Origin: Methanococcus maripaludis C5
GTDB taxonomy: Archaea; AGJL01; Methanococci; Methanococcales; Methanococcaceae
Direction: 5' to 3'
Assembly (NCBI RefSeq): GCF_000016125.1
Contig: NC_009135.1
Span: forward strand, 372,001-436,000
DNA length: 64,000 bases
The notes below the pieces were generated by a model that worked only from the letters and a program-made list of their open reading frames with translations, had not been told where the DNA came from and did not search any database. Positions 1-64,000 of the stretch are shown here, in pieces. Each line of letters opens with the position of its first letter. The stretch's first letter is position 1. The translations under genes and the position numbers were made by a program.

Positions 1-320
1 TCCCATTTAATATGGGGTTTTCTTCCCAAAAGCAATGCATCAAATACAGTCATGTAGTTTCCATTAGACCTCTGTGGAACGTAACCTACTTTTTTTGCCA
101 AGTCAAGCCTATCCATTTTATTTACGTCTAAGTTTTCAATAGTTATGGTTCCTTTTTTAGGTGGTAAAATCTTATTTATGCATTTTATAAGGGTTGACTT
201 TCCAGCCCCGTTTATTCCGAGGATTGAAACGACTTCTCCTTTTTTTACTTCGAATTTAACGTCTTTTAGTATTTCAGTACTTTTGTATTTGAATTCAACT
301 CCATCTACTGAAACAATCAT
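1..320 (-). CDS. ABC transporter ATP-binding protein, iron-complex type (partial)
   Basis: ATPase of an iron-siderophore/cobalamin-type importer that would power the permease just upstream. The visible N-terminal part has the Walker A motif GINGAGKST near residues 36-44 and a Q-loop VPQ near residue 83. The rest, including the signature and Walker B motifs, lies beyond the window edge. The ATG at 320 follows a GGTGA sequence at ideal distance. An in-frame ATG at 341 overlaps the permease stop but lacks such a site. It is evidently cotranscribed with the permease. Family assignment is firm; the substrate (iron complex or corrinoid) cannot be decided from sequence. Confidence 0.9.
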   Translation of the reverse strand, partial: MIVSVDGVEFKYKSTEILKDVKFEVKKGEVVSILGINGAGKSTLIKCINKILPPKKGTITIENLDVNKMDRLDLAKKVGYVPQRSNGNYMTVFDALLLGRKPHIKW

Positions 321-337
321 GTTTTCACCAAGACTAA

Positions 338-1384
338 TCATTTATACATCTTCATTAGTAAGTAAAGGAACATCGGAGCCCCTAAAAATGATGTTAATAT
401 TCCTACTGGGAGAATTATTGGAGAAATTATTGTTCTTGCAATTGTATCTGCTAAAAGTACCAATACTGCACCGAATATACTGCACAATGGAATTAAGTAT
501 CTGTAATCTCCACCGACAGTTATTCTTACAATGTGGGGACATATTAATCCAACAAATCCAATAATTCCCAAAAATGCAACGCAAACGGAAGTTACGAGGG
601 ATGCAACAAGCATTCCGGATAATCTTATTTTATCTGTGTTAACACCAAGGGATTTTGCAGTTTCCTCACCGCTTTCAAGAGCGTTATAGTCCCATCTTTT
701 ATGTATGAAGTAAATAAGTGAAACAGCGGCTACAAACGCCATAATTTTTACTTCTGGCCAGAGTGGTCTTCCAAGGTCACCAAATGACCAATAAACCATT
801 GCAGCTAACTGCATATCATCTGCAAAGTACTGTATAAGTGTGGTTGCAGCAGTAAATAGTGAAGATATTGCAACCCCTGCAAGAATCATTGCTTCGGGAC
901 TTAATCCCTTTAATCTTGCAAGTAGTAATACTGCACAAACGCCAAGCAATGAACCAAAGAATGCAAATACGGTTATTGAATATGGATTGTTTATTGCGAT
1001 ATGGCCGGTACTTTCAGCACCACCAATTCCAAGGGTAATTATTGCAACGCATGCACCAAACATAGCTCCGTGAGAAATACCCATGGTAAATGGGGATGCA
1101 AGCGGGTTTCTCAAAACACATTGCATTACTGCACCTGAAACCGATAGTCCGATTCCGCAGAGTACTGCAGCAAATATTCTTGGAAGTCTAATGTTCCATA
1201 TAACGAGGTTTGAAGCAGCATCTCCTGAACCAAGCAATGCATTTATGATTTGATTGATTGATAAATGGAAATCTCCAGTGCATAGTGCATAAACTGCTAT
1301 TACGATTAAAGCTATAATCAGTAAAAAACCAAATATCAGTTTTTTTAAAGTATATTTTTTGTAGTCATTAACAGAACTTTCCAC
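338..1384 (-). CDS. FecCD/BtuC-family ABC transporter permease
   Basis: Membrane subunit of an iron-complex or cobalamin importer, 348 residues, the usual length of the family. It has about nine to ten hydrophobic segments, and the family signatures IWNIRLPRIFAAVLCG near residues 63-78 and GLICPHIVR in the last third are visible. It starts with GTG behind an AGGGAT sequence. The downstream ATPase gene begins next to its stop codon, so the two form one unit. A TATA box and an inverted repeat lie upstream (1405-1442) and resemble the elements before the binding-protein genes. It is the only permease for three binding proteins here. Confidence 0.93.
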   Translation of the reverse strand: MESSVNDYKKYTLKKLIFGFLLIIALIVIAVYALCTGDFHLSINQIINALLGSGDAASNLVIWNIRLPRIFAAVLCGIGLSVSGAVMQCVLRNPLASPFTMGISHGAMFGACVAIITLGIGGAESTGHIAINNPYSITVFAFFGSLLGVCAVLLLARLKGLSPEAMILAGVAISSLFTAATTLIQYFADDMQLAAMVYWSFGDLGRPLWPEVKIMAFVAAVSLIYFIHKRWDYNALESGEETAKSLGVNTDKIRLSGMLVASLVTSVCVAFLGIIGFVGLICPHIVRITVGGDYRYLIPLCSIFGAVLVLLADTIARTIISPIILPVGILTSFLGAPMFLYLLMKMYK

Positions 1385-1404
1385 ATTATCCCTGTTTTGG
1401 TAAT

Positions 1405-1442
1405 AAACTTATCAAATAAGTATTATTCTAACATATAAATAG
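1405..1442 (-). promoter_or_regulatory. Promoter with operator-like repeat upstream of the permease gene
   Basis: Read on the plus strand, ATAAGTATTATT followed three bases later by ACATATAA matches the element before the first binding-protein gene at 20 of 23 positions. On the minus strand this contains a TATA box (TTATATGT). A perfect inverted repeat ACTTAT-CAA-ATAAGT at 1407-1421 lies just downstream, near the expected transcription start, where archaeal repressors usually bind. Repressor binding is inferred. Confidence 0.55.
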
Positions 1443-1494
1443 CTATTTAATATTATCAAAAAATAAATTTTTCAAAAAAAAATAGTAAATGGGA

Positions 1495-2622
1495 TTAGTT
1501 ATTGGTTAGTTCGGTATATCCTGGAAACTGGCTTTCCATTATTGAATAAACTGGTTTTCCAAGGAATTTTTCGTATATTTCATCAGCTTTTTCTTCGACA
1601 TTTATATCGGAAAACTGTTCAGGATATATGGTTTTACCAACGAAATAAGCGTTTGCAATTCCTGTTTCTTTATTAAATGAATACCAGCAGTATGGTAAAA
1701 CTCCGTAGACGTTTCCATTTTGAACTGCGCTCAATCCCCGATATGCAGGATCGTTTAAATCTTCATTTATTAAATTCATTGAAGATTCACTTACAAAGAT
1801 GTATTCTGGATCCCATTCAAGAACCTGTTCTTTATTTACTGAAATTCCTTCACTGACGTCTGATACTTCTGAAGCTACGTTATTGGCATTCAAGAGTTCA
1901 AATGCAGGCCAGTGTGGGTCAGTTCCATCAAGACCATGAACTCCCATGTAAGGTCTGCCTGCAACGTAAACAGTAGGTTTTTCTTCATTGGATATGTCTG
2001 CTACTCTGTTCGCAAGATCAGTTTCATATTCTTCGAATATTGAGATTAATTCTTCAGCTCTATCTTCTTTTCCTAAAACTTTACCCATTAACTCTAAAGT
2101 TTCATAGTACTTTTCGTTCTGAGCTTCAGTTCCAACTGTAGCAACGTATACAATGACAACAGGAATTCCTGTTTTCGCCTGAATATCTTCTGCACTACCT
2201 GCACCCGAAGTTCCAACAAATATCACATCAGGTTGAAGTTTTGCAATTTCTTCAACGTTAACTGTGTTACCTGCGTTAACAACAGTTAAATTCATTAATT
2301 CTGGATATGCAGCAAGATATGGGAGTTCTAAACCTGAAGGGAAAGTTCCATCAGTTTTTTTTGCAGCTTCCCTAAATTCGATACCTACAACTTTATCTTG
2401 TGATTGAAGGTAAACGACTTCTCTTAACGCACAACTTAGTGCAATTATCTTTTCTGGATTTTGTGGAACCTCAACGGTTCTTCCAGCAGCATCAACAACT
2501 GTAATTGTAGTTATTTCTTCATTAGTTACTGTAGTACCACCTGTGGATTCAGTACAACCGCAGATTGCGATTGTTAGAATCATCAAGGAAGCAATAATTA
2601 ACGTACCTATTTTTTTATACAA
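1495..2622 (-). CDS. Iron-complex-type ABC transporter substrate-binding lipoprotein (1)
   Basis: Extracytoplasmic solute receptor of the FepB/BtuF-like family (Peripla_BP_2), 375 residues. A signal peptide ends in a lipobox with the lipidated cysteine at residue 23, so the protein should be membrane-anchored. It contains the typical opening of the mature domain, VVDAAGRTVEVPQNPEKII. It starts with TTG behind GGTGGT. It is the most divergent of three tandem paralogues and lies nearest the permease. Its promoter carries an inverted repeat GTATT-ATT-AATAC. Ligand unknown; iron chelate or corrinoid are the likely classes. Confidence 0.9.
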   Translation of the reverse strand: MYKKIGTLIIASLMILTIAICGCTESTGGTTVTNEEITTITVVDAAGRTVEVPQNPEKIIALSCALREVVYLQSQDKVVGIEFREAAKKTDGTFPSGLELPYLAAYPELMNLTVVNAGNTVNVEEIAKLQPDVIFVGTSGAGSAEDIQAKTGIPVVIVYVATVGTEAQNEKYYETLELMGKVLGKEDRAEELISIFEEYETDLANRVADISNEEKPTVYVAGRPYMGVHGLDGTDPHWPAFELLNANNVASEVSDVSEGISVNKEQVLEWDPEYIFVSESSMNLINEDLNDPAYRGLSAVQNGNVYGVLPYCWYSFNKETGIANAYFVGKTIYPEQFSDINVEEKADEIYEKFLGKPVYSIMESQFPGYTELTNN

Positions 2623-2652
2623 AATACCACCTGAGTTATGTAATATTTTTTA

Positions 2653-2682
2653 AAGATAAGTATTATTAATACATATAATTTT
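2653..2682 (-). promoter_or_regulatory. Promoter/operator-like element of binding-protein gene 1
   Basis: The inverted repeat GTATT-ATT-AATAC (2660-2672) abuts a minus-strand TATA box TTATATGT (2671-2678). The block ATAAGTATTATT...ACATATAA is shared with the permease promoter. Confidence 0.55.
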
Positions 2683-2767
2683 CTATTTTTTTGGGATAAT
2701 ATGGTAAAAATTTAACTTAATAACATCAAAATAGATCAAATGATTTTTAAAAAAAGAAAAAAAGAAA

Positions 2768-3889
2768 TTATTGGTTCGAAAAGTTTAACTTTTCAAATCC
2801 GCCAAACATTTCAGCCATTTCAGAGTATACTCCTTCCCCATCTAAGAATTCGTATATTTCATCAGCTTTTGCTGCGGGATCTACATCTGAAAATGCTTCA
2901 GGATAAAGGATAGATCCAATGTAGTATGAATCTGCCATTGCAGTATCTAAGTTTGTTGTATAGTAATTAAATGGTAAAATGCCGTAAACATTTCCAGTTT
3001 CAAATGCATCAAGGGATTCATAATATTCTGGACTTTTTTCGTAGTCTTCATATACGAGTGAGAGTCCACCCTCATCGATAAAGATGAATTCTGGGTCCCA
3101 TTCAAGTATTTGTTCTTTGCTTAGGAATAAGTGTTCAGTGGATGCAACTTTTGCAACGTTTTCAGTGTTCAATGCTTCAAATGGAGGATATGCACCTTCA
3201 GTACTGTCGATTCCATGAACACCTTTGTTACCTATTGCTCCAACGTAAATAGTTGGTTTTTCTTCATCAGGTATGTCAGCAGTTCTTTTATCTAAATCGT
3301 CTTGAATTCCAGTCATAAATGAAATTACATCTTGAGCTCTTTCTTCTTTTCCGAGGATTTCTCCGGAAAGGGTTAATGAATCAAATATTGCATCATTTTT
3401 GAAGTTTCCAAGTGCACCGTAACTTAATACTACAACAGGAACCCCTGTTTTTTCTTGAAGTTCGTCAGCTTTATCTGCGTCCATGTATGTTATGAATATA
3501 ACATCTGGCATTACATTTAGTACTTTTTCAGGGTCGGGTCCAACGTTAATGTCTTGTGGGCCCCCGTTTCCAATTACTGTAAGTTCTGAGAATTCATCAT
3601 GTGCAAGCCTGTATGGTCTTCCAATAAGATTTGTATTTTCAAATCCTTCAATACCAACCAAATACTCCGTTGCATCGAGGTAACAAATCAATCTTAAACA
3701 GCCTGGTCCAGAACATACAATTTTTTGAACATCTGCAGGAACTTCAACAGTTCTTCCAAGCAGATCTACAATTTCAATAGTGTCAGAAACTTCAGATGCG
3801 CTTGATTCGCTACTTCCAATACATCCGGAAAATGCGACAACAAGCGACATCATAAGTGCCAATATAACAGATATTATTTTTTTACTCAA
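2768..3889 (-). CDS. Iron-complex-type ABC transporter substrate-binding lipoprotein (2)
   Basis: Second solute receptor, 373 residues. It has an N-terminal signal with lipobox AFSGC (Cys23), then the mature start IVDLLGRTVEVPADVQKIV. It shares long blocks with the third paralogue, for example IVCSGPGCLRL and the GNKGVHGIDST-type segment, so these two arose by a more recent duplication than the first. It starts with TTG after GGTGGTA. It has its own TATA box, so the three receptors can be expressed separately, probably feeding one permease. Substrate class as for the first. Confidence 0.9.
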   Translation of the reverse strand: MSKKIISVILALMMSLVVAFSGCIGSSESSASEVSDTIEIVDLLGRTVEVPADVQKIVCSGPGCLRLICYLDATEYLVGIEGFENTNLIGRPYRLAHDEFSELTVIGNGGPQDINVGPDPEKVLNVMPDVIFITYMDADKADELQEKTGVPVVVLSYGALGNFKNDAIFDSLTLSGEILGKEERAQDVISFMTGIQDDLDKRTADIPDEEKPTIYVGAIGNKGVHGIDSTEGAYPPFEALNTENVAKVASTEHLFLSKEQILEWDPEFIFIDEGGLSLVYEDYEKSPEYYESLDAFETGNVYGILPFNYYTTNLDTAMADSYYIGSILYPEAFSDVDPAAKADEIYEFLDGEGVYSEMAEMFGGFEKLNFSNQ

Positions 3890-3920
3890 TATACCACCTG
3901 AATTAATATCTTTCTAAAAA

Positions 3921-3945
3921 TGTGGTATTGTTGTTACATATATTT
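3921..3945 (-). promoter_or_regulatory. Promoter/operator-like element of binding-protein gene 2
   Basis: GTATTGTTGTTACATATA on the plus strand is a degenerate copy of the element upstream of gene 1 (GTATT, TT and TACATATA conserved). The minus-strand TATA box is at its right side. Confidence 0.45.
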
Positions 3946-4004
3946 TTCGATTAAAATATTACTAAAAAAATAATAAAATTCTGTTTAAAAAAGAAAAAAA
4001 GAAA

Positions 4005-5129
4005 TTATTGGTTAGAAAAGTCAAGATTTTCAAAACCACAGTAGCCTTCAGCCATTTTATCGTAAACAGCTTCGCCAACTAAGAATTCATATATTTCATC
4101 AGCTTTTTCTTCCATATTGATATCAGAAAACTGTTCAGGGTATACTACTTTTCCGATATAGTAGGCATCAGCTAATGCAGTGCCGTAATTTGTAGTGTAG
4201 TAGTTGTATGGGAACTGCGTGTACACGTTTCCATTTTTAAATGCACCAGGGGATTCATAGTATTCTGCATTTTTATCGTAGTCTTCTTTTATGAGTTCAT
4301 AGCTTCCGGTATCAATGAATATAATATCTGGATTCCATTCTAAAAGCTGTTCTTTACTGATGAATACTGATTTTTCTACTCCTAAGGAACTAGCAATGTT
4401 ATCTGCATTTAATGCAGCGAAAGGAGCGTAGTTACTTGATGTACTGTCAATTCCGTGAGCACCTTTGTTACAGAGTCCTCCAATGTATACTGAAGGTTTA
4501 TCTTCATCTGCAATATTTTCCGTTCTTGTTAAAAGGTCGTTTTCAGCATCTGCAAAGAAATCGATTACTTCCTGAGCTCTTTCTTCTTTTTGGAGGAGAG
4601 TTCCAAGTAAGTTCAAACAAGAAACGAGATTTTCGTCATGGAATGAATTAACGTCACCATAATTTAAAATTACAACAGGAATTCCGTACTGTTCTTGAAG
4701 GTCGTCAGCCCTATCCGCATCCATGTATGTAATAAAAATAACTTCTGGAGCTGCACTTATAACCTGTTCAGGGTAAGGTCCAACACCAATTTCTTTTCCA
4801 CCACCAGCTCCGGTCATGGGTAGTGATTGGAAAAATTCAACATTTGCAAGGTGATATGGCCTTCCAGTGCTATTATCTTGTTCGATAGATTCGACACCAA
4901 CAACTTTGTCCTGTGCTTGAAGGTATGTTACGAGTCTAAGACATCCTGGTCCGGAACATACAATTCTTTGAATGTCTGCAGGAACTTCAACAGTTCTTCC
5001 AACCATGTCTACAATTTCAACTGTTTTAGCAACTTCAACTGAAGATTCAGCAGTGTTATCAACACAGCCTGAAAAGCTGAGTGCAATCATCAACGAAATC
5101 AAGGCTGATAAAACTCCTAATTTTTTCAA
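4005..5129 (-). CDS. Iron-complex-type ABC transporter substrate-binding lipoprotein (3)
   Basis: Third solute receptor, about 374 residues, with a signal peptide ending in lipobox SFSGC (Cys22) and mature start IVDMVGRTVEVPADIQRIV. The start chosen is the TTG at 5129, which sits a few bases behind GGGTGA. An upstream TTG at 5150 would translate through that ribosome-binding site and is less likely. It is very similar to the second paralogue. The leader contains a perfect 7-bp inverted repeat (5162-5177). It is probably an alternative receptor for the same importer. Confidence 0.9.
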   Translation of the reverse strand: MKKLGVLSALISLMIALSFSGCVDNTAESSVEVAKTVEIVDMVGRTVEVPADIQRIVCSGPGCLRLVTYLQAQDKVVGVESIEQDNSTGRPYHLANVEFFQSLPMTGAGGGKEIGVGPYPEQVISAAPEVIFITYMDADRADDLQEQYGIPVVILNYGDVNSFHDENLVSCLNLLGTLLQKEERAQEVIDFFADAENDLLTRTENIADEDKPSVYIGGLCNKGAHGIDSTSSNYAPFAALNADNIASSLGVEKSVFISKEQLLEWNPDIIFIDTGSYELIKEDYDKNAEYYESPGAFKNGNVYTQFPYNYYTTNYGTALADAYYIGKVVYPEQFSDINMEEKADEIYEFLVGEAVYDKMAEGYCGFENLDFSNQ

Positions 5130-5161
5130 AATTTCACCCGATATTATCAATGTTCTAAAAA

Positions 5162-5177
5162 TATGATATTTATCATA
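5162..5177. repeat. Perfect inverted repeat in the leader of binding-protein gene 3
   Basis: TATGATA-TT-TATCATA: 7-bp arms with a 2-bp spacer, located between the likely TATA box (about 5202-5210, minus strand) and the TTG start. It could be an operator. The very short loop makes an RNA hairpin less likely than a protein site. Confidence 0.6.
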
Positions 5178-5183
5178 CTTTTA

Positions 5184-5214
5184 AATTACATGTAATAATT
5201 AATACATAAAATTT
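5184..5214 (-). promoter_or_regulatory. Promoter/operator-like element of binding-protein gene 3
   Basis: TTAATACATA...AATTTTC on the plus strand matches the right half of the element before gene 1 (TTAATACATATAATTTTC) with one extra A. It includes a minus-strand TATA-like TTTTATGT. Confidence 0.45.
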
Positions 5215-5273
5215 TCGATATAATATGAGATATTGTTTAAAATTAAAAAATAGTATTAAAAAATAAAAAAGAA

Positions 5274-6359
5274 TTATTTAATTTTTTTCGCAACAATGAT
5301 ATTGTTTGGAAACATTTCTTCGCTAAATTCAATTAATTCGTAAACCGGTTTTGTATCAAGTATTTCAAACCCCAGCCCTTCAAGATATGAAACATATTCT
5401 TCAAAAGTAAGGTCAGTATCAAAAGTATACCTTACAAGTCCTTTTCCTGTATTTTCAAAACTGTTAAAGTTCCATTCCATGTTATTTAAGTTATCTGACG
5501 TGCTTTGTGCAGATAATTTTGGAAAAGCCTGTTTTGTAACGAATATTCCACCTACATTCAAAGCTCGATGTACTTTTTCAGCAACTTTTGGATTTTTTCC
5601 GCCCGGATTGTATGAGCTAAAAATTACGTCGTAATTTTCGCCAAATTCATCTGTAAAGAAATTTCCCGGAATTGTATCAACGTTTTTCGCATCGTATTTT
5701 TCTATGAATTTTTTGGTTTCAAGTGTAACCTCTGGCAAATCAAAAACAAATGCATCTAAATTTTCATTTAACATTCCAAGGCTTATCCCATAGAGCCCAT
5801 GGCCTCCCGCAATATCGAGAAGTTTTTTTGCGGATTTAAATTCAGAAAATTTAGCTACATATTCAACAGTTTTTTGAAGTTCCCAGCATTTGGTGTCATT
5901 TGCCATTCTTTTAATAATTTCTGGGAAAAATACGGTTTCCGTGATTTCGCTTTTAGAGCCGTTCATTATTTCGGATAATTTTGTCCATCTATCCATGCTG
6001 TTAAATGAGGCGGAAATAGAGGGGCTTTTTGAGTGTATGGAGTCCGTTTTTAGGTAATTATCGCTTCCAGTTGTGTTGATATAATGAGTTTCGCCATTTT
6101 TTGAAGCTATTGAAATAATTCCAAGTTCATAGAGTGATTTTAACATCAATTCGGTTAAAACAGGATCTAGATCTAAAATTGATGATAATTCTTCAGATGT
6201 TTTTGAGTCAGACAAATAATCAAATATTTTTAATTCGAGTGCAGTTTTCAATAAATAGAATTTCTGAGCTCCAAAATAAGTTTCACTCATTATTTTATCG
6301 ATTTTTTCAGGGCTTTCATCCGGAAGCGGAAATGAATTTTGATATTTTTCACTATTCAA
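5274..6359 (-). CDS. SAM-dependent O-methyltransferase-like protein
   Basis: Methyltransferase of the Methyltransf_2 (hydroxyindole/caffeate O-methyltransferase-like) type, about 361 residues. An N-terminal winged-helix dimerisation domain (residues about 20-100, with LSSILDLDP and LMLKSLYELGI) precedes a Rossmann SAM domain with motif I LLDIAGGHGLYG near residues 180-191 and an acidic motif II VFDLPE. The TTG at 6359 is spaced correctly from GGTGAT; the GTG at 6368 lies inside that site. It lies upstream of the metal-importer genes with its own A+T-rich promoter. Acceptor unknown; a link to ligand or cofactor handling by the transporter is only inferred. Confidence 0.8.
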   Translation of the reverse strand: MNSEKYQNSFPLPDESPEKIDKIMSETYFGAQKFYLLKTALELKIFDYLSDSKTSEELSSILDLDPVLTELMLKSLYELGIISIASKNGETHYINTTGSDNYLKTDSIHSKSPSISASFNSMDRWTKLSEIMNGSKSEITETVFFPEIIKRMANDTKCWELQKTVEYVAKFSEFKSAKKLLDIAGGHGLYGISLGMLNENLDAFVFDLPEVTLETKKFIEKYDAKNVDTIPGNFFTDEFGENYDVIFSSYNPGGKNPKVAEKVHRALNVGGIFVTKQAFPKLSAQSTSDNLNNMEWNFNSFENTGKGLVRYTFDTDLTFEEYVSYLEGLGFEILDTKPVYELIEFSEEMFPNNIIVAKKIK

Positions 6360-6503
6360 AGAAATCACCAGTTTTGAAAATATTTTTTAAAAATAGATTA
6401 AAACGAATATATATATATCTATTCATACTAATTCTATAAAAATAATATAAAATTACATATTTAAATTATATGATTAAATTTTAGTTAAAAAATAAAAAGG
6501 GAA

Positions 6504-7157
6504 TTATTCTTTTAAATCAGTATAACAGAACCACCAGTCGTATCCTTCAAGTTCTCCACTTTTACAGGCTTCCAATCTATTTTTTCGAGCATCCATATTA
6601 TTTGCAGGCGGAACTATTACTTTTTCATTTAAGAAATCATTTTCTGGCCAGTTCGCAGGTGTTGCATAGCCTTTGTCTGCAGTTTGAAGTGCTTTTACAA
6701 GTCTTACAACTTCATCCATATTTCTACCAACTTCTTGTGGGTAGTATATTATTGCACGAATTGTTCCTGTAGCATCGACTACAAATACTGCCCTGACAGT
6801 ATTATTTCCCTTATATGGGCTTATCATTCCAAGTTTTACTGCTAACTCTCCCCTATCATCAGCAATTATTGGAAATTCTATGTCAACGTCGAGTTTTTCT
6901 TTTATCCACTCTACCCATTTTATATGGCTAAAGACCTGATCAATACTCAATCCGATTAATTCAGTATTTAATGATCTGAATTGGTCGTATCTTTTTTGAA
7001 ATGCAACAAACTCTGTAGTGCAAACTGGCGTGAAGTCTCCTGGATGACTAAATAAAACAAACCATTTTCCAGCTTCTATATAATGTTCAGGCAATTTTAA
7101 TTTTCCATGGGTCGTTATAACTTCAACTTCTGGAAATTTTTCTCCAATTACAACCAT
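6504..7157 (-). CDS. Peroxiredoxin (archaeal Prx6-like)
   Basis: Thiol peroxidase reducing hydrogen peroxide and organic peroxides in the cytoplasm, 217 residues. The peroxidatic cysteine is in PVCTTEF (Cys46), preceded by the HPGDFTP motif. Two C-terminal cysteines (about 197 and 210) match archaeal peroxiredoxins with a long C-terminal arm that use extra cysteines for resolution. GAGGGGT lies before tandem ATGs at 7160 and 7157; the second has better spacing. It is transcribed divergently from the ZIP transporter. Confidence 0.95.
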
Positions 7158-7289
7158 CATACCCCTCTAAAATGTTTAAAAATGTACAAATAAAATTTGA
7201 AATTTGCCCGATATATAGATTTTGACATGTTTTTAAAAATAAATTTTAGTTTCAAATTTGATCAAAAATGTATTACATTTTTAAAATAC

Positions 7290-7351
7290 TTGGGAGATTT
7301 ATATACTCCAAAAATAATATTTTTTAATAGGGGAATACTCAAAAACCTATT
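7290..7351 (+). promoter_or_regulatory. Promoter and leader of the ZIP transporter gene, with palindromes
   Basis: A TATA box (ATTTATATA, 7297-7305) is bracketed by the inverted repeat TTGGGAG/CTCCAA (7290-7311, one unpaired G). Further down, AATAGG (7326-7331) and CCTATT (7346-7351) could pair as a leader hairpin. The arrangement suggests a regulator that competes with TBP. Confidence 0.5.
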
Positions 7352-7381
7352 TTTTTAAGTTTAAATCATTGAGGGAAATAT

Positions 7382-8191
7382 ATGGTGCTTTTAACTTCAT
7401 ACAATCCCGTGGTTCTTGCGTTACTAGCAACCATATTTACCTGGTTAGTGACCGCACTTGGGGCATCTTTAGTATATCTTACAAAAACTGTTAATCGAAA
7501 ACTGCTTGATATTTCACTAGGGTTTGCCGCAGGAATTATGATTGCCGCAAGTTTTTGGTCGTTACTTGCCCCAGCAATTGAACTTTCAAATAGTATGGGT
7601 AATTTAACATGGTTTCCTGCAAGTTTTGGTTTTTTAATTGGCGCATTTTTCCTTGCAGGGGTTGATAAAATAGTTCCGCATCTTCATAGGGGCCAGCCCT
7701 TAAAAGAAGCAGAAGGTCCAAAAACAACGTGGCATAAAAATCGACTTCTTTTACTGGCTGTAACAATTCATAATATTCCAGAAGGGCTTGCTGTGGGAAT
7801 TGCATTTGGTGCACTTGCTTTAAACATGTCTATTGATTCTTTAATGGCGGCAATTGTTCTTGCACTGGGTATAGGGATCCAAAATTTTCCAGAAGGAATT
7901 GCAGTTAGTTTTCCTTTAAGGGGGGAAGGGCTATCGAAAAATAAAAGTTTTTTTTATGGACAACTTTCTGCAATTGTGGAACCTATTGCAGGTGTTTTAG
8001 GGGCTTTTTTAATTACTATTTTTACCCCAATACTCCCATATGCACTAAGTTTTGCAGCAGGTGCCATGATGTTTGTAGTAATTGAAGATATAATTCCAGA
8101 ATGTCAAAGGGAAGGAAACATAGATAGTGCAACAATAGCAGCAATTTTTGGTTTTATAGTAATGATGATATTAGATGTGGCTTTGGGATAA
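7382..8191 (+). CDS. ZIP-family divalent metal transporter
   Basis: Membrane importer for zinc or iron-type divalent cations, 269 residues with about eight membrane segments. The diagnostic metal-binding helices are present: HNIPEGLAVGIAFG near residues 127-140 and NFPEGIAVSFPLRGEG near 170-185. The histidine-rich cytoplasmic loop is short (PHLHRG). GAGGGAAAT precedes the ATG. The palindrome around its TATA box suggests metal-dependent control. Metal specificity is not readable from the sequence. Confidence 0.92.
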   Translation: MVLLTSYNPVVLALLATIFTWLVTALGASLVYLTKTVNRKLLDISLGFAAGIMIAASFWSLLAPAIELSNSMGNLTWFPASFGFLIGAFFLAGVDKIVPHLHRGQPLKEAEGPKTTWHKNRLLLLAVTIHNIPEGLAVGIAFGALALNMSIDSLMAAIVLALGIGIQNFPEGIAVSFPLRGEGLSKNKSFFYGQLSAIVEPIAGVLGAFLITIFTPILPYALSFAAGAMMFVVIEDIIPECQREGNIDSATIAAIFGFIVMMILDVALG

Positions 8192-8313
8192 AACATAAAA
8201 CTCGTTTAAAACCTTTAAAATTTAATTTTAACATTTAATTGTCCCCATATTCTTTTTTACATGGTAAAATATATTAATTTCTAAAAAATGAATATTATAT
8301 GGGGGTGAATAGT

Positions 8314-8865
8314 ATGGCACAAGTATCTCGTGAAATGGTAGAAAATTCAGGCATTAATGTAGATGAACTGGTTGAACTTCTGGTTAAGAATGCTGCTGCC
8401 GAATTAACCACATTTTACTACTATACTATATTGAGAATTAATTTAATTGGATTAGAGGGGGAAGGCCTTAAAGAAATTGCAGAAACAGCTAGAATTGAAG
8501 ATAGAAATCATTTTGAAGCACTAGTTCCAAGAATCTACGAATTGGGTGGATCGCTTCCAAAAGATATGAAAGATTTCCACGATATATCTGGTTGTCCACC
8601 TGCATATTTGCCAGATGACATTACAGATATCAATAAGCTAATGAAAGTTTTATTGCAGGCAGAACAATGTGCAGTTAAGCAGTATACAAAAATTTGCAAC
8701 ATGACTGCAGGAAAAGATCACAGAACGTATGATCTTGCTTTGGCAATATTGAATGAAGAAATTCAGCATGAATCATGGTTTTCAGAATTTTTAGGTGATG
8801 GGCCATCAGGACACTTCCTTAGAAAAGGAAAAACGTCTCCATTCGTATCTAAATTTTTAGAATAA
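8314..8865 (+). CDS. Dps-like ferritin (DPSL / thioferritin type)
   Basis: Iron-storing and peroxide-consuming ferritin-fold cage protein, 183 residues. The di-iron ligands are visible: a first-helix Glu, the ExxH of EDRNH, a third-helix Glu, and the ExxH of NEEIQHE. Two cysteines near the site (SGCPPAY and AEQCA) are the hallmark of the archaeal Dps-like class. GGGGGTGA sits five bases before the ATG at 8314, so the ATG at 8299 is rejected. The gene is monocistronic, with a TATA box near 8267-8275. Confidence 0.85.
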   Translation: MAQVSREMVENSGINVDELVELLVKNAAAELTTFYYYTILRINLIGLEGEGLKEIAETARIEDRNHFEALVPRIYELGGSLPKDMKDFHDISGCPPAYLPDDITDINKLMKVLLQAEQCAVKQYTKICNMTAGKDHRTYDLALAILNEEIQHESWFSEFLGDGPSGHFLRKGKTSPFVSKFLE

Positions 8866-8990
8866 CCTAATTAACTATTCTTTTTATATTTAAAAAGATT
8901 TTTGGAAAATTAAAAATCTTATTTTAGATATTTCCTATTTTTTATCAATTTTTCAAAAAAAGTATATTTTATTTTAAATTAATTAAATTT
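8866..8990. terminator. A+T-rich convergent terminator region
   Basis: Non-coding stretch between convergent genes, with several T-runs on both strands that fit U-tract termination in both directions. Confidence 0.4.
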
Positions 8991-9605
8991 TTAAAATCTT
9001 ATTTTGAATATTCCATAAAGAACATATAATAAAGCACACAATGCGAGCGGTTCAATAAAACCAAACATTGAAAGTATTATCGATATCCCAAATATTGCTA
9101 AAAGTGGCTTTTTCGGATATTTTGGATAGGTAATGTCTGATATCATAAGAATGCCTGCAATAATTGCAATAATTGAAACTATGTATTCGGATCCAAAATT
9201 GTATTTTAAAAACACCTGGCTTAACACACATAAAAACAATGCAGCAGCAGGAATTGGAAGTCCAATAAAATGTTTTACATCAAGGATTCCAAATCTTGCA
9301 AGCCTTAAAGCGCCCCCTATTAAAAATACAATTGATGCAAAAATTACGGCGGTTGAATCAAAGTAATAATAAATTAAATATGCTGGAGCGACACCAAAAC
9401 TTACAACATCGCAAATACTATCTAGTTCTGCACCAAAATCAGAAACCGTGTTTGTTTTTCTCGCAACAATTCCATCAAGTGCATCAAACACAATTGAAAT
9501 ATAAACAAAACGAAAATCGTGGAGAAGTATTGCAAGCATCCCGAAAATAATGTTTATAACTGTTACATAATCCGAAATCGTGATTATGTTTCTAATTTTG
9601 AACAT
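8991..9605 (-). CDS. pssA: Archaetidylserine synthase (CDP-alcohol phosphatidyltransferase)
   Basis: Membrane enzyme joining L-serine to CDP-archaeol in archaeal phospholipid synthesis, 204 residues with about six to eight hydrophobic segments. The full CDP-alcohol phosphotransferase signature is present: D41, D44-G45, A48-R49, G58, D62 and D66. The closeness to the PssA class suggests serine as acceptor; inositol or glycerol phosphate are alternatives. It starts 11 bp after the glycosyltransferase gene stops, so the two are likely cotranscribed. Confidence 0.85.
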   Translation of the reverse strand: MFKIRNIITISDYVTVINIIFGMLAILLHDFRFVYISIVFDALDGIVARKTNTVSDFGAELDSICDVVSFGVAPAYLIYYYFDSTAVIFASIVFLIGGALRLARFGILDVKHFIGLPIPAAALFLCVLSQVFLKYNFGSEYIVSIIAIIAGILMISDITYPKYPKKPLLAIFGISIILSMFGFIEPLALCALLYVLYGIFKIRF

Positions 9606-9616
9606 GTTTATCGCCG

Positions 9617-10309
9617 TTAAATCAATTTTTGAATCAATAATTTAAATAGGATTTTAAAGCCAGTAATGACATTCGTTCCTCTTGCCATCGAATATTCTGT
9701 ATAAATCGTTTTTATGGGTACTTCTTTAAATTTGAGATTATTTTTTTTGAAAAGGACTATAAATTCTGATGATACCTCGTATCTATTGCTTTTAAGCTGT
9801 TTTGAAACTATTTCCGCAGCATTATATGAAAAAGCCCTTAGCCCCCCTTGGCTATCGGTAACCATTTGTCCGCCCATAAGATAGGTTATAAAATTTAAAC
9901 CCCAATTTCCTATTTTTTTAATAAATGGCATATTTTTTAGTTCATTTTCATCAATAAGTCTGCTTCCAACAACAACATCAAAATTATCTTCAATTATTGG
10001 TTCTGAAACTTTAATTATATCGTTTGGATCGTGCTGTCCGTCTGCATCAAAGGTTACTATTGCTTTTGGATTGTATTTTATTGCACATTTTAAGCCGGTT
10101 TTAAGTGCTCCACCAAGTCCTCTATTAATAATATGTTTACAAACGATTACATCTTCTGAGATTGCGAGTTTTTCAGTTTTGTCCCTACTTCCATCGTCAA
10201 CTACAATGATATTTTCATAACCGTGGCTTTTTAGGTTGATTAATGTATTTTTAATCATTTTTTCTTCATTATATGCCGGAATTACAACAAAAATATCATT
10301 TTTTTCCAT
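9617..10309 (-). CDS. Family 2 glycosyltransferase (dolichyl-phosphate sugar synthase-like)
   Basis: GT-A fold glycosyltransferase, 230 residues. It begins with the N-terminal VVIPAYNEE motif, followed by VVDDGSRD and the metal-binding FDADGQHDP. The order resembles DPM1/GtrB-like enzymes that load a sugar onto a polyprenyl phosphate. There is no C-terminal membrane anchor, so it is a peripheral enzyme. Paired with pssA, which may point to membrane-lipid or cell-surface glycan work. The donor sugar is unknown. Confidence 0.85.
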   Translation of the reverse strand: MEKNDIFVVIPAYNEEKMIKNTLINLKSHGYENIIVVDDGSRDKTEKLAISEDVIVCKHIINRGLGGALKTGLKCAIKYNPKAIVTFDADGQHDPNDIIKVSEPIIEDNFDVVVGSRLIDENELKNMPFIKKIGNWGLNFITYLMGGQMVTDSQGGLRAFSYNAAEIVSKQLKSNRYEVSSEFIVLFKKNNLKFKEVPIKTIYTEYSMARGTNVITGFKILFKLLIQKLI

Positions 10310-10449
10310 ACTATCCCGAATCGTTTGAATATTTTAAATTCTTTATTTATATTTAAGCTGGTCATATATAAAAAAAGTTATTATATAAATAAACTGTTAT
10401 TTTGTAAATTTTAAAAAAGTTAAGAAATATTTAAAAAAGAAGAATGCAT

Positions 10450-11676
10450 TTACATTGCATTTTCAAGGGTCATATCCATCATTTCTTTAACGGATTTTGC
10501 AAGTTCTGGTGGAAGTCCCGAAATGTCCACGCTTAAGAATCCTTTAATAATCAATGAAGCTGCTTCATCTTCGCTTAAGCCCCTTGACATCAAATACATA
10601 ATCTGATCTTCTGCAATTTTCCCAACTGCCGCTTCGTGCGATAGTTCTAGGTCAGTTTTTTCAGCTTCAAGTTCTGGAACTGCTAAAATATGTCCCTCAT
10701 TTGATAAAATTAGGCCCCTGCACTCAAGGTGTCCTTTAACGTGCGATTCTGCACCTACAAGATGGCCCCGGGATATAACTTCTGCATCATCTACAACGAT
10801 AACCCTTGAAATCATGTCTGCAGCTGAATTTTCACCCGAAAGGATGACTCTTGAGCCCATATCCAGTTTTGAGTCACCTTTTCCATACACAATCGTTTGG
10901 AATGTTGCTTTAGCATTTTTTCCTTCACAGTATGCAGTAGGATAGCTTTGAATGGATTTTACTGGCATCATTGTAACGTAATTGTTAATGAATATCGAAT
11001 CATCATCCATTTTTACTGCAGTTCTGGGTCTTACGTGTACGTTTTCCCCCCAGTTGTGAATCATTGTAAATGTAAGTTTTGCATTCTTTCCAATATATAT
11101 TTCAGAAACTCCTAAGTGAAGTCCAGATTTTACGTGCGGGGATGTAGTACAACCAGTAATTAAATTTAATTCGGCTCCATCTTCAACAATGATAATGTTG
11201 TGGACGTTTTGAGATACTTCTTCACTGCCGATTAAAAGGCAAGTTTGAAGAGGAATTGTTTTTTTAACGCCTTTTGGAGCTCTGATAAAGTATCCTTCGG
11301 TAAGTTCGTTTGCAACTCTGGCTCCGTACTTATCACTCATTTTTACAGCACTCCAGTAGTAGTCGTCAAGTTCGAATTTTTCAAGAGCTTCGGTGATAGG
11401 CATAATTATAATATCTGAATACATTTTGGAGTATACTGCATCACTATTTACCTGAACGTAGGATCCGATGGTGTTTTTCTCTTCAATATCTACACCCACA
11501 TTTGCAAGAGCTTTTTTGTGATCATCACTTAACTCTTTCAATGAATCTACTTTCAAAAGGTTTTCTTTTGGTGTGGGGTACATGCTTAAATCAATATCTT
11601 CTCCGAATTTTGCAGAAACGTCCTTGTATTTCTGAGCCATTTCTTTTACTTGTTGCAACTTTTTTTCTGACAGCAT
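10450..11676 (-). CDS. sufB: SufB/SufD-family Fe-S assembly scaffold
   Basis: Scaffold subunit of the SUF iron-sulfur assembly complex, about 408 residues. The C-terminal part shows the beta-helix core typical of SufB/SufD ([21 protein letters not shown] region) and a conserved [23 protein letters not shown] tail. The ATG at 11676 follows GGTGTG; a GTG further upstream is inside the RBS. It overlaps the end of sufC by about 30 bases. There is only one SufB/D-type gene with SufC, i.e. the minimal archaeal SufBC system; no cysteine desulfurase is nearby. Confidence 0.9.
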
Positions 11677-12392
11677 GAAACACACCTCTGGTATCCGTTT
11701 TTGATAATTTCATTTAAAATTTCATCAGGTGTTCCTGAACATGCAATTACTCCGTCTAAGAGTACGTGAGCTTTATCAACTTCCATGAAATTAAGGATAT
11801 ACCCGAGGTGGGTTATGATAAGTCCTGATTTATTTCTTTCACTTGGTTTTTTATTTTTATCGAGTAAATGATTGATAATTCCACCAAGGATCTCTACATT
11901 TTCAACGTCAACACCACTATCCGGTTCATCAAACATTACAAGATCAGGGTTTTGTGCGAAAATCTGTAATAATTCAGATCTCTTAACTTCGCCACCTGAA
12001 AAACCAACGTTTAGGTCTCTCGAGTAGAAATGCCGGATATTTAATTTTTCAGCCATTTCTTCCATTTCTTCATCACTTCTATTCGAAATGGCATTTATCA
12101 TTGTTTCAAGCCTTACTCCTGAAATTGCAGGCGGTGATTGATAAGAAATACCGATTCCAAGCAATGCTCGTTCATGCATTGGCATATCCGTTATTTCTTT
12201 TCCCTTAAAGTAAATGTTTCCTCTTACAACTTCGTATTTTGGGTTTCCAAGGATCGTATTGAGTAATGTGGATTTTCCCGCCCCATTAGGTCCGAATAAA
12301 ACATGAGTTTCTCCTTTGTCGATATAAAGGTGAATATCTTTTAAAATTTCCTTTTCACCCACCTTAACTGACAAGTCTTCGATTTGTAGCAT
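11646..12392 (-). CDS. sufC: SufC Fe-S assembly ATPase
   Basis: ABC-type ATPase partner of SufB, 248 residues. Walker [10 protein letters not shown] (about 34-42), signature [11 protein letters not shown], and Walker [12 protein letters not shown] are present; the Asp-rich Walker B tail is typical of SufC. The C-terminal tail is cysteine-rich ([11 protein letters not shown]), which is unusual and might bind metal. It starts with ATG after GGTGATTAA, directly abutting afpA, and is translationally coupled to sufB. Confidence 0.95.
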
Positions 12393-12947
12393 TTAATCAC
12401 CTTTAATATGTTTTAGCAATGCCTCTCTAATCTCATCCACGTTTTCCAGTACAGTAATGCTCTGCATTTTCTTAAGTACATTAACATTTTCTACATCTGT
12501 ATCTCTAATATATAGCTTTAGTGTTTTACCCCCGGGGAGAATTGTTTCTATCTCTTCTTTTTTGTTATCTGGAGGGTAGATATATGTTGGAACCATTGCT
12601 TTTGTTCCTTGTGCAACTGAATTCGTAATCAAAGTGTCAGCAACCCCATGTGCTATTTTTGCAACACTGTTTGCAGTTACTGGCGCAACCAAAAATAAAT
12701 CGTATTTTCCAGTTTGCAACATTCCGGGTAAGAATGGAGCGTTTGAATTTACTTCTTTTCGAATATTATAAAAAGTATCTTTTAATTTACCCATTAATTT
12801 ATACCAGTTAAGTACCATTTCTGCACTTTTTGAGTAGTATATATCTACATCTAACTCTTCATGTTCTTTTTTTAATTCAATAATCATTTCAACGATTTCT
12901 TCGATTTTATCGCCACAACCAGTAATGCCCCAAGCTACTTTAACCAT
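12393..12947 (-). CDS. afpA: Archaeoflavoprotein AfpA
   Basis: FMN-binding flavoprotein of the flavoprotein/Dfp-like fold, 184 residues. The N-terminal KVAWGITGCGDK and the central FLVAPVTANSVAKIAHGVADTLITN segment are characteristic. In Archaeoglobus, AfpA accepts electrons from the iron-sulfur flavoprotein Isf, and the gene directly upstream here is an Isf homologue. It abuts sufC without a gap. A role in supplying electrons for Fe-S assembly is inferred from this order. Confidence 0.82.
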   Translation of the reverse strand: MVKVAWGITGCGDKIEEIVEMIIELKKEHEELDVDIYYSKSAEMVLNWYKLMGKLKDTFYNIRKEVNSNAPFLPGMLQTGKYDLFLVAPVTANSVAKIAHGVADTLITNSVAQGTKAMVPTYIYPPDNKKEEIETILPGGKTLKLYIRDTDVENVNVLKKMQSITVLENVDEIREALLKHIKGD

Positions 12948-12949
12948 TT

Positions 12950-13543
12950 TTATTCACCCTTTTCAATTAAACAATTTTGAAATTTTTTAAGGGTTCTTTT
13001 AAGAGTTCTTATTCCTTCAGAATCTTCTTCAACCCCTTTTCTGCCCTGATCCTGGGACCAAAACGTAGCGCCCAAATTAGAACCAAAAGAACCGCCACTT
13101 ATTGGAATTACTCCGTTTAGTATGTAAAAGTCATGAATGGTTTTTAATACAACTTCTTGGCCACCGTTTCTGTCACCGCCAACAGAAAGCCCAATTCCAT
13201 GTTTATTCCTTAAAACATCTATATCTTCTGCAAATATTGCCCTACATCTATCCATAATTGTTTTTAACTGCCCGGAAACTGTTCCGTTATAACAAGGACT
13301 TCCCAAAATTACTGCATCAGCCCATTTTAATCCATCATAGATTTCTTGCATGCCATCTTTATGAACACAGCCTTTTTTCGTTCTCAAACAGTAATCACAA
13401 TGTATGCAAAATTCAATTTTCTTTTGAAAAACTGAGATGTATCTAGTTTCGAATCCTTTATCTTTTAAATAATCAAGTGCGTAATTTACAGCAAAATGAG
13501 TTCCTTCCTTTCTCGGGCTTCCAGATATTCCAAGGATTTTCAT
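12950..13543 (-). CDS. Iron-sulfur flavoprotein (Isf, NADPH-dependent FMN reductase fold)
   Basis: Cytoplasmic flavoprotein that carries FMN and a 4Fe-4S cluster and moves electrons from ferredoxin, 197 residues. The compact cluster motif C46-x2-C49-x2-C52-x6-C59 is present. The FMN phosphate loop GISGSPRKEGTHF is at residues 5-17. It is the first gene of the isf-afpA-sufC-sufB run; the RBS GGTGT precedes ATG. In known systems, Isf reduces oxygen or peroxide, or passes electrons to AfpA. Confidence 0.88.
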   Translation of the reverse strand: MKILGISGSPRKEGTHFAVNYALDYLKDKGFETRYISVFQKKIEFCIHCDYCLRTKKGCVHKDGMQEIYDGLKWADAVILGSPCYNGTVSGQLKTIMDRCRAIFAEDIDVLRNKHGIGLSVGGDRNGGQEVVLKTIHDFYILNGVIPISGGSFGSNLGATFWSQDQGRKGVEEDSEGIRTLKRTLKKFQNCLIEKGE

Positions 13544-13705
13544 AAAAACACCTATTCATTAAAAAATATTTACGATAATATGTTGATAAGAATTTAAATC
13601 CATATTAGTTAATATATTTCTATATAATTTATCTTTTTGTATTGGTTCTGATTTTAAAATGCAAAATTGCGACTATTTTGAACTTGAAACAAATATTTTA
13701 AGATA

Positions 13706-15877
13706 TTATTTCCAAGGATCGTACCTTTTCAAAAGTAAGGACAATCCAATAATTGTTATGGAACTCAAAGTCATCGCAAAAGCTGCAAGTTCGGGTTCAA
13801 ACCTGATATTATATGAATAAAGAGCACCAGCAGCAACAGGGATTAAAATCGAGTTGTATGCAAAAGCCCAGAACAGATTTAATTTGATCTGTTTTAGTAC
13901 TCGTTTACTCAATTTTACAAATCCTGTAACATATTTCAAATCGTCATTCATTAAAACGACTTCACCGGTTTCAATTGCGATATCAGTTCCACTTCCAACT
14001 GCAATTCCAACATCTGCAGTAGAAAGGGCAGGGGCATCATTTATACCATCACCAATAAATTCAACGTAACCTCCTGCGGTTTCCTGAATTGATTTGACAA
14101 TTTCAGCCTTTTTTTCAGGCAAAACATTTGAAAATACGTGATCTTCTAAAATACCAACTTCTTTTCCAATAACTTTTGCAGTTTTTTCATTGTCTCCCGT
14201 AATCATGTAGGATTCAATGCCCATTTCACGCAAATTTTGAATCGTAATTTTCGCATTTTCTTTTATTTTATCAGATATTGCAATTATCCCAATTATTTTA
14301 TTCTCAAGGGCAACAATTATCACGGTTTTTGCATTTTCCTCTAATCGCGATATTTTTTTGTTATAATCCTCATTTATCGAAAGATTATTTTCTTCCATAA
14401 GGCGCCTGTTCCCTATGAAAACCCTCTGATCTTTTAATACCCCAATAACGCCCATTCCCGTAATTGATTCAAATTTTTCAGGTTCTTGAAGTGAAATATT
14501 TAATTCATCAGCTTTTTTAACAATTGCAATTGCCAAAGGATGCTCAGAATTTTTTTCGAAGGACCCTGCAATTACTAAGAGTTCTTCTTTAGTGTAATCC
14601 GTAATTATTTCATCAACTTCAGGTTCTCCTTTTGTGATGGTTCCAGTTTTATCAAAAATCATACATTTGAGGTTTCCTGCAACATCAAATACTTTACTAT
14701 CTTTAATCAAAATACCAAGTTCGGCCCCCCTTCCAACACCAACCGTTATTGCGGTAGGTGTGGCAAGTCCAAGAGCACAAGGGCATGCAATTACCATTAC
14801 AGAAATAAAAGTAGTTACTGCAAGTAATATTCCGCCGTTAAAAAACCAGTATAATGATGAAACAATTGCAATTGTAAATACGAGGGGAATAAAGTAAGAA
14901 ACTGCTTTATCGGCTAGATTTTGAATACCGGATTTTGAAATCTGGGCATTTTTAACAAGCTGAATTATTTGAGACAATACTGTATCTTTTCCAATCTTTT
15001 CAGCGGTTATTTTTAAAATTCCATTTTTATTTATCGTTCCCCCAATTACAGAATCTCCTTTTTTCTTGGGGTTTGGGATCGGTTCACCGGTAATCATTGA
15101 TTCATCAACATACGAATCTCCATCAAAAACAGTCCCATCAACTGCAATCTTTTCCCCGGGGCGAATAAATATAATATCCCCAACAATAACGTCTTCAATT
15201 GGAATTTCAAGTTCTTCATCATTTCTAATAACTTTTGCAGTTTTTACCTGTAAACCCATTAATTTTTTAATCGCTTCGGAGGTTCTACCTTTTGCACGCT
15301 CTTCTAAATATCTTCCAAGGGTTAAAAGCGTTGCAAGCATGATTGTTGTATCATAAAACATGAAATTCATTGGAAGAAGTCCGAAAGTTACAAGCAGTGC
15401 TGAGACATATGCAACCCCCATTCCAAGGGAGTACATTACGTCCATGTTTAGGGACTTAACTTTAAGCGAATTAAATCCTACTTTAAAAATAGGGAGCGCA
15501 ATGTATATCAACGGTGGAAGTGACACTAAAAATGCTAAATATGGTTTATATGGAATTTCTAGGTACATCATTGAGAACAGTGCAATTGAAAAAATTGCCC
15601 CCACAATTATTTTTTTGAGTTTTTCCTTGAGTTCCACGTCTTTATCCGGTAATTCTTCAACTTCTTCTGCAATTCCAAGGACTTCATAGCCTAAACTTTC
15701 AATTTTTATCCCGATATCTTCGATACTAACGATTTTTTCATCAAAATTGATAACTGCACTCTCATCCAGCAAATTTACAGTTATACTTTCAACGCCATCC
15801 ATCTTCGAGACAGATTTTTCAATTGTTTTTACACAAACTGCACAGGTCATTCCGGAAATTTTCAGTTTTACTTCCAT
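13706..15877 (-). CDS. copA: Copper-exporting P1B-type ATPase
   Basis: Heavy-metal pump, 723 residues. It has one N-terminal HMA domain with GMTCAVC (Cys12, Cys15), the TGE motif at 264-266, the membrane metal site CPC at 365-367, the phosphorylation loop DKTGT at 409, SEHPLA at 444 and GDGINDAP at 609. The CPC motif and downstream N/Y-containing helices place it in the Cu(I) class; export is the usual direction. It follows the CopZ-like gene by 18 bp. Confidence 0.95.
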   Translation of the reverse strand: MEVKLKISGMTCAVCVKTIEKSVSKMDGVESITVNLLDESAVINFDEKIVSIEDIGIKIESLGYEVLGIAEEVEELPDKDVELKEKLKKIIVGAIFSIALFSMMYLEIPYKPYLAFLVSLPPLIYIALPIFKVGFNSLKVKSLNMDVMYSLGMGVAYVSALLVTFGLLPMNFMFYDTTIMLATLLTLGRYLEERAKGRTSEAIKKLMGLQVKTAKVIRNDEELEIPIEDVIVGDIIFIRPGEKIAVDGTVFDGDSYVDESMITGEPIPNPKKKGDSVIGGTINKNGILKITAEKIGKDTVLSQIIQLVKNAQISKSGIQNLADKAVSYFIPLVFTIAIVSSLYWFFNGGILLAVTTFISVMVIACPCALGLATPTAITVGVGRGAELGILIKDSKVFDVAGNLKCMIFDKTGTITKGEPEVDEIITDYTKEELLVIAGSFEKNSEHPLAIAIVKKADELNISLQEPEKFESITGMGVIGVLKDQRVFIGNRRLMEENNLSINEDYNKKISRLEENAKTVIIVALENKIIGIIAISDKIKENAKITIQNLREMGIESYMITGDNEKTAKVIGKEVGILEDHVFSNVLPEKKAEIVKSIQETAGGYVEFIGDGINDAPALSTADVGIAVGSGTDIAIETGEVVLMNDDLKYVTGFVKLSKRVLKQIKLNLFWAFAYNSILIPVAAGALYSYNIRFEPELAAFAMTLSSITIIGLSLLLKRYDPWK

Positions 15878-15895
15878 AAGGAATCCCCAAATTTA

Positions 15896-16111
15896 TTAAA
15901 TTAGTTTTTCTGCAGGGTAGAGTTCAAAAGCTTCATTTTTTAAAATTTTTTCTTCATTTAATATATTTTCATCGTAAGTTATTATTCCCTTTCCATTTTC
16001 TAAGTCGATATCAACAGTTATTATTCCTTCAAGTTCACTTAAAAGGTTTTTAATGGTTTTTACACACATCTGACAGCTCATTCCACTTATTTTTAATTTT
16101 AATTCTTTCAT
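15896..16111 (-). CDS. CopZ-like heavy-metal-associated domain protein
   Basis: Single HMA domain of 71 residues, with GMSCQMC near the N-terminus; the two cysteines bind Cu(I). It likely delivers copper to the ATPase encoded next. The start chosen is the ATG at 16111 behind GGTGAT. The upstream ATG at 16123 lies before that site. A TATA box (GTTATATAC) is near 16160-16170, giving a copZ-copA transcript. Confidence 0.88.
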   Translation of the reverse strand: MKELKLKISGMSCQMCVKTIKNLLSELEGIITVDIDLENGKGIITYDENILNEEKILKNEAFELYPAEKLI

Positions 16112-16236
16112 CCCAATCACCATACAATAAATTTAATTAAAAATAATTATGATTGTGCAAGTATATAACACTCCCATGTAAGTATAATTAAAATAAATGG
16201 CGGTAATTTTGGAATTAAAAGTTCAAAAAAGATTAA

Positions 16237-16551
16237 TTATTTGGTTGTATCGCAGATCCAAGTTTTGAATTCTTCGTTTGAATCATCGATAGTTATTTTT
16301 AAGATTACTGGAGTTTCAAATGGGTGTATTTCATTAATCATGTCTTTTAAGACATCCCACTTGTTTTCAGCAGTTTTTAAAAATGCTCCAACTTCAGTTT
16401 TTATTACAATGTCACCATATTCAAAATAGTGTGCTTCATGTTCTCTTAAATTTGCACAGGCTATCATTTTTTTCTCCAAAAGGTATCCTACGATAGATTT
16501 CGCATTTTCAAGGCTTGGAAATGTTGTATAAACTAGTGTCGGTTTACCCAT
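16237..16551 (-). CDS. cutA: Divalent-cation tolerance protein CutA
   Basis: Small trimeric protein of 104 residues; family members bind copper and are linked to metal tolerance. Conserved features are the opening VYTTFPSLENA, the RE(H)E segment, the KTA stretch and the C-terminal HPFETPVILKI. Its RBS GAGGGGAT overlaps the region just after the FprA stop, so it may be the last gene of the oxygen-defence run. The exact role of CutA is unresolved generally. Confidence 0.92.
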   Translation of the reverse strand: MGKPTLVYTTFPSLENAKSIVGYLLEKKMIACANLREHEAHYFEYGDIVIKTEVGAFLKTAENKWDVLKDMINEIHPFETPVILKITIDDSNEEFKTWICDTTK

Positions 16552-16569
16552 TAGTTATCCCCTCATTTT

Positions 16570-17733
16570 TTACATTTTCGCAAGTTTTTTTCCAAATTCG
16601 TAGCATTTTTTAAGATGTTCTTCATCCGGAACAAATCTGCAAGTTAGGCATTCGTCTTCTACAGGATCAAAAGATAATATGTTGAAAGTATTTTTAATAT
16701 GTTTTGTAGCACTCTCTGCCCAGCCATAAGAACCAAATGCTACTGCAATTTTTTTATTTGGTTTCAATCCTTCCATATATTTTAAAAATCTGGCAACTTC
16801 GGGATATAAATTAATATTGAGCGTAGGAGAACCTACAAGCACATATTTTGCATCCAGAATTTCTGCAATTATTTTACTTATTGGAGTTTCAGATATTTTA
16901 TAGACTTTAACTTCCACATTACCCTCCATTAGGCCTTCTGCGATTGAAAGACCGATTTTTTCAGTTGATTTGTACATTGTATCGTATACAATTATGGCCT
17001 TTTCAGAAACATCGTTCGATGCAAATTCAAGATATTTTTCTTTAATTTTTGAAATATCGTCTTTCCAGATAATGCCGTGAGAAGGACAGATTAAATCAGT
17101 TTCAAGAGTATCTACTGTTTTAACCGCATTTGGGATAAGTGTCCTGTAAGGAAGAAGTATATTTGCAAAGTACTCTTTTGCAGAATCTATTGCATAATCG
17201 ATTTCAAAGTCAAATCGTTCACTTGATGCGATGTGCTGTCCAAATGCATCGTTTGAAAACAGTATTTTATCTTCAGGGCAATATGTTACCATGTTGTCTG
17301 GCCAGTGGAGCATCGGAGTTTTAACAAATGTTAAATTTCTATTTCCAATATTTGTTGAATCTCCAGAATCAACGATTATATATTCCCAATCTTTTGTAGT
17401 GTAGTGCAATTCCAGATGTTCTTTTGCTTTTGCGTTTGTTATTATTGTAGCTTTTGAAATTTCCATAATTTTTTCTAAAGAACTGCTGTGATCCATTTCA
17501 ACGTGGTTTACAACGATATAATCTATTTTTTCAGGATCAACTATTTTTTTAATTCTACTGTAAAATTCGTCAAACATGTATTTTTTTACAGTATCTATCA
17601 AAACAATATTTTCATCCACAATTAGGTATGAATTGTAGCTGGAACCGTCTTTAGTTTCGTAACCGTGAAATTCTCTGATATTCCAGTCGATTGCCCCTAC
17701 CCAGTAGACATCTTCTTTTAAAACAACTGCCAT
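16570..17733 (-). CDS. fprA: F420H2 oxidase / flavodiiron protein FprA (copy 1)
   Basis: Reduces O2 to water with F420H2 in methanogens. About 387 residues: an N-terminal metallo-beta-lactamase-like di-iron domain with HVEMDH near residues 84-89 and further ligands (HW, H), then a C-terminal flavodoxin domain from about residue 245 (IVYDTMYKST). The ATG at 17733 follows GGTGTGG. It sits at the end of a gene series for ferritin, superoxide reductase and rubredoxin-like proteins, which fits O2 removal. Confidence 0.93.
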   Translation of the reverse strand: MAVVLKEDVYWVGAIDWNIREFHGYETKDGSSYNSYLIVDENIVLIDTVKKYMFDEFYSRIKKIVDPEKIDYIVVNHVEMDHSSSLEKIMEISKATIITNAKAKEHLELHYTTKDWEYIIVDSGDSTNIGNRNLTFVKTPMLHWPDNMVTYCPEDKILFSNDAFGQHIASSERFDFEIDYAIDSAKEYFANILLPYRTLIPNAVKTVDTLETDLICPSHGIIWKDDISKIKEKYLEFASNDVSEKAIIVYDTMYKSTEKIGLSIAEGLMEGNVEVKVYKISETPISKIIAEILDAKYVLVGSPTLNINLYPEVARFLKYMEGLKPNKKIAVAFGSYGWAESATKHIKNTFNILSFDPVEDECLTCRFVPDEEHLKKCYEFGKKLAKM

Positions 17734-17761
17734 AACCACACCCTAAAAAAAGTTAAATAAA

Positions 17762-18112
17762 TTAGAATTCGACAACAGTGTAGCTATTGTCAAGATATTT
17801 TTTGAGACTTACATGTCCGTGAAGCTCGTTTTCAAGAGCAATTTTTCCCTTTATGCTTGTAAAAACATCGAACATATGGGAGCATGCTTCACAAGCTACA
17901 AAATCATCTTTCAATGCTTCAACATGATCTTTTAACGGATGATCTGCTTTTAAAAGTTCATTGAACCATTTAACAGCTTCTCCTTCAAAGACAATTTTTA
18001 CTTCGTCTCCTTTTTCTTTCATTTCTTTTGCAAAGAGCAGTGCATGGAATATTATTGGAACGTATGGTTTTCCCCCTTTATCATACGTAAATATCAAAAA
18101 ACAAGCTTTCAT
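17762..18112 (-). CDS. DsrE-like protein
   Basis: Small cytoplasmic protein of 116 residues with a DsrE/DsrF-like fold: start KACFLIFTYDKGG, then HALLFAKEMKEKGDEVKIVFEGEAVKW. Members bind or relay sulfur, or act as small redox adaptors. It has two cysteines in CEACSHMF (about residues 77-80). RBS GAGGGGGT. Between fprA and the rubredoxin-like gene, so a redox or sulfur-relay role in oxygen defence is inferred. Confidence 0.75.
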   Translation of the reverse strand: MKACFLIFTYDKGGKPYVPIIFHALLFAKEMKEKGDEVKIVFEGEAVKWFNELLKADHPLKDHVEALKDDFVACEACSHMFDVFTSIKGKIALENELHGHVSLKKYLDNSYTVVEF

Positions 18113-18143
18113 AATTTACCCCCTCTAAAAAAATAATAATTAG

Positions 18144-18332
18144 TTAAAGTCTGCTTTCTTCATTTCTTTTTCCAGCAATTTTTGGATCGTAGCCTTCAAA
18201 TCCGCATTCTGGAGTATAACAACTTACATCGTAGAAAGTACAGATTTCACCACAGTTTGGACATTTTTCAGGAACTTTTCCAGCATCGCCTTCAAACATG
18301 TATCCGCAGTTTGAACATTTCCACCATACCAT
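18144..18332 (-). CDS. Rubredoxin-like protein (rubrerythrin-type)
   Basis: 62 residues. Paired CxxC knuckles C6-x2-C9 and C24-x2-C27 with the CGYMFEG and CPNCG contexts resemble the rubredoxin domain of rubrerythrin. Three further cysteines (31, 38, 43) in the tail are not part of the classical fold. It likely binds one iron and donates electrons to neighbours such as FprA or the superoxide reductase. RBS AAGGTGA. A zinc-bound version cannot be excluded. Confidence 0.78.
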
Positions 18333-18341
18333 ATTTTCACC

Positions 18342-18869
18342 TTATGCAGTTTTTGTTGTTGTTTTTTCACTTTGGGGCGGAGTTCTGACTCTTTGTCCGA
18401 GGTCTCCATCAAGTATCATAACGTAATTTATGTCCCCACCAGTTAATTTCAATCTGTCAAGAATGTCTCTAAATGAAGATTCTTCTTCAATTTGTTCATT
18501 TACAAACCATTGAAGCATTGAAATTGCTGCATAATCTTTTACTTCATGTGCAATATCCATCAATTTATGGATTCGCCCTGTTACGTATTTTTCATGATTC
18601 AATCCATTTTCAAATACATCTGTGATAGAATTCCAGTCTGGTTCAGGTTTGTCAATTGCATTTAGCTGAAGGGTTTCACCCATATCGTGCAGGTATTTGT
18701 AAAATTTCATTGCATGGCCCATTTCTTCCTGAGCTTGAACTATGAACCAGTTTGAAATTCCTTTAAACCCCTCAGTTTCTGCATAATTTGACATTGCAAG
18801 GTATAGGTATGCTGAATAGAATTCTTTATTGATCTGTTCCTCTATTTCGTATCTTAACTTGCTATCCAT
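18342..18869 (-). CDS. Ferritin (FtnA type)
   Basis: Iron-storage protein of 175 residues. The first helix INKEFYSAYLYLAMSNYAE contributes the first ferroxidase Glu; EEMGHAMK gives the ExxH ligands; FVNEQIEEESSF carries the third-helix acidic residues. The length matches bacterial/archaeal non-haem ferritins. RBS GGGGGT. It lies between an unknown 88-residue gene and the rubredoxin-like gene in the same run. Confidence 0.93.
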   Translation of the reverse strand: MDSKLRYEIEEQINKEFYSAYLYLAMSNYAETEGFKGISNWFIVQAQEEMGHAMKFYKYLHDMGETLQLNAIDKPEPDWNSITDVFENGLNHEKYVTGRIHKLMDIAHEVKDYAAISMLQWFVNEQIEEESSFRDILDRLKLTGGDINYVMILDGDLGQRVRTPPQSEKTTTKTA

Positions 18870-18895
18870 ATCTTAAACCCCCTATCGTATATGGA

Positions 18896-19162
18896 TTATT
18901 GAATGCTGCAACTTTTAGATAATTTCATTGCAAGATCTTCTGCATTTTTTATTGGAAAATCACTGTCGTTTAAAAATTTAACAAGTTCTCCAGCTTCTAG
19001 TTCTCCGCAAGGCATAGAAATTCCGCAAGGTAGTGCACTTCCAAGTTCAACTTTATTTTTTATGGGAAACACGTTTTTGTCTTTAAAATAATCTGCTAGG
19101 CCAAGTTTGAAGTTTTCAATATCTTTTAATGCTTCACTAAGTGGATGGTTTGTAGTAATCAT
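18896..19162 (-). CDS. Unknown conserved-looking 88-residue protein
   Basis: Family not recognised. No signal peptide or membrane segment. The striking part is a central LPCGISMPCGELEAGELVKFL stretch of two PCG repeats and a C-terminal cysteine (KSCSIQ), suggesting a metal or redox site. Start ATG at 19162 behind GGTGAT; a TTG at 19192 would overlap the superoxide reductase. It sits between superoxide reductase and ferritin in the same direction with short gaps, so participation in iron or oxygen handling is inferred. Confidence 0.7.
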   Translation of the reverse strand: MITTNHPLSEALKDIENFKLGLADYFKDKNVFPIKNKVELGSALPCGISMPCGELEAGELVKFLNDSDFPIKNAEDLAMKLSKSCSIQ

Positions 19163-19184
19163 TGAATCACCAAATTTAGTTTTT

Positions 19185-19541
19185 TTATTCAATTTTTACT
19201 TCTTTTTCGTATTTCCAAAGCCCGTGAAGGTTGCAGAACATGTATGCAATGAGTTTAAGGGTATTTCCGTTATGTTCTTCATTTGGAGCTTTTATTTTTA
19301 CAACAACATCTGGTTTAGAATGTTGTGTTAGCTGAACTCTTAAAAGCGGGTATTCTTCCACGTTTAATTCAATAAACTGGATAAAATGTCCATCTTCCAT
19401 CGGATGTTCTACCCCTGCGGTATGAATTTTTACTTCATAAATTTCGTCAGGTTTCACTGAACTTTTACATTCTATCATTGGAACATGCTTTTTTTCAAAA
19501 TCGGTTCCTTCTTTAAGTGTTTGAGCACTTACACAACCCAT
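19185..19541 (-). CDS. Superoxide reductase (neelaredoxin, 1-Fe class)
   Basis: Reduces superoxide to peroxide without releasing O2, 118 residues. The KHVP motif with first His ligand is at residues 18-21. Further ligands are the HTAGVEHPMEDGHF histidines and the C-terminal CNLHG with the axial Cys and His. There is no N-terminal desulforedoxin domain, so it is the single-iron class. RBS GGGGGGGAT. Electrons could come from the rubredoxin-like protein three genes downstream. Confidence 0.94.
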   Translation of the reverse strand: MGCVSAQTLKEGTDFEKKHVPMIECKSSVKPDEIYEVKIHTAGVEHPMEDGHFIQFIELNVEEYPLLRVQLTQHSKPDVVVKIKAPNEEHNGNTLKLIAYMFCNLHGLWKYEKEVKIE

Positions 19542-19555
19542 TGTATCCCCCCCAA

Positions 19556-19870
19556 TTATAATTTGCTAACCATTTTCATGGCCTTTGTAAATGCGGGCAT
19601 TCCAGAAGTTAATAATACAACCCGTAGTGCATCAATTATTTCTTCTTTAGTAATATTTAATTCGGTCATTCCACTTCGCATCTGCTTTTCTGTTGCGGTT
19701 TCGTCTCCAGTAGATGCAACGATTCCAATAGCGATTAATTTTTGAGTTTTGTAGTCTAAAACTTTTCCAGTAAATGCTGCTTTATTTAATCCGACAACAG
19801 CTTCGTAAATATCTGGATAGTCTTCTTTTACAATTTTCATTCCTTCTCCGAAAAAAACACCTTCTTTCAT
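19556..19870 (-). CDS. AhpD/CMD-fold protein lacking the CxxC
   Basis: Carboxymuconolactone decarboxylase/AhpD-like helical protein, 104 residues. The fold pattern is clear: AAFTGKVLDYKTQKLIAIGIVAST, then GMTELNITKEEIIDALRVV. The usual catalytic CxxC and His of AhpD are absent: there is no cysteine in the protein at all. It therefore cannot act as a disulfide reductase and may have a binding or structural role. RBS GGAGGGGAT. It is located between hdrB and superoxide reductase. Confidence 0.82.
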   Translation of the reverse strand: MKEGVFFGEGMKIVKEDYPDIYEAVVGLNKAAFTGKVLDYKTQKLIAIGIVASTGDETATEKQMRSGMTELNITKEEIIDALRVVLLTSGMPAFTKAMKMVSKL

Positions 19871-19915
19871 AAATATCCCCTCCGTTTTGAAATCATGTTA
19901 GTATTTTTTTATTAT

Positions 19916-20815
19916 TTATTTTAATCCGAGCTTTTCAGTTACTGGATCTGCAGAAATAAAGTGAAGATCAAGTGCAACTTCTTTAGGGGTCATACCCATT
20001 GCCATACCAAGCAACTGAGCATAATGAATAACTGGTAATTGATATTCTCTTCCAAAAGTTTCTTTCATTTCAATCTGACCTCGATCAAACTGCAAATGAC
20101 AGAATGGACATACCTCAGTTACACAATCACCCCCCACTGAGAGTATATTTTTAACTTTGGTTTCGGCCATTTCAAGTGCAACTTCTGGGTTTCTAGCCCT
20201 TACTCCACCTCCTGCTCCACAACACATATTTTTGTCTTTATAGTATATTGATTTTGCCCCGATAGCTTCAACGAGTCCATCAAGCGATTTTGGAACTTCC
20301 GAACTTTCAATGTGTTTTACATCGGTCGGCTTTAAGTAGTGGCAACCATAGTGAACCGCAATATTTAAATCAAGTGGTTCTTCCACTCTTTCAGCAATTT
20401 TTTCAGGCCCATAATCGAAATAAAGTACTTCAGTCAAGTGTCTTACTTCTGATTTTCCCGTAAACTCAAGACCGTGTTTTGAAAGAACCTCATTTACCTT
20501 ATTTCTTGCTTTCTCATTTTCCTGTAAAATGTGGTTTGCTTCAAACAATGATCCATAGCAACCATTACATATTGTTAAAATATCCAAATCGGCCTGTTCT
20601 GCCATCACGATATTTCTTGCAGCAATTGTAAGCCATGTCATAAGGTCAAAAGAACCAAATACCCCTGGTGCAGGACAGCAAGAAGCCTGTTCAAATGGAT
20701 GCAAAGTTATTCCGAGTTTGTCAAGTGCTTTATATGTCGCACTTTCGATTCCAGGATACCTATTTGGTGCAATACATCCCAAAAAGAACATGTATTCAAA
20801 ATCAGATTCACTCAT
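19916..20815 (-). CDS. hdrB: Heterodisulfide reductase subunit B
   Basis: Catalytic subunit for CoM-S-S-CoB reduction, 299 residues. It has two CCG domains: the first with C9, C41-C42 and C78-x2-C81; the second with [13 protein letters not shown] and VCPFC. These bind the two non-cubane 4Fe-4S clusters of HdrB. RBS AGGGGTGA. It follows hdrC by about 12 bp, and no hdrA lies next to it, so it must pair with a remote HdrA. Which of the methanococcal HdrB copies this is cannot be settled here. Confidence 0.95.
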
Positions 20816-20827
20816 TTTAATTCACCC

Positions 20828-21406
20828 CTATTCCCCAGTTTTTTGAACATTTAATGGTTCTAAGTCCATAGTTTCCCTGCAAATTCCAACTTTTTTGCAG
20901 AAATTTAGTTCATCCATGATATCCCTTACCATTTCCAGAGCTTCAGGGTATTTGTGGGTTGTTGGAGGTATTTCAGTTAATCCTATTGCCAACCTTGCTT
21001 TTTTAATTTCATCGTTAACTGGGACAGCGTGGCCAGTTTTAAAGACAAGCAAACTGGTTTTTCGGTGCGGTTCTGCAATATAACCTTTTTCAGCAGCAAC
21101 ATTTCTTACAATTTTAATAATGTCGGTTATTTTTACTTCCCTTGGACACTTTTCATAGCATTCATAGCACGTTGTGCACATCCAAAGGTCATCACTTGAT
21201 AAAATACTGTCAATTCCTGCAAGGGCACTTCTTATCAATTTTCTAGTTCTAAGTGGTGTTATTCTTCCACTTGGACATGCACCAGTACAGGTTCCGCACT
21301 GGTAACATTTTTGAAAAGAAGATGCATTTTTTCCAAATATCCATTCGCCAGCTTCAATAATCTGCTTTGGAAAATCTGGATTAAATTCACTAGATTTTAA
21401 AACCAT
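20828..21406 (-). CDS. hdrC: Heterodisulfide reductase subunit C
   Basis: Electron-relay subunit, 192 residues, with two ferredoxin-type 4Fe-4S motifs: [14 protein letters not shown] near residues 35-48 and [13 protein letters not shown] near 78-90. It passes electrons from HdrA to HdrB. A strong RBS GGAGGTGA precedes the ATG. It is first in the minus-strand run and has a TATA box AAATATATAT (21451-21460). It is divergent from the hydrogenase large-subunit gene. Confidence 0.95.
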
Positions 21407-21638
21407 TCAACTTCACCTCCCTCCATAATTAATTTTTATTTTAAAACTTGATATATATTTGCACATTCGAACAAGCTATTATACAGGAGGCTAATACCTA
21501 AAACAAATAATCATTAATAATATAAATGCAGAGGAATACTTACTAATTATCATAATTGATAATGATATTTTTAAAATTTAAATCTTAAATTTATCAAAAT
21601 TTTAGGAATTATTTAAGTATTTTTGGAAGGGAAAAATC
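21407..21638. promoter_or_regulatory. Divergent promoter region hdrC / hydrogenase, with Fur-like palindrome
   Basis: The minus-strand TATA box for hdrC is at about 21451-21460. A plus-strand TATA-like TAATATAAAT near 21517-21527 would serve the hydrogenase gene. A perfect inverted repeat ATTATCA-TAAT-TGATAAT (21546-21563) sits at the expected plus-strand start site and resembles Fur-type iron boxes. No coding content seen. Confidence 0.5.
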
Positions 21639-22766
21639 ATGTACGAAGGAGAAATTGCAATCGGGCCAGTACACTCTACAATGCTTGAACCCCACAGATT
21701 GAGATTATTTATTGAAGATGAAATCGTAAAAGATGCAGAACTTACAATTGGTGTGAATCACAGGGGCGTTGAACGATTAATGGAAGGACTTCCCGTTGAG
21801 AAAGCATGTATATTATGTGAAAAAATTTGTGGAATCTGTTCGCATATTCACCTCTGGAGTGCGGCAAGAGTTGCTGAAATTGGATGCAACATCGAAGTTC
21901 CAGAACGTGCAAACCACATAAGAATTATTGTGGAAGAATTGGAGAGACTTCACTCACATACATTACTTTTTGGACACGCTTTTGAGATATTGGGCCACGA
22001 AACAATGTCTATGAGATGTTTTATGTTAAGGGAACCTATTATGCAGGTATTTTTTGAAATTTCTGGAAGTAGGGTTCACTACTCATGTCCGATAATTGGT
22101 GGAATTAGGCCAAGATGTAATATCTCTGAAACTCAAATTTCACATATACATGATAAAATCTCACAATATGAAGAAGGTTTAACTAAATTTATCGAAAGAA
22201 TGTTAAATGATCCGATGATTATTTCAAGAGTAAAAGATGTAGGGGTAATGGATAGAAAAACAGCTGCGAAATTCCACGCAGTAGGTCCCACTGCAAGAGG
22301 TAGCAACGTAAAATCAGATATGCGGAAGTGGGGATGGGTTCCAGAATATGATCCTTACGACTTTGACGAAATATTATTTGACAGCGGAGATGTTTTTGCA
22401 AGGCTTGCGGTAAGGTTTTACGAGTGCCTTGAAAGTGTTAAAATCATAAGACAGGCGCTTGATGCTTTAAAAGATACCTCTGACAAAAGAATATACAATC
22501 CAAATTACGAATTAAACGAATTTAAGCCGATAAACTGTTACACCGAAGCTCAAAGGGGAGAACAGTACTATTCATACGGGTTGGATGACGAAGGACTAGT
22601 GAGGCAGGCAAAAATCAGAACTCCAACTGCAACCAATCTTGGTGCAATGGAAGATATTGTAAAAGGATACCACGTAAGTGACGCAGAATTAATTATTGCA
22701 AGTTGTGATCCTTGCTTTACATGTACTGACAGGTTAATGGTTTTAAAAGAACCGTTTAAGAAATAA
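21639..22766 (+). CDS. ehbN: Energy-converting [NiFe]-hydrogenase large subunit, Ehb type
   Basis: Catalytic subunit of an Ech-like membrane-bound hydrogenase that drives ferredoxin reduction for biosynthesis, 375 residues. Ni-binding motif L1 is ICGICSHIH (C64, C67, H71); L2 is DPCFTCTDR (C359, C362) close to the C-terminus. The family relation to complex I 49-kDa subunits is seen in [12 protein letters not shown]. It stands alone from other hydrogenase genes; in methanococci Ehb genes are known to be scattered, so EhbN is the best name. EhaO is the alternative. Confidence 0.85.
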
Positions 22767-22814
22767 AATTTATTTAAAAACTTTCAAATCTTTTTTTACC
22801 TATTTGGTGGTTTT

Positions 22815-23177
22815 ATGATTGTAAAAGATGTCATGAACGAAAATTTTTTAAGAGTTTCTCCAAACGATATTGTAGGTGAAGTAGTTCAGTCGTTATATAA
22901 AAATAAAAAAAGCTATGCACCCGTAATTGAAGACGAAGAAATTGTTGGATGGGTTACTGCACTAGATTTACTTACTGGATGTAAACACGTTAAAACAGAA
23001 GAAGCAATGCTTTTTTTAGACGAAATTAAAACAATAAATCCGAACGATGAACTTTCAGACGAGTTAATCTCCGAAATGATAACAAACGAAGTTTTTGCAT
23101 ACCCTGTCGTTGAGAACGATAAAATTGTTGGAACTCTGAGTTCCTTTGATATTTTGAAAAAATTAACATCAAAATAA
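22815..23177 (+). CDS. CBS-domain pair protein
   Basis: 120 residues made of two CBS motifs only: the first around VKDVMNENFLRVSPNDIVGEVVQ, the second around IKTINPNDELSDELISEMITNEVFAYPVV. Such stand-alone pairs bind adenine nucleotides or SAM and act as sensors. It begins 48 bp after the hydrogenase gene with RBS TTTGGTGG, so cotranscription is likely. Its regulated partner is unknown. Confidence 0.85.
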   Translation: MIVKDVMNENFLRVSPNDIVGEVVQSLYKNKKSYAPVIEDEEIVGWVTALDLLTGCKHVKTEEAMLFLDEIKTINPNDELSDELISEMITNEVFAYPVVENDKIVGTLSSFDILKKLTSK

Positions 23178-23241
23178 AAATTCTTTTTTTTCTTTTTACA
23201 TTAAAATTTAAAAAAATAGAAAAATAATATTTTTAGTTTAT
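23178..23241. terminator. Convergent terminator with T-runs
   Basis: A plus-strand T-tract (about 23181-23197) follows the CBS gene, and a minus-strand T-tract (about 23208-23228) follows the dehydratase gene; both fit archaeal U-tract termination. Confidence 0.45.
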
Positions 23242-24516
23242 TTACAGATCTCTTGGATCAACAATTTCTCCCTTAACAGCACATGCTGCAGCAGTAATTG
23301 GTGATGCAAGGTAAACGTCTGATTCTAATGAGCCTTCTCTTCCTCTGAAGTTTCTGTTTGATGTTGCAATTCCAACTTCTCCAGGGCCTAAAAGCCCGTA
23401 TAATGCACCCATACATGCAGAACATGACGGATTTGTTACAACACAACCGTACTGGTAGAATTTTTTAATTAATCCTTCATCAATAGCTTCAAGCATAATG
23501 CTTCTTGACGCAGGAGTTACAACAACTCGGATGTCTTTTGAAATTCCGCCATGTTTTTCAATAACTTCTAAAGCAGCTCTCAAATCTTCAAGTCTTCCAT
23601 TTGTACATGAACCAATGAATACCTGATCAATTGGAGTTCCAGCAACTTCTCTAACAGCTTTTACATTGTCCACGTTGTGAGGGCATGCCATAACAGGTTC
23701 AAGGTTGCTTACATCGATTTCGAATTTTTTTTCAAATTCTGCATCTTTATCTCCAAGAATAAATTCGAATGGTTTTGCAGTGTTGTTCATTTCCATTGCA
23801 TTTTTTACATAATTAATTGTTTTATCGTCAGGAGCAATCAGTCCTGCTTTTCCGCCCATTTCGATAGCCATGTTTGACATGGTCATTCTTGATGCAATAG
23901 TCATGTTGTCAACAGTGTTTCCTGCAAACTGTGCAGCTTTGTATGTTGCACCATCAGCTCCAACCATTCCAATAATGCTCAAAATTACATCTTTTGACAT
24001 TACTTCTGGTTTCAATTCTCCTGTTATATTGAAGTAAAGTGTTTCTGGAACTTTAAACCATAATTCACCAGTTGCAAATGCTGCGGCCATGTCGGTGCTT
24101 CCAATTCCTGTTGCAAATGCACCAAATGCACCGTAGGTACAGGTGTGGCTGTCTGCACCGACTACAACAGTTCCTGGAACTATATGTCCTTTTTCTGGGA
24201 GAACCTGGTGACAAACTCCTTCTCGAATGTCGTAGAAGTGTTTGATGTTTTGTTCTTTTACAAAGTTTCTCATCAATATATGATTTTCAGCAGCGTTGAT
24301 GCTATCAGCAGGTATTTGGTGGTCGAATGGAATCACAATCTTTTCATTGTCCCAGACTTTTGAAATACCTTCTTTTTTGAGGGTATTTACGGAAAGTGGT
24401 CCAGTGATATCATGAACCATCGCGGTTTCTACTTTAGCCATAACGATGTCTCCAGGTGAAACCTGAGTATTTCCTGAAGCTTTTGCCAAAATTTTTTCAG
24501 CTAGGGTCATTGCCAT
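23242..24516 (-). CDS. 3-Isopropylmalate / homoaconitate dehydratase large subunit
   Basis: Aconitase-superfamily hydro-lyase large subunit, 424 residues, for leucine and/or coenzyme B (2-oxosuberate) biosynthesis. Active-site landmarks are [39 protein letters not shown] and the cluster ligands [10 protein letters not shown]. The 4Fe-4S cluster is held by three cysteines. Start ATG at 24516 after GGAGGT. Substrate choice between isopropylmalate and homoaconitate is set by the small subunit, which is not here. Confidence 0.9.
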
Positions 24517-24540
24517 GTTTATACCTCCATATAGCACCAT

Positions 24541-24632
24541 ATGACAAATAAGGCGTACTTACTTGGAAAGTATTATATATCAGAACTATTTATTTATTTC
24601 TACGAATTAGAATTAGCAGTTGTTTTTTTATT
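24541..24632. promoter_or_regulatory. Divergent promoter between dehydratase and LSm genes
   Basis: A near-symmetric TATA-like sequence TATTATATAT (24571-24580) is central and could serve either direction. Confidence 0.4.
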
Positions 24633-24647
24633 ATGCGAGGTGCGAAT

Positions 24648-24866
24648 ATGATGGATACACAAAGACCATTAGACGCTTTAGGTAAATCAATCAATACAAA
24701 CGTAACAGTTTTCTTAAAAGACGGAAAAGTTGTTAAAGGAAGATTAAAAGCATACGACTTACACATGAACGTTGCTTTAGAAAACGCTAAAATCGAAAAC
24801 GATGAAGAAAAAGAGTTCCCAATGTTAGTCGTAAGAGGAGACAACGTACTTTACGTTTCATTATAA
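24648..24866 (+). CDS. LSm/Sm-like RNA-binding protein
   Basis: Archaeal Sm-like protein of 72 residues that forms a heptameric ring and binds U-rich RNA. The Sm1 motif is VFLKDGKVVKGRLKAYDLHMNVAL and the Sm2 motif is VRGDNVLYVSL. The ATG at 24648 follows GAGGTG at good distance; the ATG at 24633 lies upstream of it. It is followed by L37e, the classic archaeal LSm-L37e pair. Confidence 0.95.
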   Translation: MMDTQRPLDALGKSINTNVTVFLKDGKVVKGRLKAYDLHMNVALENAKIENDEEKEFPMLVVRGDNVLYVSL

Positions 24867-24943
24867 TTTCTTCGATTCAACAGTTAATTTTTTATGTGAT
24901 CTCGATATATCGAATAAGGTTAAAGATAAACACGGTGAAGTAA

Positions 24944-25138
24944 ATGACAAAAGGAACACCATCACAAGGTAAACACAATAAAGGTTCAAACCATATTGTA
25001 TGTAGAAGATGTGGAAGAAGATCATTCCACGTAAGAAAAAAAGTATGTGCCGCATGCGGATTTGGTAAAAGCTCAAAAATCAAAAGATTTGCATGGCAAT
25101 GGAAAAAAGTTACCGGAAAAGGAAACAGAGTAAAATAA
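24944..25138 (+). CDS. rpl37e: Ribosomal protein L37e
   Basis: Large-subunit protein of 64 residues, very basic, with a C4 zinc finger CRRCG...CAACG (cysteines near 20, 23, 35, 38). The opening [14 protein letters not shown] is diagnostic. RBS CGGTGA. It follows the LSm gene by 77 bp and is likely cotranscribed. The gap contains a perfect palindrome TCGATATATCGA (24902-24913). Confidence 0.97.
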
Positions 25139-25218
25139 TACACCCACTTTCTTTTTTATTACTTAAAATAAAAATCCAAACTAACTTTTTTACACTCGTT
25201 TAAACTCAATTTTTGTAA

Positions 25219-25232
25219 CACTTATATATCAG
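25219..25232 (+). promoter_or_regulatory. TATA box of purF
   Basis: ACTTATATATC lies about 50 bases before the ATG; the start of transcription is expected near 25250. Confidence 0.5.
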
Positions 25233-25272
25233 TATAATTTAGTTATTCTATCAATCTTATTCTGTGATAATC

Positions 25273-26652
25273 ATGTGTGGAATCTTTGGAATTTATTCTC
25301 ATGAAAAAAGTAACATTGTCAAAAAAGTTTACTATGGCCTTTACGCGCTTCAGCACAGGGGGCAAGAAGGTGCTGGAATCGCTGTCGGAAACGGCAAAGA
25401 AATAGGCCACTACAAGGGATTGGGATTGGTTCCGGAAGTATTTTCAAACAAAGAATTACAAAATTTGTACGGTCACATTGGCGTAGGTCATGTAAGGTAC
25501 TCTACAACCGGCAGAAACACAATTGAAAACTGTCAGCCATTTGTCGTAAACAGCACTTTTGGAAAAATTGCAATTACCCACAATGGAGATATTGTAAATT
25601 CAAAAGAATTAAAAAATGAACTCGAAAAAAAAGGACATATTTTTGTTTCTACAACGGATTCTGAAGTTATTGCTCAACTTTTAGTTAGGGAACTTTTGAA
25701 AAACGATGATATTATTTCTGCAGTCACAAATGTGACAAAAAAATTAAACGGTGCTTACTCTCTTTTAATTATCTACGATGATACATTGATCGCTATAAGG
25801 GATCCAAACGGATTTAAGCCATTATGTATTGGAAAAGATGACGGCGCATACTATTTCAGTTCTGAAAGTTGTGCTCTTGATATTGTTGATGTTGAATTCG
25901 AAAGGGACGTTGCCCCTGGAGAGATGGTTGTTGTAAACAAAGACGGACTTAAAACATACAAATTACCAAATGCAAAAGAAAAAGCATCTACCTGCATGTT
26001 TGAATACGTTTATTTTGCAAGACCGGATTCAGTAATCGATGGAGTAAGTGTTTATGAGGTAAGAAGAAACATCGGAAAGATTTTAGCAAGAGAAGCTCCT
26101 GAAGAAGTTGATATTGTATCCCCAGTTCCAGATTCGGGAATTATTTTTTCACAAGGATACACTGAAGAAGCAGAAAGTCCTTACTACGAAGCGTTGATTA
26201 AAAATAGATACATTGGAAGAACATTCATCCTTCCAACACAGGAAGAAAGAGATCTTGCAGTAAGATTGAAGTTAAACCCTGTAAAACACCTTTTAAAAGA
26301 TAAAAAAGTTCTTTTAATAGATGACAGTATTGTTCGGGGAACTACCTCTGGAAAAATCATGAAAATGGTTAAAAAAGCAGGTGCAAAAGTGGTTCACTTG
26401 AGAATCGGGTCTCCAAGAATTGTTTCACCATGTTTTTACGGAATAGACATGGCTACAACAAAGGAATTAATTGCAAATTCAAAAACCAATGAAGAAATAG
26501 CTGAAATGATCGGTGCAAATTCAGTTGCATATTTAAGTGTTGAAGGATTAGTTGAGGCAATTGGAAGGGATGACCTCTGTTTAGCATGTTTAAACGGAGA
26601 ATATCCAACAGACGTGTCATGCAAATTTGAACGTGGAAGTTGCAAAAAATAA
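25273..26652 (+). CDS. purF: Amidophosphoribosyltransferase
   Basis: First committed enzyme of purine synthesis (PRPP plus glutamine to phosphoribosylamine), about 460 residues. It has an N-terminal Ntn glutaminase domain with the catalytic Cys directly after Met (MCGIFGIYS), LQHRGQEGAGIAV, and a C-terminal PRTase domain with the PRPP loop VLLIDDSIVRGTT. The start at 25273 is fixed by the need for Cys2; the GTG at 25264 lies in the RBS. C-terminal cysteines (CLACLNG, CKFERGSC) may be cluster ligands as in other PurF proteins. Confidence 0.97.
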   Translation: MCGIFGIYSHEKSNIVKKVYYGLYALQHRGQEGAGIAVGNGKEIGHYKGLGLVPEVFSNKELQNLYGHIGVGHVRYSTTGRNTIENCQPFVVNSTFGKIAITHNGDIVNSKELKNELEKKGHIFVSTTDSEVIAQLLVRELLKNDDIISAVTNVTKKLNGAYSLLIIYDDTLIAIRDPNGFKPLCIGKDDGAYYFSSESCALDIVDVEFERDVAPGEMVVVNKDGLKTYKLPNAKEKASTCMFEYVYFARPDSVIDGVSVYEVRRNIGKILAREAPEEVDIVSPVPDSGIIFSQGYTEEAESPYYEALIKNRYIGRTFILPTQEERDLAVRLKLNPVKHLLKDKKVLLIDDSIVRGTTSGKIMKMVKKAGAKVVHLRIGSPRIVSPCFYGIDMATTKELIANSKTNEEIAEMIGANSVAYLSVEGLVEAIGRDDLCLACLNGEYPTDVSCKFERGSCKK

Positions 26653-26703
26653 AATTTTAATTTTCTATTTTTTAAATATTTTAAAAATTTCAAAAAAAAG
26701 TAA
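26653..26703. terminator. Convergent terminator between purF and minD
   Basis: Short A+T-only spacer with T-runs for the plus strand and A-runs (T-runs on the minus strand) near its right end. Confidence 0.35.
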
Positions 26704-27492
26704 TTATTTCTTAAATTTTGAAAAAATGTTTCTTTTTAATTTTTCAAAGAAACTTTCGTTATACATTTCTTCGATTTTATCCATGTCAACGTATGACCCG
26801 GTAACTTTTAGCGCTAATTCAGTATATGCTTTTGAAGCAGGGCTTCTTGGGCTGTACTGGATTACATCCATTTTTTTAAGGGTTGCATTTCTGATATTCC
26901 CATCTTCCGGAATCAATCCAACAATTCTTTCTTCCAAAATCATTTCAATTTCGTCAGGCCCCATTTCACCGAAATCTTTTCCAGTTCTATTCAAAACAAT
27001 TCCCATTACGTTAGTTCCTGCCATTTCACTGCTTTCTTTAATTTTCATCGCATCAGCAATTGAAAAAAGTTCAGGAGTTACTACTAGAAGGATTTTATCT
27101 GCAATTGCAAGGTGAATTGCCATATCTTTATTCAAACCTGCTGGAGCATCGATAATTACGTAATCGTATTCATCAGCAATTTCATTTATAACATCAGGGA
27201 ATAAATCGAGGTCAGATTTTTTGTAACCTGCAATAGAAAGGCTTGCTGGAAGTACAAAAGCACCGGTTTTATGTTCGTAAATTGCATCTCTTACAGAGCA
27301 TTCTTCCGCGAGAACTTCATGAATGGATGGCCTGTTTTTTTCAAAATCAAATATTAGCCCTAAATTGGCCATTGAAATATCGCCATCAATTACAATAGTT
27401 TTTTTGCCGAGTTTGGACAGTGCAACCGCCAAATTTGCAGACGTTGTGGTTTTTCCAACTCCACCTTTTCCAGAAGCTACCGTAATAATCAT
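26704..27492 (-). CDS. MinD/ParA-family ATPase
   Basis: Deviant Walker A ATPase, 262 residues: KGGVGKTTTSANLA at residues 9-22, switch region VIDGDISMANLG, and YVIIDAPAG. The C-terminal KLKRNIFSKF helix is amphipathic, as in MinD-type membrane targeting. Roles in archaea include positioning of surface machines. RBS TTTGGTGAT before ATG. It stands alone, divergent from uppP. Confidence 0.88.
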   Translation of the reverse strand: MIITVASGKGGVGKTTTSANLAVALSKLGKKTIVIDGDISMANLGLIFDFEKNRPSIHEVLAEECSVRDAIYEHKTGAFVLPASLSIAGYKKSDLDLFPDVINEIADEYDYVIIDAPAGLNKDMAIHLAIADKILLVVTPELFSIADAMKIKESSEMAGTNVMGIVLNRTGKDFGEMGPDEIEMILEERIVGLIPEDGNIRNATLKKMDVIQYSPRSPASKAYTELALKVTGSYVDMDKIEEMYNESFFEKLKRNIFSKFKK

Positions 27493-27643
27493 GAAATCAC
27501 CAAATAAAACAAAATAAATCGTGTAACTAACTACTTATTATTTAATTTAAAGTATTTGTATTTAGTTATTTGTAACGGAAAAAGTATTTAATTGAACAGA
27601 TACTATTCAATAGAAACTCAAACTAATAATCAGGTTATACAAA
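27493..27643. promoter_or_regulatory. Divergent promoter region minD / uppP
   Basis: A+T-rich spacer of 151 bases with several TATA-like stretches; no single box stands out. Confidence 0.3.
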
Positions 27644-28393
27644 ATGGAAGAATTAATTCTTGGAATAGTTCAAGGACTTACTGAATTTTTACCGATTTCA
27701 AGTTCTGGACACCTTGCAATATTTACTGCAATTTTTAACAGCACGCCAGATGTTGGGTATTTTGCATTTTTACACCTTGCAACATTTTTGGCAGTTTTGA
27801 TTTTTGTAAAATCAGAAGTTTTTGAGATAGTAAATGGGATTTCAAAAAAAGATAACGAATACATAAACCTTGCTTCAAAACTTGTTTTATCAACGATTCC
27901 GGCAGTTATTGTTGGATTATGTTTTGGAGATTTTATAGAATCAGTTTTTTCGTCAACTTTTTTGATAGGGGTTTTTTTATCAATTACTGGAATATTAATG
28001 CTTCTTTCAGATAAACTGAATCAAAATTTAAAAACAATTAAATCTATTCCGTATCTGGATGCAATGATTGTAGGAATATTTCAGGCTTTTTCAGTTCTTC
28101 CAGGAATTTCAAGAAGTGGAACAACACTTTTTGCAGCGCTTTTTTTAGGGATGAAAAAAGAAGATGCTGTGAAGTATTCATTTTTAATGGGCCTTCCGGT
28201 AACATTTGGTGCAGGGATACTAGAACTTCAAAAAGTATCTTTTTCAGCAGAACAGCTATTTGGATTCGTTATTTCATTTTTAACAGGACTTTTAGGATTA
28301 TATCTCGTTAAAAAAATGGTAATTGGCGGAAAACTTAAAATTTTTGGATATTACTGCTTTTTAGCTTCATTTTTTGTATTAATGTTTTTGTAG
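27644..28393 (+). CDS. uppP: Undecaprenyl-diphosphatase-like (UppP/BacA) polyprenyl pyrophosphatase
   Basis: Integral membrane phosphatase recycling polyprenyl diphosphate carriers, 249 residues with about seven to eight membrane segments. Catalytic motifs are [18 protein letters not shown] at residues 8-25 and GISRSGTT near 155. In archaea it probably acts on dolichyl-type lipids used for glycosylation. RBS is weak (CAGGTTA). The lipoprotein gene follows closely. Confidence 0.93.
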
Positions 28394-28418
28394 TAAATTG
28401 ATAAAAATGAGGGATATT

Positions 28419-28787
28419 TTGAAAATTAGATTGATAATACTCAGTATCATGATTTCAATAATTTTTGCAGGATGCGCTGATCAAAACCCCGAAGAATATT
28501 ATTCTGAAGGAATTATGCAGTATAACGCTGGAAATTACACTGAATCAATAGATTTATTTGAAAAAGCAATTCAATTAAACCCTGAAGAATCGAAATACTG
28601 GCTCATGAAAGGAGAAGCGCTTTACAATTTAGAAAGATACGAAGAATCAGTCGACTGCTACAATTATGTTATAAATGTAATTGAAGATGAGTACAATAAA
28701 GAGATATGGGCTGCAAAAGCAGAAGCTTTAAGGCACATTGATGGAAAAGAAGTCGAATCAGAAATCGCTGAAGCAAGAGCAAAATAA
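28419..28787 (+). CDS. TPR-repeat lipoprotein
   Basis: Small exported protein of about 122 residues: short basic start, hydrophobic signal and lipobox FAGC, then two TPR-like helices pairs (NAGNYTESIDLFEKAIQLNP; LMKGEALYNLERYEESVDCYNYV). The start is probably the TTG at 28419, 5 bases behind GAGGGAT; an ATG at 28407 is the alternative. It likely mediates protein contacts at the cell surface. Cotranscribed with uppP. Confidence 0.75.
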   Translation: MKIRLIILSIMISIIFAGCADQNPEEYYSEGIMQYNAGNYTESIDLFEKAIQLNPEESKYWLMKGEALYNLERYEESVDCYNYVINVIEDEYNKEIWAAKAEALRHIDGKEVESEIAEARAK

Positions 28788-28808
28788 AAAATAAATTAAA
28801 ATCAAAAA

Positions 28809-29519
28809 TTAAAGGAATTTCTCGATTTTTGAAAGATCGGGAAATTTTAAAACTTCTTCTCCAATAACAATTGGAAAAATGTCCTCTTTTTTAACTTTTT
28901 TTAAGTAGGGTGACATGAAGTTTTTTTCAAGTTCATTTATTTTAACACCTGATGCAATGTTTGAAAATGCAGGTGTTACAAGTATTTCAAAGTTATTTTG
29001 AACTATTTCAAGATATGAAGGAAATCGCTGCTTATTTATTTCTAAAACTGGATGTTCATGACCCATAATCAAGAGATCAAAGTTAAAATCAACGTCAAAT
29101 GTTTTGTCTCCATGAACCATTAAAATTTTATCTTCAAGTAAATAATCTAAAATTTTAAAATTGGTATTTTCTTTGAGTATGTATTCGAGCATTATGTCAT
29201 GATTTCCGCGAATTATGATTACTTCATAATTTTTTAAAAGAGAATTCAATTCTCGAACCGTTTCGTAAACTTTGTATGGAACTTTTTGAAAGTGATGAAG
29301 AAAATCCCCTAAGAAAACTAATTTTTCAGGCTTGAATTCAACTATTAAATTTTTAAGCCTTTCTAGAAGTTCTTTTTTTTCATTCAATGGAAATAAAACA
29401 CCGGTTCGTCGAATAAATTCTTCCATTCCAACGTGGACATCTGCAAGTATCAATGTTTTAGTTTCCTCTAAAAATACTGCATTATCTTTAAACTGGAGTT
29501 CATGTCCGTTGATTTCCAT
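28809..29519 (-). CDS. ICC-like metallophosphoesterase
   Basis: Calcineurin-like phosphoesterase of the archaeal ICC type, 236 residues. Metal-site motifs are ILADVHVGMEE (residues 29-39), FLGDFLHH, IIRGNHD and MVHGDK...GHEHP. Overlapping context: its RBS (TGAGGAG) lies in the end of the Lhr helicase gene, with a 2-bp gap, so both are coupled. This pairing is recurrent in archaea and points to a role in nucleic-acid repair. Confidence 0.88.
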   Translation of the reverse strand: MEINGHELQFKDNAVFLEETKTLILADVHVGMEEFIRRTGVLFPLNEKKELLERLKNLIVEFKPEKLVFLGDFLHHFQKVPYKVYETVRELNSLLKNYEVIIIRGNHDIMLEYILKENTNFKILDYLLEDKILMVHGDKTFDVDFNFDLLIMGHEHPVLEINKQRFPSYLEIVQNNFEILVTPAFSNIASGVKINELEKNFMSPYLKKVKKEDIFPIVIGEEVLKFPDLSKIEKFL

Positions 29520-29521
29520 AT

Positions 29522-32146
29522 TTACTCCTCAAGCGAAATTCCCTTTTCATATTCAATCATTTTGATTACCATCTGGTGGAAATCTTTTAAAAGCTGGTTT
29601 TTATTTTCAGCAAGGACTGAATCACTTGCAGTGAGTGTGGCAATTCCAAAGCTCATCGGAGTAGGAATTGGAACATCTATTACTTTAATTTTTAATTTTC
29701 CACTTCTAATTTCGCCCAAAACTTCACGAATATTGTCAAGTTCAAGCGAATCTTCGATTATTTCCCGCAAAGTTTCTTCAAGAGGTGCAAATCTATCGAG
29801 GCTTTTTGCGTAATTTATTAAAAGATCTGCGCTAACTTGCTGTTTTTTTGCAGATTTTTTATTCCCAATGTAATTTCTCAAAATCATGAGGCTTCTTGTT
29901 GCATTTATTCTAAACATTCTTTTCAAGAGGTTTGTTCCATCAAGAGCCTGTTTTAAGATATCTTTTATATTTTCGGGAGTTAATGATCGAATTACACTTT
30001 CAATATCAACTTTTTGATTTTTCGCAAATTCAAGTGAAAATCCGGTATCAGAAATACTTACCAAAACTCCAAGTTTGTACTGTTTACTCAAAGCGTAAGC
30101 AACAGCTCTGCTGAATCCATCGTTAAATTTCCTTCCGTAATTGCTGTGGAAATAGTAGTGCATTTTTTTGTCAAAAATATGGCCTTCCACAACCATTTTA
30201 TTTAATGTACTAACACTATCGTTTCCCTTGTATAATATCTGCTGGTTAAAAAGCCCGTAAAGACTTTTCGTAGCATTTGAATCAAGCGGGTATTCATTCA
30301 AAAGTTCAAGAAGTCGGCCTGCATTATATTTCGAAACAGCTTCCTTTTTAAAAAGAAGTATATTTCTTCCAAGGTCGTAGCTCAAAGGCAGTCTTTCAGA
30401 GTACCAGCTAGGAATATTTGGTCTTTCACTTGTTTTATCGACATAAACCTTACTCCCCCGTCGGTACTGAAATTTAAGATGTTCTCCACCAAGTGTAAAG
30501 ACATCGCCCTTTTCAAGCCTGTCTAAATACTGTTCATCGAGTTTTCCAATCCAAACCGTAGTTCCTCTTAAATAAACATCACAGCTGAAATCATCCGGAA
30601 TTGTCCCGATATTCATGTAATAAATTGCTCGCGCAGTTCTTCCGGTTTTTCCAATCATTTGGGTGTCTGGATCGTACCATATTTTAGAATATATCCTTTT
30701 TTCATCCATTCCTGCGTATGACGCAGTCATATAATTTAAAAGAATTTTAAAATCTTCATCCGTAATATCGTGGTAATTGTAGCTTCTTCTAACGATATTT
30801 TTTACTCTTTCAAGTTCGATGTATCCATTTATCGCAATTCCGTAAATATGTTGTATTAAAACGTCAAGTGGGCCTTTTGGAATGTGTACTTTATCGATAA
30901 ATCCATCCAATGCTTTTTTTAGCATTACAGCACACTCTAAAAGTTCATCCCTATCAAGTGCGATTATTCTACCCTTTGCAACCTTTCCAATCCCGTGTCC
31001 TGCCCTCCCAATTCTTTGAAGCATTGTTTTAACACTTTTTGGGCTTCCAACCTGTACAACAAGATCGATATATGGCATATCAATACCAAGTTCAAGGCTG
31101 CTGCTAGTTGTTGCAAATTTTAGGTTTCCAGTTTTCAGCTTTTCTTCGAGTTCGAGCCTTTTTTCTTTGGATAGGCTCCCGTGGTGGCATCCGCTATTTG
31201 TTTCATCGTATTTTTCAGGATAACGCTTTCTAAGATTATACAAAACTCTTTCAGCACCCCCTCTTGTATTTGTAAATATCAGTGTATTTTCGTGGGTTTG
31301 AATTAATCTATCAAGTTTTTCATAGAGTTTTTCAGAAATTTCTTTTGGAGTTTTATTGATCAAATCATCAACGGGACACAGTAATTTTAGATCGTATCCT
31401 CTAACAAATCTTGTATCGACTATTTCAACAGGCCGGTTGTATCCATCGTCATAGTAACCTCCAAGGTAGTCTGCAACCATTTCTAAAGGTTCAACAGTTG
31501 CACTGCATCCTATTCTTAAGAATTCCTGATTTGTAAGTTCTCGAAGTCTTTCAAGGCTTAAGCTTAAGTGTACTCCCCTTTTATTATCTGCAAGTGCGTG
31601 GATTTCATCGATAATTACCCACTGAACAGTTTTCAACTTTTCTTTAAATTTTGGTGAATTTAATATGATTGCAAGAGTTTCTGGAGTCGTATTTAAAATA
31701 TGTGGCGTATTTTTAAGCATTTTTGATTTTTCATAGTTTGAAGTGTCTCCATGCCTTATTGCATGTTTAATTCCCGTGATTTCATTTCCATCTTCTTTTA
31801 AAATTTCTTTAATTTCTGTTAATGGTTCATCTAAATTTACGTGAATGTCGTTTGCAAGACTTTTTAACGGGCTGATGTAGAGACAATAAATGCTGTTTTT
31901 TAGCCCTTCTTCTTTTTCAATTCTAAATAGTTCGTTTATAATTGCAATAAAGCTGCTAAGAGTTTTTCCACTTCCGGTTGGACTGCAAATTAAAGTATTT
32001 CTTCCAAAGTGTATTTTTGGAATTGCAAGTCTTTGGGGGGGCGTAAAATATCCATTATTAATTGATTTATAGGGCTCAAATTTATTTACCCACCATTTTT
32101 TGACAGCGGGTTCAAATAAATCTAATATTTCGCCATCATTTTTCAA
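29522..32146 (-). CDS. lhr: Lhr-type ATP-dependent helicase
   Basis: Superfamily 2 helicase, at least 874 residues. Motifs: ICSPTGSGKT (Walker A), VIIDEIHAL (DExH), GCSATVEP, TTSSSLELGIDMP, and RIGRAGHG, followed by the winged-helix and Lhr core domains. It unwinds DNA forks and is thought to act in repair. The TTG at 32146 lacks a good RBS. A GGTGAT lies about 60 bases upstream in an open, coding-looking frame, so the true N-terminus may be longer by some 20 residues. Confidence 0.9.
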   Translation of the reverse strand: MKNDGEILDLFEPAVKKWWVNKFEPYKSINNGYFTPPQRLAIPKIHFGRNTLICSPTGSGKTLSSFIAIINELFRIEKEEGLKNSIYCLYISPLKSLANDIHVNLDEPLTEIKEILKEDGNEITGIKHAIRHGDTSNYEKSKMLKNTPHILNTTPETLAIILNSPKFKEKLKTVQWVIIDEIHALADNKRGVHLSLSLERLRELTNQEFLRIGCSATVEPLEMVADYLGGYYDDGYNRPVEIVDTRFVRGYDLKLLCPVDDLINKTPKEISEKLYEKLDRLIQTHENTLIFTNTRGGAERVLYNLRKRYPEKYDETNSGCHHGSLSKEKRLELEEKLKTGNLKFATTSSSLELGIDMPYIDLVVQVGSPKSVKTMLQRIGRAGHGIGKVAKGRIIALDRDELLECAVMLKKALDGFIDKVHIPKGPLDVLIQHIYGIAINGYIELERVKNIVRRSYNYHDITDEDFKILLNYMTASYAGMDEKRIYSKIWYDPDTQMIGKTGRTARAIYYMNIGTIPDDFSCDVYLRGTTVWIGKLDEQYLDRLEKGDVFTLGGEHLKFQYRRGSKVYVDKTSERPNIPSWYSERLPLSYDLGRNILLFKKEAVSKYNAGRLLELLNEYPLDSNATKSLYGLFNQQILYKGNDSVSTLNKMVVEGHIFDKKMHYYFHSNYGRKFNDGFSRAVAYALSKQYKLGVLVSISDTGFSLEFAKNQKVDIESVIRSLTPENIKDILKQALDGTNLLKRMFRINATRSLMILRNYIGNKKSAKKQQVSADLLINYAKSLDRFAPLEETLREIIEDSLELDNIREVLGEIRSGKLKIKVIDVPIPTPMSFGIATLTASDSVLAENKNQLLKDFHQMVIKMIEYEKGISLEE

Positions 32147-32353
32147 CCCAAATGGATATTCTGGATTTTTTAAGTTTTCTGAAGCAGATGATTGGATAAT
32201 ATCACCGTAAAAATTATGGTGTAAATTTGTAAATTTTTTAAATCTAATTTTTGAACTGAGTGGGTTTAAAAGTAACTAAAAAATAAGTATTGGCAGAAGT
32301 ATTTTGAAGCATTGCTATATGTATTTTTGGATCTATAAAAAAGTGGAATAATA
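32147..32353. other. Spacer upstream of lhr
   Basis: Contains a GGTGAT near 32208 and possibly the real N-terminal codons of lhr. A minus-strand TATA-like ATACATATAG lies near 32320. No RNA gene seen. Confidence 0.4.
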
Positions 32354-32599
32354 TTAGTGGAATTTTTCTTTTAATTTTTGTACTTGTTTTTCAATAATTC
32401 GTTTTTTCAAATTAACTTGGATTGCACCAACTGGGCATGCTGCAACGCATATTTTACAGTTGTGGCAGTCAGAAACATCAAATGCATAGTATTTTCCGTC
32501 AGCATCTTGTTTATAAATTCTAGGGCCTTTTGGACACTTATCGTAACATTTACCGCAACCTGTGCACTTTTCCTTATCAACAATGATTTCTACAGTCAT
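32354..32599 (-). CDS. Two-cluster 4Fe-4S ferredoxin
   Basis: Small ferredoxin of 81 residues with two cluster motifs: CTGCGKCYDKCPKG and CHNCKICVAACPVG, with an insertion between them and a basic C-terminal helix. It likely serves as electron carrier in the cytoplasm. The ATG at 32599 is preferred: a TATA box (32662-32672, minus strand) lies inside the longer open frame starting at 32707, and GTGAAAG precedes this ATG. Partner enzymes are not evident nearby. Confidence 0.85.
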   Translation of the reverse strand: MTVEIIVDKEKCTGCGKCYDKCPKGPRIYKQDADGKYYAFDVSDCHNCKICVAACPVGAIQVNLKKRIIEKQVQKLKEKFH

Positions 32600-32659
32600 G
32601 GCTTTCACGTTTAAAATTTTCTGAATTTCGACAGATTTAGTTCTAATTATTAATGGTAC

Positions 32660-32674
32660 TGAAATATATTTAAC
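32660..32674 (-). promoter_or_regulatory. TATA box of the ferredoxin gene
   Basis: Minus-strand TTAAATATATTTC, with start of transcription expected near 32640; this argues against a longer ferredoxin ORF. Confidence 0.5.
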
Positions 32675-32773
32675 ATTATCCTTACTAAAATCGTCAAAAT
32701 CTCTCAAAATAGTTTAGAAAACGTCCCAATATGTAAATTATAATTTTTAATTAAATTGAAAAATAAAAGATGA

Positions 32774-33397
32774 TTATTTTATATATTTTTTAATTAGTTC
32801 ATGCATGTTTTCAGCGGATTTTAAGATATTTTCTGCACCAACGATTGCAGATACAACTGCAACACCCGATACTCCGCATTCCAATACATTTTCAACATTT
32901 GAATGGTTAATACCACCAATTGCAACAATTGGAAGATTTGCAATTTTTGAAATATCTTTTAACCCATCAAGTCCAAGATTTCTCGCATCAAGTTTTGTAT
33001 TTGTGGAATAAACCGCACCAACACCTAAGTAATCAGCACCTTCATATTCTGCAGTTTTCATTTCATCAATGTTGTATGCAGATGCTCCGATTATTAAATT
33101 AGGTGCAATTTCTTTAATTTTTGAAACAGGCATATCATCAATTCCAACATGAATTCCATCCGCATTTACGGCCTGCGCTACATCGAGCCTGTCGTTTACA
33201 AAAAACAAGGCATCATATTCAGACGTTAATGTTCTGAGTTTATTTCCAACTTCAATCATTTTACGAGTACTTGAAGTTTTCATTCGAAGTTGAATGGATG
33301 AAGCACCTCCTTTCAGAGCTTTTTCAACAGAACTAACTTCATCTGAATAATTACTGTCAGTTATTACGTAAAATTTTAATTTATCCTTAAATTTCAA
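32774..33397 (-). CDS. thiE: Thiamine-phosphate synthase
   Basis: Joins HMP pyrophosphate with thiazole phosphate, 207 residues, TIM-barrel. Motifs: GGASSIQLRMK near residues 30-40, FVNDRLDVAQAVNADGIHVG (substrate/Mg binding), and VVAIGGINHSNV. It starts with TTG spaced from GGTGA located in the end of thiM, overlapping it by 11 bases, so translation is coupled. Confidence 0.95.
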   Translation of the reverse strand: MKFKDKLKFYVITDSNYSDEVSSVEKALKGGASSIQLRMKTSSTRKMIEVGNKLRTLTSEYDALFFVNDRLDVAQAVNADGIHVGIDDMPVSKIKEIAPNLIIGASAYNIDEMKTAEYEGADYLGVGAVYSTNTKLDARNLGLDGLKDISKIANLPIVAIGGINHSNVENVLECGVSGVAVVSAIVGAENILKSAENMHELIKKYIK

Positions 33398-34187
33398 ATT
33401 TATTCACCTTAGCTTTTTCGAAAACTAATTTTTCATCAATTCTGTATAGCCAGTCGTATACTTTTGCTTGGAATGTTCCTGGATACGGGGCTTCGCTAAA
33501 TGCCATTTCAGCAGAAATTCCATAAACTGTAAGTCCACTTACAGCAGCTTTTAGTGGTTCATCAACTGCGGAAAATGCACCAATAATTGATGTACTCGCA
33601 CAGCCGGTTCCTGTAACTTTTGAAAGCATTGGATGTCCATTTGAAATTGCGTAAATTTCTTTCCCATTGCTTACATAGTCGACTGGGCCAGTTACTGCTG
33701 AAACTGTGTTGAATTCTTTTGCAGCATTTTTAGAAAGTTCGATAGCTTCATTACTGTCGTATGCAGCACTATCCACGCCTCTTGTTTTTCCATGTTCCCC
33801 TAAAACTGCAGCAATTTCACCAAAATTTCCTCTTAAAACTGAAATATCTGCAAAGTCGAGTATTTTTAAGGCTGTTTTTGTTCTTAATTTGGTGGCACCC
33901 GCACCAACTGGATCGAGTATTATTGGTTTTTTAAGGTCACTTGCAATTTTTGCAGCTTTTTCCATTGACGGAATCCAGTATTCATCAAGAGTTCCAATGT
34001 TTACTACTAAGGCACTTGCAATCGAAACCATTTCTTCTAATTCATCCATTGCATGGGCCATTACAGGAGAAGCACCAAGTGCCAAAAGCGAATTTGCAGT
34101 GGAGTTCATTACAACGTAATTGGTAATGTTTTGAACGAGTGGGTTAGTTTCCCTTAATTTTGTAAGATTTTTTGCTACAAAGTCCAT
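33387..34187 (-). CDS. thiM: Hydroxyethylthiazole kinase
   Basis: Salvage kinase phosphorylating the thiazole moiety of thiamine, 266 residues. Motifs: PLVQNITNYVVMNSTANSLLALGASPVMAH at the N-terminus, PVGAGATKLR, and VTGTGCASTS with the catalytic Cys of the anion hole. RBS TCGGTGA. First gene of the thiM-thiE unit. No TPP riboswitch is seen in front of it. Confidence 0.95.
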   Translation of the reverse strand: MDFVAKNLTKLRETNPLVQNITNYVVMNSTANSLLALGASPVMAHAMDELEEMVSIASALVVNIGTLDEYWIPSMEKAAKIASDLKKPIILDPVGAGATKLRTKTALKILDFADISVLRGNFGEIAAVLGEHGKTRGVDSAAYDSNEAIELSKNAAKEFNTVSAVTGPVDYVSNGKEIYAISNGHPMLSKVTGTGCASTSIIGAFSAVDEPLKAAVSGLTVYGISAEMAFSEAPYPGTFQAKVYDWLYRIDEKLVFEKAKVNKFEI

Positions 34188-34394
34188 TTTTTCACCGATT
34201 TCTCCAAATTATCATTTAATAAAACCATATCAGTATTTAAAAACATGTCGGTAAAAAAGTTTCCGAAAAAAGTCCAAATTTGTCATGTATCTATCTTAAT
34301 AATAATGTATAACGTATATATATAGATTGATATCAATATAAAAAACATGAAATAAGGATGATATTGTTTTATGGTAAGTTAAATGGTGAAAATT
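34188..34394. promoter_or_regulatory. Divergent promoter thiM / Lrp with palindrome
   Basis: Plus-strand TATA CGTATATATATAG (34312-34324) is directly followed by the perfect 12-bp palindrome ATTGATATCAAT (34326-34337), a plausible autoregulatory Lrp site. No coding content. Confidence 0.5.
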
Positions 34395-34817
34395 ATGGAC
34401 GAAAAGGACATGAAAATACTTGATTTTTTGATAACTGATGGAAGAAAACCTTTTACCGAGATTGCAAAGGAATTGAAGACAAGTGAAAGTTCCGTTAGAA
34501 AAAGAGTTAAGAAAATGGAAGAAGAAGGGGTAATAAAAGGATATTCCGTGATGGTCGATACTCCAAAGATGGGTTACAATGTTGTTGCACAAACGGGATT
34601 TGATACAAACCCCGAAGACTTTTTGTCAGTTGCACAGGAACTTTGTACCTTTGAGGAAGTAAAAAAGGTTTTTACTTCAACGGGGGATCACATGATTATG
34701 ACAGAAATCTGGGCGAAAGACGGAAAAGAACTTTCAGAAATTATATTTAATAAGTTGGGAAAAATTAAAGGAATCAAAAAAGTCTGTCCCGCAATTATAT
34801 TGGAACAGTTAAAATAA
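34395..34817 (+). CDS. Lrp/AsnC-family transcriptional regulator
   Basis: DNA-binding regulator of 140 residues: N-terminal winged helix-turn-helix ([44 protein letters not shown]) and a C-terminal RAM effector domain. Start ATG at 34395 behind GGTGAAAATT; the ATG at 34383 precedes that site. A palindrome after its TATA box suggests self-control. It converges on the rubrerythrin-like gene with an 8-bp gap. Effector unknown. Confidence 0.92.
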
Positions 34818-34825
34818 AAAAAGAA

Positions 34826-35245
34826 TTATTTAAAGTATCTATCTAAAATTCCTTTTAACATTTTAGCGTGTCTTGCTTCGTCTCTTGAACTTTCTTCAAA
34901 GAAATCATGGATGTGCTCGAGCCCTTCTTTTTCAGCTAAATCTGCAGCTGCCTTTTTTTCGTTGTTGGCCATTGTTTCACCTTCATACATCATCTCAAGG
35001 TTTTCTTTTAATGTGGCCTTAATTACGCCATTCATTTCAACGAATTTTGAAGCATGTTCTGCTTCTTCAAATGCAATTGTTTTTAAAACTTCTGCAATTT
35101 CTGGGAGGCCTTCTCTTTGTGCTTGTCTAGCCATTGCAAGGTACATTCCAACTTCCATGCATTCCCCTTTAACGTTTCCCCCAACTTCTTTTTCAAGCGC
35201 CGTACCTTTTGAAATTCCGATTTTGTGTTCGTTTACAAGTTCCAT
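34826..35245 (-). CDS. Rubrerythrin-like ferritin-fold protein (no rubredoxin domain)
   Basis: 139 residues forming a four-helix bundle with di-iron ligands: Glu in [10 protein letters not shown], ExxH in FEEAEHASK, acidic [13 protein letters not shown], and ExxH in DEARHAK. The C-terminal rubredoxin domain of canonical rubrerythrins is absent, so electrons must come from another protein. It probably reduces peroxide. Start ATG at 35245 after GGTGAAAATT. Direct repeats lie upstream of its likely TATA box. Confidence 0.88.
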
Positions 35246-35617
35246 AATTTTCACCATATATCTTATTAATTTTGAAACATGCCTTTATTTTTAATTTCAA
35301 AATTTATTTTACTCTATTTTATATTAAGGGGTATATTTTAGGTTTTATTTTAGGATATATTGTATGTATTGGTATATTACTTTAGTTAAATATATTTATT
35401 AATTTCTGTTCAGAGGCATTGTTTTCAAATTATTTTATTTTTATTCTATTTATTTCCGATTATAGGTATAAAGAAGCCTAAATATTACATTAACCCTACG
35501 AAATTCGCAAAAATGATTTAAAAAGTGACGATATTCGAAACAGTTTTTCTAAAAATTTTAAGGGCCATAAAATTAAAAATTAAAGTTTAAAAAAGGATTA
35601 TTCTATTAAAAAATAAA
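35246..35617. promoter_or_regulatory. 372-base spacer holding the rubrerythrin promoter
   Basis: A minus-strand TATA-like TTAATATAAAAT lies near 35315-35326. Upstream of it, TATTTTAGG occurs twice in the same orientation (35334-35342 and 35346-35354), exactly 12 bases apart. The rest is A+T-rich without open frames or RNA motifs that I could recognise. Confidence 0.45.
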
Positions 35618-36841
35618 TTAAATAGCGTTAATGTTTTTTCCAAGCTCATTTCCAAGAGAATAGCATTTTTCAAGTTCTTCTTCATTTGGAATGTAGTATA
35701 ATTCATATTCATTAACTACATCAAAACCAGAACTACTGAGTTCGTTTGCAATTTTTTCAATTGCACCGCCTCTTCCACCCATAGAACCAAATGTTAACGC
35801 CAATTTCTTAAATCCTGTCCTATCAAATCTAAGTCCTCTTAAGTAGTACATTAAATCTCCAATGCTTGGGAAAGGCTGGTCGTTAATGGTTGGAATTCCA
35901 AATAAAACGGCTTTACTGTCAAGAATATCTTTTACAATTTCACTTCTCTCATCAGCGTGTAAATTGTAAATTACAACTTCGATTCCTTCTGACATTAAGC
36001 CTTCTGCAAACGCATGGGCCATTTTTTGAGTGGAATAGTGCATTGTGTCATATACAATTGTAGCTTTGTTTTTACACTGTCCTGTTGCAAAATTTTGATA
36101 TGCTGAGATTACTTTCACTGGATCAGTCCAGATTTGGCCGTGCGATGGTGCAATCATTTTTATTTTTTCAAGTAATCCTAACGAAATCACCTGCTCAAAC
36201 TTCTTTAAAACAAGTTTTGAGAGTGGAGTAATTAAATTTGCGTAAAACTTCTGATTTGCATCCATTAAAATATTTTCAGGAATTTCATAGTCAAATCGTT
36301 TAGTAAGGCACAAATGTTGTCCAAATGCATCGTTTGAGAATAAAATTCCTTCTTCAGCGTAGAGTGTAAACATGCTGTCAGGCCAGTGTAAAAGTGGAGC
36401 TTCTAAAAATGTAAGCGTTTTTCCACCTAAATCGATACTTTCAAGTGATTTTACAACTTTAAATGGTGCATCTTTTAGTCTTGCGTAGTGTTTTTTTAAA
36501 CCTTCAACTGCAACTTCAGTACAGTAAATTGGAGCGTTTGGAAACTTCTTAGTAACTTCAACTAAAGCCCCACTGTGGTCTTTTTCAACGTGATTTTGAA
36601 CAACCACATCGATATTGAATTCCTTTCCTTCTTTTTCAAAAGCATCTTTAATCCTTCCCCACATCTGGGCAGAAGTTCCAGGGTACACGTTGTCAATTAA
36701 CGCTGCCTTTTCATCCCCAAATACGAGGTATGCGTTATATGTAGTTCCTTTTAGTGTATATCCGTGGTATGATCGGATATCCCAGTCGTATGTTCCAACC
36801 CAGTAAACTCCGTCACTAATTTTCACTGCATCTGCTTTCAT
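35618..36841 (-). CDS. fprA: F420H2 oxidase / flavodiiron protein FprA (copy 2)
   Basis: Second O2-reducing flavodiiron protein, about 407 residues. Beta-lactamase-like domain with HVEKDHSG near residue 85, HWPDSMFT and the SHGQIW ligand region; flavodoxin domain from about residue 256 ([10 protein letters not shown]). It differs clearly from copy 1, so the duplication is old. Start ATG at 36841 behind GGAGGG. The rubrerythrin-like gene lies upstream in the same direction, across a 372-base spacer. Confidence 0.93.
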
Positions 36842-36963
36842 GAAAATGCCCTCCAAAACTTGGATAAGAAATGAGTTAATACTATTGTAATTTATAAAAA
36901 GAATCTATTTATATAATTTTATATTTAGAATTATTATTCCATCAAAAGAGGTAAAAATAAGGA

Positions 36964-38007
36964 TTATTTTAAGTAGTTTTCGATAATTATTCCTTTTTTA
37001 TCACAGATATTTTTTAATTTTTTATAGAGTATTTCATCAATTTCAAAACCATTTTTCTTACCTTCACAGTTTCTAGCTTCAACGTCTCCAGGAATTAAAA
37101 TTTCTGAAGCTCCTTCAGAAAGGTTTGAATTTTTTATTTCATCAACTAAATAATCAGTTTTATCCAAAAATTCGCTTTTTTCACCGAAAAATTCAGGATT
37201 TATTGCAATAAAAAAGTCTCCTTTAGTACATTTTTCATCAGCCCGTGCAGTTCCTTTTACCTTTGTTCCAAGTTCTGCACCACCGATTGCAGAGAGAATT
37301 TCGACAGCCATTGCAATTCCGTATCCTTTAATTCCGCCAAATGGTAAAATACTACCTGCAAGTGCTTGATCCGGATCAGTTGTAATATTTCCATTGATAT
37401 CTACTGCTGCATTTTCTGGAAGTATTTTTCCAAGACGTTTTGCTTCAAAGATTTTGCCCCTTGCAACTGATGCTGTTGCCATATCCAATGAATATTTGTG
37501 TTTTTTTCCTTCGACGGCAATTGCAATTGGATTTGTTCCCAAAATTTTATCTTTTCCACCGTATGGTGCCATTGCAGGTTCAGTATTCGTAATTGCAATT
37601 CCAATCATTCCGTTTTTCGAAGCTCTTTCTGAATAATGCCCAGTAATTCCAAAGTGATTTGAATTATATGTAGCAACTGCACCAATTCCTACATTTTTCG
37701 CTTTTTCAACTGCTAAATCCATTGCCATTGCAGCTGTAACGTAACCCAATGCTAAATCCCCATTTATAGTTGCAGTTGCAGGGCTTTCCTTTTCAATTTT
37801 TATATTGGGGTCAATTTTTATATTTTGAGTTTCAAGGCCAATTATTGTTTGTGGAAATCTTCCAATACCGTGTGAAGTAAATCCTTTTAAGTCTGCTTCA
37901 GTGTAAATTTCAGCAGTAATTTTTGCATGTTCTTCTTGAACGCCGTATGCCATTAAAATATCAGAAAGTAACTTTTTTTCCCCTTCAGGAGTAATTATAT
38001 GCACCAT
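36964..38007 (-). CDS. comC: L-sulfolactate / malate dehydrogenase
   Basis: NAD(P)-dependent dehydrogenase of the Ldh2/MDH2 (YlbC) family, about 347 residues. Motifs: GFTSHGIGRFP with the conserved SHG, NHFGITGHYSE, and GGIKGYGIAMAVEIL. In methanogens one such enzyme is ComC, acting in coenzyme M synthesis; others reduce oxaloacetate. The substrate cannot be read with certainty. Start ATG at 38007; GGAGGA precedes it. It follows endA by 18 bases. Confidence 0.8.
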   Translation of the reverse strand: MVHIITPEGEKKLLSDILMAYGVQEEHAKITAEIYTEADLKGFTSHGIGRFPQTIIGLETQNIKIDPNIKIEKESPATATINGDLALGYVTAAMAMDLAVEKAKNVGIGAVATYNSNHFGITGHYSERASKNGMIGIAITNTEPAMAPYGGKDKILGTNPIAIAVEGKKHKYSLDMATASVARGKIFEAKRLGKILPENAAVDINGNITTDPDQALAGSILPFGGIKGYGIAMAVEILSAIGGAELGTKVKGTARADEKCTKGDFFIAINPEFFGEKSEFLDKTDYLVDEIKNSNLSEGASEILIPGDVEARNCEGKKNGFEIDEILYKKLKNICDKKGIIIENYLK

Positions 38008-38025
38008 ATATGATTCCTCCAATAA

Positions 38026-38556
38026 TTAAAGCTTTAAATATCCCATGTTATAGTAAACGACGCTTCCATCAGCATCAACTATCGCAATAATTAATTCTTT
38101 TCTAACTGAGTGTGCAACCCTAACAAATCCAGTAATTTCTGAAATTTCACAAGGAATTTCTTCTGAGAACACTTTTACAAGGTATCTCGAGTGAATTTCA
38201 TCAATATTGCTTCTTTCGTAAAGTCTAAAATCAGAGCCGTATTTTAAACCAGTTCGAACAGTATATCCTCTGTTTCTGAGGTCTTTATATGCCAAATATC
38301 GAATGCACAATTTTCTATCGATATTCTGTGCGACATCGTATACTTCTTCAAATGAAAGCAGTTTATTTTTTTTATCTTTCAAAGATATCCAGTTTTTTGA
38401 TACGAGGTAGAGCCCCTCTACAAATGAGAGCGACAAAAAATTTTCGTGAAGTTCTCCGTATCTTTTTTCGTTTAAACGGGATATTCCATCTTTATCGTAA
38501 ATCACAATTCTCTCGTCCGAGAGTTTTGCAGGTATTGTCTTTTTAGGTTTCGCCAT
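38026..38556 (-). CDS. endA: tRNA-splicing endonuclease
   Basis: Homotetrameric-type archaeal intron endonuclease, 176 residues. The catalytic triad is visible as Tyr113 (DFRLYER), His122 (IHSRYLVKV) and Lys153 (SVRKELIIAIVDADG). It cuts bulge-helix-bulge motifs in pre-tRNA. RBS TGAGGAAA. Divergent from aRF1, with an 18-bp palindrome in the shared promoter. Confidence 0.96.
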   Translation of the reverse strand: MAKPKKTIPAKLSDERIVIYDKDGISRLNEKRYGELHENFLSLSFVEGLYLVSKNWISLKDKKNKLLSFEEVYDVAQNIDRKLCIRYLAYKDLRNRGYTVRTGLKYGSDFRLYERSNIDEIHSRYLVKVFSEEIPCEISEITGFVRVAHSVRKELIIAIVDADGSVVYYNMGYLKL

Positions 38557-38745
38557 TATATTTCCTCAAATTAAAAATAAAAATATCAGAATAAAAAACA
38601 TGTATCTAATATATAATAGAGAAAACTATATATAGTTTTTAAAAATATTCAATATAATTCAAGCTTACACGTGATTTTAAATCCATTTCTCTTAATTTAC
38701 GGAAATTGGCATATACAAACGCGAAGACTATTTTAAGGTGGATAT
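38557..38745. promoter_or_regulatory. Divergent promoter endA / aRF1 with 18-bp palindrome
   Basis: AAAACTATATATAGTTTT (38622-38639) is a perfect palindrome embedding a symmetric TATA sequence. It could recruit TBP for both directions or be a regulator site. Confidence 0.5.
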
Positions 38746-40005
38746 ATGAGCGGAAATTCATCAACTGATATGTATTTATTCAAAAAATCCTTGAAGGAAC
38801 TTAAAGGTAAAAAGGGTAAAGGAACAGAGCTTATAAGCGTTTATGTTCCTGCAGGAAGGAGGCTTTCTGATATTTCCCAGTATTTAAGGCAGGAGCTTTC
38901 TCAATCCTCAAATATTAAAAGCAAAACAACAATGAAAAACGTACAATCTGCAATCGAGGTAATTTTGCAGAGATTAAAGCTTTTAAAGGAACCTCTCGAA
39001 ATGGGGGTAATTATATTTGCAGGAATGATTCCAAGAGGAGGTCCAGGAACTGAAAAGATGGAAGTTTACGTGCTGGAACCTCCTGAACCTGTAAAAACAT
39101 TTGTTTATCGGTGTGATTCTTTATTCTACACCGACCCACTCGAAGACTTTATTCAGGATACTGAAGTTTACGGTGTAATTTTAGTCGATAGAAATGAGGC
39201 TACAATAGGTACTGTCAAGGGAAAAACGATAACTGTTCTAAAAAAACTTACCAGTGGAGTTCCTGGTAAGTTTAAGGCAGGAGGTCAGTCTGCAAGAAGG
39301 CTAGAGAGACTTATCGATGATGCTGCACACCAGTTCATGGTAAGAATTGGGGAATATGCAACAGAATCATTCATGCCGATTTTAGAAGAGAAAAAATTAA
39401 AAGGTCTTCTTTTAGGGGGCCCGGGAAATACTAAAAACGAATTTGCTGAAAAAGACTACCTTCACCACGAATTAAAGAAAAAAATCATCGATACATTTGA
39501 TTTGTGTTACACTGAGGAATTTGGAATAAGGGAACTTTTGGATAAAGCATCTGACCTTTTAAGAGACCTTGATTTGATGAAAGAGAAAAATTTAATCCAG
39601 AAATTCTTCAAAGAGCTTATAAAAGATGATGGTGGGCTTTCAGCTTACGGTGAAGCTCAGGTAATGAAATATCTTGAAATGGGTGCAATTGATACGCTCA
39701 TTGTTACTGAGGACATTGGAATTACAAGGGTTACTGTAAAATGTAACAACTGCGACTATGCCCAAGAAGTAAACGTAAAAACAAACGAAATGTTCAAATT
39801 TGAAGAACAGTTGAAAACCAAAGCATGTCCAACATGTGGTGGTGCAATGTATATTGATGAAGAGAAAGATATTATCGAACATCTATCAGACCTCTGCCAT
39901 ATGCACAATACGGATATAATCGTTGTTTCAACCGACACGGAAGAAGGAAGCCAGATTTCAAGGGCATTCAAAGGGATGGCTGCAATTTTACGGTATAAAT
40001 TGTAA
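38746..40005 (+). CDS. prf1: Peptide chain release factor aRF1
   Basis: Terminates translation at all three stop codons, 419 residues. Stop-codon recognition motifs NIKS (56-59) and YRCDSLF (121-127), and the catalytic GGQ (179-181), are in the expected order. A C-terminal zinc-binding part has CNNCDYAQ and CPTCGG. RBS AAGGTGG. Single gene unit divergent from endA. Confidence 0.97.
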   Translation: MSGNSSTDMYLFKKSLKELKGKKGKGTELISVYVPAGRRLSDISQYLRQELSQSSNIKSKTTMKNVQSAIEVILQRLKLLKEPLEMGVIIFAGMIPRGGPGTEKMEVYVLEPPEPVKTFVYRCDSLFYTDPLEDFIQDTEVYGVILVDRNEATIGTVKGKTITVLKKLTSGVPGKFKAGGQSARRLERLIDDAAHQFMVRIGEYATESFMPILEEKKLKGLLLGGPGNTKNEFAEKDYLHHELKKKIIDTFDLCYTEEFGIRELLDKASDLLRDLDLMKEKNLIQKFFKELIKDDGGLSAYGEAQVMKYLEMGAIDTLIVTEDIGITRVTVKCNNCDYAQEVNVKTNEMFKFEEQLKTKACPTCGGAMYIDEEKDIIEHLSDLCHMHNTDIIVVSTDTEEGSQISRAFKGMAAILRYKL

Positions 40006-40067
40006 TTATTCTAAAATTACTTTAAACTATTTTTAAATGATTCTTTTAAGTTACTGGGGGAATATAC

Positions 40068-40466
40068 ATGTTTTTTGAATATTCAATTAAAACCGATAAA
40101 AGAGAGTCGTTAGTGGATATTTCTAACAATATTTTAAATGCGGTTACAAAATCAAATATAAAAAATGGGATTGCAATAGTTTTCACACCCCACACGACGT
40201 CTGCAATAACAATCAATGAAAATGCAGACCCTGCTGTAAAAAAAGACATTGTTAAATTTTTACATGAAAAAATCCCTGAAAATTATGGATTTTCACATTA
40301 TGAGGGAAATTCTGATGCACACTTAAAAAGCTCTTTTTTTGGACCATCTTTAACGTTGATAATAAACGATGGAGAAGTAATTCTTGGAACCTGGCAGGGA
40401 GTTTATTTTTGTGAGTTTGACGGGCCAAGAAGCAGGAAATTTTACGTAAAAATAATGAAAGACTGA
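40068..40466 (+). CDS. YjbQ-family (UPF0047) protein
   Basis: 132 residues of the YjbQ family, beta-rich trimer fold. Conserved FTPHTTSAITINENADPAV, FSHYEGNSDAHLKSSFFGPS and GTWQGVYFCEFDGPR are typical. Some members can join HMP-PP and thiazole phosphate in vitro, hence the name secondary thiamine-phosphate synthase; the true role is unsettled. RBS GGGGGAAT. Confidence 0.92.
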   Translation: MFFEYSIKTDKRESLVDISNNILNAVTKSNIKNGIAIVFTPHTTSAITINENADPAVKKDIVKFLHEKIPENYGFSHYEGNSDAHLKSSFFGPSLTLIINDGEVILGTWQGVYFCEFDGPRSRKFYVKIMKD

Positions 40467-40574
40467 ATAAAATGGTAAAATTTAAGTAAATAATTTATAC
40501 TGGAATTTTATAAAACTAATCTGAAACGTTTAATTTTTGAAAAATTAATTAAAAAATTTATTTTTGGTGAAAAG

Positions 40575-41066
40575 ATGATTGCTACAATTCAAACAACACT
40601 CGGAACAATAAAAATAGAATTATTTAAAGAAAAAGCACCAATAACTGTTGAAAACTTCAAAAAATACGCAGAAACTGGCTTTTACGAAGGAACAATATTC
40701 CACAGAGTTATACAAAGTTTCATGGTTCAAGGTGGCGGATTTACAAAAGATGGCGTTCAAAAAGAAACAATGCCGGAAATTAAAAACGAAGCTAAAAACG
40801 GACTCTCAAACAAAAGAGGAACTATCGCAATGGCTAGAACCAACGTTGTAGATTCAGCAACAAGCCAGTTCTTCATAAACACGGTTGAAAACATGTTTTT
40901 AAACTACAAAAATGATGCAAACTACGGTTACGCAGTATTTGGTGAAATGACCGAAGGTTTTGAGGTACTTGACAAAATTGCAGCAGTTAAAACTGGAAAC
41001 AAAGGATACTTCGCAGACTGGCCAGTCGAAGACGTAATTATTGAAAAAGTTACAATCGAAGAATAA
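40575..41066 (+). CDS. Cyclophilin-type peptidyl-prolyl isomerase (cytoplasmic)
   Basis: 163 residues, a complete cyclophilin: FHRVIQSFMVQGGGF, RGTIAMARTNVVDSATSQFFIN, and YAVFGEMTEGFEVLDKI contain the catalytic Arg, Gln and Phe positions. It has no signal peptide, so it acts in the cytoplasm. RBS TGGTGA. The next gene is a very similar exported copy. Confidence 0.95.
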   Translation: MIATIQTTLGTIKIELFKEKAPITVENFKKYAETGFYEGTIFHRVIQSFMVQGGGFTKDGVQKETMPEIKNEAKNGLSNKRGTIAMARTNVVDSATSQFFINTVENMFLNYKNDANYGYAVFGEMTEGFEVLDKIAAVKTGNKGYFADWPVEDVIIEKVTIEE

Positions 41067-41106
41067 TTATTTTTTTACTTATTTTATTTAGTATTCTGGT
41101 GAAAAT

Positions 41107-41706
41107 ATGGATTTTAAAAACGTTATTTTCATGAGTGTGGCATCAATAGTTCTTTTAACCAGTTTTGCAGGTTGTACCAAAGATTCATCAAACACTGACG
41201 AAACGGGTGAAATTGTTCATGCAACAATTCAGACGAATTATGGAAACATGAATTTTGAACTCGATCTTGATAAAGCACCGATAACTGTTGAAAACTTCAA
41301 AACGTACGTAGAATCAGGATTTTACGAAGGAACGATCTTCCACAGGGTAATCAGTGATTTTATGATTCAGGGTGGCGGATTTACCGTAAACGGAACTAAA
41401 AAAGAAACACTCGATCCAATCAAAAATGAAGCAGATAATGGACTTTCAAACAAAAGAGGAACTATCGCAATGGCTAGAACCAGTGTTGTAGATTCAGCAA
41501 CAAGTCAGTTCTTCATAAACACTGTTGACAATTCATTCTTGGATTATCAAAATAATCAAAATTACGGTTACGCAGTATTTGGTGAAATGACCGAAGGTTT
41601 TGATGTTCTTGAGAAAATCGAAAATGTAGCTACTGCAAATAACGGGCAGTATCAAAACTGGCCTGTTGAAGATGTAATCATTGAAAAAGTAATAATTGAA
41701 GAGTAA
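41107..41706 (+). CDS. Cyclophilin-type peptidyl-prolyl isomerase (lipoprotein)
   Basis: 199 residues: a signal peptide with lipobox SFAGC (Cys23), a short linker, then a cyclophilin domain nearly identical in its core (RGTIAMARTSVVDSATSQFFIN). It should fold extracytoplasmic proteins while anchored in the membrane. Long DNA stretches match the preceding gene almost base for base, pointing to a recent duplication or gene conversion. RBS CTGGTGA. Confidence 0.95.
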   Translation: MDFKNVIFMSVASIVLLTSFAGCTKDSSNTDETGEIVHATIQTNYGNMNFELDLDKAPITVENFKTYVESGFYEGTIFHRVISDFMIQGGGFTVNGTKKETLDPIKNEADNGLSNKRGTIAMARTSVVDSATSQFFINTVDNSFLDYQNNQNYGYAVFGEMTEGFDVLEKIENVATANNGQYQNWPVEDVIIEKVIIEE

Positions 41707-41748
41707 TTAAAAAATAGATTAATATTTAATTTTTTTATTTATTTTAAC

Positions 41749-43890
41749 TTATTTTGCACGTTTTATTGAAAGCGAAACTCTCTTTTTATCAAAATCAATG
41801 TCCATCACCATAACATCGACGATATCCCCAACAGAGATTACATCAAGGGGATGTTTTATAAATCGGTCAGCAATTTCAGAAATATGTGCTAATCCATCAT
41901 GGTGAACTCCAATATCGATAAAAGCTCCGAAGTCAACAATATTTCTGACAGTTCCTTTTAAAATCATTCCTTCTTTTAAATCTTCAAGTTCTAAAACATC
42001 ACTTCTTAAAACTGGTTTTGGAAGGTCTTCTCTTGGATCTCTTCCAGGTTTTTCAAGTTCTTTAATTATATCCTCAAGTGTTGGGATTCCGCAATCCAGT
42101 TTTTCAGCCAATTTTTCAATGTCGATTTTTTCAGAAATTTTATCGATTTTTTTCTCTTTAATATCTTTTATCGAGATATTTAGCTCATTAAGTAAATTTT
42201 CTGCAATTTTGTATGATTCTGGGTGAACTCCAGTATTATCGAATAAATTTTTACCCTCAGGAATTCTCAAAAACCCTGCACACTGTTCAAATGCTTTTTT
42301 ACCAAGTTTACTTACTTTTAAAAGCTCTTTTCGGGATTCGAATTTTCCATTTTCCGATCGGTATATAACAATATTTTTTGCAATGCCAATATTAATCCCT
42401 GATACGTAATTTAATAGTGAAACCGATGCAGTATTTAAATCAACACCAACAGAGTTTACGGAAGATTCAACAACTGCGCTTAAACTTTCTGATAACTTTT
42501 TCTGGTTCATGTCGTGCTGGTACTGGCCAACTCCAATTGATTTTGGGTCAATTTTTACAAGTTCTGCTAATGGATCCTGGAGCCTTCTTGCAATTGAAAT
42601 TGCACTTCTAATTCCTACATCGTATTCTGGAAATTCTTCAGATCCAAGTTCAGATGCGGAATAAACAGAAGCTCCAGCTTCATTTACGATTACATAGTAG
42701 ACGTCTTTTACAACTTCTTTTAAAATTTCAGAAACAATATGTTCAGATTCTCTCGAAGCAGTCCCGTTTCCAATCGCGACAACATCGATATCGTGTTTTA
42801 TAATGAGTTCTTTAACCTGTTTTTTAGTTTCTGCAACTTTGTTATGTGGCTCTGTAGGGTAAACTACTGTTTTATCGAGAACTTTTCCGGTTTCGTCAAC
42901 TACTGCAATTTTACAGCCTGTTCTAAATGCTGGGTCCCATCCAAGCACGGTTTTATTTTTTATCGGCGGTTGTAATAACAATTGTTTTAAATTTTTTGAA
43001 AATACTTCAATTGCACCGTTTTCAGCCTTTTCTGTAATGTTATTCCTAATTTCTCTTTCAATTGATGGTGCAATCAATCTTTTGTAGCTGTCAATTACAG
43101 TATCTTTTAAAATTTCAGAAGTATCTGAGTTTTCCAAAAGTATATTTTTAAATATCCAATCTTGAATAAATTCAACAGGTGCATCGATTTTAACTTGTAA
43201 AAGTTTTTCTGATTCGCCCCTGTTTATTGCAAGGATTCTGTGGCCAGGAATTTTATTAACAGCTTCAGAATATTCGTAATACATTTCATATACTGATTTT
43301 TCATCCACATTTTTTGCTTTTACAGCAATAATTCCTTTTGAAAACGTGGTTTCACGGATAAATTTTCTGTAGTCTGCATTATCCGAAATTTCTTCTGCAA
43401 TAATATCTTTAGCACCAGAAATTGCATCTTCAATTGAATTAACTTCCAATTCTGGATTAATGAATTCTTTTGCAAGTTCTTTGATTGGTTTTTCTAAAAT
43501 CTGTTTTAAAATTAATTCTGATAGTGGTTTTAAACCCTTAATTTCTGCAATCGTTGCTCTTGTTTTTCTTTTTGGCCTGAATGGACGGTAAATATCTTCA
43601 AGTTCCGTTAAAAGTTCAGATTTTTCAATTTTTTGTTTCAATTCTTCTGTTAATTTGCCCTGTTCATCAATTAATTTTATAATTTGGGCTTTTTTATCTT
43701 CTAAATTTCTTAAATAAATTAATCTATCAAAAAATTTCCTCAAAACAACATCGTCAAGTGAACCTGTAGCTTCTTTTCTATATCTTGCGATAAATGGAAT
43801 TGTATTTCCTTCATCAATTAAGTTAACCGTGTTTTCGACTTGAAATGTTTTTAAATTAAATTCTTTCTGCAATTTTTGAAAAATATCCAT
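41749..43890 (-). CDS. tex: Tex-family RNA-binding protein
   Basis: 713 residues. N-terminal Tex domain (TVNLIDEGNTIPFIARYRKEATG), YqgF/RNase H-like domain (LGWDPAFRTGCKIAVVDETGKVLD), helix-hairpin-helix (VDLNTASVSLLNYVSGI) and C-terminal S1 domain (MILKGTVRNIVDFGAFIDIGVHHDGLAHIS). It binds nucleic acid and may act at stalled transcription or translation. RBS AGAGGGAT. Archaeal members are uncommon, so ancestral transfer from bacteria is possible. Confidence 0.93.
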   Translation of the reverse strand: MDIFQKLQKEFNLKTFQVENTVNLIDEGNTIPFIARYRKEATGSLDDVVLRKFFDRLIYLRNLEDKKAQIIKLIDEQGKLTEELKQKIEKSELLTELEDIYRPFRPKRKTRATIAEIKGLKPLSELILKQILEKPIKELAKEFINPELEVNSIEDAISGAKDIIAEEISDNADYRKFIRETTFSKGIIAVKAKNVDEKSVYEMYYEYSEAVNKIPGHRILAINRGESEKLLQVKIDAPVEFIQDWIFKNILLENSDTSEILKDTVIDSYKRLIAPSIEREIRNNITEKAENGAIEVFSKNLKQLLLQPPIKNKTVLGWDPAFRTGCKIAVVDETGKVLDKTVVYPTEPHNKVAETKKQVKELIIKHDIDVVAIGNGTASRESEHIVSEILKEVVKDVYYVIVNEAGASVYSASELGSEEFPEYDVGIRSAISIARRLQDPLAELVKIDPKSIGVGQYQHDMNQKKLSESLSAVVESSVNSVGVDLNTASVSLLNYVSGINIGIAKNIVIYRSENGKFESRKELLKVSKLGKKAFEQCAGFLRIPEGKNLFDNTGVHPESYKIAENLLNELNISIKDIKEKKIDKISEKIDIEKLAEKLDCGIPTLEDIIKELEKPGRDPREDLPKPVLRSDVLELEDLKEGMILKGTVRNIVDFGAFIDIGVHHDGLAHISEIADRFIKHPLDVISVGDIVDVMVMDIDFDKKRVSLSIKRAK

Positions 43891-43940
43891 AATAATCCCT
43901 CTAAAAAAGTAATTAATATACTAATATGATTTTCGAAAAA

Positions 43941-45267
<1,327 letters not shown>

Positions 45268-45274
<7 letters not shown>

Positions 45275-46215
45275 TTGTGAACATAGCCTTCTAATTCCAT
45301 GGATTTTCCATCAACCGTTTTTCCAGATTCTACGACTTTTCCAATTTTTGTTACTGAATTTACATCTTTTAATTTTTCTTCGGCCATTTTAAAATTGGTG
45401 GTGGTAAAAAGCAGTTCAAATTCTTCACCACTGTTTAAAACTGTGTTTAATAAATCCATATTGAATTTTTCGCAGAATTCAACAACATCTTTTGAAACGG
45501 AGTTTAATAACTTTTTTGAATTTATTTCAAAGTTTCCAGTATAATTTAAATCTTTTGAAAGCCCATCTGAAATATCACAGCATGAAGTAATCGTATTATT
45601 TAATAAAAGCCCATCTTTAACTCTAGCTTTAGGTTCTGCAAGTTTTTTTAGGATTTCAGGAAATTCTGACATTGTTTTTTCAAATTCTATATTTCCTAAA
45701 ATTCCTTTATCTTTCATTTCAAGAAGTTTTAAAGCACAAGCGACTTTTCCAACGTCACCGGTGATACAGATATCTTCCCCGATAATTCCGCCACGATATA
45801 TCGGATTATCAGTAATTCCAAATGCAGTTCCAGATAGCGTTAATTCCGGCGCTTTGTTTGTGTCACCGCCTGCAATAGGGCATTCGTACTCTTTTGAAAT
45901 AAAATTTATTCCTTTTGACATTTCATCGATAAAGTTTTTGTCCGGACTATCAAAACCCATTGATATTACCATTCCAAGTGGTTTTGCACACATTGCGGCA
46001 ATATCTGATACATTTGCAGTAACAACCCTCATTCCAATCTGAAACGGTGTTAGAATACTTGGAAAATGTGTCGATTTAAACATCATATCGGTAGTTACAA
46101 CTAAATGCTGATTTTCAGATTTAAAAACAGCACAGTCATCCCCAATTCCCTTTTCAACGCCATTCGAATAGGAAAGATTCTTTAAAATAATTTTAATGAT
46201 ATCAAGTTCATTCAT
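45268..46215 (-). CDS. thiL: Thiamine-monophosphate kinase
   Basis: Makes thiamine pyrophosphate from the monophosphate, about 315 residues. Motifs: GIGDDCAVF near the N-terminus, VVTTDMMFKSTHF, MCAKPLGMVIS, GGDTNKAPELTLSGTAFG, and CDISDGLSKDL. Start ATG at 46215 behind AGGAAC. Separate from thiM-thiE and followed by the archaeosortase-like gene, with which it overlaps. Confidence 0.95.
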
Positions 46216-46332
46216 TTTTGTTCCTGTTTTCAAAAGTTTGATAGTTTTTATGGAAACCCTCTTTAAAATATTTAGCTAAAAATTAATGTCGTATTTAAAA
46301 ACCTGAACCAGATAAATTCTAATTTTACAATC

Positions 46333-46342
46333 ACATTTATAT
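46333..46342 (+). promoter_or_regulatory. TATA box of the C/D sRNA transcript
   Basis: ATTTATATAC, with transcription expected to begin near 46364, before a hairpin leader and the C/D RNA. Confidence 0.5.
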
Positions 46343-46373
46343 ACTGAATCCGAGATACTAATGATGCAATTGA

Positions 46374-46401
46374 CGCATAAAGACCAAATGTTCTTTTTAT
46401 G
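46374..46401 (+). repeat. Hairpin in the leader before the C/D sRNA
   Basis: GCATAAAGA and TCTTTTTATGC can pair (two extra T's bulged) around an 8-base loop, within the predicted transcript just before the C/D element. Confidence 0.5.
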
Positions 46402-46403
46402 CA

Positions 46404-46465
46404 CTTGGTGGATGATGAACGGAGTAGCTTCTGATTTATGACGAAAGATGGGCGAGCTGACACCA
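46404..46465 (+). ncRNA. C/D box sRNA (2'-O-methylation guide)
   Basis: Complete archaeal C/D layout of 62 bases: terminal stem TTGGTG/CACCAA (6 perfect pairs), box C ATGATGA (46411-46417), 12-base guide, box D' CTGA (46430-46433), 3-base link, box C' ATGACGA (46437-46443), 12-base guide, box D CTGA (46456-46459). Spacers of exactly 12 bases are canonical. It guides fibrillarin/Nop5/L7Ae. By the rule of five, the targets are the U in AAGCUACUCCGU (fifth base) and the C in CUCGCCCAUCUU (fifth base). Target RNAs were not identified. Confidence 0.88.
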
Positions 46466-46472
46466 ATTTTTT
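46466..46472 (+). terminator. T-tract terminator of the C/D sRNA
   Basis: Seven consecutive T's directly after the terminal stem. Confidence 0.6.
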
Positions 46473-46487
46473 TATTCTGAAAAGCTA

Positions 46488-46498
46488 AATTTTTATAT
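46488..46498 (+). promoter_or_regulatory. TATA box of the radical SAM gene
   Basis: TTTTTATATCT lies about 50 bases before the ATG, separate from the sRNA promoter. Confidence 0.45.
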
Positions 46499-46548
46499 CT
46501 CTTCTTTTAACTACTAGATTTTATTTTATTCTTCATTTTGGCGGTAAA

Positions 46549-47865
46549 ATGGCAATTAAAAACGTTTCAATCGTGTACCCGAATAAATTTGGCGGGGGAA
46601 TCGCATGTCTTGCAGTGCATGTTTTAACCAACCACTTAAACAAGTACCACGATATTTCTGCAAATGCGTATCTTATCGAAAATTACTCGAAAATTAAGAA
46701 TAGTGATGCTATTTTGATAACATTACAGTATGAAAACGACTATTTTAACGTTGTAAAAATTGTAAAAGAATTAAAAACTCAAAATCCAAACGCTATTTTT
46801 ATTGCAGGCGGCCCTTGTGCCATTTCAAACCCCCTGCCGTTACATGAATTTTTTGATGTATTTGTTGTTGGTGAGATCGAAGGGACCGATACGATGTACC
46901 AATTGATAAATGGCAATTTTGAAATTCCTGGAGTATATGTTCCAAAAACATACAACAATGAAAAAATCAAAAGAATCTATCCAAAAAAGCTCGGGATAAA
47001 AGATTATCCAATAGCTCAAGTAACTCACGAATCAGGAGCTTATGGAAAAGCGTATCTTCTTGAAATTGGAAGGGGATGTATTAGAAACTGTAAATTCTGC
47101 ATGGCTAAATGTATCTATGCCCCCCCAAGATATAGAAAAATTGAAGATTTAAAGTATCTGGTCGATGAAGGCCTAAAAAATACTGATGCAGACAAGGTTT
47201 CTTTAATTGCACCATCTGTAAGTGATTATAGGTATGTACTGGATTTATGTGCGCATATCTCTGAAAAAAATGTATCGATTTCTCCATCTTCATTAAGGGC
47301 AGACACGATTACGGATGAATTACTTGATTATTTAAATTTGAAAACTTTGACAATAGCACCAGAAGCAGGCAGTGAAGTTTTGCGAAAAAAAATTGATAAG
47401 GGAATAACTGAAGAAAATATATTAAACGCAGTTGATATTGCAAAAAATCACGGAATATCCACGGTAAAACTTTATTATATGGTCGGTTTTCCCGAAGAAA
47501 CAGAAGAAGATATTGAAGAAATAATAACTTTAACGAAAAAAATAAAAGAAAACGTTCGAAAAGTAGATGTCAGTATAAATCCGATGGTTCCAAAGCCCCA
47601 CACCCCTTTTGAGGACTTTGAATTCGATATGGATTCAAAAATGAAGATAAAATATATCGAAAAGAGTTTGCGGAAAATAAAAGTTAGTGTTGATTTTGAA
47701 AAATTCAATTCTATGGTTGCACAGACAGTTCTTGCAAGGGGCGGGGTAGAACTTTCAAAAGTTTTAAATGAGTCAAAAAACACAATGCAACTTATTAAAA
47801 ATGTGGATTTGGATAACTACATTAATAAAATCGAAGAAAAGCCTTGGGATTTTATAGAAATTTAA
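46549..47865 (+). CDS. Radical SAM protein with N-terminal B12-binding-like domain
   Basis: 438 residues. The N-terminal part (residues 1-150: IVYPNKFGGG, AIFIAGGPCAISNP, DVFVVGEIEG) resembles the cobalamin-binding-like domain of COG1032 proteins. The radical SAM cluster motif is C-IRN-C-KF-C in GRGCIRNCKFCMAKC near residues 174-188. A SAM barrel follows, with KLYYMVGFPEETEEDI. The substrate is unknown; methylthiolation or anaerobic oxidation are possible. RBS GGCGGTA. Confidence 0.85.
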   Translation: MAIKNVSIVYPNKFGGGIACLAVHVLTNHLNKYHDISANAYLIENYSKIKNSDAILITLQYENDYFNVVKIVKELKTQNPNAIFIAGGPCAISNPLPLHEFFDVFVVGEIEGTDTMYQLINGNFEIPGVYVPKTYNNEKIKRIYPKKLGIKDYPIAQVTHESGAYGKAYLLEIGRGCIRNCKFCMAKCIYAPPRYRKIEDLKYLVDEGLKNTDADKVSLIAPSVSDYRYVLDLCAHISEKNVSISPSSLRADTITDELLDYLNLKTLTIAPEAGSEVLRKKIDKGITEENILNAVDIAKNHGISTVKLYYMVGFPEETEEDIEEIITLTKKIKENVRKVDVSINPMVPKPHTPFEDFEFDMDSKMKIKYIEKSLRKIKVSVDFEKFNSMVAQTVLARGGVELSKVLNESKNTMQLIKNVDLDNYINKIEEKPWDFIEI

Positions 47866-47892
47866 ATTAACACTTATAAAAACGGTGATAAC

Positions 47893-49071
47893 ATGGCAAT
47901 ATTAGGACTTGTTGGAAAACCAAACGTTGGAAAATCAACTACATTCAATGCAATGACTGAAAAAATTGCGGATATTGGAAATTACCCATTTACTACGATA
48001 AACCCAAATATTGGAACCTCTTTTGTTACAAAACCATGCCCATGTGACACTTTAAATTTAAACTGTACTCCAAACAATTCAAAATGTTTTTCTGGACTGC
48101 GTTATATTCCTGTTGAAGTTATTGACGTTGCAGGACTCGTTCCTGATGCACACAAAGGAAAAGGAATGGGTAACAAGTTTTTAGATGATTTAAGACAGGC
48201 TGATGCATTTATACTTGTTGTTGACGCGAGTGGAAAAACGGATCTTGAAGGAAACCCTTCTGAGAATAACGATCCTGTAAATGATGTTAAATTTTTGTTA
48301 AATGAACTTGACATGTGGATTCACAGTATTTTAACGAAAAATTGGGAAAGGCTTTCAAGAAAAGCTCAACAGGAAAAAAACATCTTAAAAGCGCTTTCTG
48401 AACAATTAAGTGGATTGAATATTTCGGAAAATCAGGTTTTTGCGGTAATTCGTGGGTTTGATGAAAGTCCTATGAAATGGTCTGAAGATGATCTTATGAA
48501 AATTTCAACAAATTTGAGAAAAGCTTCAAAACCAATGATTATCTCTGCAAATAAGGCTGATCACCCTGACGCAGAAAAAAACATTAAAAAGTTAAAAGAA
48601 GAATTTAAGGACTTTTTGGTTATTCCAACCTCTGCTGAAATTGAACTTGCACTGAAAAAAGCGCAGAAAGCAGGTTTAATAAAATATGATGGAAAATCAA
48701 TGGAAATTTCAGATGAATCATCCCTAAACGATGCACAGAAAAATGCATTAAACTACATGAAAAGTTACCTTGATAAATTTGGCGGAACCGGAATTCAAGA
48801 TTTAATTAACGTAGCTTATTTTGATCTATTGGATATGATTGTAGTTTACCCTGTGGAAGACGAAGGAAAATTCTGTGATAAAAAAGGAAATGTTTTACCT
48901 GATGCATACCTTGTAAAAAAAGGAGCGACTGCAAAAGACCTTGCATTTAAAATACACACAGAAATTGGACAGAAGTTCATCTATGCGGTTGATGCAAAGA
49001 AAAAGTTGAGAATAAGTGCAGATCAGGAATTAAACGACGGAGACATTATAAAAATTGTTTCTGCGGCATAA
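47893..49071 (+). CDS. YchF/OLA1-type Obg-family GTPase
   Basis: 392 residues. G1 GLVGKPNVGKST (residues 5-16), G3 DVAGLVPDAHKGKGMG, and G4 NKAD, which indicates GTP rather than ATP preference. A helical insertion follows, and a C-terminal TGS domain (VYPVEDEGKFCDKKGNVLPDAYLV...GDIIKIV). Involved in ribosome-associated functions. RBS ACGGTGAT; 27 bp after the radical SAM gene, likely the same transcript. Confidence 0.93.
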   Translation: MAILGLVGKPNVGKSTTFNAMTEKIADIGNYPFTTINPNIGTSFVTKPCPCDTLNLNCTPNNSKCFSGLRYIPVEVIDVAGLVPDAHKGKGMGNKFLDDLRQADAFILVVDASGKTDLEGNPSENNDPVNDVKFLLNELDMWIHSILTKNWERLSRKAQQEKNILKALSEQLSGLNISENQVFAVIRGFDESPMKWSEDDLMKISTNLRKASKPMIISANKADHPDAEKNIKKLKEEFKDFLVIPTSAEIELALKKAQKAGLIKYDGKSMEISDESSLNDAQKNALNYMKSYLDKFGGTGIQDLINVAYFDLLDMIVVYPVEDEGKFCDKKGNVLPDAYLVKKGATAKDLAFKIHTEIGQKFIYAVDAKKKLRISADQELNDGDIIKIVSAA

Positions 49072-49106
49072 ACTTTTAAATTTATCTACTTTTTTGAGGA
49101 GTTATT

Positions 49107-49670
49107 ATGATACCAGATGGTAGCAAAGCGCTAGATTTATTAAATTGCTATGTAAAAGAACAGCCAAATCTCGATCATAATTTAATTGTAGGATATGGGA
49201 TGCTCGGAATAGCTAAATATTTAGAAAAAGATGAAAATGAGCAGAATTACTGGTTTGTAACCGGAATTTTGCATGACATCGATATCGAAGATTATGGTGA
49301 TTACTTAGAAAAGCATTGCATTATCGGCGAAGAAATTTTAAAAAATGAAGGAATCTCCGAAAGTTTAATTGAAGACATAAAATCTCACAACGAGGTATTA
49401 AATGTCGAGAGAAATTCGGAAATTAGGCATTCATTATGGGCGGTTGACGCGCTTTCTGGAATTATTCGGGCTTATGTTTTGATGAGGCCTGACAAGGATG
49501 TTAAAAAGGCAGAATTAAAGTCAATTAAGAAAAAATTGAAAGATAAAAGTTTTGCACAGAATGTTTCAAGGGAACAGATTAAATCTTGCGAAGAAAATTT
49601 GAAAATGACTCTTGATGATTTTGTAAATTCTGTTTTAAAAGAAGTAAAAGAAAATATTTCATTTAATTAA
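49107..49670 (+). CDS. HD-domain hydrolase
   Basis: 187 residues. Metal ligands: His in NLDHNLIVGYGM, HD in TGILHDIDIEDYG, and further His in LEKHCIIGEEIL and KSHNE. Such proteins hydrolyse nucleotides or phosphoesters; the exact substrate is unknown. RBS TGAGGAG, 35 bp after the GTPase, so probably cotranscribed. Confidence 0.85.
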   Translation: MIPDGSKALDLLNCYVKEQPNLDHNLIVGYGMLGIAKYLEKDENEQNYWFVTGILHDIDIEDYGDYLEKHCIIGEEILKNEGISESLIEDIKSHNEVLNVERNSEIRHSLWAVDALSGIIRAYVLMRPDKDVKKAELKSIKKKLKDKSFAQNVSREQIKSCEENLKMTLDDFVNSVLKEVKENISFN

Positions 49671-49719
49671 TGTTAATTAATCTAAAATTCGATATTTTTA
49701 AAAAATTATTATTTTTAGC

Positions 49720-51564
49720 TTATTTTGCTATGGGGAGTAGTATGTGAACGCTTGTACCTTTTCCAACTTTACTTTCAACCCAGATGGATCCACCATGTGA
49801 TTCAACGATTTTTTTACAGACTGCAAGTCCAAGACCTGATCCACCAATTTCTCTTTTTGAAGAAGAATCGATCTGGTAGAACTTTTCAAATATTTTTTCA
49901 AGATTTTCTTTTGGGATTCCGGGACCCTGATCAGTGATTTCAAGATGTAGATTTTCTTTATCTTCAAAACCTATTACTGTAACTTTAGTCTGATTTTTGC
50001 TAAATTTTATCGCATTTTCGATTAAATTTGCAAGAACTTGATTTATTTTGGATTTATCACCTTTAATATATACTTCATCCACGTCTTCGAGCAAGATTAT
50101 ATTTTTACTATCTGCAAAGTATTTTAATGAGGATATAATTTCTCCAACTGTATTTTTAATGTTTAATTTATTAAATTTAAAGTCCAAAACTTCATTTTCT
50201 ACCTTTACGAGGTCCAACATATTGTCTATAAGTCTTTTTAACCTATCAGAGTTTTCAGATATGATTAATATAAATTCGTGCTGTTTATCATTTAGTTTTC
50301 CAGCAGTTTCGTCTTTTAACAAGTCAACATACCCTCGGATTGATGTAAGTGGCGTTCTCAATTCATGAGATACTATTGAAAGTAATTCTGATTTTAAATT
50401 GTCAACTTCTTTTAACTCATCATAAGAATTTTTAAGTTCATCCGCATCTTTTTTAAGTTTTTTATCTGCCCTACTTATTTCATCAGCCATTTTATTGAAT
50501 GATTCGGCCAGTTCTTCTAATTCATCGCCAGTTTTAAGTGATACTCGTTCATCGTATTTTCCATGCCCAAATATTTCAGCAGAATTTTTAAGTTTTTTTA
50601 TCGGAACTACTATTTTTCTATTTAATATAAATGCAACCAAAACTGCAACTATCAAGCTCGAAAATGCGATAAAAAATATTTTTCGAATTACTGAATTCAT
50701 TAATATAACAAATGGCATTTCTGGAGTACCCACACAAATCATTCCGATTACTTCTCCATCGATGTCATATATTGGAGAATATTTACCAAAATAGGAGTTT
50801 CCATCTACAATTACCTTTCCAACATAGTCCTGATTTTTCAAAACTGATTCATATGCAGTTTCTGAAGCAATTTCTCCAACAAGGTCTACTCCGTTTTTCT
50901 GACATGTTGTAGATATTCTTACATTGTTTAGATATATTGAAGCTTCATCGCCAGTAACTTCTTTAACTCGATCTACCCAGTAATCGTCCTTATTCATAAT
51001 ATCTACGTAAGTTACCGTACCTATGAGTGATTCTCCATCATACACGGGTGCAACAGTAAATATTGCAAGTGCATCATAGCCATCTAACTCATAATCGCTA
51101 TATTTTGAAGCTTCTTCATTGGAGATGACATCATACGCATAAATTGTATCTTTTTCAATTAATTTTTTAACATAGGTACTTATTTTTGCATCAGTATTCC
51201 CATAACTCGCACAGATAACGTTTCCATCTGCATCTGTAAATGTGGCCAAATCAACCCAAGATTGGTCCTCAAGACCGTTTGCAAAATTTTGCAATGTTTC
51301 TTCATCTTTATTTTTGACAGCATCGATTACAATTGGTAATTGTGCCGTATATGCGGTCATTGTATCAAATTCAACAAATACATTATCTAATCGTTCATTT
51401 AATATTCCAATATTTGTATTTAACTCAGAGTTCTGGTTAGAAATCATCAATTCTGAAATCGTATCTGAGGATACGTAGCTTAACATAGTTATTGGAATTA
51501 AAACAATAATTATCGAAAAAATTAGTAATTTAGTTCCAATCATTCCAATTTTCGATTTTTTCAT
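49720..51564 (-). CDS. Membrane sensor histidine kinase
   Basis: 614 residues: membrane helix (11-30), extracytoplasmic double-Cache-like sensor (about 40-285), second helix (290-315), HAMP (315-368), HisKA with phospho-accepting His400 (SIVSHELRTPLTS), and HATPase with NLIENAIKFS, DQGPGIP and GSGLGLAVCK. RBS GTGAT before ATG. No response regulator is adjacent, so its partner is remote. The Cache domain suggests a small-molecule ligand. Confidence 0.93.
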   Translation of the reverse strand: MKKSKIGMIGTKLLIFSIIIVLIPITMLSYVSSDTISELMISNQNSELNTNIGILNERLDNVFVEFDTMTAYTAQLPIVIDAVKNKDEETLQNFANGLEDQSWVDLATFTDADGNVICASYGNTDAKISTYVKKLIEKDTIYAYDVISNEEASKYSDYELDGYDALAIFTVAPVYDGESLIGTVTYVDIMNKDDYWVDRVKEVTGDEASIYLNNVRISTTCQKNGVDLVGEIASETAYESVLKNQDYVGKVIVDGNSYFGKYSPIYDIDGEVIGMICVGTPEMPFVILMNSVIRKIFFIAFSSLIVAVLVAFILNRKIVVPIKKLKNSAEIFGHGKYDERVSLKTGDELEELAESFNKMADEISRADKKLKKDADELKNSYDELKEVDNLKSELLSIVSHELRTPLTSIRGYVDLLKDETAGKLNDKQHEFILIISENSDRLKRLIDNMLDLVKVENEVLDFKFNKLNIKNTVGEIISSLKYFADSKNIILLEDVDEVYIKGDKSKINQVLANLIENAIKFSKNQTKVTVIGFEDKENLHLEITDQGPGIPKENLEKIFEKFYQIDSSSKREIGGSGLGLAVCKKIVESHGGSIWVESKVGKGTSVHILLPIAK

Positions 51565-51681
51565 GGGTTATCACAAATAAATTAATTAAATTAGATATTT
51601 CGAAATATTTTAGTTATTTATTTTAGATAAGTATCTGGGCATATTGTTAAATAATTTTTCATTTGTATCTTTTCGACAGTT

Positions 51682-52624
51682 TTATTCGCAGTTCATATAT
51701 GTAGAGCGGATACTGTGAATTATCATTCCAAATATTACAACAAGTAGTCCAAAAATTGCAAAAATGTCTGGCAATGCACCCCCAAGAAGGATAATTTCAC
51801 CAAGCACTGAAAATACTATTTCACCAGACTGTGTCGATTCAACAGCAGCAAGTTTTTTCATATCTTTTCTGACGATATCCGTTGCTTTAAAAAAAAGCCA
51901 TGTTGCAATTATTCCAGAAAACAGTGCAACGATAAATGACTGCATAATCTGGTTATTGTTTGGAATGCCTGATCTAAAAAGCCCATAAAATAAGATTAAA
52001 ATCCATGTAGGCATACTGCAAAGTGTCATTCCAAGAATTCTCTGAAAAGTGGTTAATTTACCGCCTGAAATTTCCATGGTTTTCCTGTTTCCCAGAGGAT
52101 ATGAAAATGCTGCGACAATAACTGGTAAAAATCCAAAAATAAGATCATTTGTAGATACTGAAGTTATTCTTGAATACTGCATTAAAATTATTCCAAAAAG
52201 AATTATTGTGGAAATAAAAAGCGACTTTTTTGGAATTTTATTCCTTACTTTTTCTAAATTTCCATTATTTTCAATCATGCTGTAAAATAAGGGCGTTACA
52301 AGAATGCCCGCAATAATTGTAATCTGCCAGGTTCCCGCAATAAGCCATGATGGACCGTAGTCACCTGCAAATGTAAGTGGCGCGTAAAACAAAACCAACG
52401 TTACTCCAGATAAACCACTCTTTAAAGTTACTTTTTATCTCGGAAATTACTTTTTTAACGTTATTTCTGCCGTAAAGTAAGATTAAAAGGATTGGAAGTG
52501 TAAATATATACCTTAATGATGCGGAAAATACCCAGTCCCCACCAAAAAGATCCATCTGCCTATTTAAAACAAAAGTGGATGCGAAAAAAAGCGATGAAAG
52601 AATTCCCAAAATTATCGATTTCAT
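51682..52624 (-). pseudogene. DMT-superfamily membrane transporter, frameshifted
   Basis: Two reading frames overlap at 52361-52398. The N-terminal part (MKSIILGILSSLFFASTFVLNRQ..., 87 residues) ends out of frame after WFIWSNVGFVL; the rest (FYAPLTFAGDYGPSWLIAGTW..., to 51682) continues in another frame. One missing base in the T-run near 52388 would restore one protein of about 310 residues with about ten membrane segments, similar to EmrE/DMT exporters. Either a real disruption or a sequencing error. RBS TGGTGT before the first ATG. Confidence 0.75.
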
Positions 52625-52765
52625 AAAGACACCAGAAATTTACTAAAATAAAGTTGGGGGACTAAAATTTAAAACTTTTGATGTAACAGTATATTATATA
52701 GAATAAAACTCTACAGTTTTAGCATAGTTGTGGATAAATTTTGGATGAAAATTTTTGGTGAAAAT

Positions 52766-53062
52766 ATGGAGTGTCCGATTTGTGGCGGAGAAAAATGCAT
52801 AAGAAAATCAGCAGTTGAGATTTACAAGGATTTAATCGAACTTTTTTTTAAATATCAAGATAAAGAAAGTGACGTTACGTTTAAAAAGCACCCTACTGTT
52901 GGAGAAATTGGGGAATGCGAAAAAACAAGTAAAAAGATATGGTACTGCCCGTACTGTGACAAGCCGTTTACAGAAAACTATGAACTGGATAAAATAACTG
53001 TGGAATGTCCAAATTGTAAAAAGACACTATGTATCCCAGTTTCAAACAGAACTTTCTGTTAA
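52766..53062 (+). CDS. Cysteine-rich zinc-ribbon protein
   Basis: Not recognised as a named family. 98 residues with several CxxC pairs: CPICGGEKC at the N-terminus, CPYCDKPF and CPNCKKTLC in the C-terminal half, fit for two zinc or iron knuckles. Start ATG at 52766 behind GGTGAAAAT; the earlier ATG at 52745 lacks a site. It converges on the YkgJ-type gene across one base. Confidence 0.75.
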   Translation: MECPICGGEKCIRKSAVEIYKDLIELFFKYQDKESDVTFKKHPTVGEIGECEKTSKKIWYCPYCDKPFTENYELDKITVECPNCKKTLCIPVSNRTFC

Positions 53063-53063
53063 A

Positions 53064-53555
53064 TTATTGTTTTTTAGATTTTTTCAATCTTTTTTTCGCT
53101 TTTTCAAATAATTCTTCAGGAGTATTTTTTTCTTCTCCAAGATATTTTAAAACAGTTTCAGCGTGTTTATAATATTCTTCAGCAGGGTCTAAATCTCCAA
53201 CAAATTGACCTTTACAGTTTTCTAAAAACCAGCCATCGTATGTTAAAACAAGGCTTTTATCTTTAATTTGAACTGAATAAGGTCTTAATCTACAGATGAT
53301 TGGTCTAACTCTATAGATTTTACATTTGTTGTTTTCATCTAAGAATATACATTTTTCTTTTGACGTTTTGAGCCTTCCGGTCATTCCATCAAAGTTCACG
53401 AGGTATTTTTTAACAACTTCGTCAAATGGTATTTTTAAAAATCCTGCAATGTTTGCAACATCTTTTTTGGAAACGCTTGGAGAGTCACAGCAGCCACCGC
53501 ACATTCTACAGTGCCATGCAATATTTTTCAAGTCTTTTTTAATGTCAAGTTTCAT
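53064..53555 (-). CDS. YkgJ-family cysteine-cluster protein
   Basis: 163 residues. Conserved cluster: WHCRMCGGCCDSP near residues 15-27, CIFLDENNKCKIYRVRPIICRLRPY near 70-94. These cysteines bind zinc or an Fe-S cluster. A C-terminal lysine-rich helix follows. Start ATG at 53555 behind GTGAAT. Function of the family is unknown. Confidence 0.85.
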   Translation of the reverse strand: MKLDIKKDLKNIAWHCRMCGGCCDSPSVSKKDVANIAGFLKIPFDEVVKKYLVNFDGMTGRLKTSKEKCIFLDENNKCKIYRVRPIICRLRPYSVQIKDKSLVLTYDGWFLENCKGQFVGDLDPAEEYYKHAETVLKYLGEEKNTPEELFEKAKKRLKKSKKQ

Positions 53556-53636
53556 AAAATTCACGTTTTTGTTTTATTTTAAATTTTTAAATTTTTTTAA
53601 TATCCTAAAAATTAAAAAATAGATTTTTAATCGAAA

Positions 53637-54689
53637 TTAAAAGTATTCGTGTACTTTTTTAATGCACGCAACAACGAGTTCGGTTGTTTTTTCAAGGTCT
53701 TCTGTATCAATAACTTCAACTGGTGTGTGGATGTATCTTGAAGGAACGGATATAACTCCTGTTGGAATTCCATCTCTTGTTAAGTGGATTGCAGTTGCAT
53801 CAGTAGTTCCTCCTTCTCCAACTTCATATTGGACAGGAATTTCATCTGCTTTTGCAACATCTCTAACCATTCTTAAAACTGTTGGGTGTGTAATAATTCC
53901 TCTTCCAGATGCATCTACGATTGTAGCAACAGGGCCTTTTCCAAGTTCCACTGGTGCATCTTCTAATTTAATTCCCGGGTGGTCTCCACAGATTGTAACA
54001 TCAAGTGCGAATGCAATATCGGGATTAATTCCAAATGCAGATGTTTTTGCACCTTTTAATCCAACTTCTTCCTGAACGGTTCCAACAGCGTAAACCTGAC
54101 ATTTTAAATCCATATCTTTAAGTAATTCCATGGTTTTCAAAACAACTGCACAGCCTGCCCTGTTGTCAAATGATTTACATGAAACTACGTTTCCACCGAG
54201 GTTGTCGAATTCAGACTTGAATGAAATCGCAGTACCGATTTCAACACCCATTTTTTCTGCATCTTCTTTATTTTTTGCACCGATGTCGATAAACATGTGT
54301 TCAGCAGAAATTAACTTGTTTCTTTCGCTTTCTTTCATTTTGTGAGGTGGTTTTGAACCTAAAACACCAACAATATCGCCTTCGTTGCTGTGAACGATGA
54401 CTTTCTGGTTTAAAAGCATCTGGTCGTTAATTCCACCAATTTTTGTAAATTTTAAAAATCCTTTGTCATCGATGAACTTAACCATAAGTCCGATTTCATC
54501 CATGTGTGATGCAATCATAATTTTTGGACCAGTTGATCCTTTTTTTGCAATTAAATTTCCAAATTTATCTGTTTCAATGCTGTCACAGTATTTTTCAAGT
54601 TCTTTTTCCATGTATTCTCTTACTTTATCTTCTCTTCCAGAAATTCCTTTTTCTGTTGCGAGAATCTTTAAATAATCGAGTGTACTCAT
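53637..54689 (-). CDS. M42-family aminopeptidase
   Basis: Cytoplasmic metallo-aminopeptidase of the TET/M42 type, 350 residues. Metal and catalytic motifs: [11 protein letters not shown] (His, Asp), [23 protein letters not shown] (catalytic Glu pair), [12 protein letters not shown] and [19 protein letters not shown]. It trims peptides released by the proteasome. RBS TGGTGAT. A TATA-like ATATTTAAATC lies near 54748-54757. Confidence 0.94.
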
Positions 54690-55019
54690 AAAATCACCAG
54701 TTTATTTCTTAACTACTCAATTTTCATAATGATATCTATTCTATGATTTAAATATGATTGTTTTAAACTGTATTTCTGATATTTTCTGAAAAATAATATT
54801 TAACAAGTGGACAATACAAAAAATTTATAAATGCATCCGATATATTCATGTTATCAATGGATTGTAATATTAATATTCTCAGAGATATAATATTTTAACA
54901 TGTCTAACTTGTTTGTTGGCGATTTATTTTTATTTTTCATATTATTGCTATTATTGGTAAAATCAACAGAAAAAACGAAACAGATTTAAAAATTCATGTT
55001 TTTAAAATCGGTGAAAAGA
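54690..55019. promoter_or_regulatory. 330-base divergent spacer: M42 peptidase / transketolase
   Basis: A minus-strand TATA is near 54748-54757. Plus-strand candidates are AATTTATAAATG near 54822-54832 and GATATAATATTTTAAC near 54883-54898. A leader of over 100 bases before the transketolase start is possible. No RNA gene motif or ORF was recognised. Confidence 0.4.
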
Positions 55020-55847
55020 ATGAAAAACACAAAAAACTTGACTTTTGAAGAATTAGCTGCTAAATCAAAAAGTTTAAGATACAATATTGTAAAAATGATT
55101 GGACTTGCAGAATCTGGGCACCCTGGAGGATCCCTTTCAGCAATTGATATAATTACTGCTCTTTATTACAATGTTATGAGTTATGATCCAAAAAATCCAG
55201 AATTGGAATCAAGAGATAGGTTTATTTTAAGTAAAGGTCATGCATGTCCTGCACTTTATGCAACACTCGCAGATTTAGGCTATTTTAAAGAAGAAGAATT
55301 ATGGAACTTAAGACAAATCGGAGCTCTTTTACAAGGACACCCGACAATTGAAATTCCTGGAATTGAGGTAAATACTGGTTCATTAGGCCAGGGATTTTCA
55401 TCTTCAGTTGGTGTTGCAATTGGATGCAAATTAAACAAATATGAAAATAACGTTTTCGTTCTCTTAGGGGATGGAGAATGTCAAGAAGGGCAGGTTTGGG
55501 AAGCTGCAATGGCTGCGGCACACTACAAACTCGATAAGTTAATTGGTTTTGTTGATAGAAACAAACTCCAGATTGACGGCTGCACTGAAGATGTAATGTG
55601 TCTTGCAGATTTAAAGGCTAAATTTTCAGGATTTGGTTTTGATGTATTTGAAATCGAAGGTCACAATTATGAAGAAATTATCAAAACGGTGGAACTCGCA
55701 AAAACAATGAAAAACGGAAAGCCAAAAATGATTATCGCAAATACAATAAAAGGAAAAGGCGTATCATTCATGGAAAATAACGTTGGATTCCACGGAAAAG
55801 CTCCAAATAACGAAGAACTTGAAAAAGCACTTACAGAACTTCAGTAA
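55020..55847 (+). CDS. Transketolase, N-terminal subunit
   Basis: TPP-binding half of transketolase, about 275 residues. [12 protein letters not shown] near residues 31-42, [11 protein letters not shown], and the TPP/Mg motif [32 protein letters not shown]. It forms the active enzyme with the C-terminal subunit encoded two genes later. Start ATG at 55020 after GGTGAAAAG; an ATG at 54996 lies upstream of this site. Works in the non-oxidative pentose phosphate pathway. Confidence 0.95.
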
Positions 55848-55862
55848 TTAGTGGTGATTTAA

Positions 55863-56522
55863 ATGGTAATGATTGGTGCATCCATTCTTTCTGCAGATTA
55901 CGGGCATATGGAACAAGAAGTAAAAAAAGCCGAAGAAGGAAATATTGATTTCTTTCACGTTGATATAATGGACGGACACTTTGTACCGAACTTAAGTATG
56001 GGGCTTAGGGTTCCCCACTATTTGAAAAGTATAACTGACGTTCCAATTGACGTACATTTAATGGTTGAAAATCCCGAGTTATTTATTCCTAAACTGGCAG
56101 ATGCTGCAGATATAATTGCATTTCACGCAGAATCCAGCAAATATTTATTTAGAACTGTTGACATGATAAAAGAACACGACGCAAAGCCAATAGTTGCATT
56201 AAATCCCTCAACACCAATCGGTAACGTGGAATACGTTTTAGAAAATCTGTATGGTGTTTTGGTGATGACAGTTGAGCCAGGTTTTTCAGGGCAGTCTTTT
56301 ATAAATCCAATGCTTAAAAAAATAGATAATTTAAAAAACAAAATATTGACTGAAGGCTACAATACAAAAATCTTTGTAGATGGTGGAATTAATCTGGAAA
56401 CTGCACCAAAAGCTGTTGAAGCAGGGGCAGACGCATTAATTGCAGCTTCAGCAATATATGGGAAGGAAGATGTTAAAAAAGCAGTAAATGATTTAAGAAA
56501 TTCTGCAAACTTTAAAATTTAA
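55863..56522 (+). CDS. rpe: Ribulose-phosphate 3-epimerase
   Basis: Interconverts ribulose 5-phosphate and xylulose 5-phosphate, 219 residues, TIM barrel. Motifs: GASILSADYGHMEQEV, HVDIMDGHFVPN, DVHLMVENP, MTVEPGFSGQSFI and VDGGIN. RBS GGTGATT. Placed between the two transketolase subunits, supplying their xylulose phosphate substrate. Confidence 0.96.
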   Translation: MVMIGASILSADYGHMEQEVKKAEEGNIDFFHVDIMDGHFVPNLSMGLRVPHYLKSITDVPIDVHLMVENPELFIPKLADAADIIAFHAESSKYLFRTVDMIKEHDAKPIVALNPSTPIGNVEYVLENLYGVLVMTVEPGFSGQSFINPMLKKIDNLKNKILTEGYNTKIFVDGGINLETAPKAVEAGADALIAASAIYGKEDVKKAVNDLRNSANFKI

Positions 56523-56574
56523 CCTAAATTAAATTAAGAAATATAATGACGTTTACAAGTCTGTGGTGAATTAT

Positions 56575-57513
56575 ATGAACGGAAAAAAAAAAGGAATGAG
56601 GGAGGCTTACGGTGAAACGCTGGCCGAACTTGGTGAAGTAAATGAAAATATTGTGGTGCTTGACGCTGATTTGTCAGGTTCTACTAAAACAGGCATTTTT
56701 GCTAAAAAATATCCTGAAAGATTTTTCAATGCAGGAATTGCAGAACAGAACATGATGGGTATGGCAGCAGGACTTTCAAGAACTGGAAAAACTGTGTTTG
56801 CATCAACTTTTGCAATGTTTGCAACAGGAAGAGCTTGGGAGCAGATTAGAAATTCTATCGCGTATCCTGGTTTAAATGTAAAAATATGTGCAACACACAG
56901 TGGCGTTACCGTTGGTGAAGATGGGGCATCTCACGAAATGACTGAAGACATTGCAATAATGAGAGCAATCCCAAAAATGATTGTAATATCGCCATCTGAC
57001 TATTTGGAAACAAAAAGTGCTGTTAGGTGGGCTGCAACTTACGAAGGTCCAGTATATGTAAGAATGCCTAGAGGAAATACTGAAATAATTTTTGAAAACG
57101 AAGAAGAAGCAAAATTCGAGTTTGGAAAAGCAAGAATTTTAAAAGAAGGAACTGATATTACACTCATTGCAACAGGAGAACTCGTTCCAGAAGCAATCAA
57201 CGCTTCAAAAATACTTTCTGAAAAAGGAATATCTGCAGAAGTCATTGCAATTGCAACAATAAAGCCAATTGATAAAGATGCAATAAAAAATTCAAAAGAT
57301 TTCATAGTTTCAATCGAAGACCACAGTATTGTCGCAGGACTTGGTGGTGCAATTTCTGAAGTTATTGCAGAAGAAGGATTAAATAAAAAACTCCTTAGAA
57401 TTGGTATCAATGACGAGTTTGGAAAATCTGGAAAAGCAGGAGATTTATTGAAATATTATAAACTTGACTCAGAAAGTATTGCAGAAACAGTATTGAACGC
57501 ATACAAAAAATAA
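56575..57513 (+). CDS. Transketolase, C-terminal subunit
   Basis: Pyrimidine-binding half of transketolase, about 312 residues. LDADLSGSTKTGIFAKKYPERFFNAGIAEQNMMGMAAGLS shows the catalytic Glu in AEQN; THSGVTVGEDGASHE and the C-terminal domain follow (IEDHSIVAGLGGAISEV). Start ATG at 56575 behind GGTGAATTAT. Third gene of the unit. Confidence 0.95.
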   Translation: MNGKKKGMREAYGETLAELGEVNENIVVLDADLSGSTKTGIFAKKYPERFFNAGIAEQNMMGMAAGLSRTGKTVFASTFAMFATGRAWEQIRNSIAYPGLNVKICATHSGVTVGEDGASHEMTEDIAIMRAIPKMIVISPSDYLETKSAVRWAATYEGPVYVRMPRGNTEIIFENEEEAKFEFGKARILKEGTDITLIATGELVPEAINASKILSEKGISAEVIAIATIKPIDKDAIKNSKDFIVSIEDHSIVAGLGGAISEVIAEEGLNKKLLRIGINDEFGKSGKAGDLLKYYKLDSESIAETVLNAYKK

Positions 57514-57574
57514 TTTTTAAATTACTTTTAAAAACAATTATTTTTATTTTTAATTTTTAAAAGGGGTTAGATTC

Positions 57575-58330
57575 ATGAAAAAAATCGGAATTTTAGAGTT
57601 TTTAGTTTTAATTTCAGTTTTGGTTACTGCCCTTGCAATCGGATATAACTTTTTAAGCCCGACATCAGCGGAGTATACATTTGATGGGGAAGAAATGTAC
57701 AAATGTGCATGGATTTCTGAAAATATAATGCTTAAAGGTTTCCCTCTTTATGCAGATATTGATGGAACATGGACTGCTGACAGTTTAGAATTCTCTGATA
57801 GAGTACAAATTTTAGCTGCAAGTGGTGGAACTCTTACCGTTGCTTATGACAATAAAGAAATGACTATCGGTGGAAAACTTGCTTCAAAAGAAGATATTGC
57901 TGCAAGCAAAATATATCTGGTGCCTTTAGGAAACACGATAATCAGGTACAACTTGGAATCAATAAATGGAACTTCATTTTCAGAAATATGTGATATTGTT
58001 TATGCAGATATTGGTGACGATTTAACGGTTCTCGAAGTCGATATCGATGGTTCATTTGCAATCGATGCAGATACTTTTTCACCGACAGAGCAACTTGAAG
58101 TTATAAATTATTTCAAATACGAAACAGCTCTCCCAAAAATGAGTTTTGTGGATGGAGGGCTTATTTTAAAAGGAACGTTTAATTTGGATGACTTAAAAAA
58201 TTTAGATAGTTTAATAAATCCTCAAAAAATTGTTACATCAAAAATGGAAGTAAATATTATTGTCGAAGAATCAAGTAACGAGATAAACACTGAAAATTAT
58301 AACAATGCAAAACTTATAACCTGGATGTAA
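57575..58330 (+). CDS. Membrane-anchored exported protein, unknown function
   Basis: 251 residues, not recognised. One N-terminal membrane helix (about 5-25: GILEFLVLISVLVTALAIGYNFL), the rest predicted outside, beta-rich, acidic. No cysteine pattern beyond CAWISEN and EICDIV. Strong RBS AAGGGGTT. It begins a run with two polymerase-like membrane proteins; the next gene follows by 4 bases, so it is cotranscribed and perhaps a helper for surface glycan assembly (inferred). Confidence 0.75.
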   Translation: MKKIGILEFLVLISVLVTALAIGYNFLSPTSAEYTFDGEEMYKCAWISENIMLKGFPLYADIDGTWTADSLEFSDRVQILAASGGTLTVAYDNKEMTIGGKLASKEDIAASKIYLVPLGNTIIRYNLESINGTSFSEICDIVYADIGDDLTVLEVDIDGSFAIDADTFSPTEQLEVINYFKYETALPKMSFVDGGLILKGTFNLDDLKNLDSLINPQKIVTSKMEVNIIVEESSNEINTENYNNAKLITWM

Positions 58331-58334
58331 TAGT

Positions 58335-59408
58335 ATGAAGAAGTTTTTGGAACTTAATTCACAAAAAATCGGACCGCACCACATATTTGTTGGTTTATCC
58401 TGCCTCTTCGTACTCTTATCAAATGTAAGTGCAATGTCTGCATGCATTGTATTATTTTCTTCAGTATTTTTTTATATTTCATTTATCGCAGGGCAGAATA
58501 TCTTTAAAAAATTGGATTTTAAACCTTACGAAGTAAATTATAAACTTCATGAAAAAATAGGACTTTTTTTAATGTTATTTGGAATTTTTTTTACGATAAT
58601 GGATCTTTTATGGGTTAGGGGAGTGCCTCTGTTCGATCCGGCATCCAGGAAATTTTTAAGCGTTATTTATACGGGATTTTCACACACGCTCCCCCTTGGA
58701 TGGGCAATACTGGTTTCAAGTTCAAAATTAAGCAATAAAAAGATATTTTTATATTCGGGTGTATTTTCTGCTTTAATAGTACTTTTAGGATACCGTACGC
58801 AAGTTGTGGTGTTATTACTTTCAACAATCTTTGCAATGTATTATTCCGAAAAAATAAAAAATAAACTCATGATCTATTCATTAATCGGGCTTGCATTTGT
58901 TATATTTGGACTCTCATTTTTAAGACATTATATATTAAATATTGGTGGAAATCCCCTAATTTCAAGGATAGACCTTACAATGAGTATATTTGATCTTATC
59001 GTTAAGAATTTCAACGGTAATTTCCAAGGAGTTATCCATAACGCCATATTTTCATCGTACGGATTAATTGCTGGTTCAAACTATGGTCCAAGAACATTAA
59101 TTGCAAACAGTATTGGGGTAACGGGGGTTACAATCACGCCAACAATATTTGGTGCAGTTTTAATGGATTTTGGAATGATAGGGCTTGTTCCATATTTTGG
59201 AATTTTTGGGCTTTTAATGGGGCTTTCAAATAATCTTTCAAGTAAATTAAAAGGTTTATATCTTGGATTTTATTCAATAATGGTTTCTTACTTAATCGTT
59301 GGAATTGAAACTGGGATTTTGGATTTAGATGTGGTTGTAATGTATGCATTAGGTATAATTATGACATTTTACGGGATTTTTCGGGGGATTTTAAATGCTA
59401 AAAAATAA
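58335..59408 (+). CDS. Oligosaccharide-repeat polymerase-like membrane protein (1)
   Basis: 357 residues with about ten membrane helices. A large loop with RGVPLFDPASRKFLS and a conserved-looking region GYRTQVVVLLLSTIFAMYY, then GPRTLIANSIGVTGVTITPTIFGAVLMDFGMIGLVPYFGIFG, as in Wzy/EpsG-like O-antigen polymerases. It probably joins or transfers surface sugars on lipid carriers; the assignment rests on topology and motifs only. Overlaps the next gene by 14 bases. Confidence 0.65.
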   Translation: MKKFLELNSQKIGPHHIFVGLSCLFVLLSNVSAMSACIVLFSSVFFYISFIAGQNIFKKLDFKPYEVNYKLHEKIGLFLMLFGIFFTIMDLLWVRGVPLFDPASRKFLSVIYTGFSHTLPLGWAILVSSSKLSNKKIFLYSGVFSALIVLLGYRTQVVVLLLSTIFAMYYSEKIKNKLMIYSLIGLAFVIFGLSFLRHYILNIGGNPLISRIDLTMSIFDLIVKNFNGNFQGVIHNAIFSSYGLIAGSNYGPRTLIANSIGVTGVTITPTIFGAVLMDFGMIGLVPYFGIFGLLMGLSNNLSSKLKGLYLGFYSIMVSYLIVGIETGILDLDVVVMYALGIIMTFYGIFRGILNAKK

Positions 59409-60549
59409 TTTTGAAAGATTTAAAGATTATTTCAGAGAAAAATATGGACTTGGACTTGATAACCCGATAGTAATAATTTTTTTGGGGCACATGCTGATAT
59501 TCTTACTCGCAATTCCTTATTTTGATAAATTTGGAATAGATTCCCTTTTAAAAATGATATTGGTCGTATTTGGAAATTTAGCTATTTTTTCAATTCCATT
59601 TTTTATAAATTTTGAAAAGACGTTGAAATTAGGTAAATTAAATTTAAAATTAATTTCTGGAATTTTACTTGGATTTTCCATGTTCTTTGGAGTATTTGTA
59701 CTTTCAGCAAGTGTTATAAATGCGATACTCTTTTCAGGACTTGTATTTTTGATTTTACACGTATTTATGAAATATTATTACTCTGAAAAAATAAGTAAAA
59801 TCATGTTTTTAATCGGGGTAATTTCATTCATTGCAATAATTTTAATTCATGGAAGCGTTCCAATTACCGATTATACAGTTAGAATGGCAATTTCAAACGA
59901 TCCATTGAGATTAATTTCATCAGGTGCGCTTACATTTGCAAGTCTCTTTAATTTTGGATATTTTATGGTATCTTTTGCAATTTTGGCAGTAACGGGCTAT
60001 AAAGCAAATGTTTTGGTATTAATCGTTGCATATTTGCTTTATAATTATAAAAGAAACAAAATAAATGCAAAAAAAATATTTTTAATTGGAATTTTTACAA
60101 TACCATTTTTAGGAATAATGGCAAAATCGATACTTTCTTCATCAGGCCAATCATGGAGCCTTAATTTTTTAGAAATCATGTCATACAGGGCCTATTTTGA
60201 TTTAATGACTTTAGAAAAGATTATATTGTACCCTACGGCATTATGTGGAAAAATTGCATTTACACCTGGTGGCGAGTCGTTAATTGGTGAAATAATTCAT
60301 GGTTACACACATAATATTACTTCAACCATGTTTGGCCCGATTTATCTTGATCTGGGTTACTACAGCTTAATTTTTTCGTTAATATTTGGAATAATAAGTA
60401 AGTTAATATATAAAAAGAGCGATACTAAAATATATTCTATTTATGGTGCCGTATTGTTATCAATGTGTGAAATCGGCATTAATTACGGTTTTTTAGTTAC
60501 CATGTTAACGTTCTTGTATGTTTCAGAAAATCTGCAGAAAAAACCCTAA
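59395..60549 (+). CDS. Oligosaccharide-repeat polymerase-like membrane protein (2)
   Basis: 384 residues with about ten to eleven membrane helices, a distant paralogue of the preceding gene: TGYKANVLVLIVAYLLYNYK corresponds to its GYRTQ segment, and STMFGPIYLDLGYYSLIFSLIFG to its late loop. RBS GGGGGAT; the ATG lies within the preceding gene's last codons, so translation is coupled. It likely works in the same surface-glycan process. Confidence 0.65.
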   Translation: MLKNNFERFKDYFREKYGLGLDNPIVIIFLGHMLIFLLAIPYFDKFGIDSLLKMILVVFGNLAIFSIPFFINFEKTLKLGKLNLKLISGILLGFSMFFGVFVLSASVINAILFSGLVFLILHVFMKYYYSEKISKIMFLIGVISFIAIILIHGSVPITDYTVRMAISNDPLRLISSGALTFASLFNFGYFMVSFAILAVTGYKANVLVLIVAYLLYNYKRNKINAKKIFLIGIFTIPFLGIMAKSILSSSGQSWSLNFLEIMSYRAYFDLMTLEKIILYPTALCGKIAFTPGGESLIGEIIHGYTHNITSTMFGPIYLDLGYYSLIFSLIFGIISKLIYKKSDTKIYSIYGAVLLSMCEIGINYGFLVTMLTFLYVSENLQKKP

Positions 60550-60598
60550 TCGTTTAAAAAAGTATATTTATTTCTTATTTCAGTGTTAAAGTGGTATA

Positions 60599-61708
60599 AT
60601 GGTATCAATAAAGGATATCGGAAAAGATTATAACGTTCCCGAAGATAAAAAGTATCTTGTTATTGTTGTCGACATGGATGACGATGTCGGAAGGAAGGCA
60701 AATATCAGGACTCCAATTTTAAGTAGGGAGGATAATATCAATGCAGCTGTGAAGCTTGGATTGACTGACCCTGGGGACAGTGATGTAAATTCAATGCTTG
60801 GTGGAATTCAGCACTATGATCATCTAAAAAAAGAAGGAAAAGATGTTGAAATTGCAACAATTTCTGGGGATATAGATATTGAATCAGAGGTATGTGCAAT
60901 TAAAATTAAGGAACAGATTGACTTTTTAATTTATCTCTATGAACCTAATTTCATATATCTCGTTTCAGATGGGAAAGAAGACGAAATGGTTTTGAAATAT
61001 TTGGAGTTAAAAGATATTTTCGTTTGGAAAAAGAGAATCGTAATTAAACAGAACGAATCTCTCGAATCAACGTACTACCTTGTACAAGAATTTATAAAAA
61101 AGACAATGTCCCAGTACATTCCTTTAATATTTACCTCAATCGGATTTGCAATGATTCTTTATGCGATATTCTCAGATCTGGGCTGGAGAATAATTGCAGG
61201 ACTTATTGGAATTTACATCTTATCTGAGGGCGTTGGATTAGTAGAATCCCTCAAAAAGACACTTACTGAAAGTAAAAAAGGTCTCGAAGTTGGAAAACTA
61301 TCTCCTTTTGGAAATATTTTGGGATTTTTGATACTTCTTGTTGGAATACTCTACTCTTACCGAGTTTCGGTAGATCCAGAATTAACGATATTCTTTGGAA
61401 AATTCCTGCTAAATATTGCAAATCCTTTAACGTTGGGTTTTGTGTTATTGGTGCTTGTTCACTTTATAGATGATTTGATACATACTGAAAAAAGTATACT
61501 CCGGCTTTTAAAGAGACTATTTTTCAACGTAATTTTAGCGTTTATGTTAAGACAAATGTTGATAGTTTCATCAGGCTATTTAAATGGATATGCTGTTGAA
61601 TTTACGGGTCTTGTAATGTATATTTTGGCATATGTTTCTGTATTGATAGTATTGTCTGTTGTATTATTTCATGAACCTAAAAACAAGGAAAAGCTGAATA
61701 CCGAATAG
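60599..61708 (+). CDS. DUF373 membrane protein
   Basis: 369 residues. The N-terminal soluble domain (about 1-165) has VIVVDMDDDVGRKANIRTPILSREDNI and IATISGDIDIESE, the hallmark of the archaeal DUF373 family. Five to six membrane helices follow (about 175-360). The acidic DMDDD could bind metal. Function unknown. Next to corA with 11 bp to its start, so likely one transcript. Confidence 0.88.
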   Translation: MVSIKDIGKDYNVPEDKKYLVIVVDMDDDVGRKANIRTPILSREDNINAAVKLGLTDPGDSDVNSMLGGIQHYDHLKKEGKDVEIATISGDIDIESEVCAIKIKEQIDFLIYLYEPNFIYLVSDGKEDEMVLKYLELKDIFVWKKRIVIKQNESLESTYYLVQEFIKKTMSQYIPLIFTSIGFAMILYAIFSDLGWRIIAGLIGIYILSEGVGLVESLKKTLTESKKGLEVGKLSPFGNILGFLILLVGILYSYRVSVDPELTIFFGKFLLNIANPLTLGFVLLVLVHFIDDLIHTEKSILRLLKRLFFNVILAFMLRQMLIVSSGYLNGYAVEFTGLVMYILAYVSVLIVLSVVLFHEPKNKEKLNTE

Positions 61709-61719
61709 TTGTGAAACTC

Positions 61720-62670
61720 ATGCTTGAAATTCTAGGTTACAACAAAGGATCATTTGAAGTTTTAAATCTGGACCAAATGGATAGAGAACACGATCTCATA
61801 TGGATTGATTGTTATGATCCTTCAGACGTAGAATTGATAGAACTTTCAAAAACAATGGGTATAGAAATTGATGAATTAAGTCTTGGGCTCGATGAACAGG
61901 AAGTTCCAAGGGTCGAAGAAGAAGATAACTACTATACAATTATTTTTAAAGCTCCTTTATTTGAAGAAGACATCACAACTACTTCTTTTGGAATTTATGT
62001 AAAAGATAATATAATACTGACAATTCATGCGGATAAAATTAAATCAATTGGGCGACTTTACAACCTTGTAAAAACAAAAAAACCAAAAACACTTCTTGAT
62101 AAAGGAAAAGGATTTTTTATATACACGATACTAAACCAGATTACAATAAGTTATTCTAGAATTCTCGTAAACCTTGAAGATCAACTCGATGTTTTAGAAG
62201 ACAGAATCGTTCAGGAACAGAATAAAAACATGACTGAAGAAATTTTACAGCTTAGAAAAATGCTCGTATATTTCCACAAGGCGCTTATTTCAAACAAGGA
62301 TGTTATTTCAGTTTTAAAAAGAAAATACATTTCAATAACCACTCAGGAAGATCGGTGGGAATTCGAAGATCTTTACTATGATATTTTGCAGTTAATTGAC
62401 ATGGAAACAACGTACCGTGAGCTTTTATCGTCAATGATGGACATGTCGCTTTCGATTGAAAACATAAGGATGAATCAGGTAATGAAAATTCTCACAATGG
62501 TTACTGCATTATTTGCAGTCCCAATGTGGATTACAGGAATATATGGAATGAATTTTAAATACATGCCTCTTTCAGAGCATCCTTATGGATTCTGGATAAT
62601 TTCTGCAATATCCATTGTAGTTATAATGATAATTATCCACACGTTTGTAAAAGAAAAATGGATTAAATAA
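61720..62670 (+). CDS. corA: CorA-type magnesium/metal ion channel
   Basis: 316 residues: N-terminal cytoplasmic alpha/beta domain, long helix, and two C-terminal membrane helices with the GMN motif (YGMNFKYMP). Transports Mg2+ and possibly Co2+/Ni2+. The ATG at 61720 follows GTGAAACTC; the GTG at 61711 is part of that site. Followed closely by SRP19. Confidence 0.95.
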
Positions 62671-62684
62671 TTTCGGTGAAAGTA

Positions 62685-62954
62685 ATGAAAGAAATGATTA
62701 TATGGCCCGCATATATTGACTTAAAAAGGACCAAAAACGAAGGTAGGAAAGTTCCAAAAGAATTTGCAGTACAAAACCCGAAATTAAAAGATATTGCAGG
62801 TAAACTAAAAAAAATGGGTTTGGAATACAGTATTGAACATAAAAAAAGTTATCCAAAGGATCCATGGGAAATTTGTGGATATATCAAAGTAAAAGCGGAT
62901 AAACGTACTTCAAAATTACAAATTTTAAAAGAAATATGTAAAAATATGGGATAA
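62685..62954 (+). CDS. srp19: Signal recognition particle protein SRP19
   Basis: 89 residues. Binds 7S RNA and prepares it for SRP54. The family pattern [28 protein letters not shown] and [15 protein letters not shown] is clear. ATG at 62685 behind GGTGAAAGTA. Its stop codon abuts that of the convergent coiled-coil gene with no spacer. Confidence 0.95.
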
Positions 62955-63269
62955 TTATTTTTCAGAATCTTGCTCATGTTTTTTTTCAAGTTCCGAAAGG
63001 AGAAATTTAATTCTATTTTCCAGTTTTTCGTAATTTTTTGAAAGATCTCTATATTTTTCATAGAGTTCATTTAATTTATGATTTAAATATTCAAGTTCTA
63101 CGTTTTTTCGACTTAGTTCACTTTTTAACTGGCCATTCGTGTACAATTCATGTTTGTATTTTGCCTCAAGTTCGAGATAAGATTTTTTAGATTCAAGATA
63201 TATTTTTTTAATATCTTCGTACTTATCCCTTGAAACGGTTTCCTGTTTTTTTCTTCGGATATTAAACAT
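62955..63269 (-). CDS. Coiled-coil protein, unknown function
   Basis: 104 residues, highly charged, with heptad patterns through most of the chain (LESKKSYLELEAKYKHEL; LEYLNHKLNELYEKYRDLSKNYEKLENRIKFLLSELEKK). No cysteines or membrane segment. Start ATG at 63269 after GTGATTT. Follows sucC by 12 bases in the same direction, so it may be cotranscribed. Family not recognised. Confidence 0.75.
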   Translation of the reverse strand: MFNIRRKKQETVSRDKYEDIKKIYLESKKSYLELEAKYKHELYTNGQLKSELSRKNVELEYLNHKLNELYEKYRDLSKNYEKLENRIKFLLSELEKKHEQDSEK

Positions 63270-63281
63270 GCAAAATCACAT

Positions 63282-64000
63282 TTAACTGTTTATTAATTCA
63301 GTAAGTGCTCTTGCAGCCCCTTCCATTGAATTTTCGAAACTTACTCCATTTTCAGATAGAATTTTTCTTCCTTTTTCTTCGTTAGTCCCCATCATCCTAA
63401 CTGCAAACTTGAGGTTAGGATTTTCTTTTAAAACATCTACAATTCCAAGTGAAACTTCATCGCATCTTGTAATTCCACCAAGAATGTTGATAAACGCTCC
63501 TTTAACATTTTTTCTTGAAGTTGCTTTTAAAAGTGCTTTTTTTACAGTTTCTCTATTGGAACCGCCACCAACATCTAAGAAACATGCAGGTTCTCCGCCG
63601 AACTCTTTTACAATGTCCATGCTTGCAAGGGTGAGTCCTGCACCGTTTCCAATAACTGCAATGTCCCCATCAAGTTCAACATATGCAAATTCGGATTTTT
63701 CCTGTTTTTTAAATTCTTCAAATTTATCGTATTTATGTCTAAAGTACGCATCGTCATCAATATTCAAAACTGCATCAGCAGCAATGATTTTTCCATCTTC
63801 GGTAAATACCAACGGGTTTATTTCAGCTAAAATTCCATCCATGTTTTTGAATGCTTTGTAAACTTTGCATAAAACATCCGCAACTTTTGGAATTTCTGCA
63901 CTCGGAATGCCTGCTTTTTTGAGCATTTCTCTTGCAAGGTATGGTAAAAATTCTTTTCCAGATTCTAACGGTAATTTTATTATTTTTTCGGGAGTTTTTG
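63282..64000 (-). CDS. sucC: Succinyl-CoA ligase (ADP-forming) beta subunit, partial
   Basis: C-terminal two thirds of the ATP-grasp subunit; the N-terminus lies beyond the window. The frame remains open to position 64000, upstream of an internal Met at 63926. Motifs: ILAEINPLVFTEDG (Mg-nucleotide site), GNGAGLTLASMDIVKEFGGEPACFLDVGGG, and INILGGITRCDEV (CoA/phosphate domain). In methanogens it belongs to the incomplete reductive TCA branch. Confidence 0.95.
   Translation of the reverse strand, partial: KTPEKIIKLPLESGKEFLPYLAREMLKKAGIPSAEIPKVADVLCKVYKAFKNMDGILAEINPLVFTEDGKIIAADAVLNIDDDAYFRHKYDKFEEFKKQEKSEFAYVELDGDIAVIGNGAGLTLASMDIVKEFGGEPACFLDVGGGSNRETVKKALLKATSRKNVKGAFINILGGITRCDEVSLGIVDVLKENPNLKFAVRMMGTNEEKGRKILSENGVSFENSMEGAARALTELINS

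Follow-up and report, generated by a model that had tools for sequence, protein, structure and literature searches.

The closest described relatives of the RNA presented here are the sR2 family of Rfam (RF01139) and the archaeal double-guide C/D box sRNAs described by Dennis et al. 2015 (PMC4644070). The latter work sets a main rule of nine consecutive Watson-Crick pairs, with a relaxed double-guide rule that allows a spacing of 100 nt. It also describes guide rearrangement between C/D sRNAs, and for M. maripaludis C5 it lists only 7 C/D sRNAs, with the A-loop free of guided sites. More generally, longer transcripts are a common source of mature archaeal C/D sRNAs, the flanks being trimmed around the RNP (reviewed in PMC7994747).

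Judged from its sequence, the interval 46405-46466 on the forward strand of the 64,000-nucleotide stretch of a Methanococcus-like archaeon analysed here (the window) is a complete archaeal C/D box sRNA. We consider it very probable (roughly 0.93) that this is an sR2-type C/D sRNA with a promoter of its own, whose transcript is cut back to about 62 nt and assembled into an RNP that methylates 23S rRNA at positions which we take to be U2438 and C2558 in E. coli numbering. In such an RNP, the kink-turn (C/D) and kink-loop (C'/D') of the sRNA would be the binding sites of L7Ae, Nop5 and fibrillarin. Pairing of the two guides with domain V of 23S rRNA would make U2438 face the fifth nucleotide before D' and C2558 the fifth before D, and fibrillarin would methylate the 2'-OH of both. 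This reading rests on anatomy, family match, conservation, covariation, complementarity and the presence of fibrillarin and Nop5, from which we infer transcription, RNP assembly and methylation. An sR2-type C/D box sRNA is a known, already catalogued kind of RNA and conceptually ordinary. What gives it weight is that, in a lineage where C/D sRNAs are very scarce, an order-wide, well-conserved double-guide sRNA appears to target the peptidyl transferase region, and that its guides yield two precise methylation predictions in culturable organisms.

Anatomy and family identity

The features of the locus, all on the forward strand, are as follows.

46336-46343, +, TATA box TTTATATA, perfect, probable promoter (from sequence, with a predicted start near 46366)
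46366-46404, +, predicted 5' leader of the precursor (length estimated from the TATA position)
46405-46466, +, C/D box sRNA body, stem to stem (Rfam sR2 match and orthologs)
46405-46410, +, 5' arm of the terminal stem, TTGGTG (pairs with 46461-46466)
46412-46418, +, box C, ATGATGA (invariant in the alignment)
46419-46430, +, D' guide ACGGAGTAGCTT, 12 nt (predicted target U, 23S 2502)
46431-46434, +, box D', CTGA (invariant in the alignment)
between D' and C', +, spacer TTT (read from the sequence)
46438-46444, +, box C', ATGACGA (from sequence; RTGATGA in most relatives)
46445-46456, +, D guide AAGATGGGCGAG, 12 nt (predicted target C, 23S 2622)
46457-46460, +, box D, CTGA (invariant in the alignment)
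46461-46466, +, 3' arm of the terminal stem, CACCAA (pairs with 46405-46410)
46467-46473, +, T-tract TTTTTTT, probable archaeal terminator (directly 3' of the stem; a T-rich run in most relatives)

An earlier note had claimed that all C/D elements are present, with two guides of 12 bases, a perfect terminal stem and a T-tract directly after, and each of these elements is borne out by the list above. Boxes C (RUGAUGA), D', C' and D (CUGA) follow one another in order within an RNA of 50-70 nt, both guides, at 12 nt each, have the length expected upstream of D' and D (~10-12 nt), a perfect stem of 6 bp (TTGGTG/CACCAA) closes the C/D kink-turn, and seven T follow it. As a regular expression, this layout occurs once in the window, at 46405-46466, and in none of 60 first-order Markov shuffles of it. 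A similar pattern run over the whole 1.79 Mb genome, too strict for counting the full set of C/D sRNAs, matches this sRNA alone, with no match in the reversed control. A thermodynamic fold of the free RNA carries no information (z -0.9), as expected of guides kept single-stranded in the RNP.

The family assignment comes from Rfam RF01139 (sR2), which matches 46408-46462 over its full model (1-57) with 55.8 bits against a curated gathering cut-off of 42 bits (E 2e-9 for the full window). The boxes are the same and the D' guide is related (GGAGnAG). In contrast to the consensus, the C'-to-D interval is two bases shorter here and the D guide reads GAUGGGCGAG rather than GAUGGCgGcu, so the shared family name does not establish the same targets as those of crenarchaeal sR2. 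With the double-guide sRNAs of Dennis et al. (PMC4644070) the RNA shares boxes, spacing and two guides at nearby domain V sites, within the helix 90-93 hotspot region. The core proteins fibrillarin and Nop5 are both encoded, by adjacent genes elsewhere in the genome (327.6 and 231.4 bits).

Conservation across the order

Orthologs of sR2 were found in 34 of the 36 genomes of the order, including all 27 of good quality; the two genomes lacking one are incomplete assemblies. A search at phylum level added no genome to these 36, and the records of named relatives belong to Methanococcaceae and Methanocaldococcaceae. Boxes C, D' and D are invariant in 28 aligned copies. The terminal stem varies in a coordinated manner: 4 of its 6 pairs change on both sides, one of them being U-A in 15 copies and C-G in 11. 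Altogether both sides changed in 18 cells, where 8.0 were expected, a comparison inflated by relatedness, and none of 500 shuffles reached the observed value; slid pairings score lower as well. Hardly any change is seen in the guide cores, CGG(A or UG)GUAGCU for D' and GAUGGGCGA for D, in contrast to the outermost guide bases and the flanks, which vary, and both 23S targets are identical in all 19 genomes read. With Rfam score, order-wide orthologs, a stem that covaries, a pattern of guide conservation in line with the predicted rRNA duplexes and encoded fibrillarin and Nop5 taken together, the earlier identification of an intergenic C/D box sRNA stands.

One departure from this conservation concerns the D guide. 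Three genus-mates (G018-G020) carry an identical stem and D' guide and a wholly different D guide, UUUUGAUCCUA. The only exact complement of the swapped guide in those genomes is the sRNA itself, and a site near position 1387 of 16S rRNA was set aside as a weak match with G.U at the modification position; no convincing rRNA target was found for it. The swapped guide, TTTTGATCCTA, lies within sR2 loci at L106:699-760 (+), L107:726-787 (+) and L108:682-743 (-).

Predicted targets in 23S rRNA

Scanning 16S rRNA, 23S rRNA and all 36 tRNAs gave best complements of both guides in domain V of 23S rRNA, 120 nt apart, each spanning the fifth position upstream of its box, though imperfectly. For the D' guide the complement is AAGCTACCCCGG at 23S 2498-2509, and the duplex with AAGCUACCCCGG consists of seven pairs, one A.C mismatch and three further pairs, with the fifth nucleotide facing U2502. 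For the D guide it is TTCGCCCATT at 23S 2618-2627; the duplex with UUCGCCCAUU runs unbroken for ten pairs, the first and the last being G.U, and its fifth nucleotide faces C2622. A further pair is possible between the first base of box D and the preceding G of 23S, giving 10-11 contiguous pairs, and many relatives have A rather than G as the last base of the D guide, which turns the first-pair G.U into A-U. The earlier note had expected each guide to predict a methylation target, a U and a C, and had proposed a search of rRNA and tRNA for complements; the search delivered both nucleotides, by way of the imperfect duplexes just described. By alignment to the conserved GGGGAUAAC and A-loop sequences, we take U2502 to be U2438 in E. 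coli numbering; C2622 is presumably C2558, in the stem of the A-loop. The A-loop positions agree with those in PMC4644070, which lists no guided site in the A-loop of M. maripaludis C5, in contrast to the site predicted here.

In this organism both duplexes fall short of nine consecutive Watson-Crick pairs. They are weaker than the main rule of PMC4644070 and would need its relaxed double-guide rule, whose 100 nt their 120 nt spacing slightly exceeds. Complementarity of a single guide is not significant, as about 20% of shuffled guides reach the same score; the paired placement is significant, with 17 of 5000 shuffled guide pairs giving two matches of this quality no more than 150 nt apart. 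The conservation footprint, which matches the predicted duplexes, is a stronger argument for the targets than these complementarity statistics. Complements in 16S rRNA are weaker than those in 23S and were rejected, and the 36 tRNAs scanned offered weak matches only, none comparable to 23S. On the sequence evidence, sR2 probably steers methylation of two nucleotides near the catalytic centre of the ribosome.

The interrupted D' duplex and alternative readings

The A.C mismatch is the eighth pair of the D' duplex wherever guide and 23S were both read, with the exception of one Methanothermococcus-like subclade. There the D' guide, CGGUGGUAGCUU, is one base longer; it gains a G-C pair, and a bulged U replaces the mismatch. 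With mismatch and bulge alike, complementarity is preserved to either side of the interruption, an argument for the 23S site as the true partner of the D' guide. Copies of the longer guide, CGGTGGTAGCTT, were read at about 1500-1560 in L030, L032, L033, L035 and L036 of this subclade.

An interruption of one kind or the other in every genome read raises the question of whether the D' guide methylates at all. The sRNA could be a genuine C/D sRNA in which only the D guide acts (on C2558), the D' guide serving mainly as an anchor or chaperone that holds a second part of domain V during rRNA folding, and chaperone roles have indeed been proposed for archaeal double-guide sRNAs (PMC4644070). We regard this as unlikely, as pairs 1-7 across the modification site are perfect Watson-Crick pairs and conserved, which should allow methylation, and the D' guide persists in the copies with a replaced D guide. 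A more speculative version, which we think quite doubtful, is that the interruption has been selected for, making the guide mainly a clamp that can let go of domain V, close to the peptidyl transferase centre, with a neighbouring guide that is freely swappable, as in the three genus-mates.

The conserved D' guide might alternatively be directed mainly at an mRNA, another RNA or a tRNA precursor, its 23S complement being incidental. A conserved mismatch is odd for an rRNA guide, and the insignificance of single-guide rRNA complementarity would fit as well. This reading is nevertheless improbable: the guide has no exact complement elsewhere in the genome and two one-mismatch sites, no more than the reversed control, the tRNA matches are weaker, and a single rRNA region of 120 nt accommodates both guides. 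As for chance resemblance or a dead remnant, for which imperfect complementarity and nothing else speaks, order-wide conservation and covariation contradict both, and the probability of either is negligible, given also the Rfam match and zero matches in shuffled windows.

Promoter, leader and genomic setting

Under the preferred reading of a methylation guide with its own promoter, the position of that promoter deserves attention. A TATA box had been noted upstream, and a perfect one is present; at 61 nt from the sRNA, an abnormal spacing for the mature 5' end, it is too far away to set that end directly. In most relatives a TATA-like box ends ~26-30 nt before GATGATGA of box C, which would place the start at the stem. 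The exact box found here recurs in the three closest genus-mates, and in these four genomes its distance to box C is 67-84 nt. Displaced ~40 nt upstream, it would direct a start near 46366 and hence a leader of ~40 nt to be trimmed off. As the promoter sequences suggest, a precursor with a ~40-nt leader is thus probably made in this organism and in the three genomes closest to it, and such a leader would need no new mechanism, since maturation from longer transcripts is common (PMC7994747). Within the predicted leader, 46375-46402 can form a weak hairpin (-6.8 kcal/mol, z -2.2 by RNA folding).

The sRNA sits between the divergent genes thiL (- strand), encoding thiamine-phosphate kinase (TIGR01379, above cut-off), and a radical-SAM gene (+ strand). 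The radical-SAM protein, at 46549-47865 (+) of the window, has a B12-binding-like N-terminus and is closest to TIGR03960, well under the cut-off of that model. An adjoining thiL is common to three genus-mates and to other genera of the family, and is not seen in the more distant family. The guide-swapped sR2 copies of G018-G020 have their TATA box at normal spacing, and the one in G018 has no thiL or radical-SAM neighbour over the 5.5 kb checked. G018 carries another C/D box sRNA candidate, at about 325-390 (+) of L110, which reads GTGATGA-AAAGAGGGTTAT-CTGA-TTT-ATGATGA-TTACACCTATA-CTGA.
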